Assembly: GCF_014648275.1 (NCBI RefSeq)
Contig: NZ_BMQU01000002.1
Coordinates: forward strand, 186,001 to 250,000
From: Pseudomonas laurentiana
Lineage (GTDB): Bacteria; Pseudomonadota; Gammaproteobacteria; Pseudomonadales; Pseudomonadaceae
Length of the DNA: 64,000 nt
Reading direction: 5' to 3'
Shown here: piece after piece, positions 1 through 64,000 of the stretch
Layout of the letters: the number at the start of each line of letters is the position of its first letter
Numbering within the stretch: the stretch's first letter is position 1
Position numbers and translations under genes: made by a program
Notes under the pieces: generated by a model
Databases searched by the model: none
What the model was told of the DNA's origin: nothing
What the model saw: only the letters and a program-made list of their open reading frames with translations

Positions 1-1
1 G

Positions 2-964
2 AATGTGCTGGTCAAACGCGAGGTGGTGGGCTTTCGCGCCAACATCGCCGAAGCCAAGGGCGAGTTTGAAGACGACGGCGAAAAGCGCTACCGCTACCGC
101 GTCGAACCCAACGAAATGCCCGAGGGGCTGCACCTGTTGCGGCCAGGCCACCCACTCAGCCGCAACCTGGACCACAACTGGCAACAGGCACTGCTCAAGA
201 CCTCTGCCGAGCGAAGGGTCGGCCTTGCCTGGCTCGCGCGCCTGCGCGAGGATCGCCTGGAGCTGACCGCCACCAGTGAAGAAGGTATCACTGCCAGCGT
301 CGCGCTGGACGGCCCATTCGGCCTGGCCAACAAGCCGGAACAGGCCCTGGAGCAATTGCACGACCTGCTTGGCCAGTTGGGTACCACCCAGTACCACGCC
401 ACGGCGATCAAGCTGGATGCACCCCAGGCGTATTTCATCCCCAACTCGCAGCTCAAGGCGTTACGCCGCGAAGTCATCGATGCGCTGACCGAGGCCCGTA
501 TCAACGCCCACCCACGTGGCGGCCGCAAAGCCGAGACCAACCCGCCACCGGTGTACCCGGAGGCGCACCTGTCGTTCCTGGCCAACGTCTACAACCAGAA
601 GGCTCGCGATTTCTATCACCGTCATGGCGTGAAGCTGATCGACGCAGCCTTTGAGGCCCACGAGGAAACCGGCGAGGTGCCGGTGATGATCACCAAGCAC
701 TGCCTGCGGTTCTCCTTCAACCTCTGCCCCAAGCAGGCCAAGGGCGTCACCGGTGTGCGCACCAAGGTCGCGCCAATGCAACTGGTGCACGGTGATGAGG
801 TGCTGACGCTGAAGTTCGACTGCAAGCCTTGCGAAATGCACGTCATCGGCAAGATCAAGGGCCACATTCTTGGCCTGCCGCAACCGGGCAGCGTGGTTGA
901 GCAGGTCGTAGGCCATATCAGCCCTGAAGACCTGCTGAAGACCATTCCTCGCGCGCCTCATTGA
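2..964 (+). CDS. rlhA: U32 peptidase-family protein, RlhA-like (C-terminal part)
   Basis: The gene is open at the left window edge; about 320 C-terminal residues are visible. The U32 family includes RlhA, which hydroxylates 23S rRNA C2501, and the visible part resembles the long C-terminal DUF3656-type and closing region of RlhA more than the shorter TrhP proteins. Cysteines lie in KHCLRFSFNLCPKQ and in FDCKPCEMHV near the end, as expected for the iron-sulfur or metal-binding Cys set of these proteins. The N-terminal catalytic barrel is outside the window. A strong hairpin follows the stop. The family call is solid; the exact paralogue is inferred. Confidence 0.75.
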   Translation, partial: NVLVKREVVGFRANIAEAKGEFEDDGEKRYRYRVEPNEMPEGLHLLRPGHPLSRNLDHNWQQALLKTSAERRVGLAWLARLREDRLELTATSEEGITASVALDGPFGLANKPEQALEQLHDLLGQLGTTQYHATAIKLDAPQAYFIPNSQLKALRREVIDALTEARINAHPRGGRKAETNPPPVYPEAHLSFLANVYNQKARDFYHRHGVKLIDAAFEAHEETGEVPVMITKHCLRFSFNLCPKQAKGVTGVRTKVAPMQLVHGDEVLTLKFDCKPCEMHVIGKIKGHILGLPQPGSVVEQVVGHISPEDLLKTIPRAPH

Positions 965-1024
965 GTCATGGCCGAGCGCTCTTCATACAGCGCTCAAGGC
1001 AAATCGCCAAACGCTTGCACCCCA

Positions 1025-1058
1025 CAACAGGGCCCTTGGTTTTCCAAGGGCCCTGTTG
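1025..1058 (+). terminator. Perfect 15-bp hairpin after rlhA
   Basis: Arms 1025-1039 and 1044-1058 are perfectly complementary around a TTTT loop. No T-run follows, so it is terminator-like rather than a textbook intrinsic terminator. Confidence 0.55.
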
Positions 1059-1119
1059 TCATTCATGGACCTTGCCGACGAGAACGCGTGTATCAGGAAA
1101 ATACACTTTGAATGTTAAC

Positions 1120-1138
1120 GATAATTACTATTATTATC
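1120..1138 (+). promoter_or_regulatory. Fur box upstream of the siderophore receptor
   Basis: GATAATTACTATTATTATC matches 15 of 19 positions of the Fur consensus GATAATGATAATCATTATC. It ends 45 bp before the chosen receptor start, where a Fur-repressed promoter would lie. Iron control is inferred from this match and from the nature of the gene. Confidence 0.85.
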
Positions 1139-1183
1139 GCGCCTTCAAATTGCTGCCACTCGCCTCCAAGGATCGCGCCTTCC

Positions 1184-3316
1184 ATGCGTCGCACGTTCGT
1201 TTCGCTATGCCTGCTCCATGCTGTCACCCCTACCGCCTGGGCTGATCCTGTCAATGAAACCGAGCCGCCGTTGGTCGAGCTGCAAGCCCTGAGTATCAAT
1301 GCCGACGCCACGGATACCGAACGCGCTGACGGCCCGGTGCAAGGCTATCGTGCAACCCGCTCGGCCAGTGCGACGCGCACCGATACGGCCCTGCATGAAA
1401 CCCCGCAATCCGTCAGCGTAGTGCCACGCGATGTGCTTGAAGACACCGGCTCGACCCGATTGCAGGATGCCCTGGACTACGCGGGCGGCGTTGGCCGAGC
1501 CAACAACTTCGGCGGCCAGGGCTTGACCACCTTTACTGTCCGGGGCTTTACCACCGGCGAGTTCTACCGCAACGGTTTTCCTATCAACCGCGGCTACCCG
1601 AACGCCCCCGATGCCAACACTGTCGAGCGGCTGGAGGTGTTACGCGGCCCGGCTACCAGCGTGTATGGTCGTGGCGATCCCGGCGGCACCTTCAACGTGG
1701 TCAGCAAACAGCCGCAGGCTGAGCAGAAGGTGACTGTCGGCAGCCAGATCGACGACCAAGGCATGCACCGCGCCACCCTCGATGCTACGGGTGCGCTCAA
1801 CCAGGAAGGCTCTCTGGCGTACCGTTTGAACGTGCTGGGCGAAGGTGGCGAAAGCTTCCGTGACGATGTCGAGAGTGAGCGTTACAACGTCGCCCCGGTG
1901 CTGAGCTGGCAGGTCAACGAGACCACACGGATCGTTTTCGAGGGTGACTTCATGCGCAACAACCATCCGCTCGACCGTGGCCTGACGCGCTACGCCACGC
2001 AAAAAGGCAGTGCCTCGCGCGATACCAACATCTGGGAAAAAGGCAGCGACAACCTGCTGCACAATGACAACAACATGGCCCAACTGCGTTTCGACCATGC
2101 ACTGAATGATGACTGGACTCTGGCCGGTGGCATACAGATGCTTGACGGCAGCCTCGAAGGCAACGCGGTGGAAGCCAACAGCCTGCAGGCGGACGGCCGT
2201 ACCCTGGGCCGTAACTTCAACTATCGCAAGCTGGAGTGGAGCGACCGGGACGTGCAACTGAACCTGACGGGGCACTTCGATACCGCCGGTTTCGCCCATA
2301 CCCTGCTGACCGGCGTCGAGTACGAGGATTACGACTACTCGTCGATCATCCGGCGCTCCAAGGGCGGCGAAGGGGACTACCCCATCGATATCTACAACCC
2401 CGTGCTCGGCCAACCCCGCCCTGCCCTGACCCGAACCACGACCCATGACAAGGAAAACCTGAAGACCTGGGCGTTCTTTGTCCAGGACCAGGTAGCCCTG
2501 ACCGAGCGCCTCAAGGCATTGGCCGGGGTGCGCGTCGAGCGTTTCGAGCACGACTACAACAATTACCTGCCCAACAGCAAAGGTTGGGAAGCGGCCGACA
2601 ACGCCGTCACCCCACGCGTTGGCCTGATGTATGACCTGACCGATACCCTCGCGGTGTATGCAAACACGGCGCGCTCGTTCAAACCCAACAGTGGTGCCAG
2701 CCGCCAGGGTGAGGGGTTTGATCCGGAAAAGGGCAAATCCGTCGAACTGGGCATGAAGTGGGAGGCACTTGAACGCCAGCTGAGCGTCGATGCCGCGGTG
2801 TATCAAATCGTCAAGGAAAACGTCCTGACCATCGACCCTGTCAATGATGCCTACAAGGTTGCAGCGGGTGAGGTGCGCAGCCGTGGTCTGGACCTCAACA
2901 TTGCAGGCAACCTCACGCCCGAGTGGCGGGTTATCGGGGGCTATGCCTACGTGGATGCCGAGGTGACCAAGGACAACTCACTGGAGCCTGGAACACGACT
3001 GGCCAACATTCCGCGCAACACCTTCAGCCTGCTCAACGTCTATGAATTCCAGGATGGCTTGGCCCAGGGGCTTGGGCTCGGCATGGGGGTCAAATACGTC
3101 GATGACCGGGCCGGCCAGACCAGCACACAGACCTACACCATGGACCGCTACAGTGTGGTCGACCTGTTGAGCTTCTACAGGCTCAACGAACATGTACGTC
3201 TGAACCTCGACGTGAAGAACGTATTCAATAAAGGCTATGACGAAGGCGCGTTCAACACCTACGTCTATCCCGGTGCGCCGCGCACGGTTCAGGCAGGCAT
3301 TGCCTACACCTTCTGA
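1184..3316 (+). CDS. TonB-dependent siderophore receptor
   Basis: Outer-membrane gated channel for a ferric siderophore, energised by TonB-ExbBD. The ATG at 1184 is chosen because an upstream in-frame ATG at 1112 would place the Fur box inside the gene. From 1184 the protein opens with a signal peptide (MRRTFVSLCLLHAVTPTAWA). No STN signalling domain is seen before the plug, which begins near ETPQSVSVVPRDVL. The plug shows TVRGFTTGEFYRNGFP and VLRGPATSVYGRGDPGG. A 22-strand type barrel follows and ends in the aromatic residue F. About 710 residues is normal. The lack of an STN domain argues against cell-surface signalling. The ligand cannot be told from sequence. Confidence 0.93.
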   Translation: MRRTFVSLCLLHAVTPTAWADPVNETEPPLVELQALSINADATDTERADGPVQGYRATRSASATRTDTALHETPQSVSVVPRDVLEDTGSTRLQDALDYAGGVGRANNFGGQGLTTFTVRGFTTGEFYRNGFPINRGYPNAPDANTVERLEVLRGPATSVYGRGDPGGTFNVVSKQPQAEQKVTVGSQIDDQGMHRATLDATGALNQEGSLAYRLNVLGEGGESFRDDVESERYNVAPVLSWQVNETTRIVFEGDFMRNNHPLDRGLTRYATQKGSASRDTNIWEKGSDNLLHNDNNMAQLRFDHALNDDWTLAGGIQMLDGSLEGNAVEANSLQADGRTLGRNFNYRKLEWSDRDVQLNLTGHFDTAGFAHTLLTGVEYEDYDYSSIIRRSKGGEGDYPIDIYNPVLGQPRPALTRTTTHDKENLKTWAFFVQDQVALTERLKALAGVRVERFEHDYNNYLPNSKGWEAADNAVTPRVGLMYDLTDTLAVYANTARSFKPNSGASRQGEGFDPEKGKSVELGMKWEALERQLSVDAAVYQIVKENVLTIDPVNDAYKVAAGEVRSRGLDLNIAGNLTPEWRVIGGYAYVDAEVTKDNSLEPGTRLANIPRNTFSLLNVYEFQDGLAQGLGLGMGVKYVDDRAGQTSTQTYTMDRYSVVDLLSFYRLNEHVRLNLDVKNVFNKGYDEGAFNTYVYPGAPRTVQAGIAYTF

Positions 3317-3456
3317 CGCGTCAACAGCGCACTATTGCCGTTTGCTCAATTGCCACACACTTCTATAGTGAGCTAATGGGTTTGCGGCACCGACCGCATG
3401 CTGCCAGGTGGCCGAGAGATCGGTACGTTCCGATCCCGCTCAGGAGGGACATGCGT

Positions 3457-4578
3457 ATGCCTGCAAATCGTTTACCTGGTATCAGCAGCGCTCGGGAATT
3501 GCTGGATGTCCTGATCCGTGCCGGGATGATCGTTGTACTGGTGATGTGGTGCTTTCAGATCTTCCAGCCGTTCTTGAACCTGGTGCTATGGGCGGTGATC
3601 CTGGCGATTACGCTCTATCCGCTGAATCAGAAACTCGCGGGTCTGTTCGGCAGTCGTCCTGGATGGGCGAGCGTATTGTTGGTGCTGCTGGGGCTCGCGT
3701 GCCTGATTGGCCCGCTGAGCCTGCTGGGGAGTTCAGTCGCCAACTCGGTACAAACCGGTATGCAGACGCTGCACAACCAGGCCATTGAAATTCCTCCACC
3801 GCCAGAAACGGTGCGCGACTGGCCGCTGATCGGCCAGACGCTGTTTGATGTCTGGAGTCGCGCGTCCAATGACCTGGCCTGGGCCTACTCGCAGCTTGCC
3901 CCGCACATCAAGGGCGTCAGCAAAACCCTGCTCGTGCAACTGGCCGGCATTGGCACGGGTGTCCTGGTGTTTGTCGCAGCCCTGATCATCGCCGGCCTGA
4001 TGATGGCAAAAGGTGAGAGTTTGAAACACAGTGCGATCGCCATCGCCTCGCGTATCTCAGGCCCCGAACGTGGCGCAGAATTGGCAGCACTGTGCACGTC
4101 CACCATTCGTGCAGTGGCCCAAGGCGTAGTGGGTATCGCGTTTATCCAGATGCTGCTGGTTGGCATCGGGCTGGTCGCCATGGGAGTACCCGCTGCCGGG
4201 TTGCTGTCTCTGGTGGTACTGCTGTTGGGTATTACCCAATTGCCTACGGTGTTGATCCTCCTGCCAATTGTGATCTATGTGTTCGCCCATGATGGCGTGA
4301 GCGTCGCAACCATCGTCTTCACCGCCTGGACACTGTTTGCCGGGCTTTCGGACAACATACTCAAGCCCCTGCTGTTGGGGCGTGGCGTGGCCGTGCCAAT
4401 GCCGGTCGTACTGATCGGGGCCTTGGGTGGCATGTTGAGCAACGGCATCATCGGGCTGTTTATCGGGCCGGTGATTCTGGCTGTGGGGTATCAGCTGTTC
4501 ATGAACTGGGTGTATCAGACACTACCCGAAGACGGCCTCGCAGCAAGCGACGCGCAGAAAAAGCCACCGGCCGACTGA
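3457..4578 (+). CDS. AI-2E family (PerM/TqsA-like) membrane permease
   Basis: Polytopic inner-membrane protein of the AI-2E exporter superfamily. It shows paired N-terminal hydrophobic helices, a soluble middle region, and the C-terminal segment GLSDNILKPLLLGRGVAVPMPVVLIGALGG followed by GLFIGPVILAVGY, which is characteristic of the family (described here as separate pieces). The start at 3457 lies 9 bp after AGGAGG (3442-3447); an ATG at 3451 is only 3 bp away. About 373 residues is typical. Family members export varied small molecules; the substrate here is unknown. It is separated from the receptor by about 140 bp. Confidence 0.85.
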   Translation: MPANRLPGISSARELLDVLIRAGMIVVLVMWCFQIFQPFLNLVLWAVILAITLYPLNQKLAGLFGSRPGWASVLLVLLGLACLIGPLSLLGSSVANSVQTGMQTLHNQAIEIPPPPETVRDWPLIGQTLFDVWSRASNDLAWAYSQLAPHIKGVSKTLLVQLAGIGTGVLVFVAALIIAGLMMAKGESLKHSAIAIASRISGPERGAELAALCTSTIRAVAQGVVGIAFIQMLLVGIGLVAMGVPAAGLLSLVVLLLGITQLPTVLILLPIVIYVFAHDGVSVATIVFTAWTLFAGLSDNILKPLLLGRGVAVPMPVVLIGALGGMLSNGIIGLFIGPVILAVGYQLFMNWVYQTLPEDGLAASDAQKKPPAD

Positions 4579-4586
4579 GCCCAGGA

Positions 4587-5483
4587 CTACCCGGGCATCA
4601 GTGCATCGGACTGCTCACTCAGCAGAATATCGAACAGCGCCTGCGCTGCGGCCGAAAGCTCATGGCCAGGCTTGGTCAACACGCCAATAGCCCGCTCCAC
4701 CGGATCGCGCAAGGTGATGCACCGCGCACCCAACTCCTGCATTTGCCTGGCGCACAATGCGGGCACTGTACTGACACCAAGCCCGCTGGCAACCATCCGG
4801 CCAACGGTTGCGAGCTGATGGCTTTCAAACTCCACCGCCAACTTCAACTGCCGCGCTTGAAGGTGATCTTCAAGCATGACCCGCACACTCGAGGGGCGCT
4901 GCAAGGTGATAAAGGGCTGCTCAAGCAAGGTTTGCCAGTCGACCTCCTGAAGGTCAGCGAGCGGAGACTCAAGCGGTACCACGGCAACGAATCGATCACG
5001 GTAGAGCGTTGTAAACGCCAGTGACGAACTCTGCAGCGGCTCAAAAGCCACGCCCAGTTCCACCTGGCGATCACGCACCATTTCCACAACCTGCTCGTTG
5101 ATCACATCGTTTACCGTGACACCCACCTTTGGGTAGCGGGTGCGGAAGGTTTTCAGTATCGGCGGCAGCAGGTTGCAGGCAAACGATGGCATCGCCGCCA
5201 GGGTGACGCGGCCACGCTGGAGGGTAAACCGCTGCCGGATTTCATCCTCTGCGTTGTCCCAGTCCGCGATCAGGCGACGGGCCAAGGGCAACAAGGACTC
5301 GCCTTCCGGGGTTAGGGTGACCGTGCGCGTGGTACGGCTGAACAACCGCCCGCCCAGCCCCTCCTCCAACGACTTGATGGTCAGGCTCAACGCGGATTGC
5401 GAGAGGTGTAGCCGCTCGCAGGCCACCGCAAAACTCAGGCTCTGCGCCACCGCCCAAAAGGCCCGTATCTGCTTGACCGTCAT
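4587..5483 (-). CDS. LysR-family transcriptional regulator
   Basis: LysR-type regulator of about 298 residues with an N-terminal winged HTH (MTVKQIRAFWAVAQSLSF, then HLSQSALSLTIKSLEE) and a periplasmic-binding-like effector domain. The ATG at 5483 sits about 5 bp after AGGGG; a GTG two codons upstream is also possible. It is divergent from the thiolase at 5609, so the usual expectation is that it controls that gene and itself from the shared 125-bp region. The coinducer is unknown. It lies 8 bp from the convergent AI-2E permease stop. Confidence 0.88.
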   Translation of the reverse strand: MTVKQIRAFWAVAQSLSFAVACERLHLSQSALSLTIKSLEEGLGGRLFSRTTRTVTLTPEGESLLPLARRLIADWDNAEDEIRQRFTLQRGRVTLAAMPSFACNLLPPILKTFRTRYPKVGVTVNDVINEQVVEMVRDRQVELGVAFEPLQSSSLAFTTLYRDRFVAVVPLESPLADLQEVDWQTLLEQPFITLQRPSSVRVMLEDHLQARQLKLAVEFESHQLATVGRMVASGLGVSTVPALCARQMQELGARCITLRDPVERAIGVLTKPGHELSAAAQALFDILLSEQSDALMPG

Positions 5484-5508
5484 GACCACCCCTGCTTCGC
5501 CGTTCTTT

Positions 5509-5528
5509 ATTGAGATTTATCGATCAAT
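5509..5528. promoter_or_regulatory. Candidate LysR operator in divergent promoter
   Basis: ATTGA (5509-5513) and TCAAT (5524-5528) form an interrupted inverted repeat of the T-N11-A type bound by LysR proteins, between the LysR gene and the thiolase. The match is short and the region is AT-rich, so this is a modest prediction. Confidence 0.35.
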
Positions 5529-5608
5529 TCATCTTAAAAATCAATTTAACAAATATATGTATTGGCGCAACACTTCAGCGTAAATGGCCCCGTACACGGA
5601 GATAGTCA

Positions 5609-6790
5609 ATGCAAGAAGTCGTCATTGTCGCCGCTACCCGCACCGCGATCGGCAGTTTTCAAGGCTCACTGGCCGCGATCCCTGCGACCGAACTGGGTGC
5701 TTCGGTGATACGCAACCTGCTGCAACAGACCGGTCTTGCTGGCAGTGAAGTGGACGAAGTCATCCTCGGCCAGGTACTCACCGCTGGCAGTGGCCAGAAC
5801 CCGGCACGTCAAGCGGCGATCCTCGCCGGACTGCCCCATGCGGTGCCAGCACTGACCCTGAACAAAGTCTGCGGCTCAGGCCTCAAGGCGCTGCACCTGG
5901 GCGCCCAGGCCATTCGTTGTGGCGACGCCGAGGTGATCATCGCTGGCGGCATGGAAAACATGAGCCTGGCACCTTATGTGCTGCCAGCCGCACGCACGGG
6001 GTTGCGCATGGGCCATGCCAGCATGATCGACAGTATGATCAGTGACGGCCTGTGGGATGCCTTTAACAACTATCACATGGGCATTACTGCCGAGAACCTC
6101 GTAGAGCAGTACGCGATCAGCCGTGAAGCGCAGGATGCATTTGCCGCTGCCTCCCAGCAGAAAGCCTGTGCCGCCATCGAAGCCGGCCGCTTCATTGATG
6201 AAATCACCCCGATCCTGATCCCGCAGCGCAAGGGCGAGCCCATTGCCTTCGCCACTGACGAACAGCCACGCGGTGCTACCACCGTCGAATCCCTGGGCAA
6301 GCTCAAGCCTGCGTTCAAGAAAGATGGCAGTGTCACCGCTGGCAACGCGTCCAGCCTCAACGATGGTGCGGCAGCCGTCCTGTTGATGAGTGCCGAAAAA
6401 GCCAAGGCACTGGGCTTGCCCGTATTGGCACGTATTGCGGCCTACGCCAATGCCGGGGTTGACCCAGCAATCATGGGGATTGGCCCGGTCGACGCAACCC
6501 GTCGCTGCCTGGATAAAGCCGGCTGGACCTTGGATCAGCTGGATTTGATCGAAGCCAATGAGGCCTTTGCCGCGCAGGCCCTTTCAGTAGGGAAAGCGCT
6601 GGGTTGGGATGCAGACAAGGTCAACGTCAATGGCGGAGCCATCGCGCTGGGACACCCTATCGGTGCATCCGGTTGCCGAGTGCTGGTGACCCTGCTGCAT
6701 GAAATGATCAAACGGGATGCCCGCAAAGGTTTGGCCACGCTGTGCATTGGTGGCGGTCAGGGTGTGGCCCTGGCACTTGAGCGAGACTGA
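5609..6790 (+). CDS. atoB: Acetyl-CoA C-acetyltransferase (thiolase II)
   Basis: Condenses two acetyl-CoA or cleaves acetoacetyl-CoA in the cytoplasm. The 393-residue length is exactly normal. The acylated cysteine is in [11 protein letters not shown] (about residue 89). The C-terminal active-site blocks are [21 protein letters not shown] and CIGGGQG. GGAG lies upstream of the ATG with good spacing. It is divergent from a LysR gene. The 3-hydroxybutyrate genes at 34.8-40.7 kb produce acetoacetyl-CoA but lack a thiolase, so this enzyme could complete that route; that link is inference. Confidence 0.92.
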
Positions 6791-6811
6791 CGCACCAAGG
6801 TGCATTCAAGC

Positions 6812-6847
6812 AACGCCGATCAGCACGACGCGGTGCTGAGCGGCGTT
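6812..6847. terminator. Hairpin between convergent thiolase and carbonic anhydrase genes
   Basis: 15-bp arms 6812-6826 and 6833-6847 with one mismatch and a 6-nt loop, in the gap between two converging genes. There is no clear T-run. Confidence 0.55.
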
Positions 6848-6859
6848 ACCCCTGGACCA

Positions 6860-7612
6860 TCAGCCCAGCAACTGAACCTTGCCGCTGGCGAGTTCATACA
6901 CCCCGCCAACGATTTTCAGGCGTTTGGCTGCCAGCGCCTCCGTCAGAACCGCGGAGGCGCCCTTCAGGCGCTCGACGTTGTCCAGCACGTTCTGGCGAAT
7001 TGCGTTGTCGAGCACATTGCCCGATTTGCCCATTACGCTCTTGACCGAAGGCTCCACGGCCTTGGCCAGCGCGTCGATATGCCCAGGGAAAGTGGTGCCA
7101 TCCGTTGCCCGCTGTACCCCTGCCTTCACCGCGCCACAGGCTTCGTGGCCCAACACCATGATCACCGGAGTACCTAGCACCGCTACGGCGTACTCAAGGC
7201 TGGCCAGACCATCGGTGGTGACGAAATTACCGGCTACGCGCACGGCAAAGATGTCGCCGCGAGCACTGTCAAAGGCGTACTCCGGGGCAATACGTGAATC
7301 CGCGCAACTGAGGATGGCCGCAAAAGGGTTTTGCCCGGACGCCAAGGCTTCACGCTCGGAGAGAAAGTCATGCCGCCGGGTGACACCCTCGACATACCGC
7401 TGATTGCCGGCCATCAACCGGGACAGCGCCAGGTCGGGCGTCAGGTCATTCTGCGGTTTAGGTAACGGGCCGCCCTTGGGCGCGGCTGTCGCCGACATGG
7501 CCGGTAGCATCATCGCCCCGGCAGTCAACAAGGCGGCACCGCCACCCAAGCGTAGAAACTGTCGGCGGCTGGCTTGGCTGGCGGAATTGCGTTGCTCGTT
7601 ACATTCACACAT
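6860..7612 (-). CDS. Tat-exported beta-class carbonic anhydrase
   Basis: Zinc enzyme interconverting CO2 and bicarbonate, probably periplasmic. The N-terminus carries a twin-arginine signal, ASRRQFLRLGGGAALL, followed by a hydrophobic stretch and AMSATAA. The beta-class zinc ligands and catalytic pair appear in LSCADSRIAPE and GHEACGAV. The start at 7612 is preferred over one seven codons upstream because AAAGG lies 8 bp before it. The mature enzyme is about 215 residues, usual for the class. A Tat signal sets it apart from the cytoplasmic housekeeping enzymes. Confidence 0.9.
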   Translation of the reverse strand: MCECNEQRNSASQASRRQFLRLGGGAALLTAGAMMLPAMSATAAPKGGPLPKPQNDLTPDLALSRLMAGNQRYVEGVTRRHDFLSEREALASGQNPFAAILSCADSRIAPEYAFDSARGDIFAVRVAGNFVTTDGLASLEYAVAVLGTPVIMVLGHEACGAVKAGVQRATDGTTFPGHIDALAKAVEPSVKSVMGKSGNVLDNAIRQNVLDNVERLKGASAVLTEALAAKRLKIVGGVYELASGKVQLLG

Positions 7613-7925
7613 GAACACACCTTTCGGAAGCACGTAAAAGAGGCATTTTCCGGCTATCCGCCTCCCGTGAACGCCGGATGCGTCTGGTGGTGATGTAGGC
7701 GAAATCCTGAAATGGCACGTAAAGCGCGAACCCAGCTGGCACCAGAACCTCCAGAGCCTCCCCCGATATGACTGCTTATCGTAAAGCAGCCATTATTCTG
7801 CGTACGCGCTGAATGTCGGCCTATATTGAAGGTGTCGATGCCGGTGGAGTCTGCGTGCCTGACACCCTCATTGACCCACATTTTTTGGGGAGCCAACGGA
7901 CAATCCAAAGTATTGGAGGTGTCAC

Positions 7926-8828
7926 ATGAGCCAGTATCAGCGCATTTTTCTCATCGCCAGCCCGAGCATGCGCCATTCACCTGCAATGCAGCGTGCACTG
8001 GCCATTGCCGAGGCTACCGGTGCAGCGCTGCATATCACGTTGTTTATCGAGGATGTCGATGTCCTGGGCCTGATGAGTGGCGGAGAAGCCGCCCGCAGAC
8101 AACTCCAGGACGAACACCGCAAGTGGCTGGCCGATGAAGCCGACGTGATGCGGCGCAATGGCACTGACGTGACCAGCGAAGTCGTACTCACCCGTACTGT
8201 GTTCGAGGACATCCTTGAGCATGTGAAGCAACTGAAACCGGACTTGGTGATCAAGGACGTTCACCACGAATCACTGCTCAAACGTGTGTTCATCACGCCA
8301 CTGGACTGGCACCTGCTCAGAGAGTGTCCGGCCGCCGTACATTTCGTCAGCCAGCTTCAGTGTCCATTGCCACGTGTCGTCGTGGCGGCCGTGGACCTCA
8401 CCCCTCAACACCCTCAGGCCTCGAATGCCAACGACTGCATCATGGCGACAGCCACCAGGCTCGCAGAACAGTGCGATGCAGAGCTTCACGTGCTGCACGC
8501 CTACGATACGGCACATACCCATATCACCGATGCAGGCGCTGGTACGGTAACGATGCCGGGCTTCAACCGCGAGGTACGCAAATCCATTGAGCATGCCTTC
8601 GCCCAGCTTGCCGAACGCTTTGAAATACCCCCCGAACGGCAACACCTGCTTGCCGGTTTCCCCATCAAGGCGATTGCCGAGTTTGCCGAGCAGCACCGCG
8701 CAGACGTGATCGTCATGGGCAACACGCACCATACTGGGCTGGATAAACGCGTGGGCAGTACTACCGAGCATGTGCTCTATCAAGTGCCGTGCAACGTGCT
8801 GGCCACCCAAGAAAAACTTGAACCCTGA
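7926..8828 (+). CDS. Tandem universal stress protein (UspE-like)
   Basis: Cytoplasmic stress protein of 300 residues made of two Usp domains, as in UspE. The first half starts QRIFLIASPSMRHSP. The second half carries the nucleotide-binding type loop VIVMGNTHHTGLDKRVGSTTEHVL (seen in two parts, with G-2x-G-9x-G(S/T) spacing), ending VPCNVLAT. GGAGG lies just before the ATG. It is followed after 10 bp by the DUF5064 gene, probably in one transcript. Such proteins usually respond to oxygen limitation or starvation; no Anr box was recognised upstream. Confidence 0.88.
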   Translation: MSQYQRIFLIASPSMRHSPAMQRALAIAEATGAALHITLFIEDVDVLGLMSGGEAARRQLQDEHRKWLADEADVMRRNGTDVTSEVVLTRTVFEDILEHVKQLKPDLVIKDVHHESLLKRVFITPLDWHLLRECPAAVHFVSQLQCPLPRVVVAAVDLTPQHPQASNANDCIMATATRLAEQCDAELHVLHAYDTAHTHITDAGAGTVTMPGFNREVRKSIEHAFAQLAERFEIPPERQHLLAGFPIKAIAEFAEQHRADVIVMGNTHHTGLDKRVGSTTEHVLYQVPCNVLATQEKLEP

Positions 8829-8838
8829 GGAGCCGTCC

Positions 8839-9207
8839 ATGTTTACACCTGGCCATTTGCGTCGCAGCAACAACCCGAACATGCCGAACGTTCCACCGTT
8901 CGACATTGATGTGTTCTATGAGGTCCGTCAGGTTCCCCAAGAGGGCCTGCTGATGCACTTCAAGATGAGCGGAGCGGTAAACGGCCGGGCATTTACTGAA
9001 GAGTTCGACATGCACCGTGATACCGCCCACAACTTTGCCAGCCTGATTGCCAAGCATGCGGTCAAGAATGGCGTACCGCCCAATGCCAGCCCGATCATGC
9101 GCAATCACAGCGAATACGACGCGATGTTCAAGGATATTCGCGACAAACTGGGTATCAAACCGGGGGATCCGATCAACCTCGACAACCTGGATAAAGACGG
9201 CCTCTGA
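8839..9207 (+). CDS. DUF5064 family protein
   Basis: A 122-residue soluble protein without signal peptide or membrane segment. The opening MFTPGHLRR followed by PFDIDVFYEVRQ is what I recognise as the DUF5064 family of Pseudomonas. The function is unknown. The start at 8839 follows GAGGAG, and the gene lies 10 bp after the universal stress protein stop, suggesting co-expression under stress. The middle of the protein alternates charged and hydrophobic residues as in a small alpha/beta domain. Confidence 0.75.
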   Translation: MFTPGHLRRSNNPNMPNVPPFDIDVFYEVRQVPQEGLLMHFKMSGAVNGRAFTEEFDMHRDTAHNFASLIAKHAVKNGVPPNASPIMRNHSEYDAMFKDIRDKLGIKPGDPINLDNLDKDGL

Positions 9208-9250
9208 GCAGCACAAAGGCCAGCGTACAGCATGCGGCGGTTCATCGCGG

Positions 9251-10870
9251 CTATGGCGCCCGGTGATCGCCGCCAGGGTTGGCGGGCGGGCTGTACCACT
9301 TCTCTCTCGGCACCCACTTCGCTTCTTGCGGGTCTCCCAGATAGTGCGGCGACATGATCTGTACACCGTACTCATTGAAGACGTCCTGGATATTGGCGTG
9401 CAGCAAGGTCAACAACTCGGCACGCGGGCGCGGCTGGCTGGGGATGGCTTGGGCCACCAGGCGGTACTCGGGGTAGAAATCCGACAGCGCGGTCTGGAAC
9501 ACCTGCGCAGGCGGCTGTTCCAGTATCCCGGTGGTACGCCGGGCCGCCTCCAGCAGCATCGCCTCCACTTGCCGCCAAGGGGTGTCATAGCCGATGGTGA
9601 CCGTGGTGTCGACAACATAACCCGCCCCTTGCACCGTGCGCGAGTAGTTCTTGGTCACCGCATTGGTGATCATCGAGTTGGGCAAGGTCAGCACCTCCCC
9701 AAGCCCGGTACGTATACGCGTGGTGAACATCCCAAGCTCGGTCACGGTACCTTCATGCTCCCCTATGCGCACAAACTCGCCTGGGCGCAATGTTCGGGTG
9801 TAGGTCAGGATCAAGCCGGCAGCCGCCTGCCCAACCACACTGCTGGCACCCAGAGAGATCATCAAGCCGATCAGTACTGACAAACCCTTGAAGGCGTCCG
9901 TCTGGGCACCGGGCAAGTAGGGGTAGGCCATTGCCAGGGCAAACAACCAGATGGCCAGCGAGGTCAACCGCGTGGTGGGCTGCAGGGTTTCTTCATTGAG
10001 CCAGGTGAAAACACCCGCAACGGCGATCCGCCGCAGCACGCTCTTGCTGAAACTGCTGAACCCCCGGGCAATGAGGAAAATGGCCAGCACAACCCCCAAC
10101 CGGGGTACTGCGCCGATCATGCTCTCGAACAACGACTGTGCAACGCTCAGCAAGTAGTTGTTCAGGCTCTCCCCCCAAGGGCGCGTATAGGGGAAGCGTG
10201 AAAGCACGAAACCGAGCCATTCATAGATGAGCAATAACACCAGCACCCAGCGCAGGAACCACAAGACCCGGCTCACCAGCGGGTACAGGTAACTCGCCTC
10301 GATGAGAGGCATCTGACCAATTTTCAACGACAGGGCATGTCGTTTCATTAACGCGGGGAGCACCGCCAGCAGCCTGCGACGAATAAAATAGATACCCCAC
10401 AGCAGGCCAAACAACATCATTGAAGCCACCAAGCAGGCCATCGCGGCCCTGAGCATCTGATGCAGGCTCCGCGCTTCTCGGGTTTCCGCAACGACCAGAC
10501 GCAAATTCTCCGCAGCGCCCTGTGCTGCTTGCATGACTGATTCGTACTGCAGTTCATCGACGTCCTTGGGCGACACGATGAAAGCCCGCCTGGGCCCTAT
10601 CAACACCAGATAGCTGTTCAAGATCGGGTCGATGCTGACCTCAAGCGAGTCTGTACTGTCGAGGGCCTCATTGATAACGACGGTAGCGTGCTTTACCCGC
10701 AACTCCGGAACTTCGCCAAGCAGCGGCACCCGAAAGACCGTGATGCTGCGGTTGGCAATCCTCAACTCGGCGCTGGTGGGCGGCTCCACTTGCGCATCGG
10801 CTGCAACACCCAGTGCTGGCATCAGCCAGTAGCACCACAGAAGTATCCCTACCAGCAGCCGGCTACGCAT
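9251..10870 (-). CDS. MscS-family mechanosensitive channel with periplasmic N-terminal domain
   Basis: Inner-membrane tension-gated channel of 539 residues. A signal peptide (MRSRLLVGILLWCYWLMPALGVA) leads into about 130 periplasmic residues, then several membrane helices. The MscS pore helix and beta domain follow: SLGASSVVGQAAAGLILTY, then RPGEFVRIGEHEGTVTELG and LPNSMITNAVTKNYSR. The soluble cage domain closes the protein. It is larger than MscS (286) and nearer YbdG/YnaI-size paralogues. It converges on the DUF5064 gene with 43 bp between stops. A role in hypo-osmotic shock is expected from the family. Confidence 0.9.
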   Translation of the reverse strand: MRSRLLVGILLWCYWLMPALGVAADAQVEPPTSAELRIANRSITVFRVPLLGEVPELRVKHATVVINEALDSTDSLEVSIDPILNSYLVLIGPRRAFIVSPKDVDELQYESVMQAAQGAAENLRLVVAETREARSLHQMLRAAMACLVASMMLFGLLWGIYFIRRRLLAVLPALMKRHALSLKIGQMPLIEASYLYPLVSRVLWFLRWVLVLLLIYEWLGFVLSRFPYTRPWGESLNNYLLSVAQSLFESMIGAVPRLGVVLAIFLIARGFSSFSKSVLRRIAVAGVFTWLNEETLQPTTRLTSLAIWLFALAMAYPYLPGAQTDAFKGLSVLIGLMISLGASSVVGQAAAGLILTYTRTLRPGEFVRIGEHEGTVTELGMFTTRIRTGLGEVLTLPNSMITNAVTKNYSRTVQGAGYVVDTTVTIGYDTPWRQVEAMLLEAARRTTGILEQPPAQVFQTALSDFYPEYRLVAQAIPSQPRPRAELLTLLHANIQDVFNEYGVQIMSPHYLGDPQEAKWVPREKWYSPPANPGGDHRAP

Positions 10871-11045
10871 AGGCTCTCAGCCCCCTCGACACAAGCGACC
10901 ATCGCAGATGACGTGTTGGCCAGTGTAGTCGGTGTTACCGAGGGCGGCGGGAGCTATTCCCGAGAGCGAAGTGTAGGTCGACCTTTCCGAGTCTTTCACT
11001 GAGCCGTCAGCGACCCCATACGAGACACATTTAGTATATTTTTTC

Positions 11046-11069
11046 GGAAACCTCCTACATTAGGTTTCC
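11046..11069. promoter_or_regulatory. Inverted repeat upstream of hcp
   Basis: GGAAACCT (11046-11053) and AGGTTTCC (11062-11069) are perfect 8-bp arms in the AT-rich region about 50 bp before hcp. It could be an operator or a weak hairpin. The flanking sequence (TTAGTATATTTTTTC) is unlike the GC-rich surroundings. Confidence 0.35.
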
Positions 11070-11115
11070 CCTCCTTGCAATAAACTGCACGCACTAGCCA
11101 CAAGGAGCGGAACAT

Positions 11116-11616
11116 ATGGCCAATCACAGCTACATGACTATTACTGGAAAAAAACAAGGTTTAATTTCAGCTGGCTGCTCCAGCCAGGACTCTATCGGAA
11201 ACAAGTGCCAAGCTGGCCACGAAGACGAAATCATGGTGCTCGCCTACTCTCACAACATGGTCGCCGGAAATAATGGAACAACGTCAGGCGGCAGAGGCAA
11301 ACACATGCCCGTTACTCTTACAAAGAATATTGACAAATCCACTCCATTATTAGCCAATGCTCTTCATGAGGGTGAAGAAATCGAGTGCAAAATCAATTTT
11401 TACCGAACCTCATCCTCTGGTCACCAAGAGAAATACTTTACCGCGATATTAGGTGGCGGTCGAATTGTCAACTTAAGTGTTCAGGTACCACATACCATTC
11501 ACATGGGCGACGCGCAACCACAGGAGCTTATTGCCATTAGATATCGAGAAATCAGCTGGGTGCACCACCAAGCAAGTACCAGCGCCTATAGCTCTTGGGG
11601 TGACGACAATGGATGA
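11116..11616 (+). CDS. hcp: Hcp family type VI secretion tube protein
   Basis: Hcp forms the hexameric inner tube of the type VI secretion system and carries small effectors. The 166-residue protein shows the family opening ITGKKQGLISAGCSSQDSIG, then DEIMVLAYSHNM, TKNIDKSTPLL, INFYRTSSSGHQEKYF and the closing IRYREISWVHH. AAGGAG precedes the ATG. No other T6SS structural gene is in the window, so this is an orphan hcp, the kind usually linked to an effector. The next gene starts inside its last codons. Codon use and GC are lower than in flanking genes, suggesting horizontal transfer. Confidence 0.93.
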   Translation: MANHSYMTITGKKQGLISAGCSSQDSIGNKCQAGHEDEIMVLAYSHNMVAGNNGTTSGGRGKHMPVTLTKNIDKSTPLLANALHEGEEIECKINFYRTSSSGHQEKYFTAILGGGRIVNLSVQVPHTIHMGDAQPQELIAIRYREISWVHHQASTSAYSSWGDDNG

Positions 11617-12319
11617 ACAATCATGTGACATTAATGATGTAACCAAAGCAGCCGCCGACCTAGTTGCATTGGGGTGCACCGTCGGCTCTACGCACCTCCA
11701 TGATGGCGTTACTCAGCTTCAGTTCAGCTCAATCGTTTCAAGTTACACAAACGAAATAATAAAGGACGTTAACGACGGTCTGATAAGTGCTTGGGAGGGC
11801 GTGAAAGAAATAAAGGAGGAATATGCCGATCTCTCCTCCAGGGCCTTTTTTTACGCTCAGAACGGTATCGTGGTCGTAGCAGGCGCTGTACAAATTGAGG
11901 TAGGCGTCACGATCACGGGGGCTTCATACGGATTGGGAGCCCCGATTGGGACGGCTTTTATCGCACATGGCGCCAACAACATATATGAAGGCGGGATGAA
12001 TATTTACAACGGCCCCGATAGTCCTCCGACGCAGGGACCCACTAGACGTACCTATCAATATCTTTTAAGGGATGATTACAATGGGAATATGGCATATGGA
12101 TCTGTCGATTTAATTTTGTCTGCTGGCGGCATGATTCGCCCCTTGCGCAAGACGAACTCAATACAACTTTTCAGGCGAGACCCCTTGAATTACGAGCCTG
12201 CATACCAACACACCGGAAAACTGGCTTTGCTTTTAGAAGCCCTAGCAGACTCGATTACAATCAACTCAATAACTTCAGAGGAAAACTCTGAAACAGAAAA
12301 TGAACGCCATCACAAGTAG
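11609..12319 (+). CDS. DUF4225-like protein, candidate Hcp-linked T6SS effector
   Basis: A 236-residue protein whose ATG overlaps the hcp stop by 8 bp (ATGGATGA), so the two are translationally coupled. The core resembles what I know as DUF4225: SSRAFFYAQNGIVVVAG, then a Gly/Ala-rich amphipathic stretch, GAPIGTAFIAHGANNIYEGG, IYNGPDSPPTQGP, and a C-terminal region ending KLALLLEALADSITINSI. No signal peptide is present, as expected for cargo loaded in the cytoplasm. The hydrophobic Gly-rich middle could insert into membranes. The effector role is inferred from the coupling to hcp; no enzymatic motif is visible. The base composition is AT-richer than the neighbours. Confidence 0.7.
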   Translation: MDEQSCDINDVTKAAADLVALGCTVGSTHLHDGVTQLQFSSIVSSYTNEIIKDVNDGLISAWEGVKEIKEEYADLSSRAFFYAQNGIVVVAGAVQIEVGVTITGASYGLGAPIGTAFIAHGANNIYEGGMNIYNGPDSPPTQGPTRRTYQYLLRDDYNGNMAYGSVDLILSAGGMIRPLRKTNSIQLFRRDPLNYEPAYQHTGKLALLLEALADSITINSITSEENSETENERHHK

Positions 12320-12327
12320 CAGTTCGG

Positions 12328-12531
12328 CTACCATAAATCACGCAATTTTGGAACATAAAAACGCAAACCACAAGCAGCAATAAATAAAAACACAACACCG
12401 GCGACAACCCAGTAAGCCCCTCCTTCCAACTCAATCACCTCCGTCACCCCCCACATGACAAACAACGTATAAAACATGGAAGACCCAATAATAGCCAAAT
12501 ACAAACCAACCATTGATAGATTCACTCGCAT
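12328..12531 (-). CDS. Small two-helix membrane protein, candidate immunity protein
   Basis: A 67-residue protein with two predicted membrane helices (VGLYLAIIGSSMFYTLFVMWGV and AYWVVAGVVFLFIAACGL, each given only to mark the segments) and a basic C-terminus (FYVPKLRDLW). The ATG at 12531 is chosen because AAAGGTGAT lies 6-8 bp before it; a longer reading to 12606 has no such site. It converges on the DUF4225-like gene with 8 bp between stops. Small membrane proteins beside T6SS effectors often act as immunity partners; here that role is inference from position, size and topology. No family recognised. Confidence 0.6.
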   Translation of the reverse strand: MRVNLSMVGLYLAIIGSSMFYTLFVMWGVTEVIELEGGAYWVVAGVVFLFIAACGLRFYVPKLRDLW

Positions 12532-12658
12532 CACATCACCTTTAACACTCAATCGCCCCAGATAGCATAAGATAATACACCCCCAACCCACACACACGTG
12601 CAACACTTGAAAAAGAAACTAAAAATCTACCACCAATGAAACCAGCCTCTCATCTTAG

Positions 12659-12963
12659 AGCATTGATCAAACCAAGGCGCTTGCACACCTAAATCCTGCC
12701 ATCTGGATTACACAATGGATGCGAGCCATCTCGGACAGTATTTCCAATACTGAGAAAGAGTACCTCACCAACATACTGATGTGCTCGTAGATCAGGGGAC
12801 CGGTGGAGGAAGCGCAGATGCTTCAGGCACTCCATGTTACAGGCTGCACGACAGTCATCTTCCCACACGATGGCGGTTTTCAGGGCGCCGCAACCAGTGC
12901 TTTTAATCCATCACATATCTGTGTAAAACAGATGGGATCCAAAATTCACAGGGGGTTTCAATC
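12659..12963 (+). pseudogene. Possible degenerate coding remnant between the T6SS module and the aldo/keto reductase
   Basis: One + frame from 12659 reads through about 43 sensible codons (including LNPAIWITQWMRAISDSIS and TEKEYLTNILMCS) to a TAG at 12788, then continues for another 55 codons (EEAQMLQALHVTG, VIFPHDGG, AATSAFNPSHICV) with no further stop before the next gene. Its composition and lack of a start suggest decayed coding DNA rather than a live gene. No homologue is recognised. The rest of the 357-bp gap shows nothing else apart from the reductase ribosome site at about 12952. Confidence 0.3.
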
Positions 12964-13971
12964 ATGATCTACCGTCCATTGGGCCAAAGCGGCCTGCAAG
13001 TGTCCGCGCTGACCCTGGGCAGCATGATGTTCGGCGAACAGACCAGCGCCGAAGACTCGCTGCGTATCATCGACAAAGCCTGGGACCAGGGCATCAACTT
13101 CATCGACACCGCCGACGTCTACAACGGCGGACGCTCCGAGGAAATTGTCGGGGAAGCCATCGCCCGCCATCGTCAGGACTGGGTACTGGCCTCCAAGGTT
13201 GGCTTCGGCCCCGCAGACGGCGTTCCCAACCGCAGCGGGCTGAGCCGCAAGCATATTTTCAACGCCATCGAAGCCAGCCTGACACGCCTGGGCACCGACT
13301 ATCTGGACATCTACTACCTGCACCGCGAAGACCATGGCACCCCGCTGGAGGTCACCGTGTCAGCCATTGGCGACCTGTTGCGCCAGGGCAAGATCCGCCA
13401 TTGGGGCGTGTCGAATTTTCGCGGTTGGCGCATTGCCGAGATCGTCAACCTGGCCGAGCGCATGGGCATCGCCAAACCGGTGGTCAGCCAGCCGTTGTAC
13501 AACATCGTCAACCGCCAGGCCGAGCCTGAACAGTTCACCGCCGCCGCCCATCATGGCCTGGGTATCGTTCCGTTCAGCCCGCTGGCCCGTGGTGTCCTGA
13601 GTGGCAAGTACGCGCCCAATGCCACCCCCGATGCCAACAGCCGGGCCGGTCGCCAGGACAAACGTATCCTGGAAACGGAATGGCGGGCCGAGTCGCTGGA
13701 AATCGCCCAGAAAATCCACGCCTACACCGAAACCAAAGGCGTTGGCATGGTCGAGTTCGCCATTGCCTGGGTGCTCAACAATCGCCTGATCAGCTCCGCC
13801 ATCGTCGGCCCGCGTACCGAAGCCCAATGGGACACCTACAGCGGTGCCCTGTCGGTCGAGATCACCGCCGAAGACGAAGCCTTCATCGACGCGCTGGTGA
13901 CCCCGGGGCACGCTTCAACCCATGGTTACAACGATGTCAGCCACTTTGTCAGCGGACGTCTGCCGCGCTGA
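12964..13971 (+). CDS. Aldo/keto reductase
   Basis: NADPH-dependent oxidoreductase of the aldo/keto reductase superfamily, 335 residues, cytoplasmic. The catalytic tetrad is visible: Asp and Tyr in FIDTADVYNGGRSEE, Lys in WVLASKVGF, His in YYLHRED. The C-terminal cofactor region includes NRLISSAIVGPRTEAQW. It resembles the beta-subunit-like YajO/IolS group. AGGGGG precedes the ATG. Its last 23 bp overlap the 3' end of the convergent hybrid kinase gene. The substrate is unknown; an aldehyde reductase role near the alcohol-oxidation locus is possible but not shown. Confidence 0.9.
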   Translation: MIYRPLGQSGLQVSALTLGSMMFGEQTSAEDSLRIIDKAWDQGINFIDTADVYNGGRSEEIVGEAIARHRQDWVLASKVGFGPADGVPNRSGLSRKHIFNAIEASLTRLGTDYLDIYYLHREDHGTPLEVTVSAIGDLLRQGKIRHWGVSNFRGWRIAEIVNLAERMGIAKPVVSQPLYNIVNRQAEPEQFTAAAHHGLGIVPFSPLARGVLSGKYAPNATPDANSRAGRQDKRILETEWRAESLEIAQKIHAYTETKGVGMVEFAIAWVLNNRLISSAIVGPRTEAQWDTYSGALSVEITAEDEAFIDALVTPGHASTHGYNDVSHFVSGRLPR

Positions 13972-16582
13972 GTACCGGGCCCAGCAGGTGGCTGATGGCA
14001 GCCTTGAGCTTCATCGGCCGCACCGGTTTGTTCAGCAGGCTGTGGCCCAGGGCACGCACCTGCTGCTTGAGTTCGTTGCTGTAGTTGGCGGTGATCATCA
14101 AGGCCGGCAAGGGTGTCGCCCGACGGGCGTTGATCGCGGCCACCGCATCAACGCCATTGCGGCCGTTGTCCAGGTGGTAATCGGCAATCAACAGGTCGGC
14201 ACTGGCGCGGTCCGTGGCCACTTGGCGAGCCAGGTCGGCTTCACTCAGCGCTGTCACCACCTCACACCCCCATTGTTCAAGCAGGGTACGCATCCCCGCA
14301 CAGATCGCCGCATCGTTGTCCAAGACCCAGATGCGCGCCCCCTGCAGGCGCTCCATGAACGGCTCCAGCGGTGGCACGGCGATGCGGCTGCGAGGCCCGC
14401 GTTTGCTGCGCGGCACTTCAATGGAGAACACCGAGCCCCTACCCGGCGTCGAACGTACGGTGATCTGGTGCCCAAGGATGCCGGCGATTTTTTCCACGAT
14501 TGCCAACCCCAACCCCAAGCCGCGATCCTGATCCGGGCGCTGAACATCCCCGCGCTTGAACTCCTGGAAGATCTCCCCGCGCTTGTCCGCGGCAATACCG
14601 ATACCGGTATCCCACACCTCAATCAACAACCGCTGACCGCGCCGACGACAGCCCAGCAACACGCGGCCCTGGGGCGTATAGCGGATGGCGTTGCTGAGCA
14701 GGTTGCGCAGGATGCGCGCCAGCAGTTGGATGTCACTGCGCACTTTCAGGCTGCACGGCACGTAATCCAGGCGTAAACCTTCAGTGTCGGCAATGTGGGC
14801 ATACTCGGCCGCGAGGTTGTCGAGCAGATCACTCAACACGAAAGGCGCAACATCGGCCTTGATTACCCCTGCATCGAGCTTGGAAATATCAACCAGGGTG
14901 CCGAGCAGGTTCTCCACGTCATCCAGCGAGTTGCTGACATTGCGCACCAGCGACGGGCTGCTGTGCTGCTCCTGCAAAGCGCTGGTAAACAATCGCGCGG
15001 CGTTGAGCGGTTGCAGCAAGTCATGGCTGACGGCGGCGAGAAACTTGGTCTTGGACAGGTTGGCCCGATCCGCATCCTGCTTGGCCTCGCGCAACCGCGC
15101 CTCGGCCATGCGTCGCTCCTCAATCTCGCGCAACAACTGCTGGTTGAGGCTGGTCAGCTCCGCTGTGCGCTCGCGTACGCGCACTTCGAGGTGTTGATAG
15201 GCCTGGTGCAAGGCCTCTGCGGTACGCCGACGTTCGGTGATGTCGCGAATCAGCACGAAGATGCCGACCACTTCACCGCTGGCCAACTGATTGGGGACAT
15301 AGGAGCGCAGCATGTAGCGCTCCTGACCATTAACGTTGGTTTCGGCCATCTCGAACGTCACGCTCTCCCCCGCCAGCGCTCGCTCGACGTAACTGTCCAG
15401 GCGCTGGCAGTGCTCGGGGCTGTGCGCCTCGCGCAGGCTCTGGCCGAGCATCAGACCGCGCGGCCAGCAGTACCACTGCTCGTACACCTTGTTGGTGAAC
15501 TCGTAGACCAGATCGGCATTGAGGTAGGCGATGAGCGCCGGCACATGGTCGGTAATCAGGCGTATCCAGCGCTCGCTCTCGCTCAGCGCCTCCGCATGCT
15601 GGTAGCGCTCGGTAATGTCGGTGAAGGTGTTGACGAAGCCACCGGCGGGCAATGGATGAGTGCGTATCTCCAACATCCGCCCGTCATACAGGCGTTGCTC
15701 CAGTTCACGGACAGCACGGCCATTGGCATCGCGACTGGCAGGCGTGAGCAAGGCCAGTTCACTGTCGCCGATCACTTCGGCGAATTCACGGTGGGCGGCA
15801 ATCGGTGCCAGGCCGCTGAGTTCAAGGAAGCGCCGGTTCCACAGTTCCAGAACACCGTCGGCACTGACCATCGCCACCCCTTGGGAGAGGTTGTCCACGG
15901 CCCGTTGCAACAGCCGCGACTTCTGCGCCACCGCCTGCTCACGACGCTGGGTTTCGCTGAGTTTGACTTCGGTGATGTCGGTGAACAGCATCACTCGCCC
16001 ACCGTCACGGGTCGGCCGTTCGCTGACCTGTAGCCAACGTCCGTCTTGTAGACGATAGACCCCGTGCTCCTCGGCCGGGCTGCACAAGGCCTCGGCGAAC
16101 AGACCGGTCGTCTGCATCAGGCGCTTGACCTCGGCCAGGCGCATGCCACTGATAATGCGGATCCGGCTACCGGCCCAAAAGGCCTTGAACCGGCTATTGA
16201 ACAAGACGATGCGCAAGTCCTGATCGAACAGCACAAACGCATCGGAGATGCTCTCAATGGCGTCAACCAGGTGCTGGTGTGCGGTCTCGGCGCGCAGCCG
16301 GGCGTCGCTGAGCAAATGATTGCTGGCCTTGAGCTCGGCCATCGCCTGGTTCAATGCGTCGGTACGTTCCCGAACCTGCTCGGCCAGGACCACCGAATGC
16401 TGGAAGGCTGCATAGGCATCGTCGGGACGCCCAGCCCCCGATTCCAGGCGCTCAATCAGGGCGGCATTGATCCTGGTCAGCTTGTGGTTGGCCCGTTGAA
16501 GCTGGGCAATCTGCTCCTGCGCGCAAATGTCGGGGCCGTCCAATGGCAACGCCGGTGAAGGTCTGGTTGATGTGCATGCCAT
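13949..16582 (-). CDS. Multi-PAS hybrid sensor histidine kinase/response regulator (ErcS'/NahK-like)
   Basis: Cytoplasmic hybrid kinase of about 877 residues. Order: coiled coil (20-100), PAS 1 (about 104-205), PAS 2 (227-325), PAS 3 (340-450), coiled coil, HisKA with the phospho-His in AAVSHDLLQPLNA (about 520), HATPase with DTGIGI and GLGLGLAIVEKIAG, and a receiver with the phospho-Asp in LLIADYHLD. There are no membrane helices. ATG 16582 is chosen for GGAGA 8 bp upstream; this start lies inside the FIST gene (131-bp overlap). In P. aeruginosa a kinase of this type, ErcS', sits next to a FIST gene at the edge of the ethanol-oxidation regulon, as here. Its 3' end overlaps the reductase gene by 23 bp on the other strand. 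Confidence 0.88.
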   Translation of the reverse strand: MACTSTRPSPALPLDGPDICAQEQIAQLQRANHKLTRINAALIERLESGAGRPDDAYAAFQHSVVLAEQVRERTDALNQAMAELKASNHLLSDARLRAETAHQHLVDAIESISDAFVLFDQDLRIVLFNSRFKAFWAGSRIRIISGMRLAEVKRLMQTTGLFAEALCSPAEEHGVYRLQDGRWLQVSERPTRDGGRVMLFTDITEVKLSETQRREQAVAQKSRLLQRAVDNLSQGVAMVSADGVLELWNRRFLELSGLAPIAAHREFAEVIGDSELALLTPASRDANGRAVRELEQRLYDGRMLEIRTHPLPAGGFVNTFTDITERYQHAEALSESERWIRLITDHVPALIAYLNADLVYEFTNKVYEQWYCWPRGLMLGQSLREAHSPEHCQRLDSYVERALAGESVTFEMAETNVNGQERYMLRSYVPNQLASGEVVGIFVLIRDITERRRTAEALHQAYQHLEVRVRERTAELTSLNQQLLREIEERRMAEARLREAKQDADRANLSKTKFLAAVSHDLLQPLNAARLFTSALQEQHSSPSLVRNVSNSLDDVENLLGTLVDISKLDAGVIKADVAPFVLSDLLDNLAAEYAHIADTEGLRLDYVPCSLKVRSDIQLLARILRNLLSNAIRYTPQGRVLLGCRRRGQRLLIEVWDTGIGIAADKRGEIFQEFKRGDVQRPDQDRGLGLGLAIVEKIAGILGHQITVRSTPGRGSVFSIEVPRSKRGPRSRIAVPPLEPFMERLQGARIWVLDNDAAICAGMRTLLEQWGCEVVTALSEADLARQVATDRASADLLIADYHLDNGRNGVDAVAAINARRATPLPALMITANYSNELKQQVRALGHSLLNKPVRPMKLKAAISHLLGPVLSAADVR

Positions 16583-17675
16583 TGAACTGTTCTCCATAGG
16601 AGTTGAAGCCAAGCACTCGGCGTTCGCGCAGGAATGTACTGACAGCGGTAAAGTCATCACTGCCTTCCAGCTCCAGGCGACGCAGGAAGCAGTCACAGCC
16701 GATGGTCAACAACAGCGGCCCCAGGCGCTGCTGCAGACCTTCGAACAACTGCTCCAGATTGGGTATCAGCGGCCCGGGGTACATGGCGCTGAGCACGATG
16801 CCGTTCTCCACCGCACAGTAGAAACTCAGGCTCAGGTCATCGTGGACCTGTTGAATTGCCCGCACGTAGTAGCGCTCGTTGAGCCGAACGGCCAACGGGT
16901 GAGCCGCGAAGGTCCGGTGATCGATCGCCTCGACCGGTACGCCGATCAACTGGGCATATTCCAATGCCGCAGGTTCGGCATTCAGCTCATACACACGGCG
17001 CAGGTTGCGGTCGGCTCGGGTGACGACCAGTTTCTCTGTACGTGGCTGGATGTGATGGGTGGTGAAGACCTCGAAATCCAGCCAGGTATTGACCAACAGC
17101 ACCACCGCCGCGCCGGTGTGGAAGGCGCCCTCGAAATAGACATGGGTGTGGTGCAGGTAGTTGTCGTCGCCGGCCGAACCACCGAAATGCGGAATATCCC
17201 CCAGTGCCGCACTGAGGGCTGCCAGGAACATTTCTTCACGACTGGACAAGCCGTCGAGCAAGGTCAGGGCGAAACTGTGGCCCTTGATGGGTGCCAGGGT
17301 GTTGCCCCGGCAACCACCGACCAGACGCTCAACCATGTGCTGGGCATCGATCAGGCTGAAGTGCTGCATGTGATCGACCAGTTCGGCGGCAATGGAGAAC
17401 TGCCGATGGTCGAAACCCAGCGCCGTGACACAACCGCGACCGTAGCCCTCGGGGGTGATCTCTCCGGCGCTGGTACAACCGGCCAGACGGATTCCGCCAA
17501 AGCTTTGCCCCAAGGCCTGGGCCAGGGCTGGCAGGTCATACTCGGCCGAGCAGAAAAACAGCACGAAGCCCAGATGGGGATGCAACAGTTGCCGCGCCAG
17601 GTCCTGCGCCACCTCGTCGGCGGCGGCTGCCCGAGACATGGCACTGACGACACCTTCGGCCTGAAACTGCTGCAT
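16452..17675 (-). CDS. FIST domain signal-input protein
   Basis: A 407-residue soluble protein with FIST N (around LVGGCRGNTLAPIKGHSFAL and FGGSAGDDNYLHHTHVYFEG, quoted in parts) and FIST C (ending GFNSYGEQFNGMHINQTFTG). FIST domains are thought to bind small ligands, perhaps amino acids, and feed signalling proteins. CCCAGGAGGCC before the ATG gives a strong ribosome site. The 3' part overlaps the kinase start by 131 bp, so the two are co-transcribed and probably coupled; the tail after VAIGRP may be a read-through extension. Pairing with the multi-PAS kinase suggests it supplies the sensory input. Confidence 0.85.
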   Translation of the reverse strand: MQQFQAEGVVSAMSRAAAADEVAQDLARQLLHPHLGFVLFFCSAEYDLPALAQALGQSFGGIRLAGCTSAGEITPEGYGRGCVTALGFDHRQFSIAAELVDHMQHFSLIDAQHMVERLVGGCRGNTLAPIKGHSFALTLLDGLSSREEMFLAALSAALGDIPHFGGSAGDDNYLHHTHVYFEGAFHTGAAVVLLVNTWLDFEVFTTHHIQPRTEKLVVTRADRNLRRVYELNAEPAALEYAQLIGVPVEAIDHRTFAAHPLAVRLNERYYVRAIQQVHDDLSLSFYCAVENGIVLSAMYPGPLIPNLEQLFEGLQQRLGPLLLTIGCDCFLRRLELEGSDDFTAVSTFLRERRVLGFNSYGEQFNGMHINQTFTGVAIGRPRHLRAGADCPASTGQPQADQDQCRPD

Positions 17676-17743
17676 AACGGCCTCCTGGGTGGGGCGATAG
17701 CGATTGGCGGCAGTGTACGAGCGGCGCAGCGCAGGCCGAATGC

Positions 17744-17756
17744 TACTTGGGTACTG
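17744..17756. promoter_or_regulatory. Shared ped-region motif upstream of the FIST-kinase operon
   Basis: TACTTGGGTACTG here, TACTTTGGTACTG at 27390-27402, and the looser TACTCCCTTGGTAGTA from 23889 occur in three intergenic regions of the alcohol-oxidation locus. This copy lies 69-81 bp upstream of the FIST start. It could bind one of the two LuxR response regulators. The similarity is direct; the protein is inferred. Confidence 0.45.
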
Positions 17757-17788
17757 GGTCGGCGTGTCGTTGGTTGTAGTGCCACGGG

Positions 17789-18970
17789 TTACCAGGTCAG
17801 TACCGCGCCCACCGCGAAGGTATCCGTGTCTTCGTTCTGGGCATCGCCCTCGTGCCCGGTGATCTCGAACTGGTTGTACTCGGCCACCAGCTTGAGGTTG
17901 TCATTGATGTCATGAAACAAGGCGACACCTCGGGTCTCGTAATCCGCCCCGGTATTGACCGCGCCGTTACCATCATCGTTGGTCTTGCCATAAGACAATG
18001 CCACGCGGTTCTTGCCGAACCGGTACGAGCCCTGCATCAGGTAGCCCTTGCTGTCCACTTCACGCAACGTCGCTTCCCCGGCATTGTTGGTGAAAAACGG
18101 GTTGATGCCTTTGGCGGTGAAACCGGAGCCGGTCAGCGAAAAGCGGCCCATTTTTGCCTGCACACCGTAGCCGAGCCCTTTGGACGTCACCGTATCGACC
18201 GTACGGTCGGTATTCTCCGACGTCTGGTAGGAGCCGTTGAGCCAACTGTAGATCTGCGCGCCACCAAGATCGAACTGGTAGGTAATCTCGCTCTCGGTAC
18301 GCGGCGCTTCCTGGTACGCCTTGCCCACGGCACTGTCGTCGTTGGTATCGACCGGGTCCATGATGCCCACCGCCACCCGCAGCCCGTCCATCAGCGGCGT
18401 ACGGTAGGTAATCTGCGACGTAGGGAACGGGTACGGATAGCCGCTGCCGATGTTGCCAAACGAGACCCCGCCACCGTCCACCAGCCCCAGGGTATCGCTG
18501 ACCTGGCCGTAGCCGGCGAGTAACTCGTCAAGCAGGATGTTGGAGCGGGCAAACAGCCCAAAGTCCTTGCCGATCAACACTTCGCCCCACTCGGGGTTGG
18601 CCACCGTACCGTAGAACTGCCGGACGTCGATGGCGGTGTCGGTGCCATTGGTCTCGCTGTCGTTGATGGTCACCCAGAACGAGGCACGCCCGCCCAGTTT
18701 CAGGTCATCGACCTGACGGGTCATGTTAAAGCCCAGGTAGTTGGGCAAAAAGCCCATCTTCACCCGTGATTGTCGCCGATCGTATTGTTCACCCGCACGA
18801 TCGACATCACTGTTGACGTAGAAGGCGTTGATGTAGCCGTCAGTCGCGAAGGTGGTCTGGTCCTTGTCGTACAACATGATTTCGGCTTCAGCCAGAGGGC
18901 TCAGGCCCAGTGCTGCTACGCTGGCCAGTAACGGCAGGAAACGGGCATTGGCGTTCTTATTGTTGTGCAT
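17789..18970 (-). CDS. Gram-negative porin
   Basis: Outer-membrane beta-barrel of 393 residues. The ATG at 18970 (MHNNKNANARFLPLLASVAA) follows GCGGAG and gives a signal peptide cut near LSPLAEA. Repeated amphipathic strands with Gly/aromatic girdles run to a terminal W (TFAVGAVLTW), the usual assembly signal. The family resembles general trimeric porins of the Porin_4 type. It sits in the ped/exa region, where it may admit alcohols or acids; the substrate is not readable from sequence. It is downstream of its own 340-bp regulatory gap. Confidence 0.85.
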   Translation of the reverse strand: MHNNKNANARFLPLLASVAALGLSPLAEAEIMLYDKDQTTFATDGYINAFYVNSDVDRAGEQYDRRQSRVKMGFLPNYLGFNMTRQVDDLKLGGRASFWVTINDSETNGTDTAIDVRQFYGTVANPEWGEVLIGKDFGLFARSNILLDELLAGYGQVSDTLGLVDGGGVSFGNIGSGYPYPFPTSQITYRTPLMDGLRVAVGIMDPVDTNDDSAVGKAYQEAPRTESEITYQFDLGGAQIYSWLNGSYQTSENTDRTVDTVTSKGLGYGVQAKMGRFSLTGSGFTAKGINPFFTNNAGEATLREVDSKGYLMQGSYRFGKNRVALSYGKTNDDGNGAVNTGADYETRGVALFHDINDNLKLVAEYNQFEITGHEGDAQNEDTDTFAVGAVLTW

Positions 18971-19171
18971 GTCGCTCTCCGCAAACGTTGGGGACAGGTG
19001 TCGGAGGCGATTATCGGAAGCGCGCACTGGCCACCCTACGCTGCCTTGGCGTTAGAGCGCTGCTGCTTTGGCCGGGCGTTAAAGGCCGTGTGTAATGGGA
19101 AGTAAGACCCTGTACGGCGGTGCCACAACGCTAAAGTGCCAGTACCGGGTGCGCAAGGCGCGGCGCAGCAT

Positions 19172-19202
19172 GCAAAAATGCAGACAAGGACTGCAGTTTT
19201 GC
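19172..19202. promoter_or_regulatory. Palindrome in the porin / hydrolase divergent region
   Basis: GCAAAAATGCAG (19172-19183) and CTGCAGTTTTGC (19191-19202) are 12-bp arms with one mismatch and a 7-nt spacer. They lie about 110 bp before the hydrolase gene and 200 bp before the porin start. It could be an operator for either gene. Nothing else stands out in the 340-bp gap 18971-19310. Confidence 0.4.
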
Positions 19203-19310
19203 GGATTGTATTAGGCAAATTTGCACTGCTACGATCCGACAATCCTTGAGTAGCTCATCCACACCGTGACAAATCATGTGGAAAATCAATAACAAAGCAG
19301 GGAGATAGCG

Positions 19311-20390
19311 ATGACCGCGCAAGCCCACCCTTCGGTCTCTGTCGACACTACCCAAGTACTGGCTGAGGTCCGCAACCAGATCGGTTACCTGACCCTTAAC
19401 CGCCCCGCCGGTCTCAATGCCATTACGCTGGAGATGGTGCGTAGCTTGCACCAGCACCTCAATGCCTGGAGCTGCGACCCTCAGGTGCAGGCCGTCGTGC
19501 TGCGTGGCGAAGGCCCCAAAGGCTTCTGTGCAGGCGGTGATATCCGCTCGCTCTACGACAGTTACAAAGCGGGTGACAACCTGCACAAGGACTTCTTCGT
19601 CGAGGAATATGCCCTTGACCTGGCGATCCACCACTACCGCAAACCGGTCCTCGCGTTGATGGACGGCTTCACATTGGGCGGCGGCATGGGCCTGGTCCAA
19701 GGCGCGGACTTGCGTATCGTGACCGAACGCAGCCGCCTGGCCATGCCGGAAACCGCCATTGGCTACTTTCCGGATGTCGGCGGTAGCTACTTCCTCTCAC
19801 GCATCCCCGGAGAGCTCGGCATCTACCTGGGTGTCAGCGGCGTGCAGGTTCAGGCCGCCGATGCACTCTATTGCGGGTTGGCCGACTGGTACGTCGAGAG
19901 CAGCCAATTGACCGTGCTGGACGAGCGCCTGAACAACCTGAACTGGAGTGCCAACCCGCTCAAGGACCTGCAAGGCGTACTGGCCAAACTCGGCACCCAG
20001 ACGCTGGAAAACCCGCCGCTGGCGCGCCTGCGTCCCGCCATCGACCACTTCTTCGCCCAGCCCGACCTGCCCAGCATCATCGAGCAACTGCGCAGTGTGA
20101 ACGTGGCCGATAGCCGCGAGTGGGCCTTGAAAACCGTAGAAATCCTGGAAAGTCGCTCACCACTGGCCATGGCGGTCACCTTGCAGATGCTTCGTCGGGG
20201 CCGTGCGCTAAGCCTTGAAGACTGCTTCAAAATGGAGCTGCACCTGGACCGGCAATGGTTCGAGCACGGTGACCTGATGGAAGGTGTACGTGCGCTGATC
20301 ATCGACAAAGACAAGCAACCGCGCTGGAACCCGCCGACGTTGGCGATGCTGGAATCCAAGCGCGTCGAACAATTCTTCGAAGGCCTCTGA
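19311..20390 (+). CDS. 3-hydroxyisobutyryl-CoA hydrolase-type enoyl-CoA hydratase/isomerase protein
   Basis: Crotonase-fold enzyme of 359 residues. The oxyanion-hole blocks are [13 protein letters not shown] and [11 protein letters not shown], followed by [20 protein letters not shown], which with the ~360-residue length points to 3-hydroxyisobutyryl-CoA hydrolase of valine breakdown rather than a plain hydratase. AGGGAG precedes the ATG. It is followed after 16 bp by an acyl-CoA dehydrogenase, consistent with a branched-chain acyl-CoA operon. The hydratase and 3-hydroxyisobutyrate dehydrogenase of that route are not in the window. Confidence 0.85.
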
Positions 20391-20406
20391 GGGCTGGAGT
20401 ACGCAC

Positions 20407-21558
20407 ATGCAAGACCTGGAACTGACTGAAGAACAGATCATGATCCGCGACATGGCGCGCGACTTCGCCCGAGGCGAAATCGCCCCCCACGCCCAAGCCT
20501 GGGAAAAAGCCGGCTGGATCGACGATGGCGTGGTCGCGAAGATGGGCGAGCTCGGCCTGCTCGGCATGGTCGTGCCGGAACAATGGGGCGGCAGCTACAC
20601 CGACTACGTCGCCTACGCCCTGGCAGTTGAAGAGATCTCCGTGGGTGACGGTGCCACTGGCGCGTTGATGAGTATTCACAACTCGGTCGGCTGCGGCCCG
20701 TTGCTGGCCTATGGCAGCGCTGAGCAACAACAGACCTGGCTTGAGCCGCTGGCCACAGGCAAGGTCATCGGCTGCTTCTGCCTGACCGAACCGCAAGCTG
20801 GCTCGGAAGCCCACAACCTGCGCACCCGTGCCGAGCTGCAAGGCGATCACTGGGTCATCAACGGTGCCAAGCAGTTCGTCAGCAACGCCCGCCGTGCCGG
20901 TTTGGCCATTGTCTTTGCCGTGACCGATCCCGAACTAGGCAAGAAAGGCCTCTCGGCCTTCCTGGTACCTACCGACAACGAAGGCTTTGTCGTTGATCGC
21001 AGCGAACACAAGATGGGCATCCGCGCCTCCGATACCTGCGCTGTGACGTTGAACAACTGCCGCATCCCGGCCGCCAACCTGCTGGGCGAGCGCGGCAAAG
21101 GCCTGGCCATTGCCCTGTCCAACCTTGAAGGTGGACGCATCGGCATTGCCGCCCAGGCATTGGGCATCGCCCGCGCCGCGTTTGAAGCGGCCCTGACCTA
21201 CTCCCGCGACCGTATTCAATTCGGCAAGCCGATCAACGAACACCAGAGCATCGCCAACTTGCTGGCCGACATGCAACTGCAGATCAATGCTGCACGCTTG
21301 CTGATTCTGCACGCCGCACGCCTGCGCAGCGCTGGCCTGCCGTGCCTGTCGGAAGCCTCCCAGGCCAAGCTGTTCGCTTCGGAAATGGCCGAGCGGGTAT
21401 GTTCCAAGGCGATTCAGGTGCATGGCGGCTATGGCTACCTGGAAGACTACCCGGTTGAGCGTTACTACCGCGATGCGCGAATCACCCAGATCTATGAGGG
21501 GTCCAGCGAAATCCAGCGGATGCTGATCGCACGGGAACTGAAGCACTACCCGCTTTAA
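20407..21558 (+). CDS. Acyl-CoA dehydrogenase, probably isobutyryl/branched-chain
   Basis: FAD enzyme introducing a 2,3 double bond into acyl-CoA, 383 residues as usual. FAD/substrate segments include [16 protein letters not shown] and [16 protein letters not shown]; the catalytic base is Glu in [16 protein letters not shown] near the C-terminus; the motif [20 protein letters not shown] is cited in part. Position next to the 3-hydroxyisobutyryl-CoA hydrolase suggests isobutyryl- or 2-methylbutyryl-CoA as substrate; sequence alone does not fix the chain type. It ends in a strong hairpin shared with the convergent metallohydrolase gene. Confidence 0.88.
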
Positions 21559-21571
21559 CAGCGCGCTGCCG

Positions 21572-21602
21572 CAAGCCGGCCTCTACCGTGGAGGCCGGCT
21601 TG
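21572..21602. terminator. Bidirectional-type hairpin between convergent genes
   Basis: 12-bp perfect arms 21572-21583 and 21591-21602 (CAAGCCGGCCTC and complement) with a 7-nt loop, between the acyl-CoA dehydrogenase and the metallohydrolase stops. Confidence 0.65.
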
Positions 21603-21638
21603 TCAACGCTGCAAGCGCCGCGTATTCACGGATAAACC

Positions 21639-22565
21639 TCAGCGATCCACCCGGCGCAACACGTCACGCTCGTACTGTGGGTACAGATGGCTGACGGTTC
21701 GCGTCAGTTCATACTGGGTCAGGCTGATCCCGGCAAAGCGCGTCGGGATTGGCGTTGCCAATACCTCATTCATCTCAAGCCCTTGCAGAGCACTGTCGTG
21801 CAGCAAGCCATCGAGCCATCCCAGGTAATCCACCATCTGCTCGAACGGTGCCGCGTCATTGGCCGTTGGTCCGTGGCCGGGTACCAGCAGTTTCCAGGGC
21901 AAGCCTTTCAACTGCTGCAGGTCCTGCAGCCACACCTCCAGCCCCGGGCTGTGAGGTGTTGTCAGGGCTCGCTGATAGAACAACAGATCTCCGGCGAACA
22001 GAACGCCCGTCTTCTCATCGAACACCGCCAGGTCCGCGCCGCTGTGGCCACTGAACGCCAGCAGGCGCAACGGGTGGCTGCCAAACACCTGCGTGCCGGG
22101 TTCAATTACCTGGTTCGGCAGGAGCACTTGCGTACCGCGCATCCAGTCGCCCACCAGCCGGTACAGGTTCTCGGCCAGGGCATCGCCCTGCTCCTTCAAG
22201 CGCACGCCGGTGCCGGCCAGGGCGCCGATCGGGACATCGGAAAACGCCTGGTTACCCAACGCATGATCAGGATGATGGTGGGTCAACAGCACCTGCACGA
22301 CCGGCTTGTCGGTCACACGGGCAATGGCCTGGCGCAAGGCCTGGCCGTAACGCAGCGACGGGCCACTGTCGATCACCACGACGCCGCTTTCAGTGACGAT
22401 AAACGCGCTGTTGACGATGTTGGCGCCATTGCTGCGAGAGAAGTTTTCGGTGCTGCCTTCCAGCATCCAGGTGTCGGCCGCAATCTGGCGTGGCACCAGG
22501 TGGTAGTCCAGATCGGCAAGGCTCGGCAGGCTGATCGCAGCCAGCAATAGCACTATCCAGCGCAT
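21639..22565 (-). CDS. Quinoprotein relay system zinc metallohydrolase (MBL fold)
   Basis: Exported metallo-beta-lactamase-fold protein, 308 residues. Signal peptide MRWIVLLLAAISLPSLA. The zinc signature is LLTHHHPDHALGN (about residues 94-106), with further ligands in FSGHSGADLAV and LVPGHGPT. Proteins of this subfamily occur beside PQQ dehydrogenases and are annotated as relay-system hydrolases; their reaction is not established. It is last of three minus-strand genes (cytochrome c550, SoxYZ-like carrier, hydrolase) separated by 3 and 9 bp, clearly one operon divergent from the ethanol dehydrogenase. Confidence 0.85.
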   Translation of the reverse strand: MRWIVLLLAAISLPSLADLDYHLVPRQIAADTWMLEGSTENFSRSNGANIVNSAFIVTESGVVVIDSGPSLRYGQALRQAIARVTDKPVVQVLLTHHHPDHALGNQAFSDVPIGALAGTGVRLKEQGDALAENLYRLVGDWMRGTQVLLPNQVIEPGTQVFGSHPLRLLAFSGHSGADLAVFDEKTGVLFAGDLLFYQRALTTPHSPGLEVWLQDLQQLKGLPWKLLVPGHGPTANDAAPFEQMVDYLGWLDGLLHDSALQGLEMNEVLATPIPTRFAGISLTQYELTRTVSHLYPQYERDVLRRVDR

Positions 22566-22574
22566 GGGTTCGCC

Positions 22575-23330
22575 TCACTCCAGAGCAGCATCGAATTGAT
22601 TGCCGTTGTTGTCACGCAAGCGCAGCCGTACCGGGCCGGTATCGCGCAGGTCGAAAGAAAGGCTGGGGTTCTCACTGACCGCCGGGTACAACACCAGGGT
22701 AGCCAATGAATGGCCCGCCACATCGAACAATTCAGCCTGCTCAATGAAGAACTCTGGCGTGCCGCCTACCAGACCATTGTCCATCGGGTGGGCTACGTGC
22801 ACGCGTACCCGACTGAAGCCGTCTCGCGGGTAGCGGCCACCCAGCACCTGGCCCAGGCGCTGCTCCCAATCAGGCTGGCTGCGCACCACGCTGGGTGCGG
22901 TACAGCCGCCACCGGCGGCATCGATCAGGGCCGAACCAACATGCCAGACGCCATCGTCGGTCTGCACCGCTGCGCGCAAGGCGGTAGCCTGCTCAATACG
23001 GATACGAATCGCCAACCAGGGCAACACCTGCGGCCCCGGCTCAAAGTCAACGATTGTCGGCAAGGGATTGAGCTCTGCCCAGGCGATGATGCGCCGGACC
23101 TTGCCCGGCACATCACGCGCATCGATTTGCAGCGGCACCTGGCGGGCGTCCTCGGCAAATGGCGGAGCAATGACACGCACCCGCGCGTCAAAAAGATAGG
23201 GGTCGTCCTTGATCCACTGTTTGCGGTAGAACTCCCACATCACTGACGGCACCGGGTCGGGCCCTGATTCAATGGCCTGCACGGGCATACCAAGCATCAG
23301 CAGCGCCAACAGCAACGGCCCGCGGCTCAT
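22575..23330 (-). CDS. Quinoprotein dehydrogenase-associated SoxYZ-like carrier
   Basis: Periplasmic protein of 251 residues with signal peptide MSRGPLLLALLMLGMPVQA. An N-terminal SoxY-like half holds a single Cys in DAAGGGCTAPSVV (the position of the SoxY carrier Cys), and a C-terminal SoxZ-like immunoglobulin half follows (VRVHVAHPMDNGL ... VRLRLRDNNGNQFDAALE, quoted in part). This SoxY-SoxZ fusion is known from PQQ dehydrogenase loci. What it carries is unknown. It lies between cytochrome c550 and the metallohydrolase with very short gaps. Confidence 0.83.
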   Translation of the reverse strand: MSRGPLLLALLMLGMPVQAIESGPDPVPSVMWEFYRKQWIKDDPYLFDARVRVIAPPFAEDARQVPLQIDARDVPGKVRRIIAWAELNPLPTIVDFEPGPQVLPWLAIRIRIEQATALRAAVQTDDGVWHVGSALIDAAGGGCTAPSVVRSQPDWEQRLGQVLGGRYPRDGFSRVRVHVAHPMDNGLVGGTPEFFIEQAELFDVAGHSLATLVLYPAVSENPSLSFDLRDTGPVRLRLRDNNGNQFDAALE

Positions 23331-23333
23331 GGC

Positions 23334-23771
23334 TCACTCCTCGACGTGCACGCTGTCCAGGTAGCTGCGTACAGCCCAAAGCGCTTCCTGGCTCAGGTAA
23401 TCCGCCATCTTCGGCATGTACACGCGACCGTCGCGCACCGCGCCGTTGCGCACGCGTTCGACAAACCACTCATCACCGTTTACGCCGGCATCGAGCATGC
23501 GCAGGTCCGGTGCAATACCACCGGATTTGGCCTCGAGACCATGGCAAGCGGCGCAGTTCTGGTTATAGGCAGACGCACCGATCGAGACCGCCTTTTCCTG
23601 TTGTTCGGTGTTGCGATAAGGGTTTTCCGTGCGCCATTCGCTGCCCAGTTGCTCCAGACCGTCGGTCTTGACCGCCTGGGGTACGACGTTGCCATGGGCG
23701 AACACGGCGCCCGCACTCAACAGGCTGCCAGTCACAATCAGGCTCAACCAGGCTTTCTTTACTGTTTTCAT
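23334..23771 (-). CDS. pedF: Cytochrome c550, electron acceptor of the PQQ ethanol dehydrogenase
   Basis: Periplasmic monohaem cytochrome c of 145 residues. Signal peptide to about residue 25 (SLLSAGAVFA). Haem attachment is CAACH in YNQNCAACHGLEAKSGG; the distal Met is in VYMPKMADYLS. In Pseudomonas, ExaB/PedF takes electrons from the quinoprotein ethanol dehydrogenase, and the genes are typically neighbours as here. It is the first gene of a three-gene operon divergent from the dehydrogenase across a 266-bp promoter region. Confidence 0.92.
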   Translation of the reverse strand: MKTVKKAWLSLIVTGSLLSAGAVFAHGNVVPQAVKTDGLEQLGSEWRTENPYRNTEQQEKAVSIGASAYNQNCAACHGLEAKSGGIAPDLRMLDAGVNGDEWFVERVRNGAVRDGRVYMPKMADYLSQEALWAVRSYLDSVHVEE

Positions 23772-23888
23772 TGTTCTGCCCTCGACTTCTCTGCACGATG
23801 CACGCGAAAACCTCTCGACTGAAAGGTTCTGCCGGGCATCTTAGGAAGGCTGCAGGGGTGGCCCCATGCTGCTTTGGTGGCCGCGCCT

Positions 23889-23905
23889 TACTCCCTTGGT
23901 AGTAG
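23889..23905. promoter_or_regulatory. Shared ped-region motif in the cytochrome / ethanol dehydrogenase promoter region
   Basis: TACTCCCTTGGTAGTAG, a partly palindromic site matching 12 of 16 positions of the 27387 copy (TACTACTTTGGTACTG). It lies 117-148 bp from both divergent starts. A short inverted repeat GGGAAGTTTTCCC is nearby (about 23940-23953). A binding site for PedR/Exa-type response regulators is likely, but the protein is inferred. Confidence 0.5.
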
Positions 23906-24037
23906 GGCTTGTGGGGCAGTGCCAAATCATATCCGGACTGGGAAGTTTTCCCGGGGCAGGCGGGAGTTTTTCCGTATCACGCAACGCAGCGGCGTTCCAA
24001 TCTATGCAGGCCAAAACCTCCATTGGGAACACTCACC

Positions 24038-25909
24038 ATGACAATAAGATCGTTACCCGCCGCGCTTTCGCCACTGTCCATCGCCGTGCAAACCGTCCTG
24101 CTGGTGGGCAGCCTTGCCCTGGCCCCGGCCGCACATGCCAAGCCCGTGAGCTGGGAAGACATCGCCAACGACCACAAGACCACCGAAAACGTATTGCAGT
24201 ACGGCATGGGCACCAACGCTCAGCGCTGGAGCCCGCTGGCTCAGGTCAACGACAAGAACGTGTTCAAGCTGACCCCTGCCTGGTCCTATTCGTTTGGCGA
24301 TGAAAAACAGCGGGGCCAGGAATCCCAGGCCATCGTCAATGACGGTGTGATCTATGTCACCGGCTCATACTCGCGGGTATTCGCCCTCGACGCCAAGACC
24401 GGCAAGCGTCTGTGGACCTACAACCACCGCCTGCCCGACAACATCCGTCCGTGCTGTGACGTGGTCAACCGTGGCGCCGCCATCTACGGCGACAAGATCT
24501 ACTTCGGCACCCTCGATGCCCGGGTCATCGCACTGAACAAGGACACCGGCAAGGTCGTCTGGAACAAGAAATTCGGTGACCACAGCGCCGGTTACACCAT
24601 GACCGGTGCGCCGACCTTCATCAAGGACCAGAAAAGCGGCAAGGTCCTGATGATTCACGGCAGCTCCGGCGATGAGTTTGGCGTGGTCGGCCAATTGTTC
24701 GCCCGCGACCCGGACACCGGTGAGGAAGTCTGGATGCGTCCGTTCGTTGAAGGCCACATGGGCCGCATGAACGGCAAGGACAGCACCCCGACGGGTGACG
24801 TCAAGGCGCCGTCCTGGCCGAACGACCCCACCACCGAAACCGGCAAGGTCGAAGCCTGGAGCCATGGCGGCGGCGCCCCGTGGCAGAGCGCCAGCTTCGA
24901 TGCCGAAACCAACACCATCATCGTCGGTGCCGGCAACCCTGGCCCATGGAACACCTGGGCACGTACCGCCAAAGACGGCAACCCGCACGACTATGACAGC
25001 CTCTACACCTCTGGCCAGGTAGGCGTCGACGCCACCACAGGCGAAGTGAAATGGTTCTACCAGCACACCCCGAACGATGCCTGGGACTTCTCCGGCAACA
25101 ACGAACTGGTGCTGTTCGACTACAAGGACAAGGATGGCAAACAGTACAAGGCCACCGCCCACGCCGACCGTAACGGTTTCTTCTACGTGGTTGACCGCAC
25201 TAACGGCAAATTGAAGAACGCCTTCCCGTTCGCCGACAACATCACCTGGGCCAGCCATATCGACCTCAAGACCGGTCGCCCGGTCGAAAACCCGGGGCAG
25301 CGTCCGGCCAAGCCTGAACCTGGCGAGACCAAAGGCAAGCCGGTCGAAGTCTCGCCGCCGTTCCTGGGTGGCAAGAACTGGAACCCAATGGCCTACAGCC
25401 AGGACACCGGGTTGTTCTACGTGCCGTCAAACCAGTGGAAAGAGGAATACTGGACCGAAGAAGTCAACTACAAGAAGGGCTCGGCGTATCTTGGCATGGG
25501 CTTCCGTATCAAGCGCATGTACGAAGACCACGTCGGCTCGTTGCGGGCCATGGACCCCACCACCGGCAAGATGGTCTGGGAACACAAAGAGCGTCTGCCG
25601 CTCTGGGCCGGCGTGCTGGCGACCAAGGGCAACCTGGTGTTTACCGGCACCGGTGACGGTTTCTTCAAGGCCTTCAACGCCAAGACCGGTGAAGAACTGT
25701 GGAAATTCCAGACGGGCAGCGGCATCGTTTCGCCACCCATTACCTGGGAGCAAGACGGCGAGCAATACATCGGCGTGACCGTCGGCTATGGCGGCGCGGT
25801 ACCGCTGTGGGGTGGTGATATGGCCGAGCTGACCAAGCCGGTGGCACAGGGTGGCTCGTTCTGGGTGTTCAAGATCCCGGCCTGGGACACCAAGACCGCT
25901 CAGCGTTGA
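24038..25909 (+). CDS. pedE: PQQ-dependent ethanol dehydrogenase, calcium type
   Basis: Periplasmic quinoprotein oxidising primary and secondary alcohols and aldehydes, passing electrons to cytochrome c550. From ATG 24038 it is 623 residues, the same length as ExaA. Signal peptide ends near LAPAAHA. The adjacent-cysteine disulfide ring is in RPCCDVVNRG; the catalytic Asp is in NDAWDFSGNNE; the propeller docking motifs such as GKMVWEHKERLPLWAGVL repeat through the chain. Two residues after the catalytic Asp is Ser, not the Asp of lanthanide enzymes, so a calcium cofactor is expected. The homologue is ExaA (P. aeruginosa) or PedE (P. putida). Confidence 0.95.
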   Translation: MTIRSLPAALSPLSIAVQTVLLVGSLALAPAAHAKPVSWEDIANDHKTTENVLQYGMGTNAQRWSPLAQVNDKNVFKLTPAWSYSFGDEKQRGQESQAIVNDGVIYVTGSYSRVFALDAKTGKRLWTYNHRLPDNIRPCCDVVNRGAAIYGDKIYFGTLDARVIALNKDTGKVVWNKKFGDHSAGYTMTGAPTFIKDQKSGKVLMIHGSSGDEFGVVGQLFARDPDTGEEVWMRPFVEGHMGRMNGKDSTPTGDVKAPSWPNDPTTETGKVEAWSHGGGAPWQSASFDAETNTIIVGAGNPGPWNTWARTAKDGNPHDYDSLYTSGQVGVDATTGEVKWFYQHTPNDAWDFSGNNELVLFDYKDKDGKQYKATAHADRNGFFYVVDRTNGKLKNAFPFADNITWASHIDLKTGRPVENPGQRPAKPEPGETKGKPVEVSPPFLGGKNWNPMAYSQDTGLFYVPSNQWKEEYWTEEVNYKKGSAYLGMGFRIKRMYEDHVGSLRAMDPTTGKMVWEHKERLPLWAGVLATKGNLVFTGTGDGFFKAFNAKTGEELWKFQTGSGIVSPPITWEQDGEQYIGVTVGYGGAVPLWGGDMAELTKPVAQGGSFWVFKIPAWDTKTAQR

Positions 25910-26024
25910 TGTGAACCTCAGGGGCGCCTCTGGCGCCCATCGCCAGCAATGTCGGCAGCTACAGCAAAGCACTGTGGCTGTCGGCTTGCCAGCGATCGCC
26001 CTCTTACTGCCCCAGGAGACTCCC

Positions 26025-26678
26025 ATGAAGTACCTTCCACTGCTGCTCGCCGTCGCCATGAGCCCCGCCTTCGCCGCCAGCAGCGACAACGGCGACGACA
26101 CGCCGCTGACGATCAACGGCTGCACTATCCAGCCCGAAAGCCAGTGCCCCGATGCTGACCTGCGCAATGCCGACCTGAGCAATCAGGACCTGCGCAAGAT
26201 GAACCTGGCGGGCGCGGATCTGCGCGGGGCCAACCTGCGCCACGCTCGCCTCGATCTGGCCAACCTGGAAAAAGCCAAGCTGCAAGGCGCCAACCTGACC
26301 CGCGCCAGCCTGCAACAAAGCAACCTGCGCCTGGCTGACCTCAGCGGCGCCAACCTGATGGCTGCACAAGCCTGGGGCGTCTTTGCTCAGGGTGCCAATT
26401 TCAACGATGCCAACCTCAGCGCGGCCTACCTTGAGTTTGGCCGCCTCTCCGGTGCCAAGCTGCACAAGGCCAACCTGCAGGCGGCAGACCTGGAAATGAC
26501 CTGGCTGAGCAAAGCCGATCTCAGGGGCGCACGCCTGGTCGATGCCAACCTGCAGGAAGCCAAACTGGGTGAGAGCAACCTGGAACAGGCCGACCTGCGC
26601 GGCAGCCGTCAGCATTATGCAAACTTTCAGGACAGCAACATGGAGGCCTGCCAGGGCTGTCCGGCTTCGTGGGACTAA
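26025..26678 (+). CDS. Exported pentapeptide-repeat protein of the ped locus
   Basis: A 217-residue protein with a signal peptide (MKYLPLLLAVAMSPAFA) and a right-handed quadrilateral beta-helix of A(N/D)LxX pentapeptides from about residue 45 to 205, for example ADLRGANLRHARLDLANL. Three Cys flank the helix (GCTIQPESQC near the start, CQGC at the end), which could form disulfides. CAGGAG precedes ATG 26025. It follows the dehydrogenase by 115 bp and its stop overlaps the convergent response regulator stop by 4 bp. Similar proteins accompany exaA/pedE elsewhere; the function is unknown, possibly a scaffold. Confidence 0.85.
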   Translation: MKYLPLLLAVAMSPAFAASSDNGDDTPLTINGCTIQPESQCPDADLRNADLSNQDLRKMNLAGADLRGANLRHARLDLANLEKAKLQGANLTRASLQQSNLRLADLSGANLMAAQAWGVFAQGANFNDANLSAAYLEFGRLSGAKLHKANLQAADLEMTWLSKADLRGARLVDANLQEAKLGESNLEQADLRGSRQHYANFQDSNMEACQGCPASWD

Positions 26679-27316
26679 GCGGCAATCCGCAGCAGGCCGG
26701 CGTCGATTGCCAGATGCACCAGCTCGGCCTGCGAGCTGACCTGCAGTTTGCTCTTGAGCAACGTCAGGTAGTTGGAAACGGTCTTGGCACTGATGCACAA
26801 CTGCTCGGCAATGAGCCGGCTCGGCGTACCTTTGGCCAGCATCAGGAAGATCTCCGTCTCACGCTGGGTCAGGCCACTGAGGCGCACGTCGCCGGCCTGC
26901 ATAGGGTGAGACTGGCAGGCCAGTTGGGTCGCCAACGGCTGCTCGATGTAGGCATGCCCGGACAGTACCCGACGAACCGCCTCAACCAGCACTGGTGGTT
27001 GCGCCGCTTTGGACAAGAAGCCGCAGGCGCCGGCATCAAGTGCTTGTCGCACCAGGCTCAATTCGGTGTGCTCGCTGAAAAACAGGATTCGCAACTGAGG
27101 TACGCGCTGGCGCAAGCGCCGGGTGGTTTCCAGGCCGCTGATACCTGGCAGGTCGAAATCCATGATCAGTAACCCCGGCAAATGTTCCTGCACCCGCTGC
27201 AGGGCCTCCTCGCCACTGGCCGCCTCAGCAATCGGCAACTCAGGCAATGCCGTGCTCAGGGTGTGAGCCAGGCCAAGGCGGATCATCGGGTGGTCGTCGA
27301 CCAGCAAGATCTCCAT
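26675..27316 (-). CDS. LuxR-family response regulator (ExaE/PedR2-like)
   Basis: NarL/FixJ-type regulator of 213 residues. The receiver begins MEILLVDDHPMIRLGL, the phospho-acceptor Asp is in LLIMDFDLPG (about 53), and the LuxR HTH at about 145-205 contains LTQRETEIFLMLAKG and SAKTVSNYLTLLKSKL. Position next to the pentapeptide gene and ethanol dehydrogenase matches EraR/ExaE and PedR2, which activate the dehydrogenase gene. In those loci a sensor kinase gene is adjacent; none is here. The identity is inferred from gene order. Confidence 0.8.
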   Translation of the reverse strand: MEILLVDDHPMIRLGLAHTLSTALPELPIAEAASGEEALQRVQEHLPGLLIMDFDLPGISGLETTRRLRQRVPQLRILFFSEHTELSLVRQALDAGACGFLSKAAQPPVLVEAVRRVLSGHAYIEQPLATQLACQSHPMQAGDVRLSGLTQRETEIFLMLAKGTPSRLIAEQLCISAKTVSNYLTLLKSKLQVSSQAELVHLAIDAGLLRIAA

Positions 27317-27386
27317 AGCGCCTCCGGCAGTGAGTGGATTGGACGTTGCGGACCTTCATGCTAGAGGCGTCCCAGCGCGCAAAACC

Positions 27387-27402
27387 TACTACTTTGGTAC
27401 TG
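27387..27402. promoter_or_regulatory. Shared ped-region motif in the response regulator / CXXCW divergent region
   Basis: TACTACTTTGGTACTG, the best-formed of three related sites, 71 bp upstream of the minus-strand response regulator and 66 bp upstream of the CXXCW gene. See the copies at 17744 and 23889. Confidence 0.5.
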
Positions 27403-27467
27403 CTTTTACTGTCGATGGTCGCATTCACAAAGCGTCACGACTGGCCTGTAATGAAGGCATAACAAAA

Positions 27468-28028
27468 ATGAGACTGCCGACCATGTTGCGTGCCATGTCC
27501 GCCCTCGTCTGCCTGACGCTTTCTGCCATCGTGACGCCGCCGGTACTTGCCGATACACCGCTGTTTTCCGGCGATGGCTACCGCATTGCCCTGTATCGAA
27601 GCCCCACCCCTGCACACGTCGAACCCGCGCAAACCCTCGATACCGCGCAGCTGCAACAACTGCTGCAGAACACACCGGCACCCGTGTTGATCGATGTCTA
27701 CCGCCGCACCTGGTTGCATGGCCGGTTCATCGATACCGAAGCGCATGCCAACCTGCCCGGTAGCCATTGGCTGGCCAATACCGGTGATGGCGAATTGAGT
27801 GCTGACTGGGCAGCCTATTTCCAGAAACACCTGCAACGCCTGAGCGCTGATGACCGGCAACGCCCACTGGTGTTCTATTGCCGCTCTGATTGCTGGCTAA
27901 GCTGGAACGCGGTCAAACGTGCCGCCAGGCTGGGCTACACCCGGTTGTACTGGTACCGTGACGGCATCGACGCCTGGGAAGCCGCCGGGCTGCCGTTGAG
28001 CGCTGCTACGCCCGAAGTCTTCCCCTGA
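27468..28028 (+). CDS. PQQ-dependent catabolism-associated CXXCW protein (rhodanese-like)
   Basis: Exported 186-residue protein with signal peptide [20 protein letters not shown] and a rhodanese-like domain: [16 protein letters not shown], a conserved [13 protein letters not shown] stretch, and the diagnostic CRSDCW (about residue 142) where the rhodanese Cys loop would be. The CXXCW motif defines a family found with PQQ dehydrogenases. Its role in cofactor or dehydrogenase maturation is not known. ATG 27468 is chosen with GAAGG about 10 bp upstream; a second ATG lies five codons later. It precedes the AgmR-type regulator by 44 bp, probably in one transcript. Confidence 0.85.
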
Positions 28029-28072
28029 GTCTCCTGCCTGCGAGCATGACTACAACAATAAGGTGCAAAGCC

Positions 28073-28738
28073 ATGTACAAGATTCTGATCGCCGACGACC
28101 ACCCGCTGTTTCGCGAGGCCATCCACAATGTGATCAGCGACGGCTTCCCTGGCAGTGAAGTCCTGGAAACCGCCGACCTGGATAGCGCCCTGGAACTCAC
28201 CCAGAGTGCGGATGATCTCGACCTGATCCTGCTCGATCTGAACATGCCGGGCATGCACGGCCTGGGTGGGCTGATCAACCTGCGTAACGAGGCGCCCACG
28301 GTGCCCGTGGTGATCGTGTCGGCTGAACAGGACAAACAGGTGGTACTGCAGGCCATTACCTACGGCGCAGTGGGCTTCATCACCAAGTCCTCACCACGCT
28401 CGCAAATGACCGAAGCCATCGAGCAGATCCTCAATGGTAATGTCTACCTGCCGCCAGACATCATCCGTACCCAGAAGAACACCAGTCGACGCAACCAGAA
28501 CGAGCCTCAGGGGTTTGCCCCGGAGTTGCTCCAGGCGCTGACCCGCAAGCAGTTGCTGGTGCTTGAACGCATGACCAAGGGCGAATCGAACAAGCAGATC
28601 GCCTACAACCTCGACATCGCCGAGACCACGGTCAAGGCCCACGTCTCGGCCATTCTGCGCAAGCTCAACGTACATAACCGGGTTCAGGCGATCCTCAGTG
28701 CCGGCGACATCGACTTTACCGCCTACCTGCGACGCTGA
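28073..28738 (+). CDS. agmR: LuxR-family response regulator AgmR/ErbR (PedR1-like)
   Basis: NarL/FixJ-type regulator of 221 residues, the length of AgmR. Receiver [16 protein letters not shown], phospho-Asp in [13 protein letters not shown] (about 56), LuxR HTH near 160-220 ([31 protein letters not shown]). Start 28073 follows AAGGTG. AgmR/ErbR/PedR1 controls alcohol and glycerol metabolism and PQQ-linked genes in pseudomonads. It sits directly after the CXXCW gene. The PedS1-type partner is not recognised beside it. Confidence 0.85.
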
Positions 28739-28827
28739 GCTGCCGGGTTTATCGTACGCATGCAAAAAGACTATTGAATCGGCAGGCCGCCCTACAGTAA
28801 GCTCGGACCTATCAACTGGAGCCAGAC

Positions 28828-28962
28828 ATGTCACCTACCACCCTCACTCAAGCACGTCACACCGGTCGCCTCGCGCAGCCGCTGCTGGCTATTGCCGAGT
28901 GCGGTACCTGCGCTCCAGCCGGCTTTTATTTTGGGTATTGGTTTAGCCAACGGCGCCGCTGA
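28828..28962 (+). CDS. Aromatic-rich leader peptide (attenuator) before DAHP synthase
   Basis: A 44-codon ORF with GGAG 6 bp before its ATG. Codons 33-39 read Phe-Tyr-Phe-Gly-Tyr-Trp-Phe, six aromatic codons in seven, then SQRRR and a stop. A strong intrinsic terminator begins 51 nt after the stop and the aromatic biosynthesis gene follows. This is the arrangement of ribosome-stalling attenuation, in which scarce charged tRNA-Phe/Tyr/Trp would favour read-through. A GGCGCCG/CGGCGCC pause-like hairpin (28952-28958 with 28972-28978) lies at the stop. The alternative antiterminator pairing was not resolved. Confidence 0.75.
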   Translation: MSPTTLTQARHTGRLAQPLLAIAECGTCAPAGFYFGYWFSQRRR

Positions 28963-29013
28963 TACCTACACCGGCGCCCACTTCCAAGGGGACGCCAGGC
29001 ACAGAGAATACTC

Positions 29014-29052
29014 AACCCCCGGTCGGCTCCCCGACCGGGGGTTTTGTTTTTG
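29014..29052 (+). terminator. Intrinsic terminator (attenuator) in the DAHP synthase leader
   Basis: 13-bp perfect arms 29014-29026 and 29031-29043 around CTCC, followed by TTGTTTTT. It lies between the leader peptide and the synthase gene, so it must be read through for expression. Confidence 0.88.
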
Positions 29053-29086
29053 GGCGTCGTACACCACACACATTGAGGAATAACAC

Positions 29087-29239
29087 ATGAACTACAGCAC
29101 TTATTACCGTTACCCAGCGTGCATCGCCTGGCGATTTAGCCAGTTCCGTTCGGGCCTGACTGCCGCCGCCGATCGGTCACTCACAGGTGGCACCGACACA
29201 GATGATCTTAATCCGGCCCACTGTCGAACACCTCGATAG
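29087..29239 (+). CDS. Second aromatic-rich small ORF before DAHP synthase
   Basis: A 50-codon ORF with GAGGA 7 bp before its ATG, beginning MNYSTYYRYPACIAWRF. It has Tyr at codons 3, 6, 7 and 9, Trp at 15 and Phe at 17 and 20, unusual density for a random frame. It starts after the terminator and stops 48 nt before the synthase ATG. It may be a second leader peptide tuned to tyrosine or a small protein translated with the synthase. A GC-rich hairpin (about 29241-29258) follows, with no T-run. Confidence 0.55.
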   Translation: MNYSTYYRYPACIAWRFSQFRSGLTAAADRSLTGGTDTDDLNPAHCRTPR

Positions 29240-29287
29240 GGCCGGCTGCGCGGGCCAGAACCCGCTCTTCGCCAAGGATTCCCGAAC

Positions 29288-30394
29288 ATGCAATCGTCCA
29301 GCCTCGCTCTGCCCCTGACTCAACCGCAACCTCAGGTTGCCGCCAACACCGCTGTCAGCCAACGCCTGCCCAGCAGCTTCATGCTCAAGCAGCACCTGCC
29401 GCTTTCCAATGCGCTCGGCGCACAGGTCGAGCAGCACCGCCAAGCCGTCAAGGCCATCCTTGAAGGCCGCGATCCACGCCTGTTGGTCATCGTCGGCCCC
29501 TGCTCCATCCACGACCCTCACTCCGCACTGGAATACGCCGAACGTCTGGCCCGCCTGGCCGAACGCGTCAATGACCAGATGCTGCTGGTGATGCGCGCCT
29601 ACATCGAAAAGCCACGCACCACGGTCGGCTGGAAAGGCCTGGTCTACGATCCGCACCTGGATGGCAGCGATGACATGCACGGTGGCCTGAACCTGTCACG
29701 GCGCCTGATGCTGGACATGCTCGCCCTCGGCTTGCCGATTGCCACCGAATTGTTGCAGCCAATGGCCGCAGGCTACTTCGACGACCTGCTGAGCTGGGCC
29801 GCCATCGGTGCCCGCACTACCGAGTCACAGGTACACCGCGAGATGGTCAGTGGCCTGGGTCTGCCAGTAGGTTTCAAGAATGGCACCGACGGCAGTATCG
29901 GTATTGCCTGCGACGCCATTCGCAGCGCCGCTCACGGCCATCGTCATTTCGGCGTCGATGCCCAAGGACACCCGGCGATCATCGAAACGCTGGGCAATCA
30001 GGATACCCACCTGGTATTGCGCGGTGGTCACAAGGGCCCCAACTACGATCGCCAGAGCATTGAGCAGGCCCGCAAAGGGCTGGAAAGCGTCGGCTTGGCG
30101 CCGCGTATCATGGTCGACTGCAGCCACGCCAACAGCGGCAAGGACCCAGCCCGTCAGCCCCATGTGTTCAATGAGGTACTGGAGCAACGGCTGCAGGGTG
30201 ACCGTGCGTTGGTTGCCGTCATGCTGGAAAGCCATTTGTTCGACGGCTGCCAGGCGCTGGGCAAGCAACCACTGCGCTACGGGGTATCGATCACCGACGG
30301 CTGCCTGGGCTGGAACAGCACCGAGACGTTGCTCACGAATGCCGCCGACGCACTGCGCAAGAATGCGCAGGAAAAACCCGGCGCAATCCTGTAG
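29288..30394 (+). CDS. aroF: 3-deoxy-7-phosphoheptulonate (DAHP) synthase, class I
   Basis: First enzyme of the shikimate pathway: phosphoenolpyruvate plus erythrose 4-phosphate to DAHP. 368 residues, AroF/G/H type. Key blocks: VIVGPCSIHDP, MRAYIEKPRTTVGWKGL, GARTTESQVHREM, GFKNGTDGS, LRGGHKGPNYD, VDCSHANSGKDP and MLESHL, containing the metal ligands (Cys, His, Glu, Asp) of the class. AAGGA precedes the ATG. Expression is probably controlled by the upstream aromatic leader and terminator. Which amino acid inhibits the enzyme cannot be assigned; the symbol is by family. Confidence 0.92.
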   Translation: MQSSSLALPLTQPQPQVAANTAVSQRLPSSFMLKQHLPLSNALGAQVEQHRQAVKAILEGRDPRLLVIVGPCSIHDPHSALEYAERLARLAERVNDQMLLVMRAYIEKPRTTVGWKGLVYDPHLDGSDDMHGGLNLSRRLMLDMLALGLPIATELLQPMAAGYFDDLLSWAAIGARTTESQVHREMVSGLGLPVGFKNGTDGSIGIACDAIRSAAHGHRHFGVDAQGHPAIIETLGNQDTHLVLRGGHKGPNYDRQSIEQARKGLESVGLAPRIMVDCSHANSGKDPARQPHVFNEVLEQRLQGDRALVAVMLESHLFDGCQALGKQPLRYGVSITDGCLGWNSTETLLTNAADALRKNAQEKPGAIL

Positions 30395-30427
30395 GCTCGC
30401 CATTTTAACGCCAAGGAGCCCCTCATC

Positions 30428-30709
30428 ATGGCCAAAGCCACTGCCCGTCACATCCTGGTTGCCAGCGAAGCCAAATGCAACGAACTCAAAGCTGAAATCG
30501 AAGCCGGTGCCGACTTCGCTGAAATCGCGAAGAAGCACTCCACCTGCCCGTCCAGCCGTCAAGGCGGTGACTTGGGCAGCTTCGGCCCTGGCCAGATGGT
30601 CAAGGAGTTCGACACCGTGGTCTTCAGCGCACCGGTCAATACCGTACAGGGTCCGGTGAAGACCCAGTTCGGTTACCACCTGCTGGAAGTCACCAGCCGC
30701 CAGGACTAA
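30428..30709 (+). CDS. ppiC: Parvulin-type peptidyl-prolyl isomerase
   Basis: Single-domain parvulin of 93 residues without a signal peptide, so cytoplasmic like PpiC. Family features: ARHILVASE at the start, FAEIAKKHSTCPSS, GGDLGSFGPGQMV, FDTVVFSAPV and FGYHLLEV, with the His and Cys of the active site present. AAGGAG lies before the ATG, 33 bp after the DAHP synthase stop. A second parvulin occurs at 40775. Confidence 0.93.
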   Translation: MAKATARHILVASEAKCNELKAEIEAGADFAEIAKKHSTCPSSRQGGDLGSFGPGQMVKEFDTVVFSAPVNTVQGPVKTQFGYHLLEVTSRQD

Positions 30710-30854
30710 ACGTCGTCGGCGCCCAGCGCACGGCCCCCGAAGGCCGTGCGCTTGCACTGGACCTGGAAGGATCACAGTGCCGATTTCCCTCCGTCGTTGC
30801 GTACACTGTCAGAACGAACAGACACACACCGCCAAACGATGAGGCCAACCTTCC

Positions 30855-32711
30855 ATGCGGTCAGTATTCTGCTACGTCCTCGCCCTGCTGTTCGTGCCAA
30901 TCGCCGCAGTGGCAGCACCATCACATGCCCTGACCGTCTACGGTGAAGCCCCCCGCTACGCTGCGGGTTTCCAGCATTTCGCCTACACCAATCCCGATGC
31001 ACCGAAAGGCGGGTCGATGCGCCGCTCCGCACTGGAAATCGGCCAGTTCGACCATGTGCTGCCCTATATCGACAAGGGTATCGGCATCAGCCAGGTGGAC
31101 GGTTGGTTGTACGCACCCTTGGCGGTGCGCAGTGAAGATGAGCCCTATACCGTCTACGGTTTGGTCGCGGAGCGCATGGAACGAGGCCCCGACGGCTTAT
31201 GGTTGCGTTTCTACCTCGACCCGCGCGCACGCTTTGCCGACGGCGAGCCGATTCGCGCTGAGGATGTGAAGTACACCTTCGAGCTGCTGATGCGTGAAGG
31301 GAACCTGAAGTACCGCACGCAGTTTGCCGATGTTGCCGCCGTCGAAGTGGAGCAGTCACGCCAGGTACGCTTCATCTTCAAGAACAATCAGAACCGTACC
31401 CTGCCGCTTGACCTGGCAACCCTGCCAGTGCTGCCCGAACACTGGTGGAAAACCCGTGACTTTGCGGCGGGCGGTGGCTTTGAAGCCCCCTTGGGCAGCG
31501 GCCCCTACCGCATTGCCCGAATCGACAATGGCCGCAGCGTCACCTTCGAGCGCAATCGCGACTGGTGGGGCAAGGACCTGCCGGTCAATCGCGGGCGCTA
31601 CAATTTCGACCAGATCCGCATCGAGTACTTCGGCGATACCGATGTTGCACGCCAGGTACTGCGCGGCGGCGGTTACGATTACAACCGCGAGTTTTCCGCC
31701 ACCGGCTACACCTTGGGTTACAACGGCCCGGCCTTGGACGACGGGCGCCTGCAACGTGCGCACCTGGCTCGCGAAGCACCACAAAGCGCCCAGGGGTTTG
31801 TCTTCAACTTGCAACGACCCGTATTCCAGGACCGGCGCGTACGCCAGGCGCTGGCCCTGCTCTGGGACTTCGAGTGGAGCAACCGGCAGATGATGCGAAA
31901 CCTGTATATCCGCCAGAACAGCTACTTTGCCAACACGGCACTGGCGGCAACCCAACTACCGGATACCGCAGAGTTGGCCCTGCTCGAACCGTTGCGCGGT
32001 CAAATTCCCGATGAAGCCTTCAACCGCGTGTTCGAGGCACCGAAAACCGACGGTTCAGGCATGATCCGCGCCCAACAGCTCGAAGCCCTGGCACTGCTCA
32101 ACGCCGCGGGCTGGCGACCGCAAGGCGACCACCTGGTCAATGCTCAGGGCGAACCCTTGAGTTTTACCTTCCTCAATGCCCAGAACGGTTTTGAACGCCT
32201 GTTGCTGCCGTGGAAGAGAAACCTGGCGCAAATCGGCATTACCCTGGACATCCGCCGTATCGACGCCTCGCAGTACATCAACCGTTTGATGGAACGCGAT
32301 TACGACATGATCGTCACCGGCTACCCTGTATCGCCCTCACCGGGCCTCGAGCTCTACAACTACTTTGGCTCGGCAGCCGCCGACGACCCTGGCTCAAACA
32401 ACTACATGGTGCTGCGCGACCCGGCCGTTGACCGTCTGATCGATGGCCTGGTGAAGGCTGCAACCCAGGCCGACATGCTGCGCCACGCCCATGCACTGGA
32501 CCGGGTGTTGCAATGGAATGACTACTGGATTCCCAACTACTATCCACCGGGCTCCTCTACCGTCTGGTGGAACCGTTTTGGCCAGCCGAAGGTACAGGCC
32601 AGTAACGACGAAGCGCTGGACACCTGGTGGGAAATCAGCCCCACAGCACTGACCAACGCACAGATGGCCGAACGGCTTGGCAAGGGCACCGTGGCCGGGA
32701 GTACCCCATGA
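30855..32711 (+). CDS. yejA: Peptide ABC transporter substrate-binding protein, YejA-like
   Basis: Periplasmic family-5 solute-binding protein of 618 residues. Signal peptide [21 protein letters not shown]. Family segments include [56 protein letters not shown] and the C-terminal [19 protein letters not shown] (in part). The fold and the aromatic-rich C-terminus match YejA, which binds peptides such as microcin C. Its stop overlaps yejB (ATGA), and yejE follows, so the three form one operon. Confidence 0.9.
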
Positions 32712-33766
32712 CCGGCTATATCCTGCGACGCCTGCTGCTGATCGTACCGACCCTGTTGATCATCCTGCTGGTGAACTTTGTCATCATCCAGGCTGCACCT
32801 GGTGGCCCGGTGGAGCAAGCCGTCGCTCGTCTGCAGGGCATCGGTGCGGGCGCTCCGGGCTCCAGCAGCGAAACCCTGCACAACGGCTCGCGGGCCAGTC
32901 GCGGCCTGGACCCCAAGCTACTGGCAGACATCAAGCACCAGTACGGCTTCGACAAATCGGCGCCCGAGCGGCTGTGGCTGATGCTCAGCAACTATGCCCG
33001 CCTGGACTTCGGCAAGAGCTTCTTTCGCGGTGCCACGGTCACCGACCTGATCCTCGAAAAAATGCCGGTCACACTGTCTTTGGGCTTCTGGGCGACCTTG
33101 ATCACCTACCTGGTCTCTATCCCCTTGGGCATTCGCAAGGCCGTCCATCATGGCAGTGCCTTCGATGCCTGGAGCAGCACGCTGATCGTGATTGGCTATG
33201 CCTTGCCGGCCTTCCTCTTCGCCCTGCTGTTGATCGTGCTGTTCGCCGGCGGCACCTCACTGAACTGGTTCCCGGTGCGCGGCCTGGTCTCGGAGAACTT
33301 TGCCGAACTGAGCCTGTTGGGCAAAGTGGCCGACTACTTCTGGCACCTGGTATTGCCGGTCGGTGCCTTGGTGATCGGCGGCTTCGCCACCTTGACCCTG
33401 CTGACCAAGAACGCCTTTCTCAACGAAATCACGCGTCAATATGTACTCACCGCCCGGGCCAAGGGCCTGAGCCAGCGGCGGGTGCTGTATGGCCATGTGT
33501 TCCGTAACGCGATGCTGCTGGTCGTGGCGGGCATTCCGCAGGCACTGATCACCGTGTTCTTCGCAGGCTCGCTGTTGATCGAGGTGATTTTTTCTCTCGA
33601 CGGCCTGGGCCGCATGAGCTACGAAGCCGCCGTATCACGGGATTACCCGGTGGTGTTCGGCTCCCTGTTCATCTTCACCTTGTTCGGCCTGCTGATCCGT
33701 CTGCTGGGTGACCTCTGCTACACCCTGGTCGACCCCCGCATCGACTTCGCGACGAGGAGCGCGTGA
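32708..33766 (+). CDS. yejB: Peptide ABC transporter permease YejB
   Basis: Inner-membrane permease of 352 residues of the DppB/OppB family. N-terminal [18 protein letters not shown] helix, a periplasmic region of about 90 residues, then the permease core with the coupling helix in [21 protein letters not shown] and a C-terminal signature [19 protein letters not shown]. The start overlaps the yejA stop by 4 bp (ATGA), giving translational coupling. Confidence 0.92.
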
Positions 33767-34788
33767 TGTTCAAACTGTCGCCCCTGGCCCTTCGGCGCTT
33801 TCAACGGTTCCGACGCAACCGCCGTGGCTGGTGGTCATTGTGGGTGTTCCTCGGCCTGTTCACCCTGTGTCTGGGGGCTGAGTTGATTGCCAACGACAAG
33901 CCCTTGTTGCTGGGCTACAAGGGACACCTGTATGTACCGGCCCTCAAGCGCTACACCGAACAGGATTTTGGCGGTCAGTTACCCTTCCAGCCCGACTACC
34001 GCAGCCAGTACGTGCGTCAGTTGATCGAGCAACAGGGTGGCTGGATGCTCTTTGCACCGATCCCCTTCAGTGCCGATACCCCCAACTACGACCTGCTGCA
34101 GCCGGCCCCCAGCCCGCCGTCAACCGACAACTGGCTAGGCACCGACGATCAGGCTCGCGATGTAGTGGCGCGAGTCCTCTACGGCACACGGGTATCGATT
34201 CTCTTTGCCCTGGCCCTGACCGCCATCAGTACGCTGATCGGCATTGCCGCCGGCGCGCTGCAGGGCTATCACGGTGGCTGGGTCGACTTGATCGGGCAAC
34301 GCCTGCTGGAAGTCTGGTCGGGCTTGCCGGTGCTGTATCTGCTGATCATTCTCTCCGGTTTCGTCGAGCCGGACTTCTGGTGGTTGCTGGGGATCATGGC
34401 CCTGTTCTCCTGGCTGGCCCTGGTGGATGTCGTGCGCGCCGAGTTCCTCCGTGGCCGCAACCTGGAGTACGTATTGGCCGCACGGGCCATGGGCCTGCCA
34501 GATCGGCTGGTGATCCTCCGGCATATCCTGCCCAATGCCATGAGTGCCACCCTCACCTACCTGCCATTCATTCTCACCGGCGCCATTTCGACCCTGACCG
34601 CCCTGGATTTCCTTGGCTTTGGCATGCCCGCCGGCAGCGCCTCGCTGGGCGAACTGGTGAACCAAGGCAAACAGAACCTGCAAGCACCCTGGCTGGGCTT
34701 CACCGCTTTCTTCGCCTTGGCCCTGATCCTGTCGCTGCTGGTGTTCATTGGCGATGCGTTGCGCGAAGCCTTCGATCCTCGGGCCTGA
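33766..34788 (+). CDS. yejE: Peptide ABC transporter permease YejE
   Basis: Second permease subunit, 340 residues, DppC/OppC family. RFRRNRRGWWSLWVFLGLF opens the first helix; the coupling segment is GRNLEYVLAARAMGLPDRLV. The ATG shares its A with the yejB TGA (TGATG), with GAGGAG upstream; a GTG one codon earlier is less likely. The ATPase YejF that normally completes the transporter is not encoded next; a sigma-54 regulator gene follows instead. Confidence 0.92.
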   Translation: MFKLSPLALRRFQRFRRNRRGWWSLWVFLGLFTLCLGAELIANDKPLLLGYKGHLYVPALKRYTEQDFGGQLPFQPDYRSQYVRQLIEQQGGWMLFAPIPFSADTPNYDLLQPAPSPPSTDNWLGTDDQARDVVARVLYGTRVSILFALALTAISTLIGIAAGALQGYHGGWVDLIGQRLLEVWSGLPVLYLLIILSGFVEPDFWWLLGIMALFSWLALVDVVRAEFLRGRNLEYVLAARAMGLPDRLVILRHILPNAMSATLTYLPFILTGAISTLTALDFLGFGMPAGSASLGELVNQGKQNLQAPWLGFTAFFALALILSLLVFIGDALREAFDPRA

Positions 34789-34827
34789 GCGGTGCATAAT
34801 TCCTGACCCGGCCCCAAGGAGCGGTTC

Positions 34828-36210
34828 ATGCACGACAGCGACAACCTCAAGGACTATCAGCGGGTACGTTTACTGGCGATTCGCTCGCTGTTCGAGATCA
34901 TCGAGCAGTCCAGTGAAGGCACGGTGATCGTTGACCGCGATGCACGCATCGTCTGGATGAACGAGCGCTATGCCCGTCGCTTTGGCCTGGAGGATGCGAG
35001 CAGCGCCATCGGCCAACCGTGCGAAGCGGTGATCCCCGGCACCCTGATGCGTGAGGTGGTCAGCAACGGTCGTCCCATACTGCTCGACATGCTCGACACC
35101 CCCAAAGAGCCACTGGTGGTGATGCGTCTACCCATTCAGGATGCGAAAGGTGGCGTGATCGGGGCCATTGGCTTCGCCCTGTTTGATGAGCTGCGCAGCC
35201 TCTCGCCCTTACTCAAGCGCTATTCGAGCATGCAGCAGGAACTGGCCTCGACCCGCTCGCTGCTGCAGGCGCGCCAGGCCAAGTACAGCTTTGCTCAATT
35301 CATTGGCACCAGTGCGGCAACCCTTGAGATCAAGCGCCGTGCACGTCGCGGTGCAGGCAGTGACTCGCCGGTGCTGCTGCTCGGCGAAACCGGCACTGGC
35401 AAAGAGCTGCTGGCACATGCCATTCACGCAGCTTCACCGCGTGCGCACAAGGCGTTTGTCAGCATCAACAGCGCGGCCATCCCCGAGGCCTTGCTGGAGG
35501 CCGAGTTCTTCGGCACCGCGCCGGGCGCCTTTACCGGTGCAGACCGCAAGGGCCGCCCCGGCAAACTGCAGATTGCCCAAGGCGGCACCTTGTTCCTCGA
35601 CGAAATTGGCGACATGCCATTGCCGCTGCAGAGCAAGCTGCTGCGTGTGCTGCAAGAGAAGGAGTACGAACCCGTCGGCTCCAACCAGGTGATGCGCAGT
35701 GACGTACGAATCATCGCTGCCACGTCGACAGACCTGGAAGCAGCCATGGCCAATGGCACCTTCCGTGCCGACCTGTACTACCGGCTCAATGTCTTGCCGA
35801 TCAACGTGCCACCGCTACGCGCACGCCTGGAAGACCTGCCGGCCCTGAGCGAAGCGATTCTGGAAGACCTGGGTAGCCAGCATGAGCTGGAGGCCGAAGC
35901 CCAGGCGCTGCTGCTCCGTCATGCCTGGCCTGGCAACATACGTGAGCTGCGCAACGTACTGGAGCGAGCGACCTTGCTGGCCGATCATCCACGACTCGGC
36001 GCAAGCGACATCCAGGCCGCGCTGGGTACCTTGGCGCCACTGGTGCAAAAAGCATCGCTGAAAACCTACAAGCAGGCCTGCGAAGAGTTCGAGCGGCAGT
36101 TACTGAGCGATACGTTGGCCCGCTGCGCGGGCAACGTGCCAGAAGCCGCACGGCAATTGGGCCTCGGCCGTTCGACCCTCTACAAGAAAATGGTCGCACT
36201 AGGGCTGTGA
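34828..36210 (+). CDS. hbcR: Sigma-54-dependent regulator with PAS domain (HbcR-like)
   Basis: Enhancer-binding protein of 460 residues. PAS sensor at about 15-140, AAA+ domain with Walker A GETGTGKE, the sigma-54 contact loop GAFTGA, Walker B GGTLFLDEIGD, and a Fis-type HTH at the end (GNVPEAARQLGLGRSTLYKK). In P. aeruginosa, HbcR lies beside a permease and bdhA and activates 3-hydroxybutyrate use; the same order is seen here. AAGGAG precedes the ATG. Candidate targets are the repeats at 36239-36352 and the -24/-12 promoter at 36416. Confidence 0.88.
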   Translation: MHDSDNLKDYQRVRLLAIRSLFEIIEQSSEGTVIVDRDARIVWMNERYARRFGLEDASSAIGQPCEAVIPGTLMREVVSNGRPILLDMLDTPKEPLVVMRLPIQDAKGGVIGAIGFALFDELRSLSPLLKRYSSMQQELASTRSLLQARQAKYSFAQFIGTSAATLEIKRRARRGAGSDSPVLLLGETGTGKELLAHAIHAASPRAHKAFVSINSAAIPEALLEAEFFGTAPGAFTGADRKGRPGKLQIAQGGTLFLDEIGDMPLPLQSKLLRVLQEKEYEPVGSNQVMRSDVRIIAATSTDLEAAMANGTFRADLYYRLNVLPINVPPLRARLEDLPALSEAILEDLGSQHELEAEAQALLLRHAWPGNIRELRNVLERATLLADHPRLGASDIQAALGTLAPLVQKASLKTYKQACEEFERQLLSDTLARCAGNVPEAARQLGLGRSTLYKKMVALGL

Positions 36211-36238
36211 TCGTCGCAGACCTTCCGCACAGCATCTG

Positions 36239-36273
36239 TCTCTATAAAGAGAAATACAGTCTCTTTATAGAGA
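36239..36273. promoter_or_regulatory. Paired upstream activator sites for the sigma-54 regulator
   Basis: Two near-palindromic 14-mers, TCTCTATAAAGAGA (36239-36252) and TCTCTTTATAGAGA (36260-36273), start 21 bp apart, two helical turns, on the same face of DNA. Together with flanks they form a larger inverted repeat, 36235-36252 with 36260-36277. They lie 140-180 bp upstream of the -24/-12 promoter, where an enhancer-binding protein would act. A terminator for hbcR is less likely because no T-run follows. Confidence 0.7.
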
Positions 36274-36338
36274 CAGACGCCATACAGCACTCATCCGGCT
36301 GATTTCCGGCGCCACAGCGCACTCAGGCCAATCACCCG

Positions 36339-36352
36339 TCTCTATTCAGAGA
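36339..36352. promoter_or_regulatory. Third upstream activator-like site
   Basis: TCTCTATTCAGAGA, a third copy of the 14-bp near-palindrome found twice at 36239-36273, 64 bp upstream of the -24 element. It has a mismatched centre, so it may be a weaker site. Confidence 0.6.
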
Positions 36353-36415
36353 AAATAGCGCCTAGGATTGCGCTTAAAAACAATAAAAGCCTTATATTTC
36401 AATACGTTGAAAAAC

Positions 36416-36431
36416 TGGCACGAATCCCGCT
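36416..36431 (+). promoter_or_regulatory. Sigma-54 (-24/-12) promoter of the 3-hydroxybutyrate operon
   Basis: TGGCACGAATCCCGCT has the invariant GG (36417-36418) and GC (36429-36430) at the right spacing and a perfect TGGCACG -24 block; the TT before the -12 GC is replaced by CC. It is 47 bp before the permease ATG, with an enhancer-binding protein gene next door. Confidence 0.75.
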
Positions 36432-36477
36432 ATCTCCGACGCATCAACAAAAACAAGATGCCTCAAGGAGACACTCG

Positions 36478-37869
36478 ATGAGTGTGATCATCGCCCTGGC
36501 AGCACTCGCGCTGCTGATGCTGGCTGCCTACCGTGGATACAGCGTTATCCTGTTCGCCCCCATCGCCGCCCTTGGCGCGGTGTTACTGACGGACCCCTCT
36601 GCCGTTGCACCGGCTTTTACCGGGGTGTTCATGGAAAAAATGGTGGGGTTCATCAAGCTCTACTTCCCGGTGTTTCTGCTCGGCGCCGTGTTCGGCAAAC
36701 TGATTGAGCTGTCAGGCTTTTCCCGCTCGATTGTCGCTGCTGCCATACGCGTACTCGGCACCCGCCAGGCGATGCTGGTGATCGTACTGGTCTGCGCCCT
36801 GCTGACCTATGGCGGTGTTTCACTGTTCGTGGTGGTTTTCGCCGTCTACCCCTTTGCGGCCGAAATGTTTCGCCAAAGCAACATCCCCAAGCGGCTGATC
36901 CCGGCCACCATTGCCCTGGGCGCGTTCTCTTTCACCATGGACGCTCTGCCCGGCACCCCACAGATCCAGAACATCATTCCCAGTACCTTCTTCAACACCA
37001 CCGCCTGGGCTGCGCCGTGGCTGGGGCTGATCGGTACGGTGTTTGTCTTCTGTACCGGCATGCTTTACCTGCAACGCCAACGCAACAAGGCCCAGCGGGC
37101 CGGCGAAGGTTATGGCACGGATTTGCGCAACGAGCCAGAAACAGCCACCGACCTGAGACTGCCCAACCCGCTGTTGGCCCTGTCGCCACTGGTGTTGGTG
37201 GGTGTGATGAACCTGCTGTTTACCCACTGGATCCCCGCCTGGTACGGCAAAACCCATAGTTTGAGCCTGCCCGGCATGAGCGCACCGGTGCAAAGCGATA
37301 TCGCCAAGCTCACCGCGATCTGGGCGGTAGAAGCCGCGTTGCTGATTGGCATCTTGATGGTGCTGGTGTGCGGCTACAGGGCTATTCGCACGCGCCTCGC
37401 CGAAGGCACCAGGAGCGCTGTCAACGGCGCCTTGCTGGCCGCGATGAATACCGCGTCGGAGTATGGCTTCGGTGCAGTCATTGCGTCGCTGCCAGGCTTT
37501 CTGGTGCTGGCCGATGCGCTCAAGCGTATTCCCAACCCGCTGGTCAACGAGGCCATCACCGTCACCCTGCTGGCCGGTATAACCGGTTCTGCCTCCGGCG
37601 GCATGAGCATCGCCCTGGCGGCCATGTCGGAGACGTTCATCACCGCCGCCAACGCCGCGAACATTCCGCTGGAAGTACTGCACCGCGTGGCCTCGATGGC
37701 CAGCGGCGGCATGGACACCCTGCCTCACAACGGCGCCGTCATCACCTTGCTGGCAGTCACCGGGCTGACCCACCGCGAAGCCTACAAGGACATTTTCGGC
37801 ATTACCCTGATCAAGACACTGGCGGTGTTCGTGGTTATCGCCACCTTCTACGCCACAGGCATCGTCTAA
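36478..37869 (+). CDS. GntP-family permease, probable 3-hydroxybutyrate transporter
   Basis: Inner-membrane carrier of 463 residues with about 12 hydrophobic segments. Family blocks include GYSVILFAPIAALGAVLL, FPVFLLGAVFGKLIELSG, CALLTYGGVSLFVVVFAVYP, DALPGTPQIQNIIPS and the C-terminal GMDTLPHNGAVITLL. Its place between hbcR and bdhA suggests uptake of 3-hydroxybutyrate or related ketone bodies; the GntP family also moves gluconate, so the substrate is inferred. AAGGAG precedes the ATG and the sigma-54 promoter drives it. Confidence 0.85.
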   Translation: MSVIIALAALALLMLAAYRGYSVILFAPIAALGAVLLTDPSAVAPAFTGVFMEKMVGFIKLYFPVFLLGAVFGKLIELSGFSRSIVAAAIRVLGTRQAMLVIVLVCALLTYGGVSLFVVVFAVYPFAAEMFRQSNIPKRLIPATIALGAFSFTMDALPGTPQIQNIIPSTFFNTTAWAAPWLGLIGTVFVFCTGMLYLQRQRNKAQRAGEGYGTDLRNEPETATDLRLPNPLLALSPLVLVGVMNLLFTHWIPAWYGKTHSLSLPGMSAPVQSDIAKLTAIWAVEAALLIGILMVLVCGYRAIRTRLAEGTRSAVNGALLAAMNTASEYGFGAVIASLPGFLVLADALKRIPNPLVNEAITVTLLAGITGSASGGMSIALAAMSETFITAANAANIPLEVLHRVASMASGGMDTLPHNGAVITLLAVTGLTHREAYKDIFGITLIKTLAVFVVIATFYATGIV

Positions 37870-37879
37870 GGAGCACAAC

Positions 37880-38650
37880 ATGAACTTCAACGGCAAAACC
37901 GCACTGGTGACCGGCTCTACCAGTGGTATTGGCCTGGGTATCGCGCAGGTATTGGCCCAAGCCGGTGCCAACCTCATACTCAATGGCTTCGGTGACGCCA
38001 GTATGGCCATCGCCGACGTGGCCCGTCACGGCACCCGCGTGGGGCACCACCCCGCCGACCTGAGCGACGTCCAGCAGATCGAAGACCTCTTCGGCTATGC
38101 CGAGCGCGAGTTCGGGGGTGTCGATATTCTGGTCAACAATGCCGGCATCCAGCACGTTGCGCCGGTCGAGGCATTCCCCACCGAGCGCTGGGACGCGATT
38201 ATCGCGCTCAACCTGTCAGCCGTGTTCCACAGCACGCGCCTGGCGCTGCCGGGCATGCGCCAGCGCAACTGGGGACGGATCATCAACATCGCCTCGGTGC
38301 ATGGCCAGGTCGGCTCGGTGGGTAAAGCAGCCTATGTTGCGGCCAAGCACGGGGTGATCGGGCTGACCAAGGTGGTTGGGCTGGAAACCGCCACGACCCC
38401 CATCACCTGCAATGCCATCTGCCCGGGCTGGGTGCTGACACCGCTCGTGCAAAAGCAGATCGACGACCGTGCCGCAGGTGGCCTTGACCCACAACAGGCA
38501 CAACATGATCTGTTGGCCGAAAAGCAACCTTCTCTGGCCTTCGTCACCCCCGAACACCTGGGCGAGCTGGTCGTGTTTCTCTGTAGTGATGCGGGCAGCC
38601 AGGTTCGCGGCGCCGCCTGGAACATCGACGGCGGCTGGCTGGCCCAGTAA
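37880..38650 (+). CDS. bdhA: 3-hydroxybutyrate dehydrogenase
   Basis: Short-chain dehydrogenase of 256 residues: NAD-linked oxidation of (R)-3-hydroxybutyrate to acetoacetate. Cofactor motif TGSTSGIGLG, NNAG in VNNAGIQHVAPVE, catalytic Tyr and Lys in GKAAYVAAKHG, Ser in NIASVHGQ, and the family-typical CPGWVLTPLVQKQI. AAGGAG precedes the ATG, 10 bp after the permease stop, so the two are co-transcribed. Confidence 0.93.
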   Translation: MNFNGKTALVTGSTSGIGLGIAQVLAQAGANLILNGFGDASMAIADVARHGTRVGHHPADLSDVQQIEDLFGYAEREFGGVDILVNNAGIQHVAPVEAFPTERWDAIIALNLSAVFHSTRLALPGMRQRNWGRIINIASVHGQVGSVGKAAYVAAKHGVIGLTKVVGLETATTPITCNAICPGWVLTPLVQKQIDDRAAGGLDPQQAQHDLLAEKQPSLAFVTPEHLGELVVFLCSDAGSQVRGAAWNIDGGWLAQ

Positions 38651-38672
38651 GGCACGCGCCCTGCCGGGCGCA

Positions 38673-38713
38673 CCTCGGGGCTGACACCGCAATTCCGGCT
38701 GTCAGCCCCGAGG
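38673..38713 (+). terminator. Hairpin between bdhA and acetoacetyl-CoA synthetase
   Basis: 14-bp perfect arms 38673-38686 and 38700-38713 (CCTCGGGGCTGACA and complement) with a 13-nt loop. No T-run. It may end the bdhA transcript or reduce expression of the synthetase. Confidence 0.55.
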
Positions 38714-38758
38714 TTCGCGAATACACTGTTCTCAGGACAATGACAAAGAGGACATGGC

Positions 38759-40735
38759 ATGAACGAGGTGCTCTGGCGCCCAACTGAGGCGCAGATCCAG
38801 GCCAGCCCGATGGATGCCTTTCGCCGGCAGATCAACCGTCATCACGGATTGCACCTTGACGACTATCATGCCCTGCACCGCTGGAGCATTGAGCAGCGCG
38901 AGGCCTTCTGGCAGGCCCTGGCCGACACCTTCGAGGTGTGCTGGCATCAACCGCCACGGCACGTGCTCGACGAAGGCCCGCTGATGCCCGATGCCCGCTG
39001 GTTCAGCGGCGCAACCCTGAACTTCGCAGAACACTTGTTGCGCTACCGTGACGACCGCCACCGTAAAGACCATTGTGCGGTGGTGTCACTGCGCGAGGAC
39101 GGCAGCCGCTTTACCCTCAGCCACGCGGAGCTGGCCGCTCAGGTTGCAGGGCTGCAACGCCGTTTCAAGGCGATCGGCATCGGCGTCGGCGACCGGGTGG
39201 CCGCCTGCCTGCCCAACACCTGGCAAACCCTGGTGGCGATGCTCGCCTGTACCAGCCTGGGCGCCGTCTGGTCCTGCTCTTCACCGGAGTTCGGCACCCA
39301 TGGCATTGTCGACCGCTTCGGCCAGATCGAACCCAAACTGCTCATCGTCTGCGCCGGTTATCACTACGCCGGCAAGGACATCGACCAGACTGACAAGATC
39401 AACGAGGTATTGGCCCAGTTACCACACCTTGAGCAGGTGCTGGTGCTACCGTACACCCGCCCGCAGACGCAGACCGCTGACTTCCACTGCACGGCCAACG
39501 TCAGCCTGTGGGACGACTTTTATCGGCCAGGCGGTACACCGGCATTTACCCCATTGCCGTTCGACCACCCGCTCTACATCCTGTATTCCAGCGGTACTAC
39601 GGGTGTACCCAAGTGCATCGTTCATTCGGCCGGCGGTGTGCTGCTGCAACACCTGAAGGAGCATGGCCTGCACAACAGCCTTGGTCCAGAAGACACCTTG
39701 TTCTACTACACCACCTGTGGCTGGATGATGTGGAACTGGCTGGTCAGCGGCCTGGCCTTGGGCGCGACGCTGGTGCTGTACGATGGCTCACCGTTGTACC
39801 CTGACGCGGGACGCCTGCTCGACGTGATCGACAGCGAGTCCATCAGTGTGTTCGGCACCAGCGCAAAGTACCTGGCGGCACTGGAGCATGAAGGCCTGCA
39901 GCCGCGACTCAGCCACCGCCTGGAACGCTTGCGGCTGCTGCTGTCCACCGGCTCGCCGCTATCGCCGCAGAGCTATGACTACGTTTACCGCGAATTCAAG
40001 CACGACCTGCATCTGGTTTCGATGTCTGGTGGCACCGACATCGTCTCCTGTTTCGTGATCGGCAACCCCACCCTGCCGGTAAGGCGTGGCGAGATCCAGT
40101 GCAAGGGCCTGGGCATGGCGGTAGAGGTCTGGGACGATGAGGGCCACCCGGTGATTGGCGAAAAAGGCGAGCTGGTCTGCACCCGACACTTCCCGGCGAT
40201 GCCCCTGGGGTTCTGGAACGATCCACAAGGCAAGCGCTTCAAGGCGGCTTACTTCAGCCAGTTTCCCGGCGTCTGGGCGCAGGGCGACTATGCCGAGGAA
40301 ACCGCGAGCGGCGGGATTATCATCCACGGCCGCTCCGACGCCGTACTCAACCCCGGCGGCGTGCGCATCGGCACGGCAGAAATCTACCGTCAGATTGAAA
40401 CGATCGACGAGGTGCTGGAAAGCGTCGCCATCGGTCAACAATGGCGGGGCGATGTCCGGGTGGTGTTGTTCGTCCGGCTGCGCGATGGCCTCGTCCTGGA
40501 TGAAGCACTGCAAACACGCATCCGCCGGACTATCCGCGCGAACACGACACCACGCCATGTACCGGCAGTCATTGTGGCGGTCAGCGATATTCCACGTACC
40601 ATCAGCGGCAAGATCGTCGAACTGGCGGTACGCAACGTGGTTCACGGTCAACCGGTGAAAAATACCGATGCGCTGGCCAACCCCGAAGCACTCGAGCATT
40701 TCCGAGACCGCACAGAACTGCGCGATGAGGCATAA
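38759..40735 (+). CDS. aacS: Acetoacetyl-CoA synthetase
   Basis: Adenylate-forming enzyme of 658 residues activating acetoacetate to acetoacetyl-CoA. AMP-binding signature YSSGTTGVPKCIVH; also TCGWMMWNWLVSGL, GDYAEETASGGIIIHGRSD and the C-terminal catalytic Lys segment RTISGKIVELAVRN. It acts directly after bdhA in 3-hydroxybutyrate breakdown and lies 108 bp downstream of it, behind a hairpin. GAGG precedes the ATG. Confidence 0.92.
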   Translation: MNEVLWRPTEAQIQASPMDAFRRQINRHHGLHLDDYHALHRWSIEQREAFWQALADTFEVCWHQPPRHVLDEGPLMPDARWFSGATLNFAEHLLRYRDDRHRKDHCAVVSLREDGSRFTLSHAELAAQVAGLQRRFKAIGIGVGDRVAACLPNTWQTLVAMLACTSLGAVWSCSSPEFGTHGIVDRFGQIEPKLLIVCAGYHYAGKDIDQTDKINEVLAQLPHLEQVLVLPYTRPQTQTADFHCTANVSLWDDFYRPGGTPAFTPLPFDHPLYILYSSGTTGVPKCIVHSAGGVLLQHLKEHGLHNSLGPEDTLFYYTTCGWMMWNWLVSGLALGATLVLYDGSPLYPDAGRLLDVIDSESISVFGTSAKYLAALEHEGLQPRLSHRLERLRLLLSTGSPLSPQSYDYVYREFKHDLHLVSMSGGTDIVSCFVIGNPTLPVRRGEIQCKGLGMAVEVWDDEGHPVIGEKGELVCTRHFPAMPLGFWNDPQGKRFKAAYFSQFPGVWAQGDYAEETASGGIIIHGRSDAVLNPGGVRIGTAEIYRQIETIDEVLESVAIGQQWRGDVRVVLFVRLRDGLVLDEALQTRIRRTIRANTTPRHVPAVIVAVSDIPRTISGKIVELAVRNVVHGQPVKNTDALANPEALEHFRDRTELRDEA

Positions 40736-40774
40736 TCGGCGCTTTTTTCAGGCGTCACAGAGGTACTTACAGCC

Positions 40775-41050
40775 ATGAAAGCACAGGCCCGCCATATCCT
40801 GGTCAAAACTGCCGAAGAGGCCGAGCAACTCAAGCAACGCATTGCCAAGGGCGAAGCCTTTGACGTGCTGGCCAAGAAATTCTCTACTTGTCCCTCCGGC
40901 AAGCGCGGCGGCGATCTGGGCGAAGTGCGCCCTGGGCAGATGGTCGGCGCAATAGACCAGGTCATTTTCAAGAAGCCCCTGCGCACGGTACACGGGCCGA
41001 TCAAAAGCAAATTCGGTTACCACCTGGTGCAAGTGTTCTTCCGCGACTGA
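40775..41050 (+). CDS. Parvulin-type peptidyl-prolyl isomerase (second copy)
   Basis: Cytoplasmic single-domain parvulin of 91 residues: ARHILVKTAEEAEQL, FDVLAKKFSTCPSGK, GGDLGEVRPGQMVG, FGYHLVQVFF. It shares the family blocks with the copy at 30428 but is more basic and differs in the centre, so it is an old paralogue. GAGGT lies upstream of the ATG, 39 bp after the acetoacetyl-CoA synthetase stop. Confidence 0.92.
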   Translation: MKAQARHILVKTAEEAEQLKQRIAKGEAFDVLAKKFSTCPSGKRGGDLGEVRPGQMVGAIDQVIFKKPLRTVHGPIKSKFGYHLVQVFFRD

Positions 41051-41182
41051 ACCAGGCCCGGGCCTTTCCAGCGGCGAGGAACGGCCTCCCCTCAGCACCT
41101 GTCATTTCTGCCAGTTGTCGATTTCGGCTAGTGCGTTATACCCCTTGGAGCACGTGATCGTGCGCCATTGAGGTACTCAAGC

Positions 41183-43618
41183 ATGCGACAACTTCGCTGG
41201 CTCATGACCCTTGGGGTCTTGCCCTGGATGGGTGACGCCGCTTTTGCAGCCTGCAGTTTCACCCCAAGTAGCGGTGACGATGCCTACGTGTGTGACAGTG
41301 GTATCGCTGCATCGCTGTCCGACACCATCGGCAACAACAGCCTGCTGATGCCTGCAGGTGGTACCGGCAGTATTACTGGCGACGTCACCTTTGGCCCAGG
41401 ACGTGATCAGGTGCACATCGATTCCGGCACTATTACCGGTAACGTCGGCCAAGGGGACGGTATCGACACCTTCGTCATGAACGGTGGGCAGATTCAATCA
41501 CTCACCCAGGGCGATGGCCTCGACAGGTTTTTCATGAGCGGTGGGCGCATCGTCGGCGCGTTCGAGGATGGCGACTACGCCATCATGACAGGTGGCCGAA
41601 TTGGCCGCGTGAACATGAAACTGGACGACAACCTGTTCGACATGTCCGGGGGCAGCATCGACGGCAACCTGGTGGCTGGCTTCGGCAACGATACGATCCT
41701 CCTCAGTAATGGCCGCATTGGTGGCAACATCAGTGTCAGCGGGGGCGCCGACAGCGTCACCCTCAGCGGCGGCGAGGTCGCTGGCGACGTACTGCTGAGT
41801 TTCGGCAACGACCGTTTTACCTGGAAAGATGGCGGTGTAATCCGCGGCAGTGTGCAAACCGGCCCTGATGATGATCAGGCATTCCTGATCAACCTTGATG
41901 AAACGCACCTGGCCACTGCCCGCCGAATGGATGGCGGCGATGGCAATGACCGCCTGATCTTCGACAACAGCAGCCCAGAGGGCGGCGCACGTTATGTGGG
42001 ATGGGAAATCGTGTCGTTGAACAATGGCTCGGTGCTCACCCTGAACGATACCCTCTTGCTGGGCGATGCAAACAGTGCCACTGGCGTACTGAACATCGAT
42101 CCAAGCAGCCAACTGCTGTCACGCAGTGGCGCCATAGCCCCAGTGACTGCCGGGCAGCCTGCCACGCTGAACAACGCTGGCTTGATCGACCTGAGTAATG
42201 GCGGCGATGCCCTAGGGCGGCTGACCTTGACCGGTGATTATGTCGGGCACGATGGTCTACTCAGACTCAATAGTGTACTGGCCAGCGATGCGGCCAGTTC
42301 CGACCGCCTGATCGTCAGGCAGGGCCGCCTTTCCGGCACCACAACCTTGCAGGTCAACAACCTGAACGGCATTGGCGCACACACCAGGCAGAACGGGATT
42401 CACGTGATCGAGGCTGCAGATGGCGCTACCAGCAGCGCCAGCGCCTTCCGCCTGGGCTCTTCACTGTCCGCCGGCGCTTATGAGTATTACCTGTTCAAAG
42501 GCGGGGTCACGGCGGGCAGCGAGAACAGTTGGTACCTGCGCTCAAGCGTGATCGCTCCCGCCACAACAGCGGTGCCTGGTGAGACTCCGCCCGCGCTGGC
42601 TGTGCCGGTCGCAGCCCCTGGAACCCCGGCGTTACCGACAGCGATCGCCGGTGAGAGCATTCCGCTGTATCGCGCAGAGGTGCCGCTCTATGCCGCAGCA
42701 AGCCGCTCGGCTGCGCTATTGCCGCGCCTGACCTTGAGTACTTTCCATGAGCGCCAGGGCGCGCAAAACCTGTTCAACGAAACCGGACCGATTGCCGCTG
42801 GTTGGGCACGAGGCTTCGGCGATCAACTGCGGCAACAGTGGTCAGGTACGGTTTCCCCCAGCCTGAACGGAGATCTGCGCGGCTATCAGGTGGGGCATGA
42901 TCTATTTGCCGCGCTCGACAGCGACGGCTACCGTCAGCACCTGGGCCTGTACCTCGGCCATGCCCGACTCAAGGGCAGCATCAGCGGTTTTGCCTTGGGT
43001 TTCGACGACAATCAGGTCGGTGATGTGCGCCTGGACGGTGACAGCATCGGTGCCTACTGGACACTGATCGGCCCACAGCAGTGGTACCTGGACACCGTGC
43101 TGCAATACACGGAGCTGGACGGTCGCACCCGCTCTGATCGAGGTGTCGCACTGGACCTGAGCGGCCACACGATCACAGGCTCGCTGGAAAGTGGCTTTCC
43201 ATTGGCCCTGAACAGCCGCTGGGTGCTGGAGCCGCAGGCACAACTTATTGTCCAGTCAGTCAGCCTGCGCAGTGCCACTGACGGGATCTCGCGAATCAGC
43301 TACGACAATCAGAGCGACCTCACCGCACGCGTGGGCGCACGCCTCAAAGGGCAGTACCTGGCCGGTCATGTGCCCGTGCAACCTTACCTGCGCAGTAACG
43401 TCTGGCAGACGTTAGGCGGTCGCGACAGTGTAAGCTTCGACGCTGACGAAGCCATCAAGACCGAGCACAACAGCACCTGGATGGATATCGGTGCTGGCCT
43501 TACCGCCCAGCCAAACCCGGCACTCAGCGTGTATGCCAACCTGGAGTACGGCTACAACCTGGACAGCCGCCAACAGGAGCAGGTTGGCGCCAGCCTGGGC
43601 CTGCGTGTGAGTTGGTAG
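41183..43618 (+). CDS. Autotransporter with Gly/Asp-repeat passenger
   Basis: Type Va secreted protein of 811 residues. ATG 41183, with GAGGT upstream, opens a signal peptide (MRQLRWLMTLGVLPWMGDAAFA). The passenger (about 30-260) is a beta-helix of roughly 20-residue turns such as MSGGSIDGNLVAGFGND and LSGGEVAGDVLLSFGND, followed by a pertactin-like stem. A Pro/Ala-rich linker precedes the C-terminal autotransporter barrel (about 530-811), which ends LGLRVSW with the terminal aromatic. No protease triad is seen, so an adhesin-type role is more likely than an enzyme. Confidence 0.88.
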   Translation: MRQLRWLMTLGVLPWMGDAAFAACSFTPSSGDDAYVCDSGIAASLSDTIGNNSLLMPAGGTGSITGDVTFGPGRDQVHIDSGTITGNVGQGDGIDTFVMNGGQIQSLTQGDGLDRFFMSGGRIVGAFEDGDYAIMTGGRIGRVNMKLDDNLFDMSGGSIDGNLVAGFGNDTILLSNGRIGGNISVSGGADSVTLSGGEVAGDVLLSFGNDRFTWKDGGVIRGSVQTGPDDDQAFLINLDETHLATARRMDGGDGNDRLIFDNSSPEGGARYVGWEIVSLNNGSVLTLNDTLLLGDANSATGVLNIDPSSQLLSRSGAIAPVTAGQPATLNNAGLIDLSNGGDALGRLTLTGDYVGHDGLLRLNSVLASDAASSDRLIVRQGRLSGTTTLQVNNLNGIGAHTRQNGIHVIEAADGATSSASAFRLGSSLSAGAYEYYLFKGGVTAGSENSWYLRSSVIAPATTAVPGETPPALAVPVAAPGTPALPTAIAGESIPLYRAEVPLYAAASRSAALLPRLTLSTFHERQGAQNLFNETGPIAAGWARGFGDQLRQQWSGTVSPSLNGDLRGYQVGHDLFAALDSDGYRQHLGLYLGHARLKGSISGFALGFDDNQVGDVRLDGDSIGAYWTLIGPQQWYLDTVLQYTELDGRTRSDRGVALDLSGHTITGSLESGFPLALNSRWVLEPQAQLIVQSVSLRSATDGISRISYDNQSDLTARVGARLKGQYLAGHVPVQPYLRSNVWQTLGGRDSVSFDADEAIKTEHNSTWMDIGAGLTAQPNPALSVYANLEYGYNLDSRQQEQVGASLGLRVSW

Positions 43619-43624
43619 CTGGCG

Positions 43625-44251
43625 TCAAGCGCGGCGAGCAGCCAGCAGCCCAACGCCTGCACAGGCAAGCAACGACGCACTGACCCGGTTAAACAATCGG
43701 CGCGGGCCCGGCTGATTGAACCAGCGCTGCAAGTACGCACCCAGCCAGGCATAAATGGCAATGGCCAACCACTCAAGCAGCAGAAACAAGCCACCCAATA
43801 CCGCAAATTGCTCCGTCACCGGAGTCGCACTGGATACACTGACGAACTGCGGCAGAAACGCAGTGAAGATCAGAATGGCTTTTGGATTGCCCGCCGCGAC
43901 CCAAAACTCCTGGCGCGCCAGGCGCAGGGTACCGGCGTCACGCTCGACGGCGACACCGCCCTGCCCGACCGGTGCTCGCCAAAGCTGCCAGGCGATGTAA
44001 AACAGGTAAGCCGCACCCAGCACCTTGATCATCAGAAACAGGTACTCACTGGTGTGCAAGACCACGGCCAGCCCGGTCGCTGCCAAGGCGATCATTCCGG
44101 CAAAGGCCAGCAAGCGACCGGCGCCGGCCACGCATGCGGTGCGCAGACCATAGCGACTGGCGTTGTTAAGCGACAGCAGATTATTGGGCCCCGGGGCCAT
44201 ATTCAAGGCAAAACAGGCGGGTACAAACAGCAAGAGGCTCGAGAGGTCCAT
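43625..44251 (-). CDS. LysE/RhtB-family amino acid exporter
   Basis: Inner-membrane exporter of 208 residues with about six helices. The family signature is near the N-terminus: LNMAPGPNNLLSLNNASRYG; later GAAYLFYIAWQLWR and GNPKAILIFTAFLPQFV are typical. Substrate (amino acid or analogue) unknown. It converges on the autotransporter gene with 6 bp between stops. Confidence 0.9.
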   Translation of the reverse strand: MDLSSLLLFVPACFALNMAPGPNNLLSLNNASRYGLRTACVAGAGRLLAFAGMIALAATGLAVVLHTSEYLFLMIKVLGAAYLFYIAWQLWRAPVGQGGVAVERDAGTLRLARQEFWVAAGNPKAILIFTAFLPQFVSVSSATPVTEQFAVLGGLFLLLEWLAIAIYAWLGAYLQRWFNQPGPRRLFNRVSASLLACAGVGLLAARRA

Positions 44252-44269
44252 GGCGTGCTCCCAAAAGCC

Positions 44270-44965
44270 TCAAGATTCTAGCCTGGCAGACCTCACGTCA
44301 AGCTCAGCCAGGTCCAGAAAAGAGAAATGCCCATTCAGCCAGCCACCGGTATCGATGTGCCAGACATTACCGAGCACTCGGACTGATTGCCCAGGGGTGT
44401 GCCCGACAATCAGCGCACGCAAACCGGCAACAGGCGTCAGGTCATTTTGCAGCAGGCGGCGACGGGACCACTGGCTAACATCCAACGCTGTTTTCACTGG
44501 ACCGACAACCAGTTGATCGCACCACTCCTGCCAACTGGAACACGGGCAATCGGCATGCAACAGACCGACCGGGCCAGCAAGCGTATCGACCTCCAACGCC
44601 AGCGGCAGGCTGGAAAATTGCTCGACATACCGGGCCTGATCTTCAGCTGAACTGTCCAGAAACCAGGCACCGCCATTGGCCCGGTACAAGTCGACATCAA
44701 GCCACTGTCCTTGAACAAGTGCCACGGCAAGCGCCTCGTGATTGCCCTGCACCGCGTAGAACCAAGGCCGCTGCAACCAGACCAGAGCCTCTTCACTTTC
44801 TGGCCCGCGATCAACCAGATCACCTACGCTGAACAAGCGGTCCTGACGGACGTCAAAACCAATAGCGATCAACGCTTGCTCCAATCGTCGAAAATGGCCA
44901 TGGATATCACCTACCGCGAAATCCCGGCCACGTTCATTACGCGCTACGCGCTGCAAGCGTCCCAC
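44270..44965 (-). CDS. Metallophosphoesterase, PphA-like serine/threonine phosphatase
   Basis: Calcineurin-like phosphoesterase of about 231 residues with all metal motifs: VGDIHGHF, GDLVDRGP, QGNHE, and later histidines in LLHADCP and VGHTPGQS. Similar to PrpA/PphA and ApaH-like enzymes. Start is taken at GTG 44965 because AGGAGG lies 6 bp before it; a neighbouring GTG at 44968 is also possible, and a longer reading to 45091 has no such site. Substrate unknown. About 400 bp of mostly featureless sequence lies between this start and the next gene start. Confidence 0.82.
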   Translation of the reverse strand: MGRLQRVARNERGRDFAVGDIHGHFRRLEQALIAIGFDVRQDRLFSVGDLVDRGPESEEALVWLQRPWFYAVQGNHEALAVALVQGQWLDVDLYRANGGAWFLDSSAEDQARYVEQFSSLPLALEVDTLAGPVGLLHADCPCSSWQEWCDQLVVGPVKTALDVSQWSRRRLLQNDLTPVAGLRALIVGHTPGQSVRVLGNVWHIDTGGWLNGHFSFLDLAELDVRSARLES

Positions 44966-45364
44966 CACACACCTCCTGCTGATACGTCGCCGCACTACAG
45001 ACGTACAATCAGACCTGTGCGACCACTTCTTGCATGGCTTCACCAAAAGGGCAGCCATGCTGTCCCGCACCGTCCTGGCGCCGGAAACCAACGTGACACC
45101 ACCTGCTTCACGTTTTCACAAAGACAATCCAGGACAGCGCTACATCAATGATCTGCTCCTCGAACTCAGGTTGGACCTGAACAGGACCGTTGGTGGTTAG
45201 TTCCTTCAAGCATAGCCTGCCCTGAACACCTACCTGCGTATCCCGCGAAAACTGCAATCTTGATGCGTGCAAAGCGTGGGATGCCTCATGCAAGCCAAGC
45301 CGTGAGCGGATGCCTGCAAACGGGGAACAACAAGAGAACATCGCCGGTACCGCGCTCGAATGAA

Positions 45365-45697
45365 CTACAAGCACTCATACACTGCACGTTTAGCTGCCCT
45401 GTGCCAGGGTGCACCTTCGTAGAATGAAATCAGGCTACCCTCGCCTTGCCGATGGACTTCAAGGTAGTCGCTGGCGGTCATGCTGCCGGACACGCGGACT
45501 TCGTACCCTCTGGAAATCACCTTGCGATCCACCTGAGCATGCTGCTTTTGCCAGTGCGACATGACGCAGTCGGAGTAGTCGTCCGGCGACTTCGCCGAGC
45601 GCTCCGAGATCGTTGGGGAATTGGGAGTGAGGGCTACTGGCAGTGAGCATCCCGCCAGGAGCACGCTGATCATCGCGGCGAGTACTGTCTTGTGCAT
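45365..45697 (-). CDS. Putative lipoprotein
   Basis: A 110-residue protein with a lipoprotein signal (MHKTVLAAMISVLLAGC, lipobox LLAGC). AAGGTG sits 5 bp before the ATG. The mature part has two further Cys (DDYSDCVMSHW and YECL at the end) that could pair. No family recognised. It sits alone between the phosphoesterase and OsmE genes. Confidence 0.7.
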   Translation of the reverse strand: MHKTVLAAMISVLLAGCSLPVALTPNSPTISERSAKSPDDYSDCVMSHWQKQHAQVDRKVISRGYEVRVSGSMTASDYLEVHRQGEGSLISFYEGAPWHRAAKRAVYECL

Positions 45698-45877
45698 AGT
45701 GCACCTTGAGCAAAAGCCGGCACTTTAAATCAAAGCGGCGGGGTTGTGACCTCCCCAAAGGTCTAGCACGGGCAGATCAGCGGCTCGCCGATCCTGTGGT
45801 GCAAGCAACGGAACTCGACTTTACTCTAAAGGCTACACCAGGCGCCTCTTCCGACCCCTACTGTCAGGAGCCCTGTC

Positions 45878-46267
45878 ATGAATACGTCCCTGCTTCCCCT
45901 GACCACCCTGCTCGCCGCGCTGATGGCATTGAGCAGTTGTACCAGCAATTCCCGCATTTATCGCGATCAACCGTTGGTGGCACGCGTCGAGACCGGCATG
46001 AGCAAAGACCAAGTCGAGCGTATCGGCGGCAAGCCTCTGTCCGTGAGCGAGCGCACGGTAGTACCTGGCACCTGCTACGACTACATGTTCACAAACACTG
46101 GCCACAAGCAGCCGTTCAATGTCAGTTTTGACAGCTCAGGCAACGTCGATCATACAAGCTTCATTACCTGTGCCGAGTGGAGTCGGGCGCAACAAAAATC
46201 CAGAGAGCCGTCGAGCAAAGGAAGTGGCGTCGGAGGTATGGGCGGTATGGGTGGCAGTGGCTATTAA
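45878..46267 (+). CDS. osmE: Osmotically inducible lipoprotein OsmE
   Basis: Outer-membrane lipoprotein of 129 residues with lipobox near LMALSSC and a BamE/SmpA-like domain: VETGMSKDQVERIGGKP, GTCYDYMF and ITCAEW, the Cys pair and the TCAEW ending of OsmE. The C-terminus is extended by a Gly/Met-rich tail (GGMGGMGGSGY) not present in the E. coli protein. The gene is followed by an intrinsic terminator at 46368. Confidence 0.83.
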   Translation: MNTSLLPLTTLLAALMALSSCTSNSRIYRDQPLVARVETGMSKDQVERIGGKPLSVSERTVVPGTCYDYMFTNTGHKQPFNVSFDSSGNVDHTSFITCAEWSRAQQKSREPSSKGSGVGGMGGMGGSGY

Positions 46268-46367
46268 CGCATTTTGTAGCACTCACCTTTCCGTTACATC
46301 ACTTTCACGCCCTCTTCACAGCCCGACACCTAAGGTCGTCACTGCTCCCTTTGGAAACTCCACATCT

Positions 46368-46395
46368 GCCCGCCCCCCCTGGCGGGCTTTTTTTT
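46368..46395 (+). terminator. Intrinsic terminator after osmE
   Basis: GCCCGCC (46368-46374), a CCCCCT loop, GGCGGGC (46381-46387) and eight T residues. Textbook rho-independent form, about 100 bp after the osmE stop. Confidence 0.88.
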
Positions 46396-46494
46396 ACTCG
46401 CCAGGGTTGAAAGGGTATGGAAACGGGCAGTCAGCATTGGACCTGCGCAGCCTTGCCGAACAGCATCCGCTTGAGGTGGCTGCTGGTTCAGGCC

Positions 46495-46935
46495 TTATGT
46501 GATGTTGCCACAGAAGAGGTTTACACTACCGTCCATCGGCCCCGCTCTCAAGACCAGGACGTAGCCACCAGAGCGAAGTTCACTCAGTGTGGCAGGTGCT
46601 ACCGTGGACAGCCGTAATGGCGACGACACAGACCTCGCAGTGACCGATTGCTTCATCTCATAAACGGGTTTCGACCCCGGATTTTCACAAGTACCCGAAT
46701 AGATGTAGGTATCGATGTGCGCAGGCAGAGCGGTACTGCTTGGCACCCCGCCAACGACAATCGTAAGCCCTGTCCTGTTGCCCGTCGTTGACGCCAGCAG
46801 CGCCGAGGCAATATGCCCCGTGTTGTACTGAGTAGCGTTCAGGGGAACGTTAACGACCTGATGATCACCCGTTGTTGCACAGCCTGAAATCACGCTGGTC
46901 ATTACCAGCAACGCCAGTGAGGGTATTCTGTTCAT
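46495..46935 (-). CDS. Putative lipoprotein
   Basis: A 146-residue protein with a lipoprotein signal, LVMTSVISGCATT, and AGGAGG before the ATG. The mature part holds two Cys (YSGTCENPG and NLFCGNIT), which may form a disulfide, and beta-rich sequence. It has a general likeness to small exported CHRD-like proteins, but no family is firmly recognised. Confidence 0.7.
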   Translation of the reverse strand: MNRIPSLALLVMTSVISGCATTGDHQVVNVPLNATQYNTGHIASALLASTTGNRTGLTIVVGGVPSSTALPAHIDTYIYSGTCENPGSKPVYEMKQSVTARSVSSPLRLSTVAPATLSELRSGGYVLVLRAGPMDGSVNLFCGNIT

Positions 46936-47106
46936 CGTAAGCCTCCTGATTGTTCAGGTTACGTTGAAGTTATCCCCCCACTAGATTTTAGTCAGCCAGC
47001 GTCGGTGCGATATTCTTTCGACGACCGGTGCCAGGCCAAAAACCCAAAGCCTGACGTGTGCCGACACGCCCTTGGAATGCTTGCGCTCTGGTCATTGAAT
47101 GTCCAG

Positions 47107-47337
47107 CTACGCCCAAATGACGCTCTCGCTGTTAATGACCGGAACACGGTCCGGGTTGATTTCTCGCTCGCGGTGAAGAAACACCTGGGTTTTTTCCACA
47201 TCAAACGCTCGCCTGGCCCGTTGTTTCATGATCAGCGATGAAACCCCGAAGTGCCCGCACTCCGGGCAGACCAGTTCAATGCCATCCATCTCAGAGTCCA
47301 CTTCCCGCGCGTCTACCGAACAATTCAAACACTTCAT
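47107..47337 (-). CDS. Small zinc-ribbon protein
   Basis: A 76-residue protein with MKCLNCSVDA and LVCPECGHFG, two CxxC knuckles of a zinc ribbon. AAGGGGG lies just upstream of the ATG at 47337. The remainder is basic (KQRARRAFDVEK). It might bind nucleic acid or partner proteins; function unknown. Confidence 0.68.
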   Translation of the reverse strand: MKCLNCSVDAREVDSEMDGIELVCPECGHFGVSSLIMKQRARRAFDVEKTQVFLHREREINPDRVPVINSESVIWA

Positions 47338-47521
47338 GGTTACCCCCTTGATCAGTTCCAAACTATAGCTCGCGCTCAGGGCGCTGGGCGAGCCGGTACC
47401 GTATAGGCTCTTATTGCCCCCTGCTACGCTTAGCCTTGTGCTAGGCGAGCGGCCTAATGCAGATGCAGGCCGTCGCCATGGCCGTCATGGCAGGCACCGT
47501 TGCCTGCCGTTGGGAGGCAAC

Positions 47522-47881
47522 ATGAAACGGTTACATGTTGTTGTCTTGAGCGCTAGCCTGTATCTCTCTGGCGTAAGCGCTACGATCGCTGATGAAGTGA
47601 TTTCCCAGGAAGGTGATACAACGGTTGGATCTGGATTTGGTGCGGGCACTGGGGTGATAGTCGGTGGCGCATTAGGTGGCCCAGCTGGGGCATTGTTAGG
47701 GGCTGGTGTAGGGCTGCTTATCGGAAGCGGTGTGCAGTCTGCAACCGGGCTGGAGGGACGAGCGTACAAGGTACGCAGCAGCGCTGGCGAGGAACGGGTT
47801 GTTCGTTCCCCAAGCGAGGAGTTCGCTATCGGCCAGCAGGTCGAAGTCAGCGGAAGGCGACCCTATGCCATTACGCCGTAG
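47522..47881 (+). CDS. Exported glycine-zipper protein
   Basis: A 119-residue protein with a signal peptide (MKRLHVVVLSASLYLSGVSA) and a Gly-zipper stretch, GAGTGVIVGGALGGPAGALL, continuing into GAGVGLLIGSG, like other small envelope proteins that associate with membranes. GGAGG precedes the ATG 47522. The C-terminal part is polar (SSAGEERVVRSPSEEF). No specific function known. Confidence 0.7.
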   Translation: MKRLHVVVLSASLYLSGVSATIADEVISQEGDTTVGSGFGAGTGVIVGGALGGPAGALLGAGVGLLIGSGVQSATGLEGRAYKVRSSAGEERVVRSPSEEFAIGQQVEVSGRRPYAITP

Positions 47882-47929
47882 GTGGATCGTCGTAGTGTGG
47901 AGGCTTTGTTTGTAGTGCGCGAAGTATCA

Positions 47930-48115
47930 GATGGGCCATGGATGGCCCGTCGGCGCGTCCACACGGGAGCGATGGCGTCAGGAAAGCACCCGAAGCGCAG
48001 CGGAGGGCCGGATGTCGGGACAGGGCGTTTTGCCCACTTTTGCGCCCTTTCAAAAGTGGGTCGCCGTAAAAGGCGAAACCAGCCGGTGGTGCCGCTGCAG
48101 GGAATGGATATGTTC
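47930..48115. repeat. Pseudomonas-type intergenic repeat
   Basis: The stretch contains an inverted repeat, CCCACTTTTG (48033-48042) and CAAAAGTGGG (48051-48060), followed by TCGCCGTAAAAGGCGAAACC, which I recognise as the type of repeat scattered between genes in Pseudomonas genomes. The 47882-48748 gap of 867 bp also holds the integrase remnant described below; 48116-48380 shows nothing else certain. Confidence 0.5.
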
Positions 48116-48399
48116 ACGAGGTGAGTGCCAGTAGCCACACACATGCGTCGCCTCTGATGGAGGCAGGCATATCCGTTTGCGATGTCATTTGGCGGTGCCG
48201 GCAGGTTCAGCGTAAGGAAAAACAACGCCGGCAAGACCGGCTCAAACCATGTCGCGCTCTTAAATGAACAGCATTACGGCTAAATGCCGGGCTTTTTGCT
48301 GCCTGGGTGATGGCGCATGACCTAGATAGCAAAAGGATCACGGACAACCCAAGAGTACATTTGTACTCCGTCCGGGAATCCCCCTCTATTGAACCGCCA

Positions 48400-48552
48400 C
48401 CCAGTCAGAATTCACTGGGGATTCGTTATCGGCCACCGTACAACTGCCGCCATACCTATGCGCGTTGGATTAACTCAAGCTCCGACTGGAGCGAGCTGGA
48501 AAAGCTGCAAATTGGTATCAAATCGGTACCAGCCGCATTGCCAGCGACATAA
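48400..48552 (+). pseudogene. Tyrosine integrase C-terminal remnant with internal deletion
   Basis: The frame reads GIRYRPPYNCRHTYA and then jumps to RWINSSSDWSELEKL, matching the end of the integrase fragment at 50100-50306 but lacking the 29 codons between its two TYA segments, including the LGH block. In the longer fragment those segments share the 11-bp repeat TACCTACGCAA, so deletion between repeats explains the shortening. It cannot encode an active recombinase. Confidence 0.75.
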
Positions 48553-48572
48553 GCTATTGATAGGTAAGCCCT

Positions 48573-48600
48573 TTGATCTCCACCGCTAACATCACCATGC
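48573..48600. other. Duplicated 5' end of ybiT (att-like site, left)
   Basis: 28 nt matching the first 28 nt of the ybiT coding sequence at 50378-50405 at 25 positions. The three differences are all C/T changes at third codon positions, so both encode the same eight amino acids after the TTG start. An AGGTAAGC ribosome-site-like stretch precedes both. Such duplication marks integration of a mobile element at the 5' end of a gene. Confidence 0.75.
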
Positions 48601-48682
48601 GATGATTTTTGCGGTTTTAGGCGATCTACAGTGCAGCATTTCCGGGGGTTTCAGCCTCTCAAGTACGCACTGAAACGCATAC

Positions 48683-48705
48683 ATTGGCCCAAGAATTGGC
48701 CCAAG
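48683..48705. repeat. Degenerate copy of the integrase 3' flank
   Basis: ATTGGCCCAA-GAATTGGCCCAAG here resembles ATTGGCCCAAA-ATTGGCCCAAAA at 50306-50328, immediately after the longer integrase remnant. It suggests more than one insertion event at this place. Confidence 0.5.
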
Positions 48706-48748
48706 CCACGCCCCTCTTCCGGCGTCCTGCCTAACGAACACTACGCTG

Positions 48749-49327
48749 CTAGCGCGAGGTTTTAACCTTCAGTACTTCGGTGTAAATGACGTTGACCGTC
48801 TGCCCGACCTTAAGGTTCTTCATTCGAGCTTGGAGCTGGGGATCCTCGACCTTGAGGACTGTCACTTTTCCTTCTGGAGGAAGCAAGGTCACTTCATGTT
48901 TTTTCAAGTCAATGTGCGTGATCTTTGAAGTAACCTTGACCCGGCGAAGCGCCTCGCCACCCGGATTAGGATTATCCTTGGCGGCGCGGGTAGTTATTGA
49001 TTCATTACTGACACCCGGCGCGCCATCGATAGTGGTGTCGAGCACATAGGCGATTGAACGAACAACATGTATGTCAACGTTGTCGCCGACCTTCAAGTTG
49101 TGCAGAGCCTTAGCTTTGTCCGTCAACTGGATAACCAACGGGTTTTTGTCAGGGCCTTCAATGGTGACCTGATAATTCGCCGGATCTACGGCCAGCACCC
49201 GCGTAATGAGGCGGCCTTCCATAGCATGACCTCCCAAGGGCATATCGGCTGCAAGGGCCGTAAAGCCAGTAGTGGCCATGATTGAGGCGAGAACTACAGT
49301 GCAGGCAAGGGCGCGGATCGGTTTCAT
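48749..49327 (-). CDS. Exported protein of unknown function, cargo of the integrated element
   Basis: A 192-residue protein with signal peptide MKPIRALACTVVLASIMATT and mature start near ALAADMPLGG. Two related halves follow, each ending in a short KVGQ/KVGDN motif: LHNLKVGDNVDIHVVRS and MKNLKVGQTVNVIYTE, with beta-rich sequence between, suggesting a duplicated small beta-barrel (OB-like or CusF-like). No metal-binding set is obvious. It lies between the two duplicated ybiT ends, so it is probably cargo. No family firmly recognised. Confidence 0.65.
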   Translation of the reverse strand: MKPIRALACTVVLASIMATTGFTALAADMPLGGHAMEGRLITRVLAVDPANYQVTIEGPDKNPLVIQLTDKAKALHNLKVGDNVDIHVVRSIAYVLDTTIDGAPGVSNESITTRAAKDNPNPGGEALRRVKVTSKITHIDLKKHEVTLLPPEGKVTVLKVEDPQLQARMKNLKVGQTVNVIYTEVLKVKTSR

Positions 49328-49675
49328 AGGCTTACTCTTCCATGCGATGGCTAAACAGAACAACACGAGGGGTATCAAATCAAACCGTTTTGCAGATACG
49401 CCAAAGCATAGTCATTGATTTCTAATGCGCCCAATCACAGTCTCGATTGACCTCAAGGGGTGATTAAGGGGTCATGGATCACAAGCCATTACTGTATGAA
49501 TAAACAGACTTTAGGCTCGCCGCGCTTTGTGCACGGAGCAGGAGCCTAGGCTGGACTTGCAGGAAGGGTCTGCGGGTTTGGTGGGCCGAGTGGATGTTGA
49601 TGCATCCATTCGGCCCGCTCCTTTGATTTCAATGCGCTATCTCGCGCACGTAGGGCTGGCACGCTCGCAGGGCGA

Positions 49676-49870
49676 TCAATCCTTGGTCGCCGCCACTGGT
49701 GATGCCGACAATTCGTTGAGCATGCGCTGGGTCAAGTTCGACTCGCGTGCCTCCATGAACCATGCTGCTGGAGCCGGAGGCTTCTCGCCCCCCACTGCTA
49801 CCACTCGGGGCGGTGGCGGGGCCGGCGAGTAAGACTGACAGCCGCAAGTCAGCAGTAGCAAGGCCAGCTT
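49676..49870 (-). pseudogene. Phage o-spanin (Rz1-like) lipoprotein remnant
   Basis: A minus-strand frame reads LALLLLTCGCQSYSPAPPPP, then KPPAPAAWFMEA and TQRMLNELSASPV before its stop at 49676. A short lipoprotein signal, a Pro-rich middle and an AWxM...RMLNELSPSP-like end are features of Rz1-type o-spanins of phage lysis cassettes. No good start codon and no intact i-spanin (Rz) frame is seen upstream, though ..EVDRGWPDQQLQ resembles an Rz tail. It is taken as a remnant. Confidence 0.45.
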
Positions 49871-50054
49871 GTCTTGGCTGACGGGCCCGAAGTCCGGCAG
49901 CTCCAGCAAATCACGGTAGTGCGGACAGTAGCGCTGGAGCTGCTGGTCCGGCCAGCCGCGGTCGACTTCAGCCCTTTCGTGTTCACGGTCACCAGAACGC
50001 CAGACGTCCGCTACGCCATCCAGCCCCTTTGTATTCCAACCAGGAAAAGGCGGG

Positions 50055-50306
50055 ATGTGGATCAGGGAGCCAAGTGTTACAATCGAGCACTTCAAGCTCG
50101 CGCTCGCTGCACTGAGCATCCGTGAACGTCGGCAGTACGACACGCGCCATACCTACGCAACTATGTGCCTAATGGCTGGGATGAACCCTGCGTTCATCGC
50201 GAACCAACTCGGCCACAGCGTCGAGATGCTGCTCTCTACCTACGCAAAATGGATCAGCTCCTCCTCGGATTGGAGGGAGCTGGAGAAGCTGCCGACTAGA
50301 GTCTGA
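50055..50306 (+). pseudogene. Tyrosine integrase C-terminal fragment
   Basis: About 83 codons with the C-terminal recombinase signature: the Arg of YDTRHTYAT, the LGH of NQLGHSVEML, and the nucleophile Tyr of STYAKWI, then SSSSDWRELEKLP and a stop. The N-terminal and core-binding parts (about 300 residues) are missing. It lies 71 bp before ybiT, the usual place for an integrase next to its attachment site. Confidence 0.8.
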
Positions 50307-50377
50307 TTGGCCCAAAATTGGCCCAAAACAGACGACGGCACCTAAACACACCTCTGGAACCCCCGCAGGATAAGCAC

Positions 50378-50405
50378 TTGATTTCTACCGCTAATATCAC
50401 CATGC
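50378..50405. other. att-like site at the 5' end of ybiT (right)
   Basis: First 28 nt of ybiT, duplicated at 48573-48600 with three synonymous differences. Together the two copies flank about 1.8 kb holding integrase, phage-lysis and cargo remnants. Confidence 0.7.
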
Positions 50406-51967
50406 AGTTCGGCGCCAAGCCGCTGTTCGAGAACGTCTCGGTCAAATTCGGCAACGGCAACCGTTACGGCCTGATCGGCGCCAACGGTTGTGGCAAGTCG
50501 ACCTTCATGAAAATCCTCGGCAGCGACCTGGAACCCTCCGCAGGTCAGGTGATGCTGGAGCCGAACGTCCGCCTGGGCAAGCTGCGCCAAGACCAGTTCG
50601 CCTATGAAGAATTCACCGTGATCGACACCGTGATCATGGGCCACGAAGAGCTCTGGCGGGTCAAGGCCGAGCGCGACCGTATCTATTCGCTGCCGGAAAT
50701 GACCGAAGAAGACGGCATGGCCGTCGCTGAGCTGGAAACCGAGTTCGCCGAGATGGACGGCTACACCGCCGAATCCCGCGCCGGTGAGCTGCTGCTGGGC
50801 CTGGGTATCCCGCTCGAACAGCATTTCGGCCCGATGAGTGAAGTTGCCCCAGGCTGGAAACTGCGCGTGTTGCTGGCCCAGGCGCTGTTCTCGGACCCGG
50901 AAGTGCTGCTGCTCGACGAACCGACCAACCACCTGGACATCAACACCATCCGCTGGCTGGAAAACATCCTCACGGCGCGTAACAGCACCATGATCATCAT
51001 TTCCCACGACCGTCACTTCCTGAACAGCGTCTGCACCCATATGGCCGACCTGGACTACGGTGAGTTGCGCCTGTTCCCGGGCAACTACGACGAGTACATG
51101 ATCGCCGCAACCCAATCGCGCGAACAGTTGCTGTCGGACAACGCCAAGAAGAAAGCCCAGATCGCCGAGCTGCAGACCTTCGTCAGCCGGTTCTCGGCCA
51201 ACGCCTCGAAAGCCAAGCAGGCCACCTCGCGCGCCAAGCAGATCGACAAGATCCAGTTGGCCGAAGTCAAGCCGTCGAGCCGCGTCAGCCCGTTCATCCG
51301 TTTCGAACAGACGAAGAAGCTGCACCGTCAGGCGGTTACCGTCGAGAACGTCTCCAAGGGCTTCGATGGCAATACCCTGTTCAAGAACTTCAGCTTCCAG
51401 GTCGAAGCCGGTGAGCGCGTGGCGATCATTGGTCCGAACGGTATCGGCAAGACCACCCTGCTGCGTACGCTGGTAGGCGAACTGCCGGTAGACAGCGGTG
51501 AAGTGAAGTGGACCGAAAGTGCCGAGATCGGCTACTACGCCCAAGACCACGCGTCGGACTTTGAAGACGATGTCAGCCTGTTCGACTGGATGGGTCAGTG
51601 GACCCAGGGCGGCGAGCAACTGGTTCGCGGCACGCTCGGTCGGATGCTGTTCTCCAACGATGAGATTCTCAAGTCGGTGAAGGTGATTTCCGGTGGTGAG
51701 CAAGGCCGTATGCTGTTCGGCAAGCTGATCCTGCAAAAGCCCAACGTACTGCTGATGGACGAACCGACCAACCACCTGGACATGGAATCGATCGAAGCCC
51801 TCAACATGGCGCTGGAGAACTACCCGGGTACACTGGTGTTCGTCAGCCACGACCGTGAGTTCGTGTCCTCGCTGGCCACCCGTATCATCGAGTTGAGCGC
51901 CAACGGTGTCGTCGACTTCAGCGGCACCTACGATGACTACCTGCGCAGCCAAGGCGTCATCGTCTGA
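50378..51967 (+). CDS. ybiT: ABC-F ATPase YbiT
   Basis: Cytoplasmic ABC-F protein with two ATPase domains and no membrane part, expected to act on the ribosome. 529 residues, like YbiT. Walker [10 protein letters not shown] and GPNGIGKTT, signature-like [10 protein letters not shown] in the first domain (a known YbiT variant) and SGGEQGRM in the second, Walker [12 protein letters not shown] and [11 protein letters not shown], and the linker rich in Lys/Ala around [14 protein letters not shown]. The start is TTG 50378 with AGGA 7 bp before it; the next downstream ATG would remove the first strand. The original upstream region was replaced by an integrated element. Confidence 0.93.
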
Positions 51968-52038
51968 CACCCGGAACGCCCGCATAAAGGCGACGGCGTG
52001 CTACCCGGCACCGTCGCCGCATGCGAGACACCTATAGA

Positions 52039-52085
52039 AGCAGGCTAACGGACCGCCAAGGTTCGTTAGCCTGCTTTCTTTTTCC
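52039..52085 (+). terminator. Intrinsic terminator after ybiT
   Basis: AGCAGGCTAACG (52039-52050) and CGTTAGCCTGCT (52064-52075) followed by TTCTTTTT. A GC-rich hairpin (GCGACGG/CCGTCGC) also lies just before it, near 51991-52018. Confidence 0.8.
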
Positions 52086-52127
52086 CTCGCGTACCGCCAT
52101 CATGGCGTCTCTCGACGCCCACCACGA

Positions 52128-53327
52128 ATGGCCATGTCTGCGCTAGAACCCGTCGCACTTCAGTCAACGACGATTAATCGGCAGATCGTTTCGATCGTCT
52201 TTTATACCTTCATCGCCTTCCTCTGTATCGGGCTGCCAATCGCCGTGCTGCCTGGCTATGTACACGAGCAATTGGGCTTCAGTGCGATTGTCGCCGGGGT
52301 GACCATTGGCTTGCAGTACTTCGCCACGCTGGTTAGCCGGCCAATGGCCGGTCGCGTCGCCGACAGCCTGGGCAGCAAGCGTGCAATCATTTACGGCCTG
52401 TTCGCCATTGCCGCGAGCGGCCTGGTGACGGCGGCCTCGACACTGTTGGTCAGCATGCCCTTGATCAGCTTGTCAGTCTTGCTGACAGGCCGGGTGCTGC
52501 TGGGCCTCGCCCAAGGTTTGATTGGTGTCGCCACCTTAAGCTGGGGCATCAGCCAAGCCGGGGTCGCACATACCGCCCGGGTGATTTCCTGGAATGGCAT
52601 CGCCTCTTACGGCGCCATCGCCATAGGGGCTCCGCTTGGGGTAAAACTCAACCAGTTGCTTGACTTCGCAAGCCTCGGCCTGGTCCTGGTTGCCTTGGCG
52701 CTATTGGCCCTGCTGGTGATCCGCAACAAGCCCTCCGTCCCAGTTGTTACAGGTGAACGCCTGCGGTTCTGGGCAGCCTTCGGCCGGGTCGCGCCCTGTG
52801 GTGTGGGCCTGACGCTGGCATCCATAGGCTATGGCACGCTGACCACCTTCGTGACCCTTTTCTACAGTGAGCGGGGCTGGGTTGGCGCAGCCTGGTGCCT
52901 GAGCGCGTTCGGGGTGTGCTTCATTCTGACCCGCTTGCTGTTCGTCAACGCGGTAAATCGCTGGGGTGGTTACCGGGTTGCAGGCGCCTGCATGGCCGCC
53001 GAAGCAACGGGCCTGACATTGCTCTGGCTGGCGCCCTCCCCCCTACTGGCATTGCTCGGCGCCGGCCTTACCGGTGCGGGGCTGTCGCTGGTTTACCCCG
53101 CACTGGGTGTTGAGGCCATCAAGCAAGTGCCGAGCAGCAGCCGTGGTGCAGGCCTGGGTGCTTATGCCGTGTTCTTCGATCTGGCCCTGGCGATTGCCGG
53201 GCCGCTGATGGGCGCGGTGGCCGCACAGCAAGGCTATGCAGCGATCTTTTGCATCGCGGCGTTACTGTCGCTATCCGGCGTCGGGCTGGTATTGCTGCTG
53301 TCGTGGCGCAACGCAAAGGCTCAATGA
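52128..53327 (+). CDS. MFS transporter, YfcJ/YhhS-like
   Basis: Major facilitator permease of 399 residues with twelve predicted helices. The loop 2-3 signature appears as GRVADSLGSKRAIIYG, and GYVHEQLGFSAIVAGVTIGL resembles the UPF0226 (YhhS/YfcJ) group, members of which export sugars or arabinose-like compounds or give drug tolerance. Substrate unknown. Two in-frame ATGs, 52128 and 52134, are possible; no strong ribosome site decides. The last 7 bp overlap the convergent hydrolase gene. Confidence 0.88.
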   Translation: MAMSALEPVALQSTTINRQIVSIVFYTFIAFLCIGLPIAVLPGYVHEQLGFSAIVAGVTIGLQYFATLVSRPMAGRVADSLGSKRAIIYGLFAIAASGLVTAASTLLVSMPLISLSVLLTGRVLLGLAQGLIGVATLSWGISQAGVAHTARVISWNGIASYGAIAIGAPLGVKLNQLLDFASLGLVLVALALLALLVIRNKPSVPVVTGERLRFWAAFGRVAPCGVGLTLASIGYGTLTTFVTLFYSERGWVGAAWCLSAFGVCFILTRLLFVNAVNRWGGYRVAGACMAAEATGLTLLWLAPSPLLALLGAGLTGAGLSLVYPALGVEAIKQVPSSSRGAGLGAYAVFFDLALAIAGPLMGAVAAQQGYAAIFCIAALLSLSGVGLVLLLSWRNAKAQ

Positions 53328-54352
53328 TCAGCCGTACGCCACCCCGTACGATCAGCTCGGCCAAGCGTTTGACTGAAAAACAGCACGGCCTCCGACTGCA
53401 GCGAGCGATGGATGCTGGCGCGGTCTACACCTTCGGCATCGGTGCACAACACAGTCATATGCAGCCGTTGGGCTTCATCGCAAGGCGCCATGAAAATGAA
53501 ATGCCCCGCGCCGGCCAGCAATCGATAGTCCGGGCTGCGAGGCAGTTTACGCGCCAGTGCGGCGGCGTTCTTGTCGATTGCCAGCAACTGATCGCGATCA
53601 CCGCTGTAGATAAGTGCCGGCACCTTCACGCCGGCCAGCGCGTGACGCCCGAACATCAAGCTCAAGGGCGCCATCAGCAGCAGCGCCTTGATCCTTGAAT
53701 CGGCGGCAGGCAGCAGGTCGTCACGGTCGGCAATCAGTTGCCCGCGCATCTTGCAGGCATCAGCATCCAGAGGGCGCTCCTCACAGTAGCGGCGCAGGCG
53801 ACTCAGTTCCGGCCGTGCGCCTGAAAGAATCAACGCAGTTTCACCCCCAGCCGAATAGCCAATTACCCCCACCTGCTCGGCGTTGACGTAAGGCGCCAGA
53901 AGTCGATCATTCAAGGTTGCACTGATGGCGGCGCTGATCTGCAACGGACGCCCATACAGGTTGCTCAGGGTGCCCAATCGGCTGTGATCCTGGGCATTGT
54001 CCCCGGGGTGCACCACTGCCACGACCACAAAGCCCTTGCGTGCCAGGGCCGTTGCCAGGTCATGCAGCGCCAGTGGCGTACCGGTGTTGCCATGAGAAAG
54101 CATCAGCAATGGGAATCGCCCCATTGCAATGGGTGCTTCAAAGCCGGCCTCGACCCGATAGCCTTCGACCCGGCTCCAATGTGCTCGGCCAGTGGCCGGA
54201 TAAAAAGCCAAGGCCTGCATCGGCTGCTGGTCCAGAGGGTCGGCAAGGGTCATCCGGTGCAAACCGACGTGCCAGCGCTCGCCCGCCTCGCTCGGCAGCG
54301 ACAACACCATCCCGATCACCGCGAGGATGAACAAACCAGACAGACGCTGCAT
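53321..54352 (-). CDS. Exported alpha/beta hydrolase (dienelactone hydrolase/PAF-acetylhydrolase-like)
   Basis: Alpha/beta-hydrolase of 343 residues with a signal peptide (MQRLSGLFILAVIGMVLSLPSEA). Nucleophile Ser in VIGYSAGGETAL; oxyanion region LLMLSHGNTG; acid near YSGDRDQL; catalytic His in GAGHFIFMAP. Start 54352 follows AAGGTG; an ATG six codons upstream is less likely. Substrate unknown, perhaps an ester. Three Cys (RYCEERPLDADACKM, MAPCDEA, VLCTDA) could support a periplasmic fold. Confidence 0.82.
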   Translation of the reverse strand: MQRLSGLFILAVIGMVLSLPSEAGERWHVGLHRMTLADPLDQQPMQALAFYPATGRAHWSRVEGYRVEAGFEAPIAMGRFPLLMLSHGNTGTPLALHDLATALARKGFVVVAVVHPGDNAQDHSRLGTLSNLYGRPLQISAAISATLNDRLLAPYVNAEQVGVIGYSAGGETALILSGARPELSRLRRYCEERPLDADACKMRGQLIADRDDLLPAADSRIKALLLMAPLSLMFGRHALAGVKVPALIYSGDRDQLLAIDKNAAALARKLPRSPDYRLLAGAGHFIFMAPCDEAQRLHMTVLCTDAEGVDRASIHRSLQSEAVLFFSQTLGRADRTGWRTADH

Positions 54353-54424
54353 GGCCGACACCTTGTCCAACGATTGCCAGCGATCAGCATAGGCTGGCGC
54401 ACAACGCGCCAGATGAAAACTAAA

Positions 54425-54461
54425 TGAAAAAACCGACTGCCGGTCACCCCGGCAGTCGGTT
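54425..54461 (-). terminator. Intrinsic terminator of azoR
   Basis: AACCGACTGCCGG (54431-54443) and its complement (54449-54461) with the run TGAAAAAA at 54425-54432, which reads as a T-run on the minus strand after the hairpin. Confidence 0.82.
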
Positions 54462-54481
54462 GATGTAGAACCCAGGTGGAA

Positions 54482-55093
54482 TCAGGCAGCAGCGAACAGC
54501 TCTTTTTCGATCTGCGCTCGCGCCGCACTCATGGCGTTGCTGCGATGTTCGTCGCCATACGCCAGGCCATGGGCACGGACGAACTCGATATCGGTGATGC
54601 CGATGAAACCGAGGAACACACTGAGGAAGTCTTCATGACCGACGCCTGTAGGCTGGCCAACATGCAAACCACCCGAGGTGGATACGACGATAACTTTTTT
54701 GCCGCCACACAGACCTTCAGGACCAGCCTCGGTGTAGCGGAAGGTTTTACCGGCAACCGCGATACGGTCAATCCAGGCTTTCAGTTGGCTGGGGACACTG
54801 AAGTTGTACATCGGCGCGGCAATCACCACGGCATCAGCGTCCAGGAACTCCTGCAGTGTTTCGCTGCTCAGTTGCGCCTCATGCTGCTGGACCGCGTCAC
54901 GCAATTCTGCTGGCGTGCCTGCACTCACCAGGGTAGCTGCAGAGAAGTGGCTGATGGCGTCACTGGCCAGGTCGCGGTAGGTCACTTCAACACGGGGATC
55001 CGCCGCCTGCCAGGCCTGCACGACTTCACGGCTCAACTGACGGGAAGCCGAGTTGTCGCCGAGGATGCTGGAATCGATGTGCAACAGTTTCAT
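54482..55093 (-). CDS. azoR: FMN-dependent NADH azoreductase
   Basis: Flavodoxin-like quinone/azo reductase of 203 residues. [20 protein letters not shown] opens the FMN-binding loop; [17 protein letters not shown] and [11 protein letters not shown] are characteristic; the closing part [11 protein letters not shown] is also typical. Cytoplasmic, reduces quinones and azo compounds with NADH. It is divergent from the LysR gene at 55231 across a 137-bp region, suggesting control by that regulator, possibly by electrophiles. Confidence 0.92.
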
Positions 55094-55230
55094 GGGTGTT
55101 CTCCTGGATGTTTGAAGACCGCAAGGCGGCGATCACGATGGAGAGAATCCTACCCAAACAACAAATAAAGGATTAGTCGGCAAAAATGCGTTAGTTTGTC
55201 CTGCATGTAGAACAGTCAAGGTTCCATGCC

Positions 55231-56139
55231 ATGCAAGACCTCAATGATCTCTATTACTTTGCCCGAGTGGTTGAGGCCGGAGGTTTCTCCGCCGCCGGGC
55301 GCCTGCTCGGCATACCCAAGTCACGGTTGTCCCGGCGTATCGCCGAACTTGAAGAACGCCTGGGAACGCGCTTGCTGCAGCGCACCACCCGACAACTGAA
55401 GCTGACCGGGGTCGGTGAGCGCTATTTGCGTCACTGCCAAGCCATGCTGCTGGAGGCAGAAATGGCTGACGAAGCCGTTGCGAGCATGGTCAGCGAACCA
55501 CGCGGGCGCTTGCGCGTGTCCTCACCGGTTGCGTTGGCCCATGCGTTCTTGCCAGAGGTGATCAGCAGCTTCCTGGCACGCTACCCGCAAGTACAACTGG
55601 ACATGGTCTTGCTCAATCGCCGGGTCGATCTGATCACCGAAGGCATCGACGTAGCGTTGAGGGTACGCGACCAGGGAGACGAAGACCCGACGCTGGTTAC
55701 ACGGCGTTTGCGCCAGTCACAAATGTTGTTGGTCGCCTCTCCGGGTTTCGTCGCCGAGCATGTCATCAAGCAACCACAGGACTTGATCGACGCCCCTGTG
55801 CTTGGCGCATTGGAGGCTGATCGCCTGGTCCACTTGCGCCTGCTGGATGCCAAGGGTAATCACCAGGATCTGGCGCTTGAGGCAAGGCTCGGTATCGATG
55901 ATTTTGTCGTACGAAAATCCGCCGTCCTCGCCGGCCTGGGCTTTACTGCCCTGCCGATCATGCATTGCGAAGAGGAACTGGCGCGCGGCGAGCTGATCCG
56001 TCTACTGCCCGACTGGTCACTCCCCAGTGGCTACCTGCAGGCGGTGTATCCGCACCGTCGGGGTGTACTGCCTGCGGTTCGCGCCTGGATCGACCACCTG
56101 GTCATCTCGTTTGAAGCCTGTGGAGAGCGTTATGTCTGA
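55231..56139 (+). CDS. LysR-family regulator divergent from azoR
   Basis: LysR regulator of 302 residues. HTH opening MQDLNDLYYFARVVEAGGFS and GIPKSRLSRRIAELEERLG; effector domain after about 90. Typical of regulators beside azoreductase or NADH-quinone reductase genes, which it likely controls. The stop overlaps the next gene by 8 bp (ATGTCTGA). Confidence 0.88.
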   Translation: MQDLNDLYYFARVVEAGGFSAAGRLLGIPKSRLSRRIAELEERLGTRLLQRTTRQLKLTGVGERYLRHCQAMLLEAEMADEAVASMVSEPRGRLRVSSPVALAHAFLPEVISSFLARYPQVQLDMVLLNRRVDLITEGIDVALRVRDQGDEDPTLVTRRLRQSQMLLVASPGFVAEHVIKQPQDLIDAPVLGALEADRLVHLRLLDAKGNHQDLALEARLGIDDFVVRKSAVLAGLGFTALPIMHCEEELARGELIRLLPDWSLPSGYLQAVYPHRRGVLPAVRAWIDHLVISFEACGERYV

Positions 56140-56476
56140 AGACGATGTGGTGCAGTTCTGCCTGAGCCTGCCGGGTGTGCAGGAAGATTACAAATGGGGC
56201 GGCGTAAGGGTGTTCTCCGTAGCCGGCAACAAAATGTTCGCGCTGATCAACCTGAGCCGCGCCGACCTGGCGTTCAAGGTCGATCACGACCTGTTCCTTG
56301 GCTATGTCGACAGGCCTGGCATTCGCCCCGCGCCCTATTTGGCACGCGCCCACTGGGTAAGCATGGAACTGCCCTACCCAATGGGCCGTGAAGAACTGTG
56401 CGATCTGTTGCAACGGTCGCACCAACTGGTGGTAAGACGCCTGCCCAAGCGCTTGCAAGTGGGACTGCTACTTTGA
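56132..56476 (+). CDS. MmcQ/YjbR family protein
   Basis: A 114-residue protein of the YjbR/MmcQ double-wing fold: LSLPGVQEDYKWGG, VAGNKMFALINL, RPAPYLARAHWVSMEL, then LLQRSHQLVVRRLPKR. These folds resemble DNA-binding domains but the function is not known. The start overlaps the LysR stop by 8 bp, so translation is coupled to the regulator. Confidence 0.85.
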   Translation: MSEDDVVQFCLSLPGVQEDYKWGGVRVFSVAGNKMFALINLSRADLAFKVDHDLFLGYVDRPGIRPAPYLARAHWVSMELPYPMGREELCDLLQRSHQLVVRRLPKRLQVGLLL

Positions 56477-56498
56477 GCCACGCGAGCAGGCTGGGTAC

Positions 56499-56930
56499 TT
56501 ACTGAAACAACCTGCCCAGCCCGCGCCCCGCCAGCACCAGATAATCGAGCCAAAACACCTGATGTACGGCGACGATCGCCCAGAAGATCGCCTGGTAGGA
56601 CAGTTTGCGGGTCTTGTGCCGGAAGGCCTGCTGAGCCACCAAAGCCCCTGGCCAACCGCCGCACAACTCGACGGCATGCAGCCATTTTTCCGGGGTCCGC
56701 CAGGCATTGCTACGCGCCTTGCGTTTGTCGTTCCAATAAAGGAAGACACTCAACAGGCTGGCCGTCGGGTAGACCACTGCCGGCAGCCAGGAATGCCCGC
56801 TCAGCAGCATCTGCAGCGCCCCCCAGGACGGTAGCAGGCACACACCGGCGAACAGCCACAACTTAAGCTTGAGGTATTGAACCGCGCCACGGTCTTGGAC
56901 CGGACGCGGTTTGACAGCGGCCTGACGCAC
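56499..56930 (-). CDS. DUF1294 membrane protein
   Basis: A 143-residue protein with a basic N-terminus and three to four membrane helices. YWNDKRKARSNAWRTPEKWLH, GGWPGALVAQQAFRHKTRK and SYQAIFWAIVAVH are the DUF1294 signature. Often DUF1294 is fused to a cold-shock domain; here the fusion is absent. It follows uppP by 4 bp, so it is in one operon with it. Function unknown. Confidence 0.85.
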   Translation of the reverse strand: MRQAAVKPRPVQDRGAVQYLKLKLWLFAGVCLLPSWGALQMLLSGHSWLPAVVYPTASLLSVFLYWNDKRKARSNAWRTPEKWLHAVELCGGWPGALVAQQAFRHKTRKLSYQAIFWAIVAVHQVFWLDYLVLAGRGLGRLFQ

Positions 56931-56934
56931 CCTG

Positions 56935-57768
56935 TCAGCTCTGCGCCGTAGCCCAGTCGACCAGCCCGAATTGCCAGGTCGCCAGAATGATCAGGCCGAA
57001 GGCAATCCGGTACCAGGCGAACACGGCATAGCTGTGACTGGCAATGAACCGGAGCAGCGCACGCACCGAGATCATGGCAAAAATGAACGAGACCACAAAG
57101 CCAAGCGCGAACACCGGGAAGTCTCCTGCCTGGAACAGCCCGCGGTATTTGTAGCCCGAGTACACCGCTGCGCCCACCATGGTCGGCATGGCCAGGAAGA
57201 ACGAGAACTCGGTCGCAGCCTTGCGCGACAGCCCGAACAGCAAACCACCGATAATGGTGGAGCCCGAACGCGACGTACCTGGAATCATCGCCAGGCATTG
57301 GGCAACACCAATCTTCAAGGCATCGCTCCAGTGCATGTCGTCTACATGCTCGACAGACACCACATGCTCTCGACGCTCGGCCCACAGCATGATCACACCG
57401 CCCACCACCAATGCCGTAGCAACGGTAATCGGGTTGAACAGGTAACGGTGAATCAGGTCGGCAAACAGCACCCCAAGGACCACCGCCGGCATGAATGCGA
57501 TCAGCAGGTTGGCGGTGAAGCGTTGCGCTTGACGCTGGCGTGGCAAGCCCACGACCACGTCGAAGATCTTGCGCCGAAACTCCCAGACCACCGCCAGGAT
57601 CGCCCCCAACTGGATGATGATGTTGAAGGCCATGGCCCGTTCACCGCCGAAGTTGATCAGATCGGCAACAACGATCTGGTGGCCGGTACTGGAGATGGGC
57701 AGAAATTCCGTCAAGCCCTCGACAATCCCTAGTATTACAGCCTGCGTGGCGGTCCAAAAATCCATCAT
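56935..57768 (-). CDS. uppP: Undecaprenyl-diphosphatase UppP/BacA
   Basis: Integral membrane enzyme of 277 residues recycling undecaprenyl diphosphate to the monophosphate carrier for peptidoglycan synthesis, and giving bacitracin tolerance. Catalytic motifs: [13 protein letters not shown] near the N-terminus and the loop [13 protein letters not shown]; eight helices. The DUF1294 gene follows by 4 bp. Confidence 0.93.
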
Positions 57769-58050
57769 TCCCCCGTGAAGCGCTGCTCAAGGCAGGCCCC
57801 TTCATGTTTTCTAGAGTGGTGTTATGCCCGGTAAATCGCAGCGACAGTGGATCGTGAAACCGCGGAAAAGGTTCACGCCCCTCAAGGTTTATCGCTTTGG
57901 CGCAGAAATGCTAGCAGACCTGCTGGATAAACGCTGCTGATCTGCGCAACAGATGCCTCTGGATCAGGCACTTAGCCCTTGGTCGACTAGGTAACGGCAG
58001 TAAAAACGTGCTTGGATGCACGGGACAATAAAAATACCTGAGTGACCTAC

Positions 58051-59685
58051 ATGAAGACTCTACGGAATATGTCTATCAGCCGCAGGCTCTGGCTCATCCT
58101 GGTGGTGGCGGTGCTGATGTTGTTTGCACTGGGCCTGCTGATGTTGCGCCAGATTCACGGCGACTTGTACCAGGCCAAGGCCGAAAAAACCCGCCATGTA
58201 GTCGAAACGGCTGCAGGCATCCTGACCTACTATCAAGGGCTTGAAGCCAGCGGCAGCCTGAGCCGCGACGCGGCCCAGCAACAGGCGTTGAACGCGGTGC
58301 GCGGCTTGCGTTACAACCAGAACGAGTATTTCTGGATCAACGACCTCGAGCCGAAGATGATCATGCACCCGACCAATCCCAAACTCGACGGGCAGGTACT
58401 CTCGGGCATCAAGGACCCGGATGGTTTCGCCTTGTTCAATGCCATGGTTGCCCTGGCCAAGGATAAAGGTGCTGGCAGCATCGATTACCGCTGGCCTAAA
58501 CCCGGTGCCAGCGACCCGGTACAGAAAACCTCCTATATCCAACTGTTCAAGCCGTGGGGCTGGATCATTGGCTCAGGCATCTACATCGATGACATGAAGG
58601 CCGAGTTCAATCGACAACTGCGAGACGCCTCGCTGCTGGGGTTGGCTATTGCGCTGGTCATGGGGCTGCTGGTCATACTGATCGCACGTAGTATCTCCCG
58701 CCCCCTGCAGGAGGCGGTCGATGCCATGGCCACTATCGCCAGCGGCGAAAGTGATCTGACTCGTCGCCTGGACACCCATGGACACGACGAGGTGACACAG
58801 CTGGGCATGCACTTCAACAGTTTCACGGCTCAACTGCAGCAGGTAGTCGGCCAATTGCACGACGCGGCGCGGGCGCTGGGCCACTCGGCGGTCGAGATGG
58901 GCGACAATGCCAACCAGGCCGAATTGCGTAGCGAGCAACAGTCGCAACAGATGGAACTGGTCGCCACCGCCATCAACGAGGTGACCTACGCGGTACAGGA
59001 TGTGGCGAAGAACGCCGAGCAGGCCTCCACTGAGATGCAAGACGCCCAGCACCGTGCCGAACAGGGGCAGCACAGCATCCAGGGCAGCCTGCAACGTATC
59101 GGTGAACTCTCCGGCACCATTGATGAAGCGGTTGAAGTCATTCAGGCCTTGGCCAACCAGAGCACAAAGATTGGCAGCGTCCTGGAAGTGATCCGGGCCA
59201 TTGCCGAGCAGACCAACCTGTTGGCGCTCAATGCGGCCATCGAGGCGGCCCGTGCAGGCGAGCAGGGCCGCGGATTTGCAGTGGTTGCCGACGAGGTACG
59301 CCTGCTGGCGCAACGCACTCAGCAGTCCACCGCCGAAATCCAGACCATGATCGAACACCTGCAGGGTCAGTCCGAAGCGGCAGTCAAGGCCATCGGTGCC
59401 AGCAGCACCGCTTCGCGCCAAACGGTCGAGCAAGCCAGTGAAGCCGGTGCCAGCCTCGATGCAATCAGCCAGGTGCTGCTCAACCTCAATGCCCTGAACG
59501 CCTCGATTGCCAGCGCCACCTTGCAACAATCCCATGTGGTCGAAGAGATCAATCGCAACGTGACAGAAACTGCCGACCTGTCTCGGCAAACCGCCAGTGC
59601 AGCACAACAGTCCAGCAGTGCCGGCTTGGCATTGCGCCAGCTCAGCGAACGCCTTGAGCAATTGTTGCGCCAGTTCCACGTCTAA
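58051..59685 (+). CDS. Methyl-accepting chemotaxis protein with single Cache domain
   Basis: Chemoreceptor of about 544 residues. Membrane helix 1 ([20 protein letters not shown]), a periplasmic sCache-2-type sensor at about 35-185 with [15 protein letters not shown] and [16 protein letters not shown], helix 2, HAMP, then the signalling hairpin with the conserved tip [22 protein letters not shown] 58051 is preferred to the GTG at 58042; another ATG at 58069 is possible. Ligand unknown, but sCache-2 receptors often sense short organic acids. Confidence 0.9.
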
Positions 59686-59695
59686 AACCCCGCAC

Positions 59696-59722
59696 ACCTG
59701 TGGCGTGTTCTGCGCCACAGGT
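59696..59722 (+). terminator. Hairpin after the chemoreceptor gene
   Basis: ACCTGTGGCG (59696-59705) and CGCCACAGGT (59713-59722), perfect 10-bp arms, 11 bp after the stop. No long T-run. Confidence 0.6.
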
Positions 59723-59763
59723 TACAATCCCCGCCTCTCCCGAACCTGCCCCAAGGAATGCCG

Positions 59764-60330
59764 ATGTCCGGCCTCGAACTGTTCGCCGCCGTGCTCGGCG
59801 TCATTGCCGTTTGGCTCACAGTCAAGCAAAACCCCTGGTGCTGGCCGATTGGCCTGCTGATGGTACTGCTGTACAGCGTGGTTTTTTACGAGGTCAAACT
59901 GTACTCCGACATGCTGTTGCAACTGGTGTATGCGCTGCTGCAAATCTACGGCTGGTGGCAATGGACTCGCCCCGGCAGCCTCACCGAGGCACGCCGGGTC
60001 AGCAGCCTGCCACCCGCCCAACTGCTGTTCAGCCTTGGCCTCGGCGCCTTGGCAAGCCTGGGGCTGGGTGCGGCCATGGCCACCTGGACAGATGCCGCAC
60101 AGCCCTGGCTGGATGCCACCCTGACGGCCTTCAGCCTGGTGGCGCAGTTATGGATGGCACAGAAGCGACTGCAGTGCTGGGTGCTATGGATTGTCCTGGA
60201 CGTCATCTTCGTTGGCCTGTTCCTGTACAAGGCGCTTTATCTCACGGCAGCCCTCTACGCCCTGTTCACCCTGATCGCGGTCCAGGGTTGGCGGACGTGG
60301 CAACGCGACCCTGCACGGGTGCGAGCATGA
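59764..60330 (+). CDS. pnuC: Nicotinamide mononucleotide/riboside transporter PnuC
   Basis: Inner-membrane transporter of 188 residues with seven hydrophobic segments. WLTVKQNPWCWPIGLLMVLL, LLQLVYALLQIYGWWQW and RLQCWVLWIVLDVIFVGLFL (in parts) match PnuC. ATG 59764 follows AAGGA; an ATG two codons earlier lies too close. It overlaps the next gene by ATGA, a predicted NMN/nicotinamide riboside kinase, so the two form an uptake-and-trap pair. No riboswitch motif was recognised upstream. Confidence 0.9.
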   Translation: MSGLELFAAVLGVIAVWLTVKQNPWCWPIGLLMVLLYSVVFYEVKLYSDMLLQLVYALLQIYGWWQWTRPGSLTEARRVSSLPPAQLLFSLGLGALASLGLGAAMATWTDAAQPWLDATLTAFSLVAQLWMAQKRLQCWVLWIVLDVIFVGLFLYKALYLTAALYALFTLIAVQGWRTWQRDPARVRA

Positions 60331-60851
60331 AAGTCCTGGTACTGGCCGGCCCCGAGTCCAGTGGCAAGAGCTGGCTGGGCAGTGAGATACAGACGCATTT
60401 TGGCGGTGAACTGGTTGGCGAGTACGTGCGCCACTTCATTGACCGAGAACAACGTGACACCTGCTACGCCGATATTCCGACAATCGCCCAAGGCCAACTG
60501 AGCTGGGAGGATGCAGCGCGCAGCAGAGCGCCCGAACTGTTGATCCTCGACACCCACCTGCTGAGCAACCTGCTCTGGAGTCGTACCTTGTTCGGCGACT
60601 GCCCGCACTGGATCGAGTCGGCACTGCTAGAGCGTCGCTACGACTTGCACCTGTTGCTCAGCCCGTTGTCGATCGAATGGGTGAATGACGGACAGCGCTG
60701 CCAACCCGAACTGGAACAGCGCATGGCGTTTTTTGAGGAAAGTCGCGCCTGGCTGGCGCGGCATCGACAGCCGCTCGTCGCCATCGAAGGTGATTGGAAA
60801 CAACGAAAAGAAGCGGTTTTCGACGCCGTCGCAGGTTTACTGGCCCGCTAA
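60327..60851 (+). CDS. NadR-like nicotinamide ribonucleoside kinase (AAA ATPase)
   Basis: P-loop kinase of 174 residues: Walker A AGPESSGKSWLG, then LVGEYVRHFID, LLILDTHLLSN (Walker B type) and a closing QKR-like segment. It matches the ribosylnicotinamide kinase domain of NadR, without the HTH and adenylyltransferase domains. The ATG overlaps the pnuC stop (ATGA), fitting phosphorylation of imported nicotinamide riboside. Confidence 0.87.
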   Translation: MKVLVLAGPESSGKSWLGSEIQTHFGGELVGEYVRHFIDREQRDTCYADIPTIAQGQLSWEDAARSRAPELLILDTHLLSNLLWSRTLFGDCPHWIESALLERRYDLHLLLSPLSIEWVNDGQRCQPELEQRMAFFEESRAWLARHRQPLVAIEGDWKQRKEAVFDAVAGLLAR

Positions 60852-61131
60852 CGCGTCCATTTGTTTCACCAACGATACAGTTCCGTGAGCGCTAAGCCCC
60901 GATCTTGAAGGGTTTACTCTTGCATGACTTCTCAGTGTAAACCTGGCGATACAGGATAAAAGAGGTCAAGAAGGGCAAGACCTGTCTCTTCAGCGTTACA
61001 CGTTCCTACAATCCTCTTATCTTCTGCTCACAACTCTTTGTTTTCCCTCGGTAAACCAAAACCGGCACGCCTCCTGCTCTCCTTCTCGCAACGCTGATAG
61101 GGCCAGCGCACTTGAAGAAGGAACCGCCGCC

Positions 61132-61590
61132 GTGGGGAATCATCACAACCTGCTTCGTCTTCTGCTGATGGGCTGCGCATTGAGCACCGCCGTCTGCCTG
61201 CCCGTTCAGGCTGCCGGGAGCGGGGTCATCGTAATACAACGCGATGTACAACCGCGCCCCGCTGTACGCCCCACCGGTACGCCAGATCCGCACCCAATGA
61301 CCGTCAACGCGAATGAGTCCAAGCGCGTAGTCGGCCAGACCAATAACAATGAGCTCAGTGACGGCGATTTCGCCCGTGTTGCCAGTGGGTCCTCATTGGT
61401 GACCCGCCTACTTGCTCCAGACAACTCTGGCACTGTTCGCGGTATCGGCGCTGCACAGCAGGTCCGCTTGCCGGGCATGGGTGGCGGTTCCGGGGCGGGC
61501 AGCGGCGGTGGCAACAGCATCTCCAACCAGGTCAACCAGAACGTTCAGCGCGGCATGGCGCCGCTGCAGATTCTGACCGGAGGCCGCTGA
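61132..61590 (+). CDS. fapA: FapA, periplasmic chaperone-like protein of the Fap amyloid system
   Basis: A 152-residue exported protein, GTG start (AAGGA 9 bp upstream), signal peptide to about residue 27 (CLPVQAAG). The mature part is low-complexity, with NANESKRVVGQTNNNELSDG, a Gly/Ser-rich region and a C-terminal ISNQVNQNVQRGMAPLQ. In Pseudomonas, FapA is thought to keep FapC soluble in the periplasm. The call rests on position (first of fapABCD), size and composition. The upstream 280-bp gap has short hairpins, such as AGGTC/GACCT near 60961-60990, but no clear promoter was assigned. Confidence 0.78.
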   Translation: MGNHHNLLRLLLMGCALSTAVCLPVQAAGSGVIVIQRDVQPRPAVRPTGTPDPHPMTVNANESKRVVGQTNNNELSDGDFARVASGSSLVTRLLAPDNSGTVRGIGAAQQVRLPGMGGGSGAGSGGGNSISNQVNQNVQRGMAPLQILTGGR

Positions 61591-61591
61591 A

Positions 61592-62164
61592 ATGAGGTAT
61601 CCACTCCTGCTCCTGGTTGTGTGCTGCAGCAGCACTGCACTGGCCGGTTCTCCCGTCAAGGACAACGCCAGCATCGACACCAGCGGCCAAGGCTATCGCG
61701 GCAACATCACCATCAACCAGGCGGCTGGCGATCAGCAACAGCAGACCAACAACCGCGCGATTGCCATTGGCACCAACGCCAACGCCTCAACCCAGATTCG
61801 TCAGCAGATCGATACCGCAGCCAGCCAGGCACGCGATACCCGGGCCGGTATTGGCGGTAACTCATTCAGCAACGGCAGCGGCGCACTGAGTATCAACCAG
61901 TCCGCCGGTGCCAATACACAACAGGCCAATGCCGTGCGGGTCAGCATCAGTGCCGTCCCGCAAAGCATCGACGACAGCGTCCTCGAACAACAGAACGTGG
62001 CGCTGGACAAAAGCTCCGACCCAACTGATCAAGCACCCGGCAGCCGCCAGATCGCGAACAGCGATCGGGCCTTCACCGGCAGCCGTGGGGTGATCCAGTT
62101 GAATCAGAGCGCCGGGGTAGGCAACCGAATGGCCAATACCCTGAGCGTACGGGTTGCTGACTGA
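61592..62164 (+). CDS. fapB: FapB, minor amyloid subunit/nucleator
   Basis: A 190-residue protein with a signal peptide (MRYPLLLLVVCCSSTALA) and three imperfect repeats of about 24 residues: YRGNITINQAAGDQQQQTNN (36-55), GSGALSINQSAGANTQQANA (95-114) and SRGVIQLNQSAGVGNRMANT (164-183). The pattern G(x)3-5(I/L)NQxAG with Asn/Gln-rich ends is that of Fap amyloid repeats. FapB is thought to nucleate FapC fibres. It starts 1 bp after the fapA stop, indicating coupling. Confidence 0.85.
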   Translation: MRYPLLLLVVCCSSTALAGSPVKDNASIDTSGQGYRGNITINQAAGDQQQQTNNRAIAIGTNANASTQIRQQIDTAASQARDTRAGIGGNSFSNGSGALSINQSAGANTQQANAVRVSISAVPQSIDDSVLEQQNVALDKSSDPTDQAPGSRQIANSDRAFTGSRGVIQLNQSAGVGNRMANTLSVRVAD

Positions 62165-62222
62165 CCCGATAGGTAAACCAGTAAAACAACACTTAACTAC
62201 CTAAAAAAAGCGGAGAAACACC

Positions 62223-63221
62223 ATGAAACCTCAAATGGCACTCAAGCCTCTGGTTTTCGCACTCGCAGCGGTCATGGCTGTTGCTGCACACGCTAATGGA
62301 CGTAACGACGATCATCATGGCGGCCACCATGGCGGTCACGATCATGGCCAGAACGTTCTGCTGGGCCTGCTGATCAGTGCTGGCTCCCTCGCCAAAGTTG
62401 GCGACACTCAAAGCAACTATGGGAACACCGTCACCAACGAAGCCACCGAAAATACCGCCACAATGGACAACTCGGCCAACAACTCCCAGGGCAACCTGGG
62501 CGTTAACGTGGCCGCGGGTGACGGCAACCAACAAGACAACGTCGCTGCTATCGCCACAGCCGATGAAAAATTCATCTTCGGTAGCGCTGTAGCCTATTCA
62601 GAAGCTACCCAGAAAAACACTGGCAACACCGTTAACAACTACTCCGCCCAAAACGCTGCCGCCCTCAACGGTTCGGCCAATGGCAGTTCGGGTAACATTG
62701 GTATCAACGTTACCGCTGGCGACTTCAACCAACAGAAAAACAACATGGCGATCGCCGTATCCGGTGGCCGTGTGGCTACAGCCACAGCAAATGCCACTCA
62801 GACCACCACTGGGCTGACAGTCACCAACGAAGCTGACCGCACCTACGACACCAAAACACTCAACTCCTACTTCTATGCTTCGGGCACCTACCAAGGCGAC
62901 GGCAAAGGCTGGGTCGGCGGCGATGACCACCATGGTGGTGGCGGCCACAACAACGACGACCGTCGTGGCGGTGGTCATGACAATGACAAACAACCGCTCA
63001 AGTTCCACGAACAAGGCACCTTTGAGCTGAGCGGCGTAGCCTCCTATCAAGTGCTGACCCCAAGTGGCTGGATCAACCCTGTGACCAACACCGCCTCGCT
63101 GACCAACTCGCTGAACGGCGTGTCGGGCAACGTCGGTGCCAACATCTCGGCGGGTTCGGGCAACCAACAAAGCAACTCGCTGTCCATCGCTGCAGGCTGC
63201 AAAGCTTGCGTAGGGATGTAA
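62223..63221 (+). CDS. fapC: FapC, major functional amyloid subunit
   Basis: The 332-residue fibre subunit with three repeats: R1 (about 68-110, GNLGVNVAAGDGNQQDN), R2 (134-178, GNIGINVTAGDFNQQKN) and R3 (287-325, GNVGANISAGSGNQQSN), with Asn/Gln/Gly/Ala composition and no Trp or Cys in the repeats. Linker 2 (179-286) is long and contains a His/Asp/Gly-rich run (GGDDHHGGGGHNNDD, then RRGGGHDND). A CKAC motif closes the protein, the C-terminal CxxC of FapC. Signal peptide to about 25 (AHAN). GGAGAAACACC precedes the ATG. Forms extracellular amyloid in biofilms. Confidence 0.9.
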   Translation: MKPQMALKPLVFALAAVMAVAAHANGRNDDHHGGHHGGHDHGQNVLLGLLISAGSLAKVGDTQSNYGNTVTNEATENTATMDNSANNSQGNLGVNVAAGDGNQQDNVAAIATADEKFIFGSAVAYSEATQKNTGNTVNNYSAQNAAALNGSANGSSGNIGINVTAGDFNQQKNNMAIAVSGGRVATATANATQTTTGLTVTNEADRTYDTKTLNSYFYASGTYQGDGKGWVGGDDHHGGGGHNNDDRRGGGHDNDKQPLKFHEQGTFELSGVASYQVLTPSGWINPVTNTASLTNSLNGVSGNVGANISAGSGNQQSNSLSIAAGCKACVGM

Positions 63222-63235
63222 GCGTCACCATGAAC

Positions 63236-63260
63236 GGGGCCCTTCGGGGCCCCTTTCTTT
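63236..63260 (+). terminator. Intrinsic terminator between fapC and fapD
   Basis: GGGGCCC, TTCG loop, GGGCCCC (63236-63253), then TTTCTTT. Placed inside the fap operon, it should let the abundant FapC transcript end before the processing gene. Confidence 0.8.
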
Positions 63261-63282
63261 GCTTTCACAGGGTGTGAAGACC

Positions 63283-63963
63283 ATGCGAATTGCCCTGCTT
63301 GCGGCACTGATTGGTTTGGCCAGCGTGGCCGAAGCAGCACAGATGCCCATCGCCGCATTACCTGGCGGTACGGTCATTTACAAACCGGTTCAAAGCCTGC
63401 GCGAGCGGCGCTTCGCGGACCTGGTGCAACAGAAGACTGATTTCAGCTGCGGCGCTGCAGCGCTGGCAACGGTCCTCAAGCAAGCCTACTGGCTGGACGT
63501 GGACGAAACCCACATCATCGAAGGCATGCTGGCCAACTCCGATCAGGAACTGGTGAAAACCCAAGGCTTCTCCATGCTCGACATGAAACGCTACGTCGAG
63601 AGCATTGGCATGCGCGCCCGTGGTTACCGCATCGAACCGGAGAACCTCTCTAGCGTCAGCATTCCGGTTGTGGTGCTGATGGATATTCGTGGCTACAAGC
63701 ATTTTGTGGTGCTACAGCGCACCGAAAAGGACTGGGTATACGTTGGCGACCCGGTACTGGGCCACAAACGTTACAAGTTCGATGATTTTGTCAAAGGCTG
63801 GAACGGGATCATTTTCGCCGTGATCGGCCCCGGGTACGACAAGGCCAATGCCCTGCTCGACCCACCCGAGCCTCTGAGCGCCAAGAGCAAGATCAACAAC
63901 TTCCATCCGGTTCAGGATGCGGAGTTGATGGAGTTTGGCTTCATTCAGAGCGACTTCTTCTAA
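63283..63963 (+). CDS. fapD: FapD, C39-type peptidase of the Fap system
   Basis: A 226-residue exported C39 cysteine peptidase-like protein with signal peptide MRIALLAALIGLASVAEA. Catalytic Cys in TDFSCGAAALATVLKQ (about residue 55), His in GYKHFVVLQR, Asp in VGDPVLGHKRYKF. FapD is needed for Fap export or processing. ATG 63283 lies after AGGGTG; a TTG eight codons earlier lacks a good site. It follows the fapC terminator and precedes the next gene by about 11-35 bp. Confidence 0.88.
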   Translation: MRIALLAALIGLASVAEAAQMPIAALPGGTVIYKPVQSLRERRFADLVQQKTDFSCGAAALATVLKQAYWLDVDETHIIEGMLANSDQELVKTQGFSMLDMKRYVESIGMRARGYRIEPENLSSVSIPVVVLMDIRGYKHFVVLQRTEKDWVYVGDPVLGHKRYKFDDFVKGWNGIIFAVIGPGYDKANALLDPPEPLSAKSKINNFHPVQDAELMEFGFIQSDFF

Positions 63964-63974
63964 TGACAAGGGGC

Positions 63975-64000
63975 ATGAAGCTCTGGGGAGATACCCAATG
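63975..64000 (+). CDS. Start of the next gene (probably fapE), cut by the window end
   Basis: Two candidate starts: ATG 63975 (MKLWGDTQ..) after AAGGGG, or ATG 63998 after GGGGAG (63984-63989). In Fap operons fapE follows fapD. Too little sequence is present to confirm. Confidence 0.4.

What the first reader, a model, noticed from the sequence alone, without database searches (positions are those of the whole stretch)
28828..29288. Two aromatic-rich leader ORFs in tandem before a DAHP synthase, with an intrinsic terminator between them
The first ORF (44 codons) has six aromatic codons in seven (Phe, Tyr, Phe, Gly, Tyr, Trp, Phe) near its end, then a 13-bp terminator with a T-run. The second ORF (50 codons) starts after the terminator with four Tyr in its first nine residues and stops 48 nt before the synthase ATG. 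Both have good ribosome sites. Classical attenuators use one leader. A leader mixing all three aromatic codons would sense general aromatic shortage, which suits the first step of the shared pathway; the second ORF may sense tyrosine or be a small protein. Direct reading for ORFs and terminator; the mechanism is inference.
Basis: partly seen in the sequence, partly recalled or inferred. Interest (0 to 1): 0.72.

Follow-up and report, generated by a model that had tools for sequence, protein, structure and literature searches.

The report
Two tandem leaders guarding aroF
Ahead of the gene for the first enzyme of aromatic amino acid synthesis, pseudomonads and halomonads carry two short conserved reading frames in a row, one rich in Phe, Tyr and Trp codons before a terminator and one rich in Tyr codons before a likely RNA pseudoknot, which looks like a two-stage, ribosome-read control switch that has not been tested by experiment.

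Summary
In detail: both ORFs, the terminator and the distances are as described. The first unit (ORF1 tail plus terminator) is Rfam P15, catalogued as a "Pseudomonas sRNA". It lies upstream of a relative of this DAHP synthase in all 144 loci examined and folds, in computation, as a his/phe-type ribosome-mediated attenuator; I read it as a cis attenuator (known kind). The second ORF is conserved: a peptide-level search found it in 141 of 144 loci, a DNA-level search in 142. It recurs in 92 of 151 Halomonadaceae genomes, where Tyr codons are kept at other positions and with the other synonymous codon, so tyrosine itself seems selected. ORF2 also carries features I found no description of: Trp-Arg-Phe always as TGG CGA TTT (141 of 141), a further in-frame CGA in all 231 ORF2s counted, a likely H-type pseudoknot starting 14 nt after the first CGA, and a hairpin from its stop codon to the aroF Shine-Dalgarno (pseudomonads) or stop/start proximity (most halomonads). 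Best reading: ORF1 is a general aromatic transcription attenuator; ORF2 is a Tyr-reading second stage acting on ribosome flow into aroF. Direction and output of stage two are not shown; a simple SD-sequestration model was not supported.

The parts
28828..28962 (+). ORF1, 44-codon leader ORF ending AGFYFGYWFSQRRR; general aromatic sensor of the first stage
   Evidence: an ORF1 with the aromatic run in 144 of 144 loci
28920..29041 (+). Rfam RF00627 (P15, 'Pseudomonas sRNA'): tail of ORF1 plus attenuator and terminator
   Evidence: cmscan 102.6 bits, gathering 70; 136 of 149 genus genomes
28933..28966 (+). attenuator arms A (GGGTATTGG, over Gly-Tyr-Trp codons) and B (GGCGCCGCTGATACC)
   Evidence: P15 structure line; stalled-ribosome folds; arm limits are mine
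28973..28996 (+). attenuator arms C (GGCGCC) and D (AGGGGACGCC); D can pair with the terminator 5' arm (antiterminator)
   Evidence: arm limits are mine
29014..29043 (+). intrinsic terminator, 13 pairs, followed by TTGTTTTT
29087..29239 (+). ORF2, 50-codon Tyr-rich leader ORF (MNYSTYYRY...AWRFS...CRTPR)
29129..29138 (+). TGGCGATTTA: Trp-Arg(CGA)-Phe(TTT)-A
   Evidence: ORF2s found by peptide pattern use TGG CGA TTT in 141 of 141; halomonads 90 of 92
29132..29134 (+). first conserved CGA codon, 14 nt upstream of the pseudoknot
29146..29176 (+). pseudoknot stem S1: 29146-29153 with 29169-29176 (mismatch at 29149/29173 in this sequence)
29162..29191 (+). pseudoknot stem S2: 29162-29167 (GCCGCC) with 29186-29191 (GGTGGC)
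   Evidence: support weaker than for S1
29225..29227 (+). second conserved in-frame CGA codon (TGT CGA ACA), 15 nt upstream of the stop-to-SD hairpin; a further in-frame CGA here is 29234-29236
29240..29273 (+). hairpin filling the gap between the ORF2 stop codon and the aroF Shine-Dalgarno
   Evidence: this locus z -1.1
29288..30394 (+). aroF, type I DAHP synthase (368 aa), the controlled gene
   Evidence: PF00793 2.5e-75; PRK12755 and aroFGH models

Best explanation
The 460 nt before aroF are a two-stage, ribosome-read leader. Stage 1: a ribosome translating ORF1 reads Phe, Tyr and Trp codons that lie in and just before arm A. If charged tRNA for any of them is short, it stops there, B pairs with C, D pairs with the 5' arm of the terminator, and RNA polymerase reads on; if not, the ribosome runs to the ORF1 stop, the terminator forms, and a short RNA (seen as 'sRNA P15') is made. 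Stage 2: unless an unseen promoter lies in between, only read-through RNA carries ORF2. A ribosome there reads a Tyr-rich stretch, then Trp-CGA-Phe with an H-type pseudoknot beginning 14 nt after the start of the CGA codon, about where the leading edge of the ribosome would meet it, then a second CGA before the stop. The ORF2 stop is joined to the aroF ribosome site by a hairpin (pseudomonads) or lies beside the aroF start (most halomonads), so ribosome traffic through ORF2 most likely sets aroF translation. I infer that a ribosome held at the Tyr codons leaves the pseudoknot folded and that this state favours aroF. Shown: anatomy, conservation, codon bias, pairing potential. Inferred: translation of the ORFs, regulation, Tyr as signal of stage 2, translation as its output, and its direction. 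Subjective odds: stage 1 about 0.9; ORF2 translated and Tyr-reading about 0.75; its output at aroF translation about 0.55.
For: A synthase relative follows in 144 of 144 P15 loci, its start 109-408 nt after the ORF1 stop. The 13 of 149 genus genomes without P15 gave as best match only a synthase 50-55% identical; the P15-bearing genus loci give 64-100%. Terminator 5' arm paired upstream: 0.53 with a ribosome at Trp, 0.27 at the ORF1 stop, higher in 137 of 142; mean difference 0.228 in 23 loci against 0.018 (sd 0.147) in shuffles. ORF2s found by peptide pattern: 141 of 144, all with TGG CGA TTT. An SD-like AGGA, GAGG or GGAG precedes an ORF2 ATG in 142 of 142. Tyr 27.0 and 25.5% in frame in the two sets, mainly TAC in one, TAT in the other. 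The element is in 92 of 151 Halomonadaceae genomes, with a synthase relative in 92 of 92 loci and an aromatic ORF1-like frame in 90 of 90 against 2 of 90 on the other strand. Pseudoknot in 42 halomonad elements: 98.6% of cells paired, 23 cells changed on both sides, 0 of 500 shuffles as high. In-frame CGA after the pseudoknot in 122 of 122 and 90 of 90 loci; CGA is about 4% of aroF Arg codons. Stop-to-SD hairpin: mean z -2.46 over 109 segments. Halomonad ORF2 stop -17 to +7 nt from the aroF ATG in 63 of 86.
Against: Folding without pseudoknots shows little change of aroF SD accessibility with ribosome position on ORF2 (0.50-0.55; 0.44-0.52), so simple SD sequestration is not supported. For stage 1, 8% of single shuffled sequences reach the observed mean difference, and in the window itself the fold without any ribosome scores as high (0.57) as the stalled one (0.55). 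A tree-based covariation scan of 136 aligned leaders found one pair above background, a mostly non-standard pair within P15, and none in the ORF2 region; pseudoknot support comes mainly from halomonads, and S2 has almost only one-sided changes. S1 pair 20-44 is formed in 5 of 81 distinct pseudomonad-set elements. 19 of 142 ORF2 loci have no such pseudoknot, and 2 of 144 lack ORF2. By plain coupling, Tyr shortage would lower aroF, the wrong way round unless the stalled state is special. No promoter-like site was found in 28300-30600. The reversed-letter control of the halomonad ORF1-like search scored 47 of 90. 59 of 151 Halomonadaceae genomes gave no match to the ORF2 element. There are no expression data.
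Confidence: 0.62

Rival explanations
1. P15 is a free trans-acting small RNA with its own targets, and its place before aroF is only its gene position.
For: Rfam files it as a gene, 'Pseudomonas sRNA'; it was among the sRNAs detected by Livny et al. (passage in PMC2375449).
Against: It starts inside the codons of ORF1, lies before a synthase relative in 144 of 144 loci, is missing where this aroF is missing, and folds as an attenuator. An attenuator would yield such a short RNA anyway; a second role in trans is not excluded.
Confidence: 0.07
2. The ORF2 region is a structured RNA (for example a ligand-binding or protein-binding element) and the reading frame is incidental.
For: TGGCGATTT and the pseudoknot are conserved at synonymous sites; a nested-fold translation switch was not seen.
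Against: Tyr codons and the second CGA are concentrated in one frame, with synonymous and positional change between families; an ATG with an SD-like site is kept; the frame ends beside the aroF start in most halomonads.
Confidence: 0.15
3. ORF2 works on transcription (Rho-dependent attenuation or RNA stability), not on translation of aroF.
For: Leader ORFs without a second intrinsic terminator can act through Rho in other systems (recalled); no terminator-like site on the + strand was found between ORF2 and aroF; SD accessibility hardly changes.
Against: An ORF2 stop within -17 to +7 nt of the aroF start in 63 of 86 halomonads and a stop-to-SD hairpin in pseudomonads point to translation.
Confidence: 0.22
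4. ORF2 makes a functional small protein that happens to sit in the operon.
For: SD-like site, similar length and a conserved Trp-Arg-Phe core.
Against: No Pfam or NCBIfam match for the window's ORF2; outside the Tyr stretch the conserved residues are mostly those that the RNA pairing would fix; the peptide differs widely between families while Tyr content and CGA codons stay.
Confidence: 0.05

Closest known systems
Phe/His/Trp operon attenuators (leader peptide, ribosome-mediated transcription attenuation; general knowledge)
   Same: Run of codons for the end products, competing hairpins, intrinsic terminator before a biosynthetic gene; modelled stall favours the antiterminator.
   Different: Reads three aromatic amino acids at once before a shared-pathway gene, and is followed by a second leader ORF.
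Rfam RF00627 P15 (Pseudomonas sRNA)
   Same: Identical in place to the tail of ORF1 plus the terminator.
   Different: Filed as an sRNA gene; here it is read as a cis attenuator of aroF; ORF2 and the pseudoknot are outside the family.
Salmonella mgtCBR leader (mgtM and mgtP), PMC3641672, abstract and outline seen
   Same: Two short ORFs in one leader, each answering its own signal (ATP; proline).
   Different: Other genes and signals; its authors call it a singular example. Here both stages would read related amino acids and the second seems tied to translation.
uORFC-13-1 motif before aroF of Acholeplasma, PMC8632094, passages read
   Same: Candidate leader ORF with at least one Phe codon and a terminator before aroF.
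   Different: Single leader; found by its authors only in Acholeplasma and environmental sequences.
IncI-alpha plasmid repY-repZ translational coupling with a pseudoknot (recalled; the search listed one paper, PMC10724649, not opened)
   Same: Leader ORF, pseudoknot and coupled downstream start.
   Different: Replication control by antisense RNA; no amino acid sensing.
ermB leader with two leader peptides, PMC8274638 (listing with start of abstract only)
   Same: Two leader ORFs in translational attenuation.
   Different: Induced by erythromycin.

Membership tests
Rfam RF00627 P15 | covariance-model score at or above the gathering score of 70 bits | tested here: met
   102.6 bits, full length 1-119
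Ribosome-mediated transcription attenuator (stage 1) | leader ORF with codons for the pathway's products | tested here: met
   FYFGYWF in the window; aromatic run in 144 of 144 loci
Ribosome-mediated transcription attenuator (stage 1) | intrinsic terminator after the leader ORF | tested here: met
   window terminator; terminator-like pattern in 142 of 144 loci
Ribosome-mediated transcription attenuator (stage 1) | antiterminator favoured by a ribosome stalled on the control codons rather than at the stop | tested here: met
   computed only: 0.53 against 0.27, 137 of 142 loci; shuffle control on 23 loci
Ribosome-mediated transcription attenuator (stage 1) | read-through rises on starvation | not testable with these tools
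   needs transcripts
Tandem leader-ORF attenuators (mgtCBR type) | two translated leader ORFs upstream of one operon | tested here: inconclusive
   two conserved frames, SD-like sites; translation itself not measured
Tandem leader-ORF attenuators (mgtCBR type) | each ORF answers a different signal, independently | not testable with these tools
   codon bias differs but signals are not shown
Translational attenuator by SD sequestration | ribosome position on the leader changes SD accessibility | tested here: not met
   little change in nested folds; pseudoknots not modelled
Translationally coupled leader ORF | leader stop close to, or overlapping, the downstream start | tested here: inconclusive
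   63 of 86 halomonads at -17 to +7 nt; pseudomonad set 132 of 141 at 40-50 nt, bridged by a hairpin; aroF starts were assigned by script
H-type pseudoknot | two interleaved helices, each with compensatory change | tested here: inconclusive
   S1 and S2 together 98.6% paired in 42 halomonad elements; both-sided changes in S1 only; one S2 cell changed on both sides among 80 distinct halomonad elements

The most novel reading that the evidence does not exclude
ORF2 is the first example of a new kind of leader: a Tyr-reading translational attenuator in which rare CGA codons hold the ribosome at a fixed distance from a pseudoknot and then from a second hairpin, so that the timing of ribosome transit, not SD masking, decides whether aroF is translated; it sits in series behind a transcription attenuator for all three aromatic amino acids.
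Probability: 0.3. Interest if true: 0.85.

Novelty: new variant of a known kind. Interest (0 to 1): 0.7.

Why it matters
It would turn an RNA listed as an sRNA (P15) into the control element of the entry to aromatic synthesis in Pseudomonas, a step that matters for amino acids and for many aromatic natural products and production strains. A leader with two amino-acid-reading ORFs in series, the second with conserved CGA codons at about ribosome distance from RNA structures, gives a natural test of how slow codons and RNA structure act together on a bacterial ribosome, and it can be tested with simple reporters in laboratory strains.

Tried and rejected
SD sequestration of aroF by ORF2-region folds: little effect of ribosome position. 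Pairing of the pseudoknot segment (CUCCG) with the aroF SD: in halomonads the mean duplex energy there is -8.1 to -8.5, elsewhere in ORF2 -5.6 to -8.2, and pseudomonads have about -6 there; not used. Programmed frameshifting at CGA-TTT: stops in the +1 and -1 frames are not placed consistently near aroF (7 and 0 of 86 halomonads, 29 and 5 of 141 in the pseudomonad set); not supported. TGGCGATTTA as a genome-wide motif: TGGCGATTTAGC occurs once and TGGCGATTTA five times in the own genome; not a regulon motif by this test. A small hairpin UGGC-GAUUUA-GCCA is not kept in many rows (reading). Covariation over the pseudomonad-set leader: nothing in the ORF2 region above the tree background. tRNA-pairing and RNase E readings of the motif were considered from recall only and dropped. 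Own-genome paralogue of the synthase and the 14 loci of the P15-less genomes: none of three leader motifs on either strand. Weak P15 hits: L183 and L184 (E 3.0e-4 and 9.5e-4) have no synthase in the locus, and three genomes have weak second hits on the other strand of the same place; taken as chance or as the terminator's symmetry. Literature: searches listed, in the rows I saw, no description of ORF2 or of P15 as an aroF attenuator; the library holds only openly licensed PubMed Central papers.

Limits and rows dropped: TGGCGATTT was first used to find ORF2, so its constancy there is circular; one search repeats it on the 141 ORF2s found by peptide pattern. The halomonad loci were found with a model built on this element, and the pattern contains it. 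Which loci have the pseudoknot (123) or not (19) was my sorting by eye. The '144 set' holds 136 loci of the genus, 3 of its family and 5 of other families of the order; one genome (G249) is in both sets (L039, L174). L012, L036, L037, L038, L039, L040, L070 and L075 were left out of the whole-leader alignment (136 of 144). L070 was left out of ORF2 alignments and tail counts; L218 and L254 (insertions) of alignment A3; 42 of 88 halomonad and 31 of 122 pseudomonad-set elements were kept for A3 and A1 after identity filtering. The A1 structure leaves pair 20-44 unpaired. 4 of 90 halomonad loci had no aroF ATG assigned.
Full report
Observation. The window holds, on the + strand, ORF1 (28828-28962, 44 codons, ending AGFYFGYWFSQRRR), a 13-pair terminator (29014-29043) with a T-rich tail, ORF2 (29087-29239, 50 codons, starting MNYSTYYRYP) and a type I DAHP synthase gene (29288-30394).

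Stage 1 is Rfam P15. A scan of the whole window against Rfam at gathering scores gave one hit, RF00627 'Pseudomonas sRNA P15', at 28920-29041 with 102.6 bits. It begins within the aromatic codons of ORF1 and ends at the terminator. P15 was found in 136 of 149 genomes of the genus, 135 over the cut-off; in 10 of 145 drawn from the order, 7 over the cut-off; and in 7 of 369 drawn from the class, 2 over the cut-off. I took one locus from each genome with a hit: 144 loci, 104 of them fetched. All 144 encode a relative of the window's AroF, and all 144 have an ORF1 with an aromatic run upstream, its stop 109-408 nt before the synthase. The 13 genus genomes without P15 gave as best match only a synthase 50-55% identical to this one, against 64-100% in the P15-bearing genus loci; their 14 loci carry none of three leader motifs on either strand. 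So P15 travels with this aroF. P15 is among the sRNAs detected by Livny et al., as told in a passage of PMC2375449; I did not see the original paper.

Folding of stage 1. With a ribosome placed on the Trp codon of ORF1, the mean probability that the terminator 5' arm is paired upstream (antiterminator) is 0.53; with a ribosome at the ORF1 stop it is 0.27; without a ribosome 0.36. Stalled exceeds stop in 137 of 142 loci (2 of 144 loci had no terminator by my pattern). In the window the values are 0.55 stalled, 0.22 at the stop and 0.57 without a ribosome. In a control on 23 loci the mean difference was 0.228, against 0.018 (sd 0.147) when the stretch before the terminator was shuffled; 8% of single shuffles reached 0.228. 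This is the behaviour expected of a classical his/phe-type attenuator. It is a computation, not a measurement.

Stage 2, ORF2. After the terminator a peptide-pattern search found ORF2 in 141 of 144 loci, and its Trp-Arg-Phe is TGG CGA TTT in 141 of 141. A DNA search for TGGCGATTT found 142 of 144, the exceptions being L036 and L038. The next codon is AGC, ACC, ATC or AAC, so ANC in 142 of 142. An SD-like AGGA, GAGG or GGAG lies 4-16 nt before an ORF2 ATG in 142 of 142. In the 11 codons before TGG (108 distinct stretches) Tyr makes up 27.0% in frame and 0.0 and 1.2% in the other frames; mean Tyr count is 2.97 against 0.37 in shuffled nucleotides; Phe is 4.4% and Trp 0. ORF1, by contrast, has 31.8% Tyr, 29.0% Phe and 13.0% Trp in its last eight codons up to Trp-Phe (50 distinct stretches).

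Pseudoknot. Downstream of TGG CGA TTT, 123 of 142 loci (sorted by eye) carry a 46-nt element that can form an H-type pseudoknot: S1 (8 positions, nt 17-24 with 40-47 from the T of TGG) and S2 (6 pairs, nt 33-38 with 57-62). In 31 diverse sequences 98.8% of cells pair, with 3 cells changed on both sides, pair 20-44 not counted. The other 19 loci have ORF2 without this element. A covariance model of the element found 13 of 293 genomes of the order, 7 of them in one further family, and 92 of 151 genomes of that family. One weak hit (L180, another family) has no synthase in its locus.

Halomonadaceae as a second group. All 92 loci have a synthase relative; 90 keep TGGCGATTT upstream of it, and the other two keep CGA (TGGCGATAT, GGGCGATTT). 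Tyr is again 25.5% of the codons before TGG (78 distinct stretches), but as GYGYG and similar, and with TAT (160) over TAC (59), whereas the first set uses TAC (218) over TAT (103). Tyrosine is thus kept while nucleotides and positions change. An upstream frame with at least 4 aromatics in 9 codons was found in 90 of 90 loci tested; the same search found one in 2 of 90 on the other strand and in 47 of 90 when the letters were reversed, so part of the signal is composition. A loose terminator pattern follows in 82 of 90 (no control). The pseudoknot is 98.6% paired in 42 elements, with 4 pairs and 23 cells changed on both sides; of 500 shuffles none reaches the paired percentage, the cell count or the score, 7 reach the pair count, and slid versions pair at most 51%. 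Both-sided changes are in S1; S2 varies on one side only there, and by one cell on both sides among 80 distinct elements, so S1 is better supported than S2. In the first set the S1 pair 20-44 is usually a mismatch (5 of 81 paired), in halomonads it is paired in 79 of 80. On the first set alone a tree-based scan gave no covarying pair in the ORF2 region.

CGA codons. CGA is 4.1% (first set) and 3.6% (halomonads) of Arg codons in the synthase genes of the same loci. Yet, besides the CGA before TTT, ORF2 has a further in-frame CGA in 141 of 141 loci of the first set (L070 left out) and 90 of 90 halomonad loci. After the pseudoknot the in-frame counts are 122 of 122 and 90 of 90 loci, against 26 and 11 of 122, and 43 and 4 of 90, in the other two frames; in the loci without the pseudoknot, after Trp-Arg-Phe, 19 of 19 against 2 and 3. 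The codon after the last CGA differs (ACA in 104 of 141 in the first set, TGT in 57 of 90 halomonads), which speaks for the codon itself. The first CGA starts 14 nt before S1. A CGA-Thr pair starts 15 nt before the first base after the ORF2 stop in 130 instances over the 142 loci. Both distances are near the span from the decoding site to the mRNA entry (general knowledge).

Link to aroF. In the first set the gap between the ORF2 stop and the aroF ATG is 40-50 nt in 132 of 141 loci and is filled by a hairpin that runs from just after the stop to just before the SD: 109 distinct segments, mean z -2.46 against mononucleotide shuffles, 102 below -1; the window's own is -1.1. In halomonads the stop lies between -17 and +7 nt from the aroF ATG in 63 of 86 loci (starts assigned by script). 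Both arrangements suggest that ribosomes leaving ORF2 supply aroF. The expected SD-masking switch was not found, so how Tyr shortage is turned into more enzyme is the open point of this model. Rho-dependent control is the main alternative.

What is known. In the rows and passages I saw, no paper describes ORF2, or P15 as an attenuator of aroF (searches; passages; abstract and outline). Subscription papers are mostly missing there, so earlier mention elsewhere is possible. Tandem leader ORFs answering two signals are known from Salmonella mgtCBR, called a singular example by its authors in 2012 (PMC3641672, abstract). An unrelated single leader ORF before aroF was proposed in Acholeplasma (PMC8632094, passages).

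Verdict. Stage 1 is a new reading of a listed RNA and an ordinary kind of control. Stage 2 is a well-conserved, translated-looking, Tyr-biased leader with a likely pseudoknot and conserved rare codons: a new variant of leader-ORF control whose mechanism can be tested directly.

Noticed in passing
G000:C16:105136-106020 (L145): A second aroF-type DAHP synthase of the same genome (390-codon open frame) has none of three leader motifs in its locus.
   Followed up: partly
window 28046-28738: Response regulator (receiver plus GerE; best NCBIfam match ErdR, below its cut-off) directly upstream of the leader, same strand.
   Followed up: no
L070 (G046): One Pseudomonas genome has a frame change late in ORF2, after the pseudoknot, so its frame runs past the aroF start.
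   Followed up: no
L036 and L038 (other family of the order): P15-type attenuator before aroF but no ORF2: the aroF start follows soon after the terminator, so stage 1 can exist alone.
   Followed up: partly
L181, L182 (same class, another order): ORF1-like aromatic leader and terminator before a DAHP synthase, without TGGCGATTT.
   Followed up: partly
19 loci, e.g. L032, L106, L123: ORF2 with Tyr codons, TGGCGATTT and a further CGA but no pseudoknot; CGA and the stop-to-SD hairpin may be the older core.
   Followed up: partly
window 30428-30709: Small parvulin-type peptidyl-prolyl isomerase (PpiC-like) right after aroF.
   Followed up: no
59 of 151 Halomonadaceae genomes: No match to the ORF2 element; whether they lack this aroF was not tested.
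   Followed up: no
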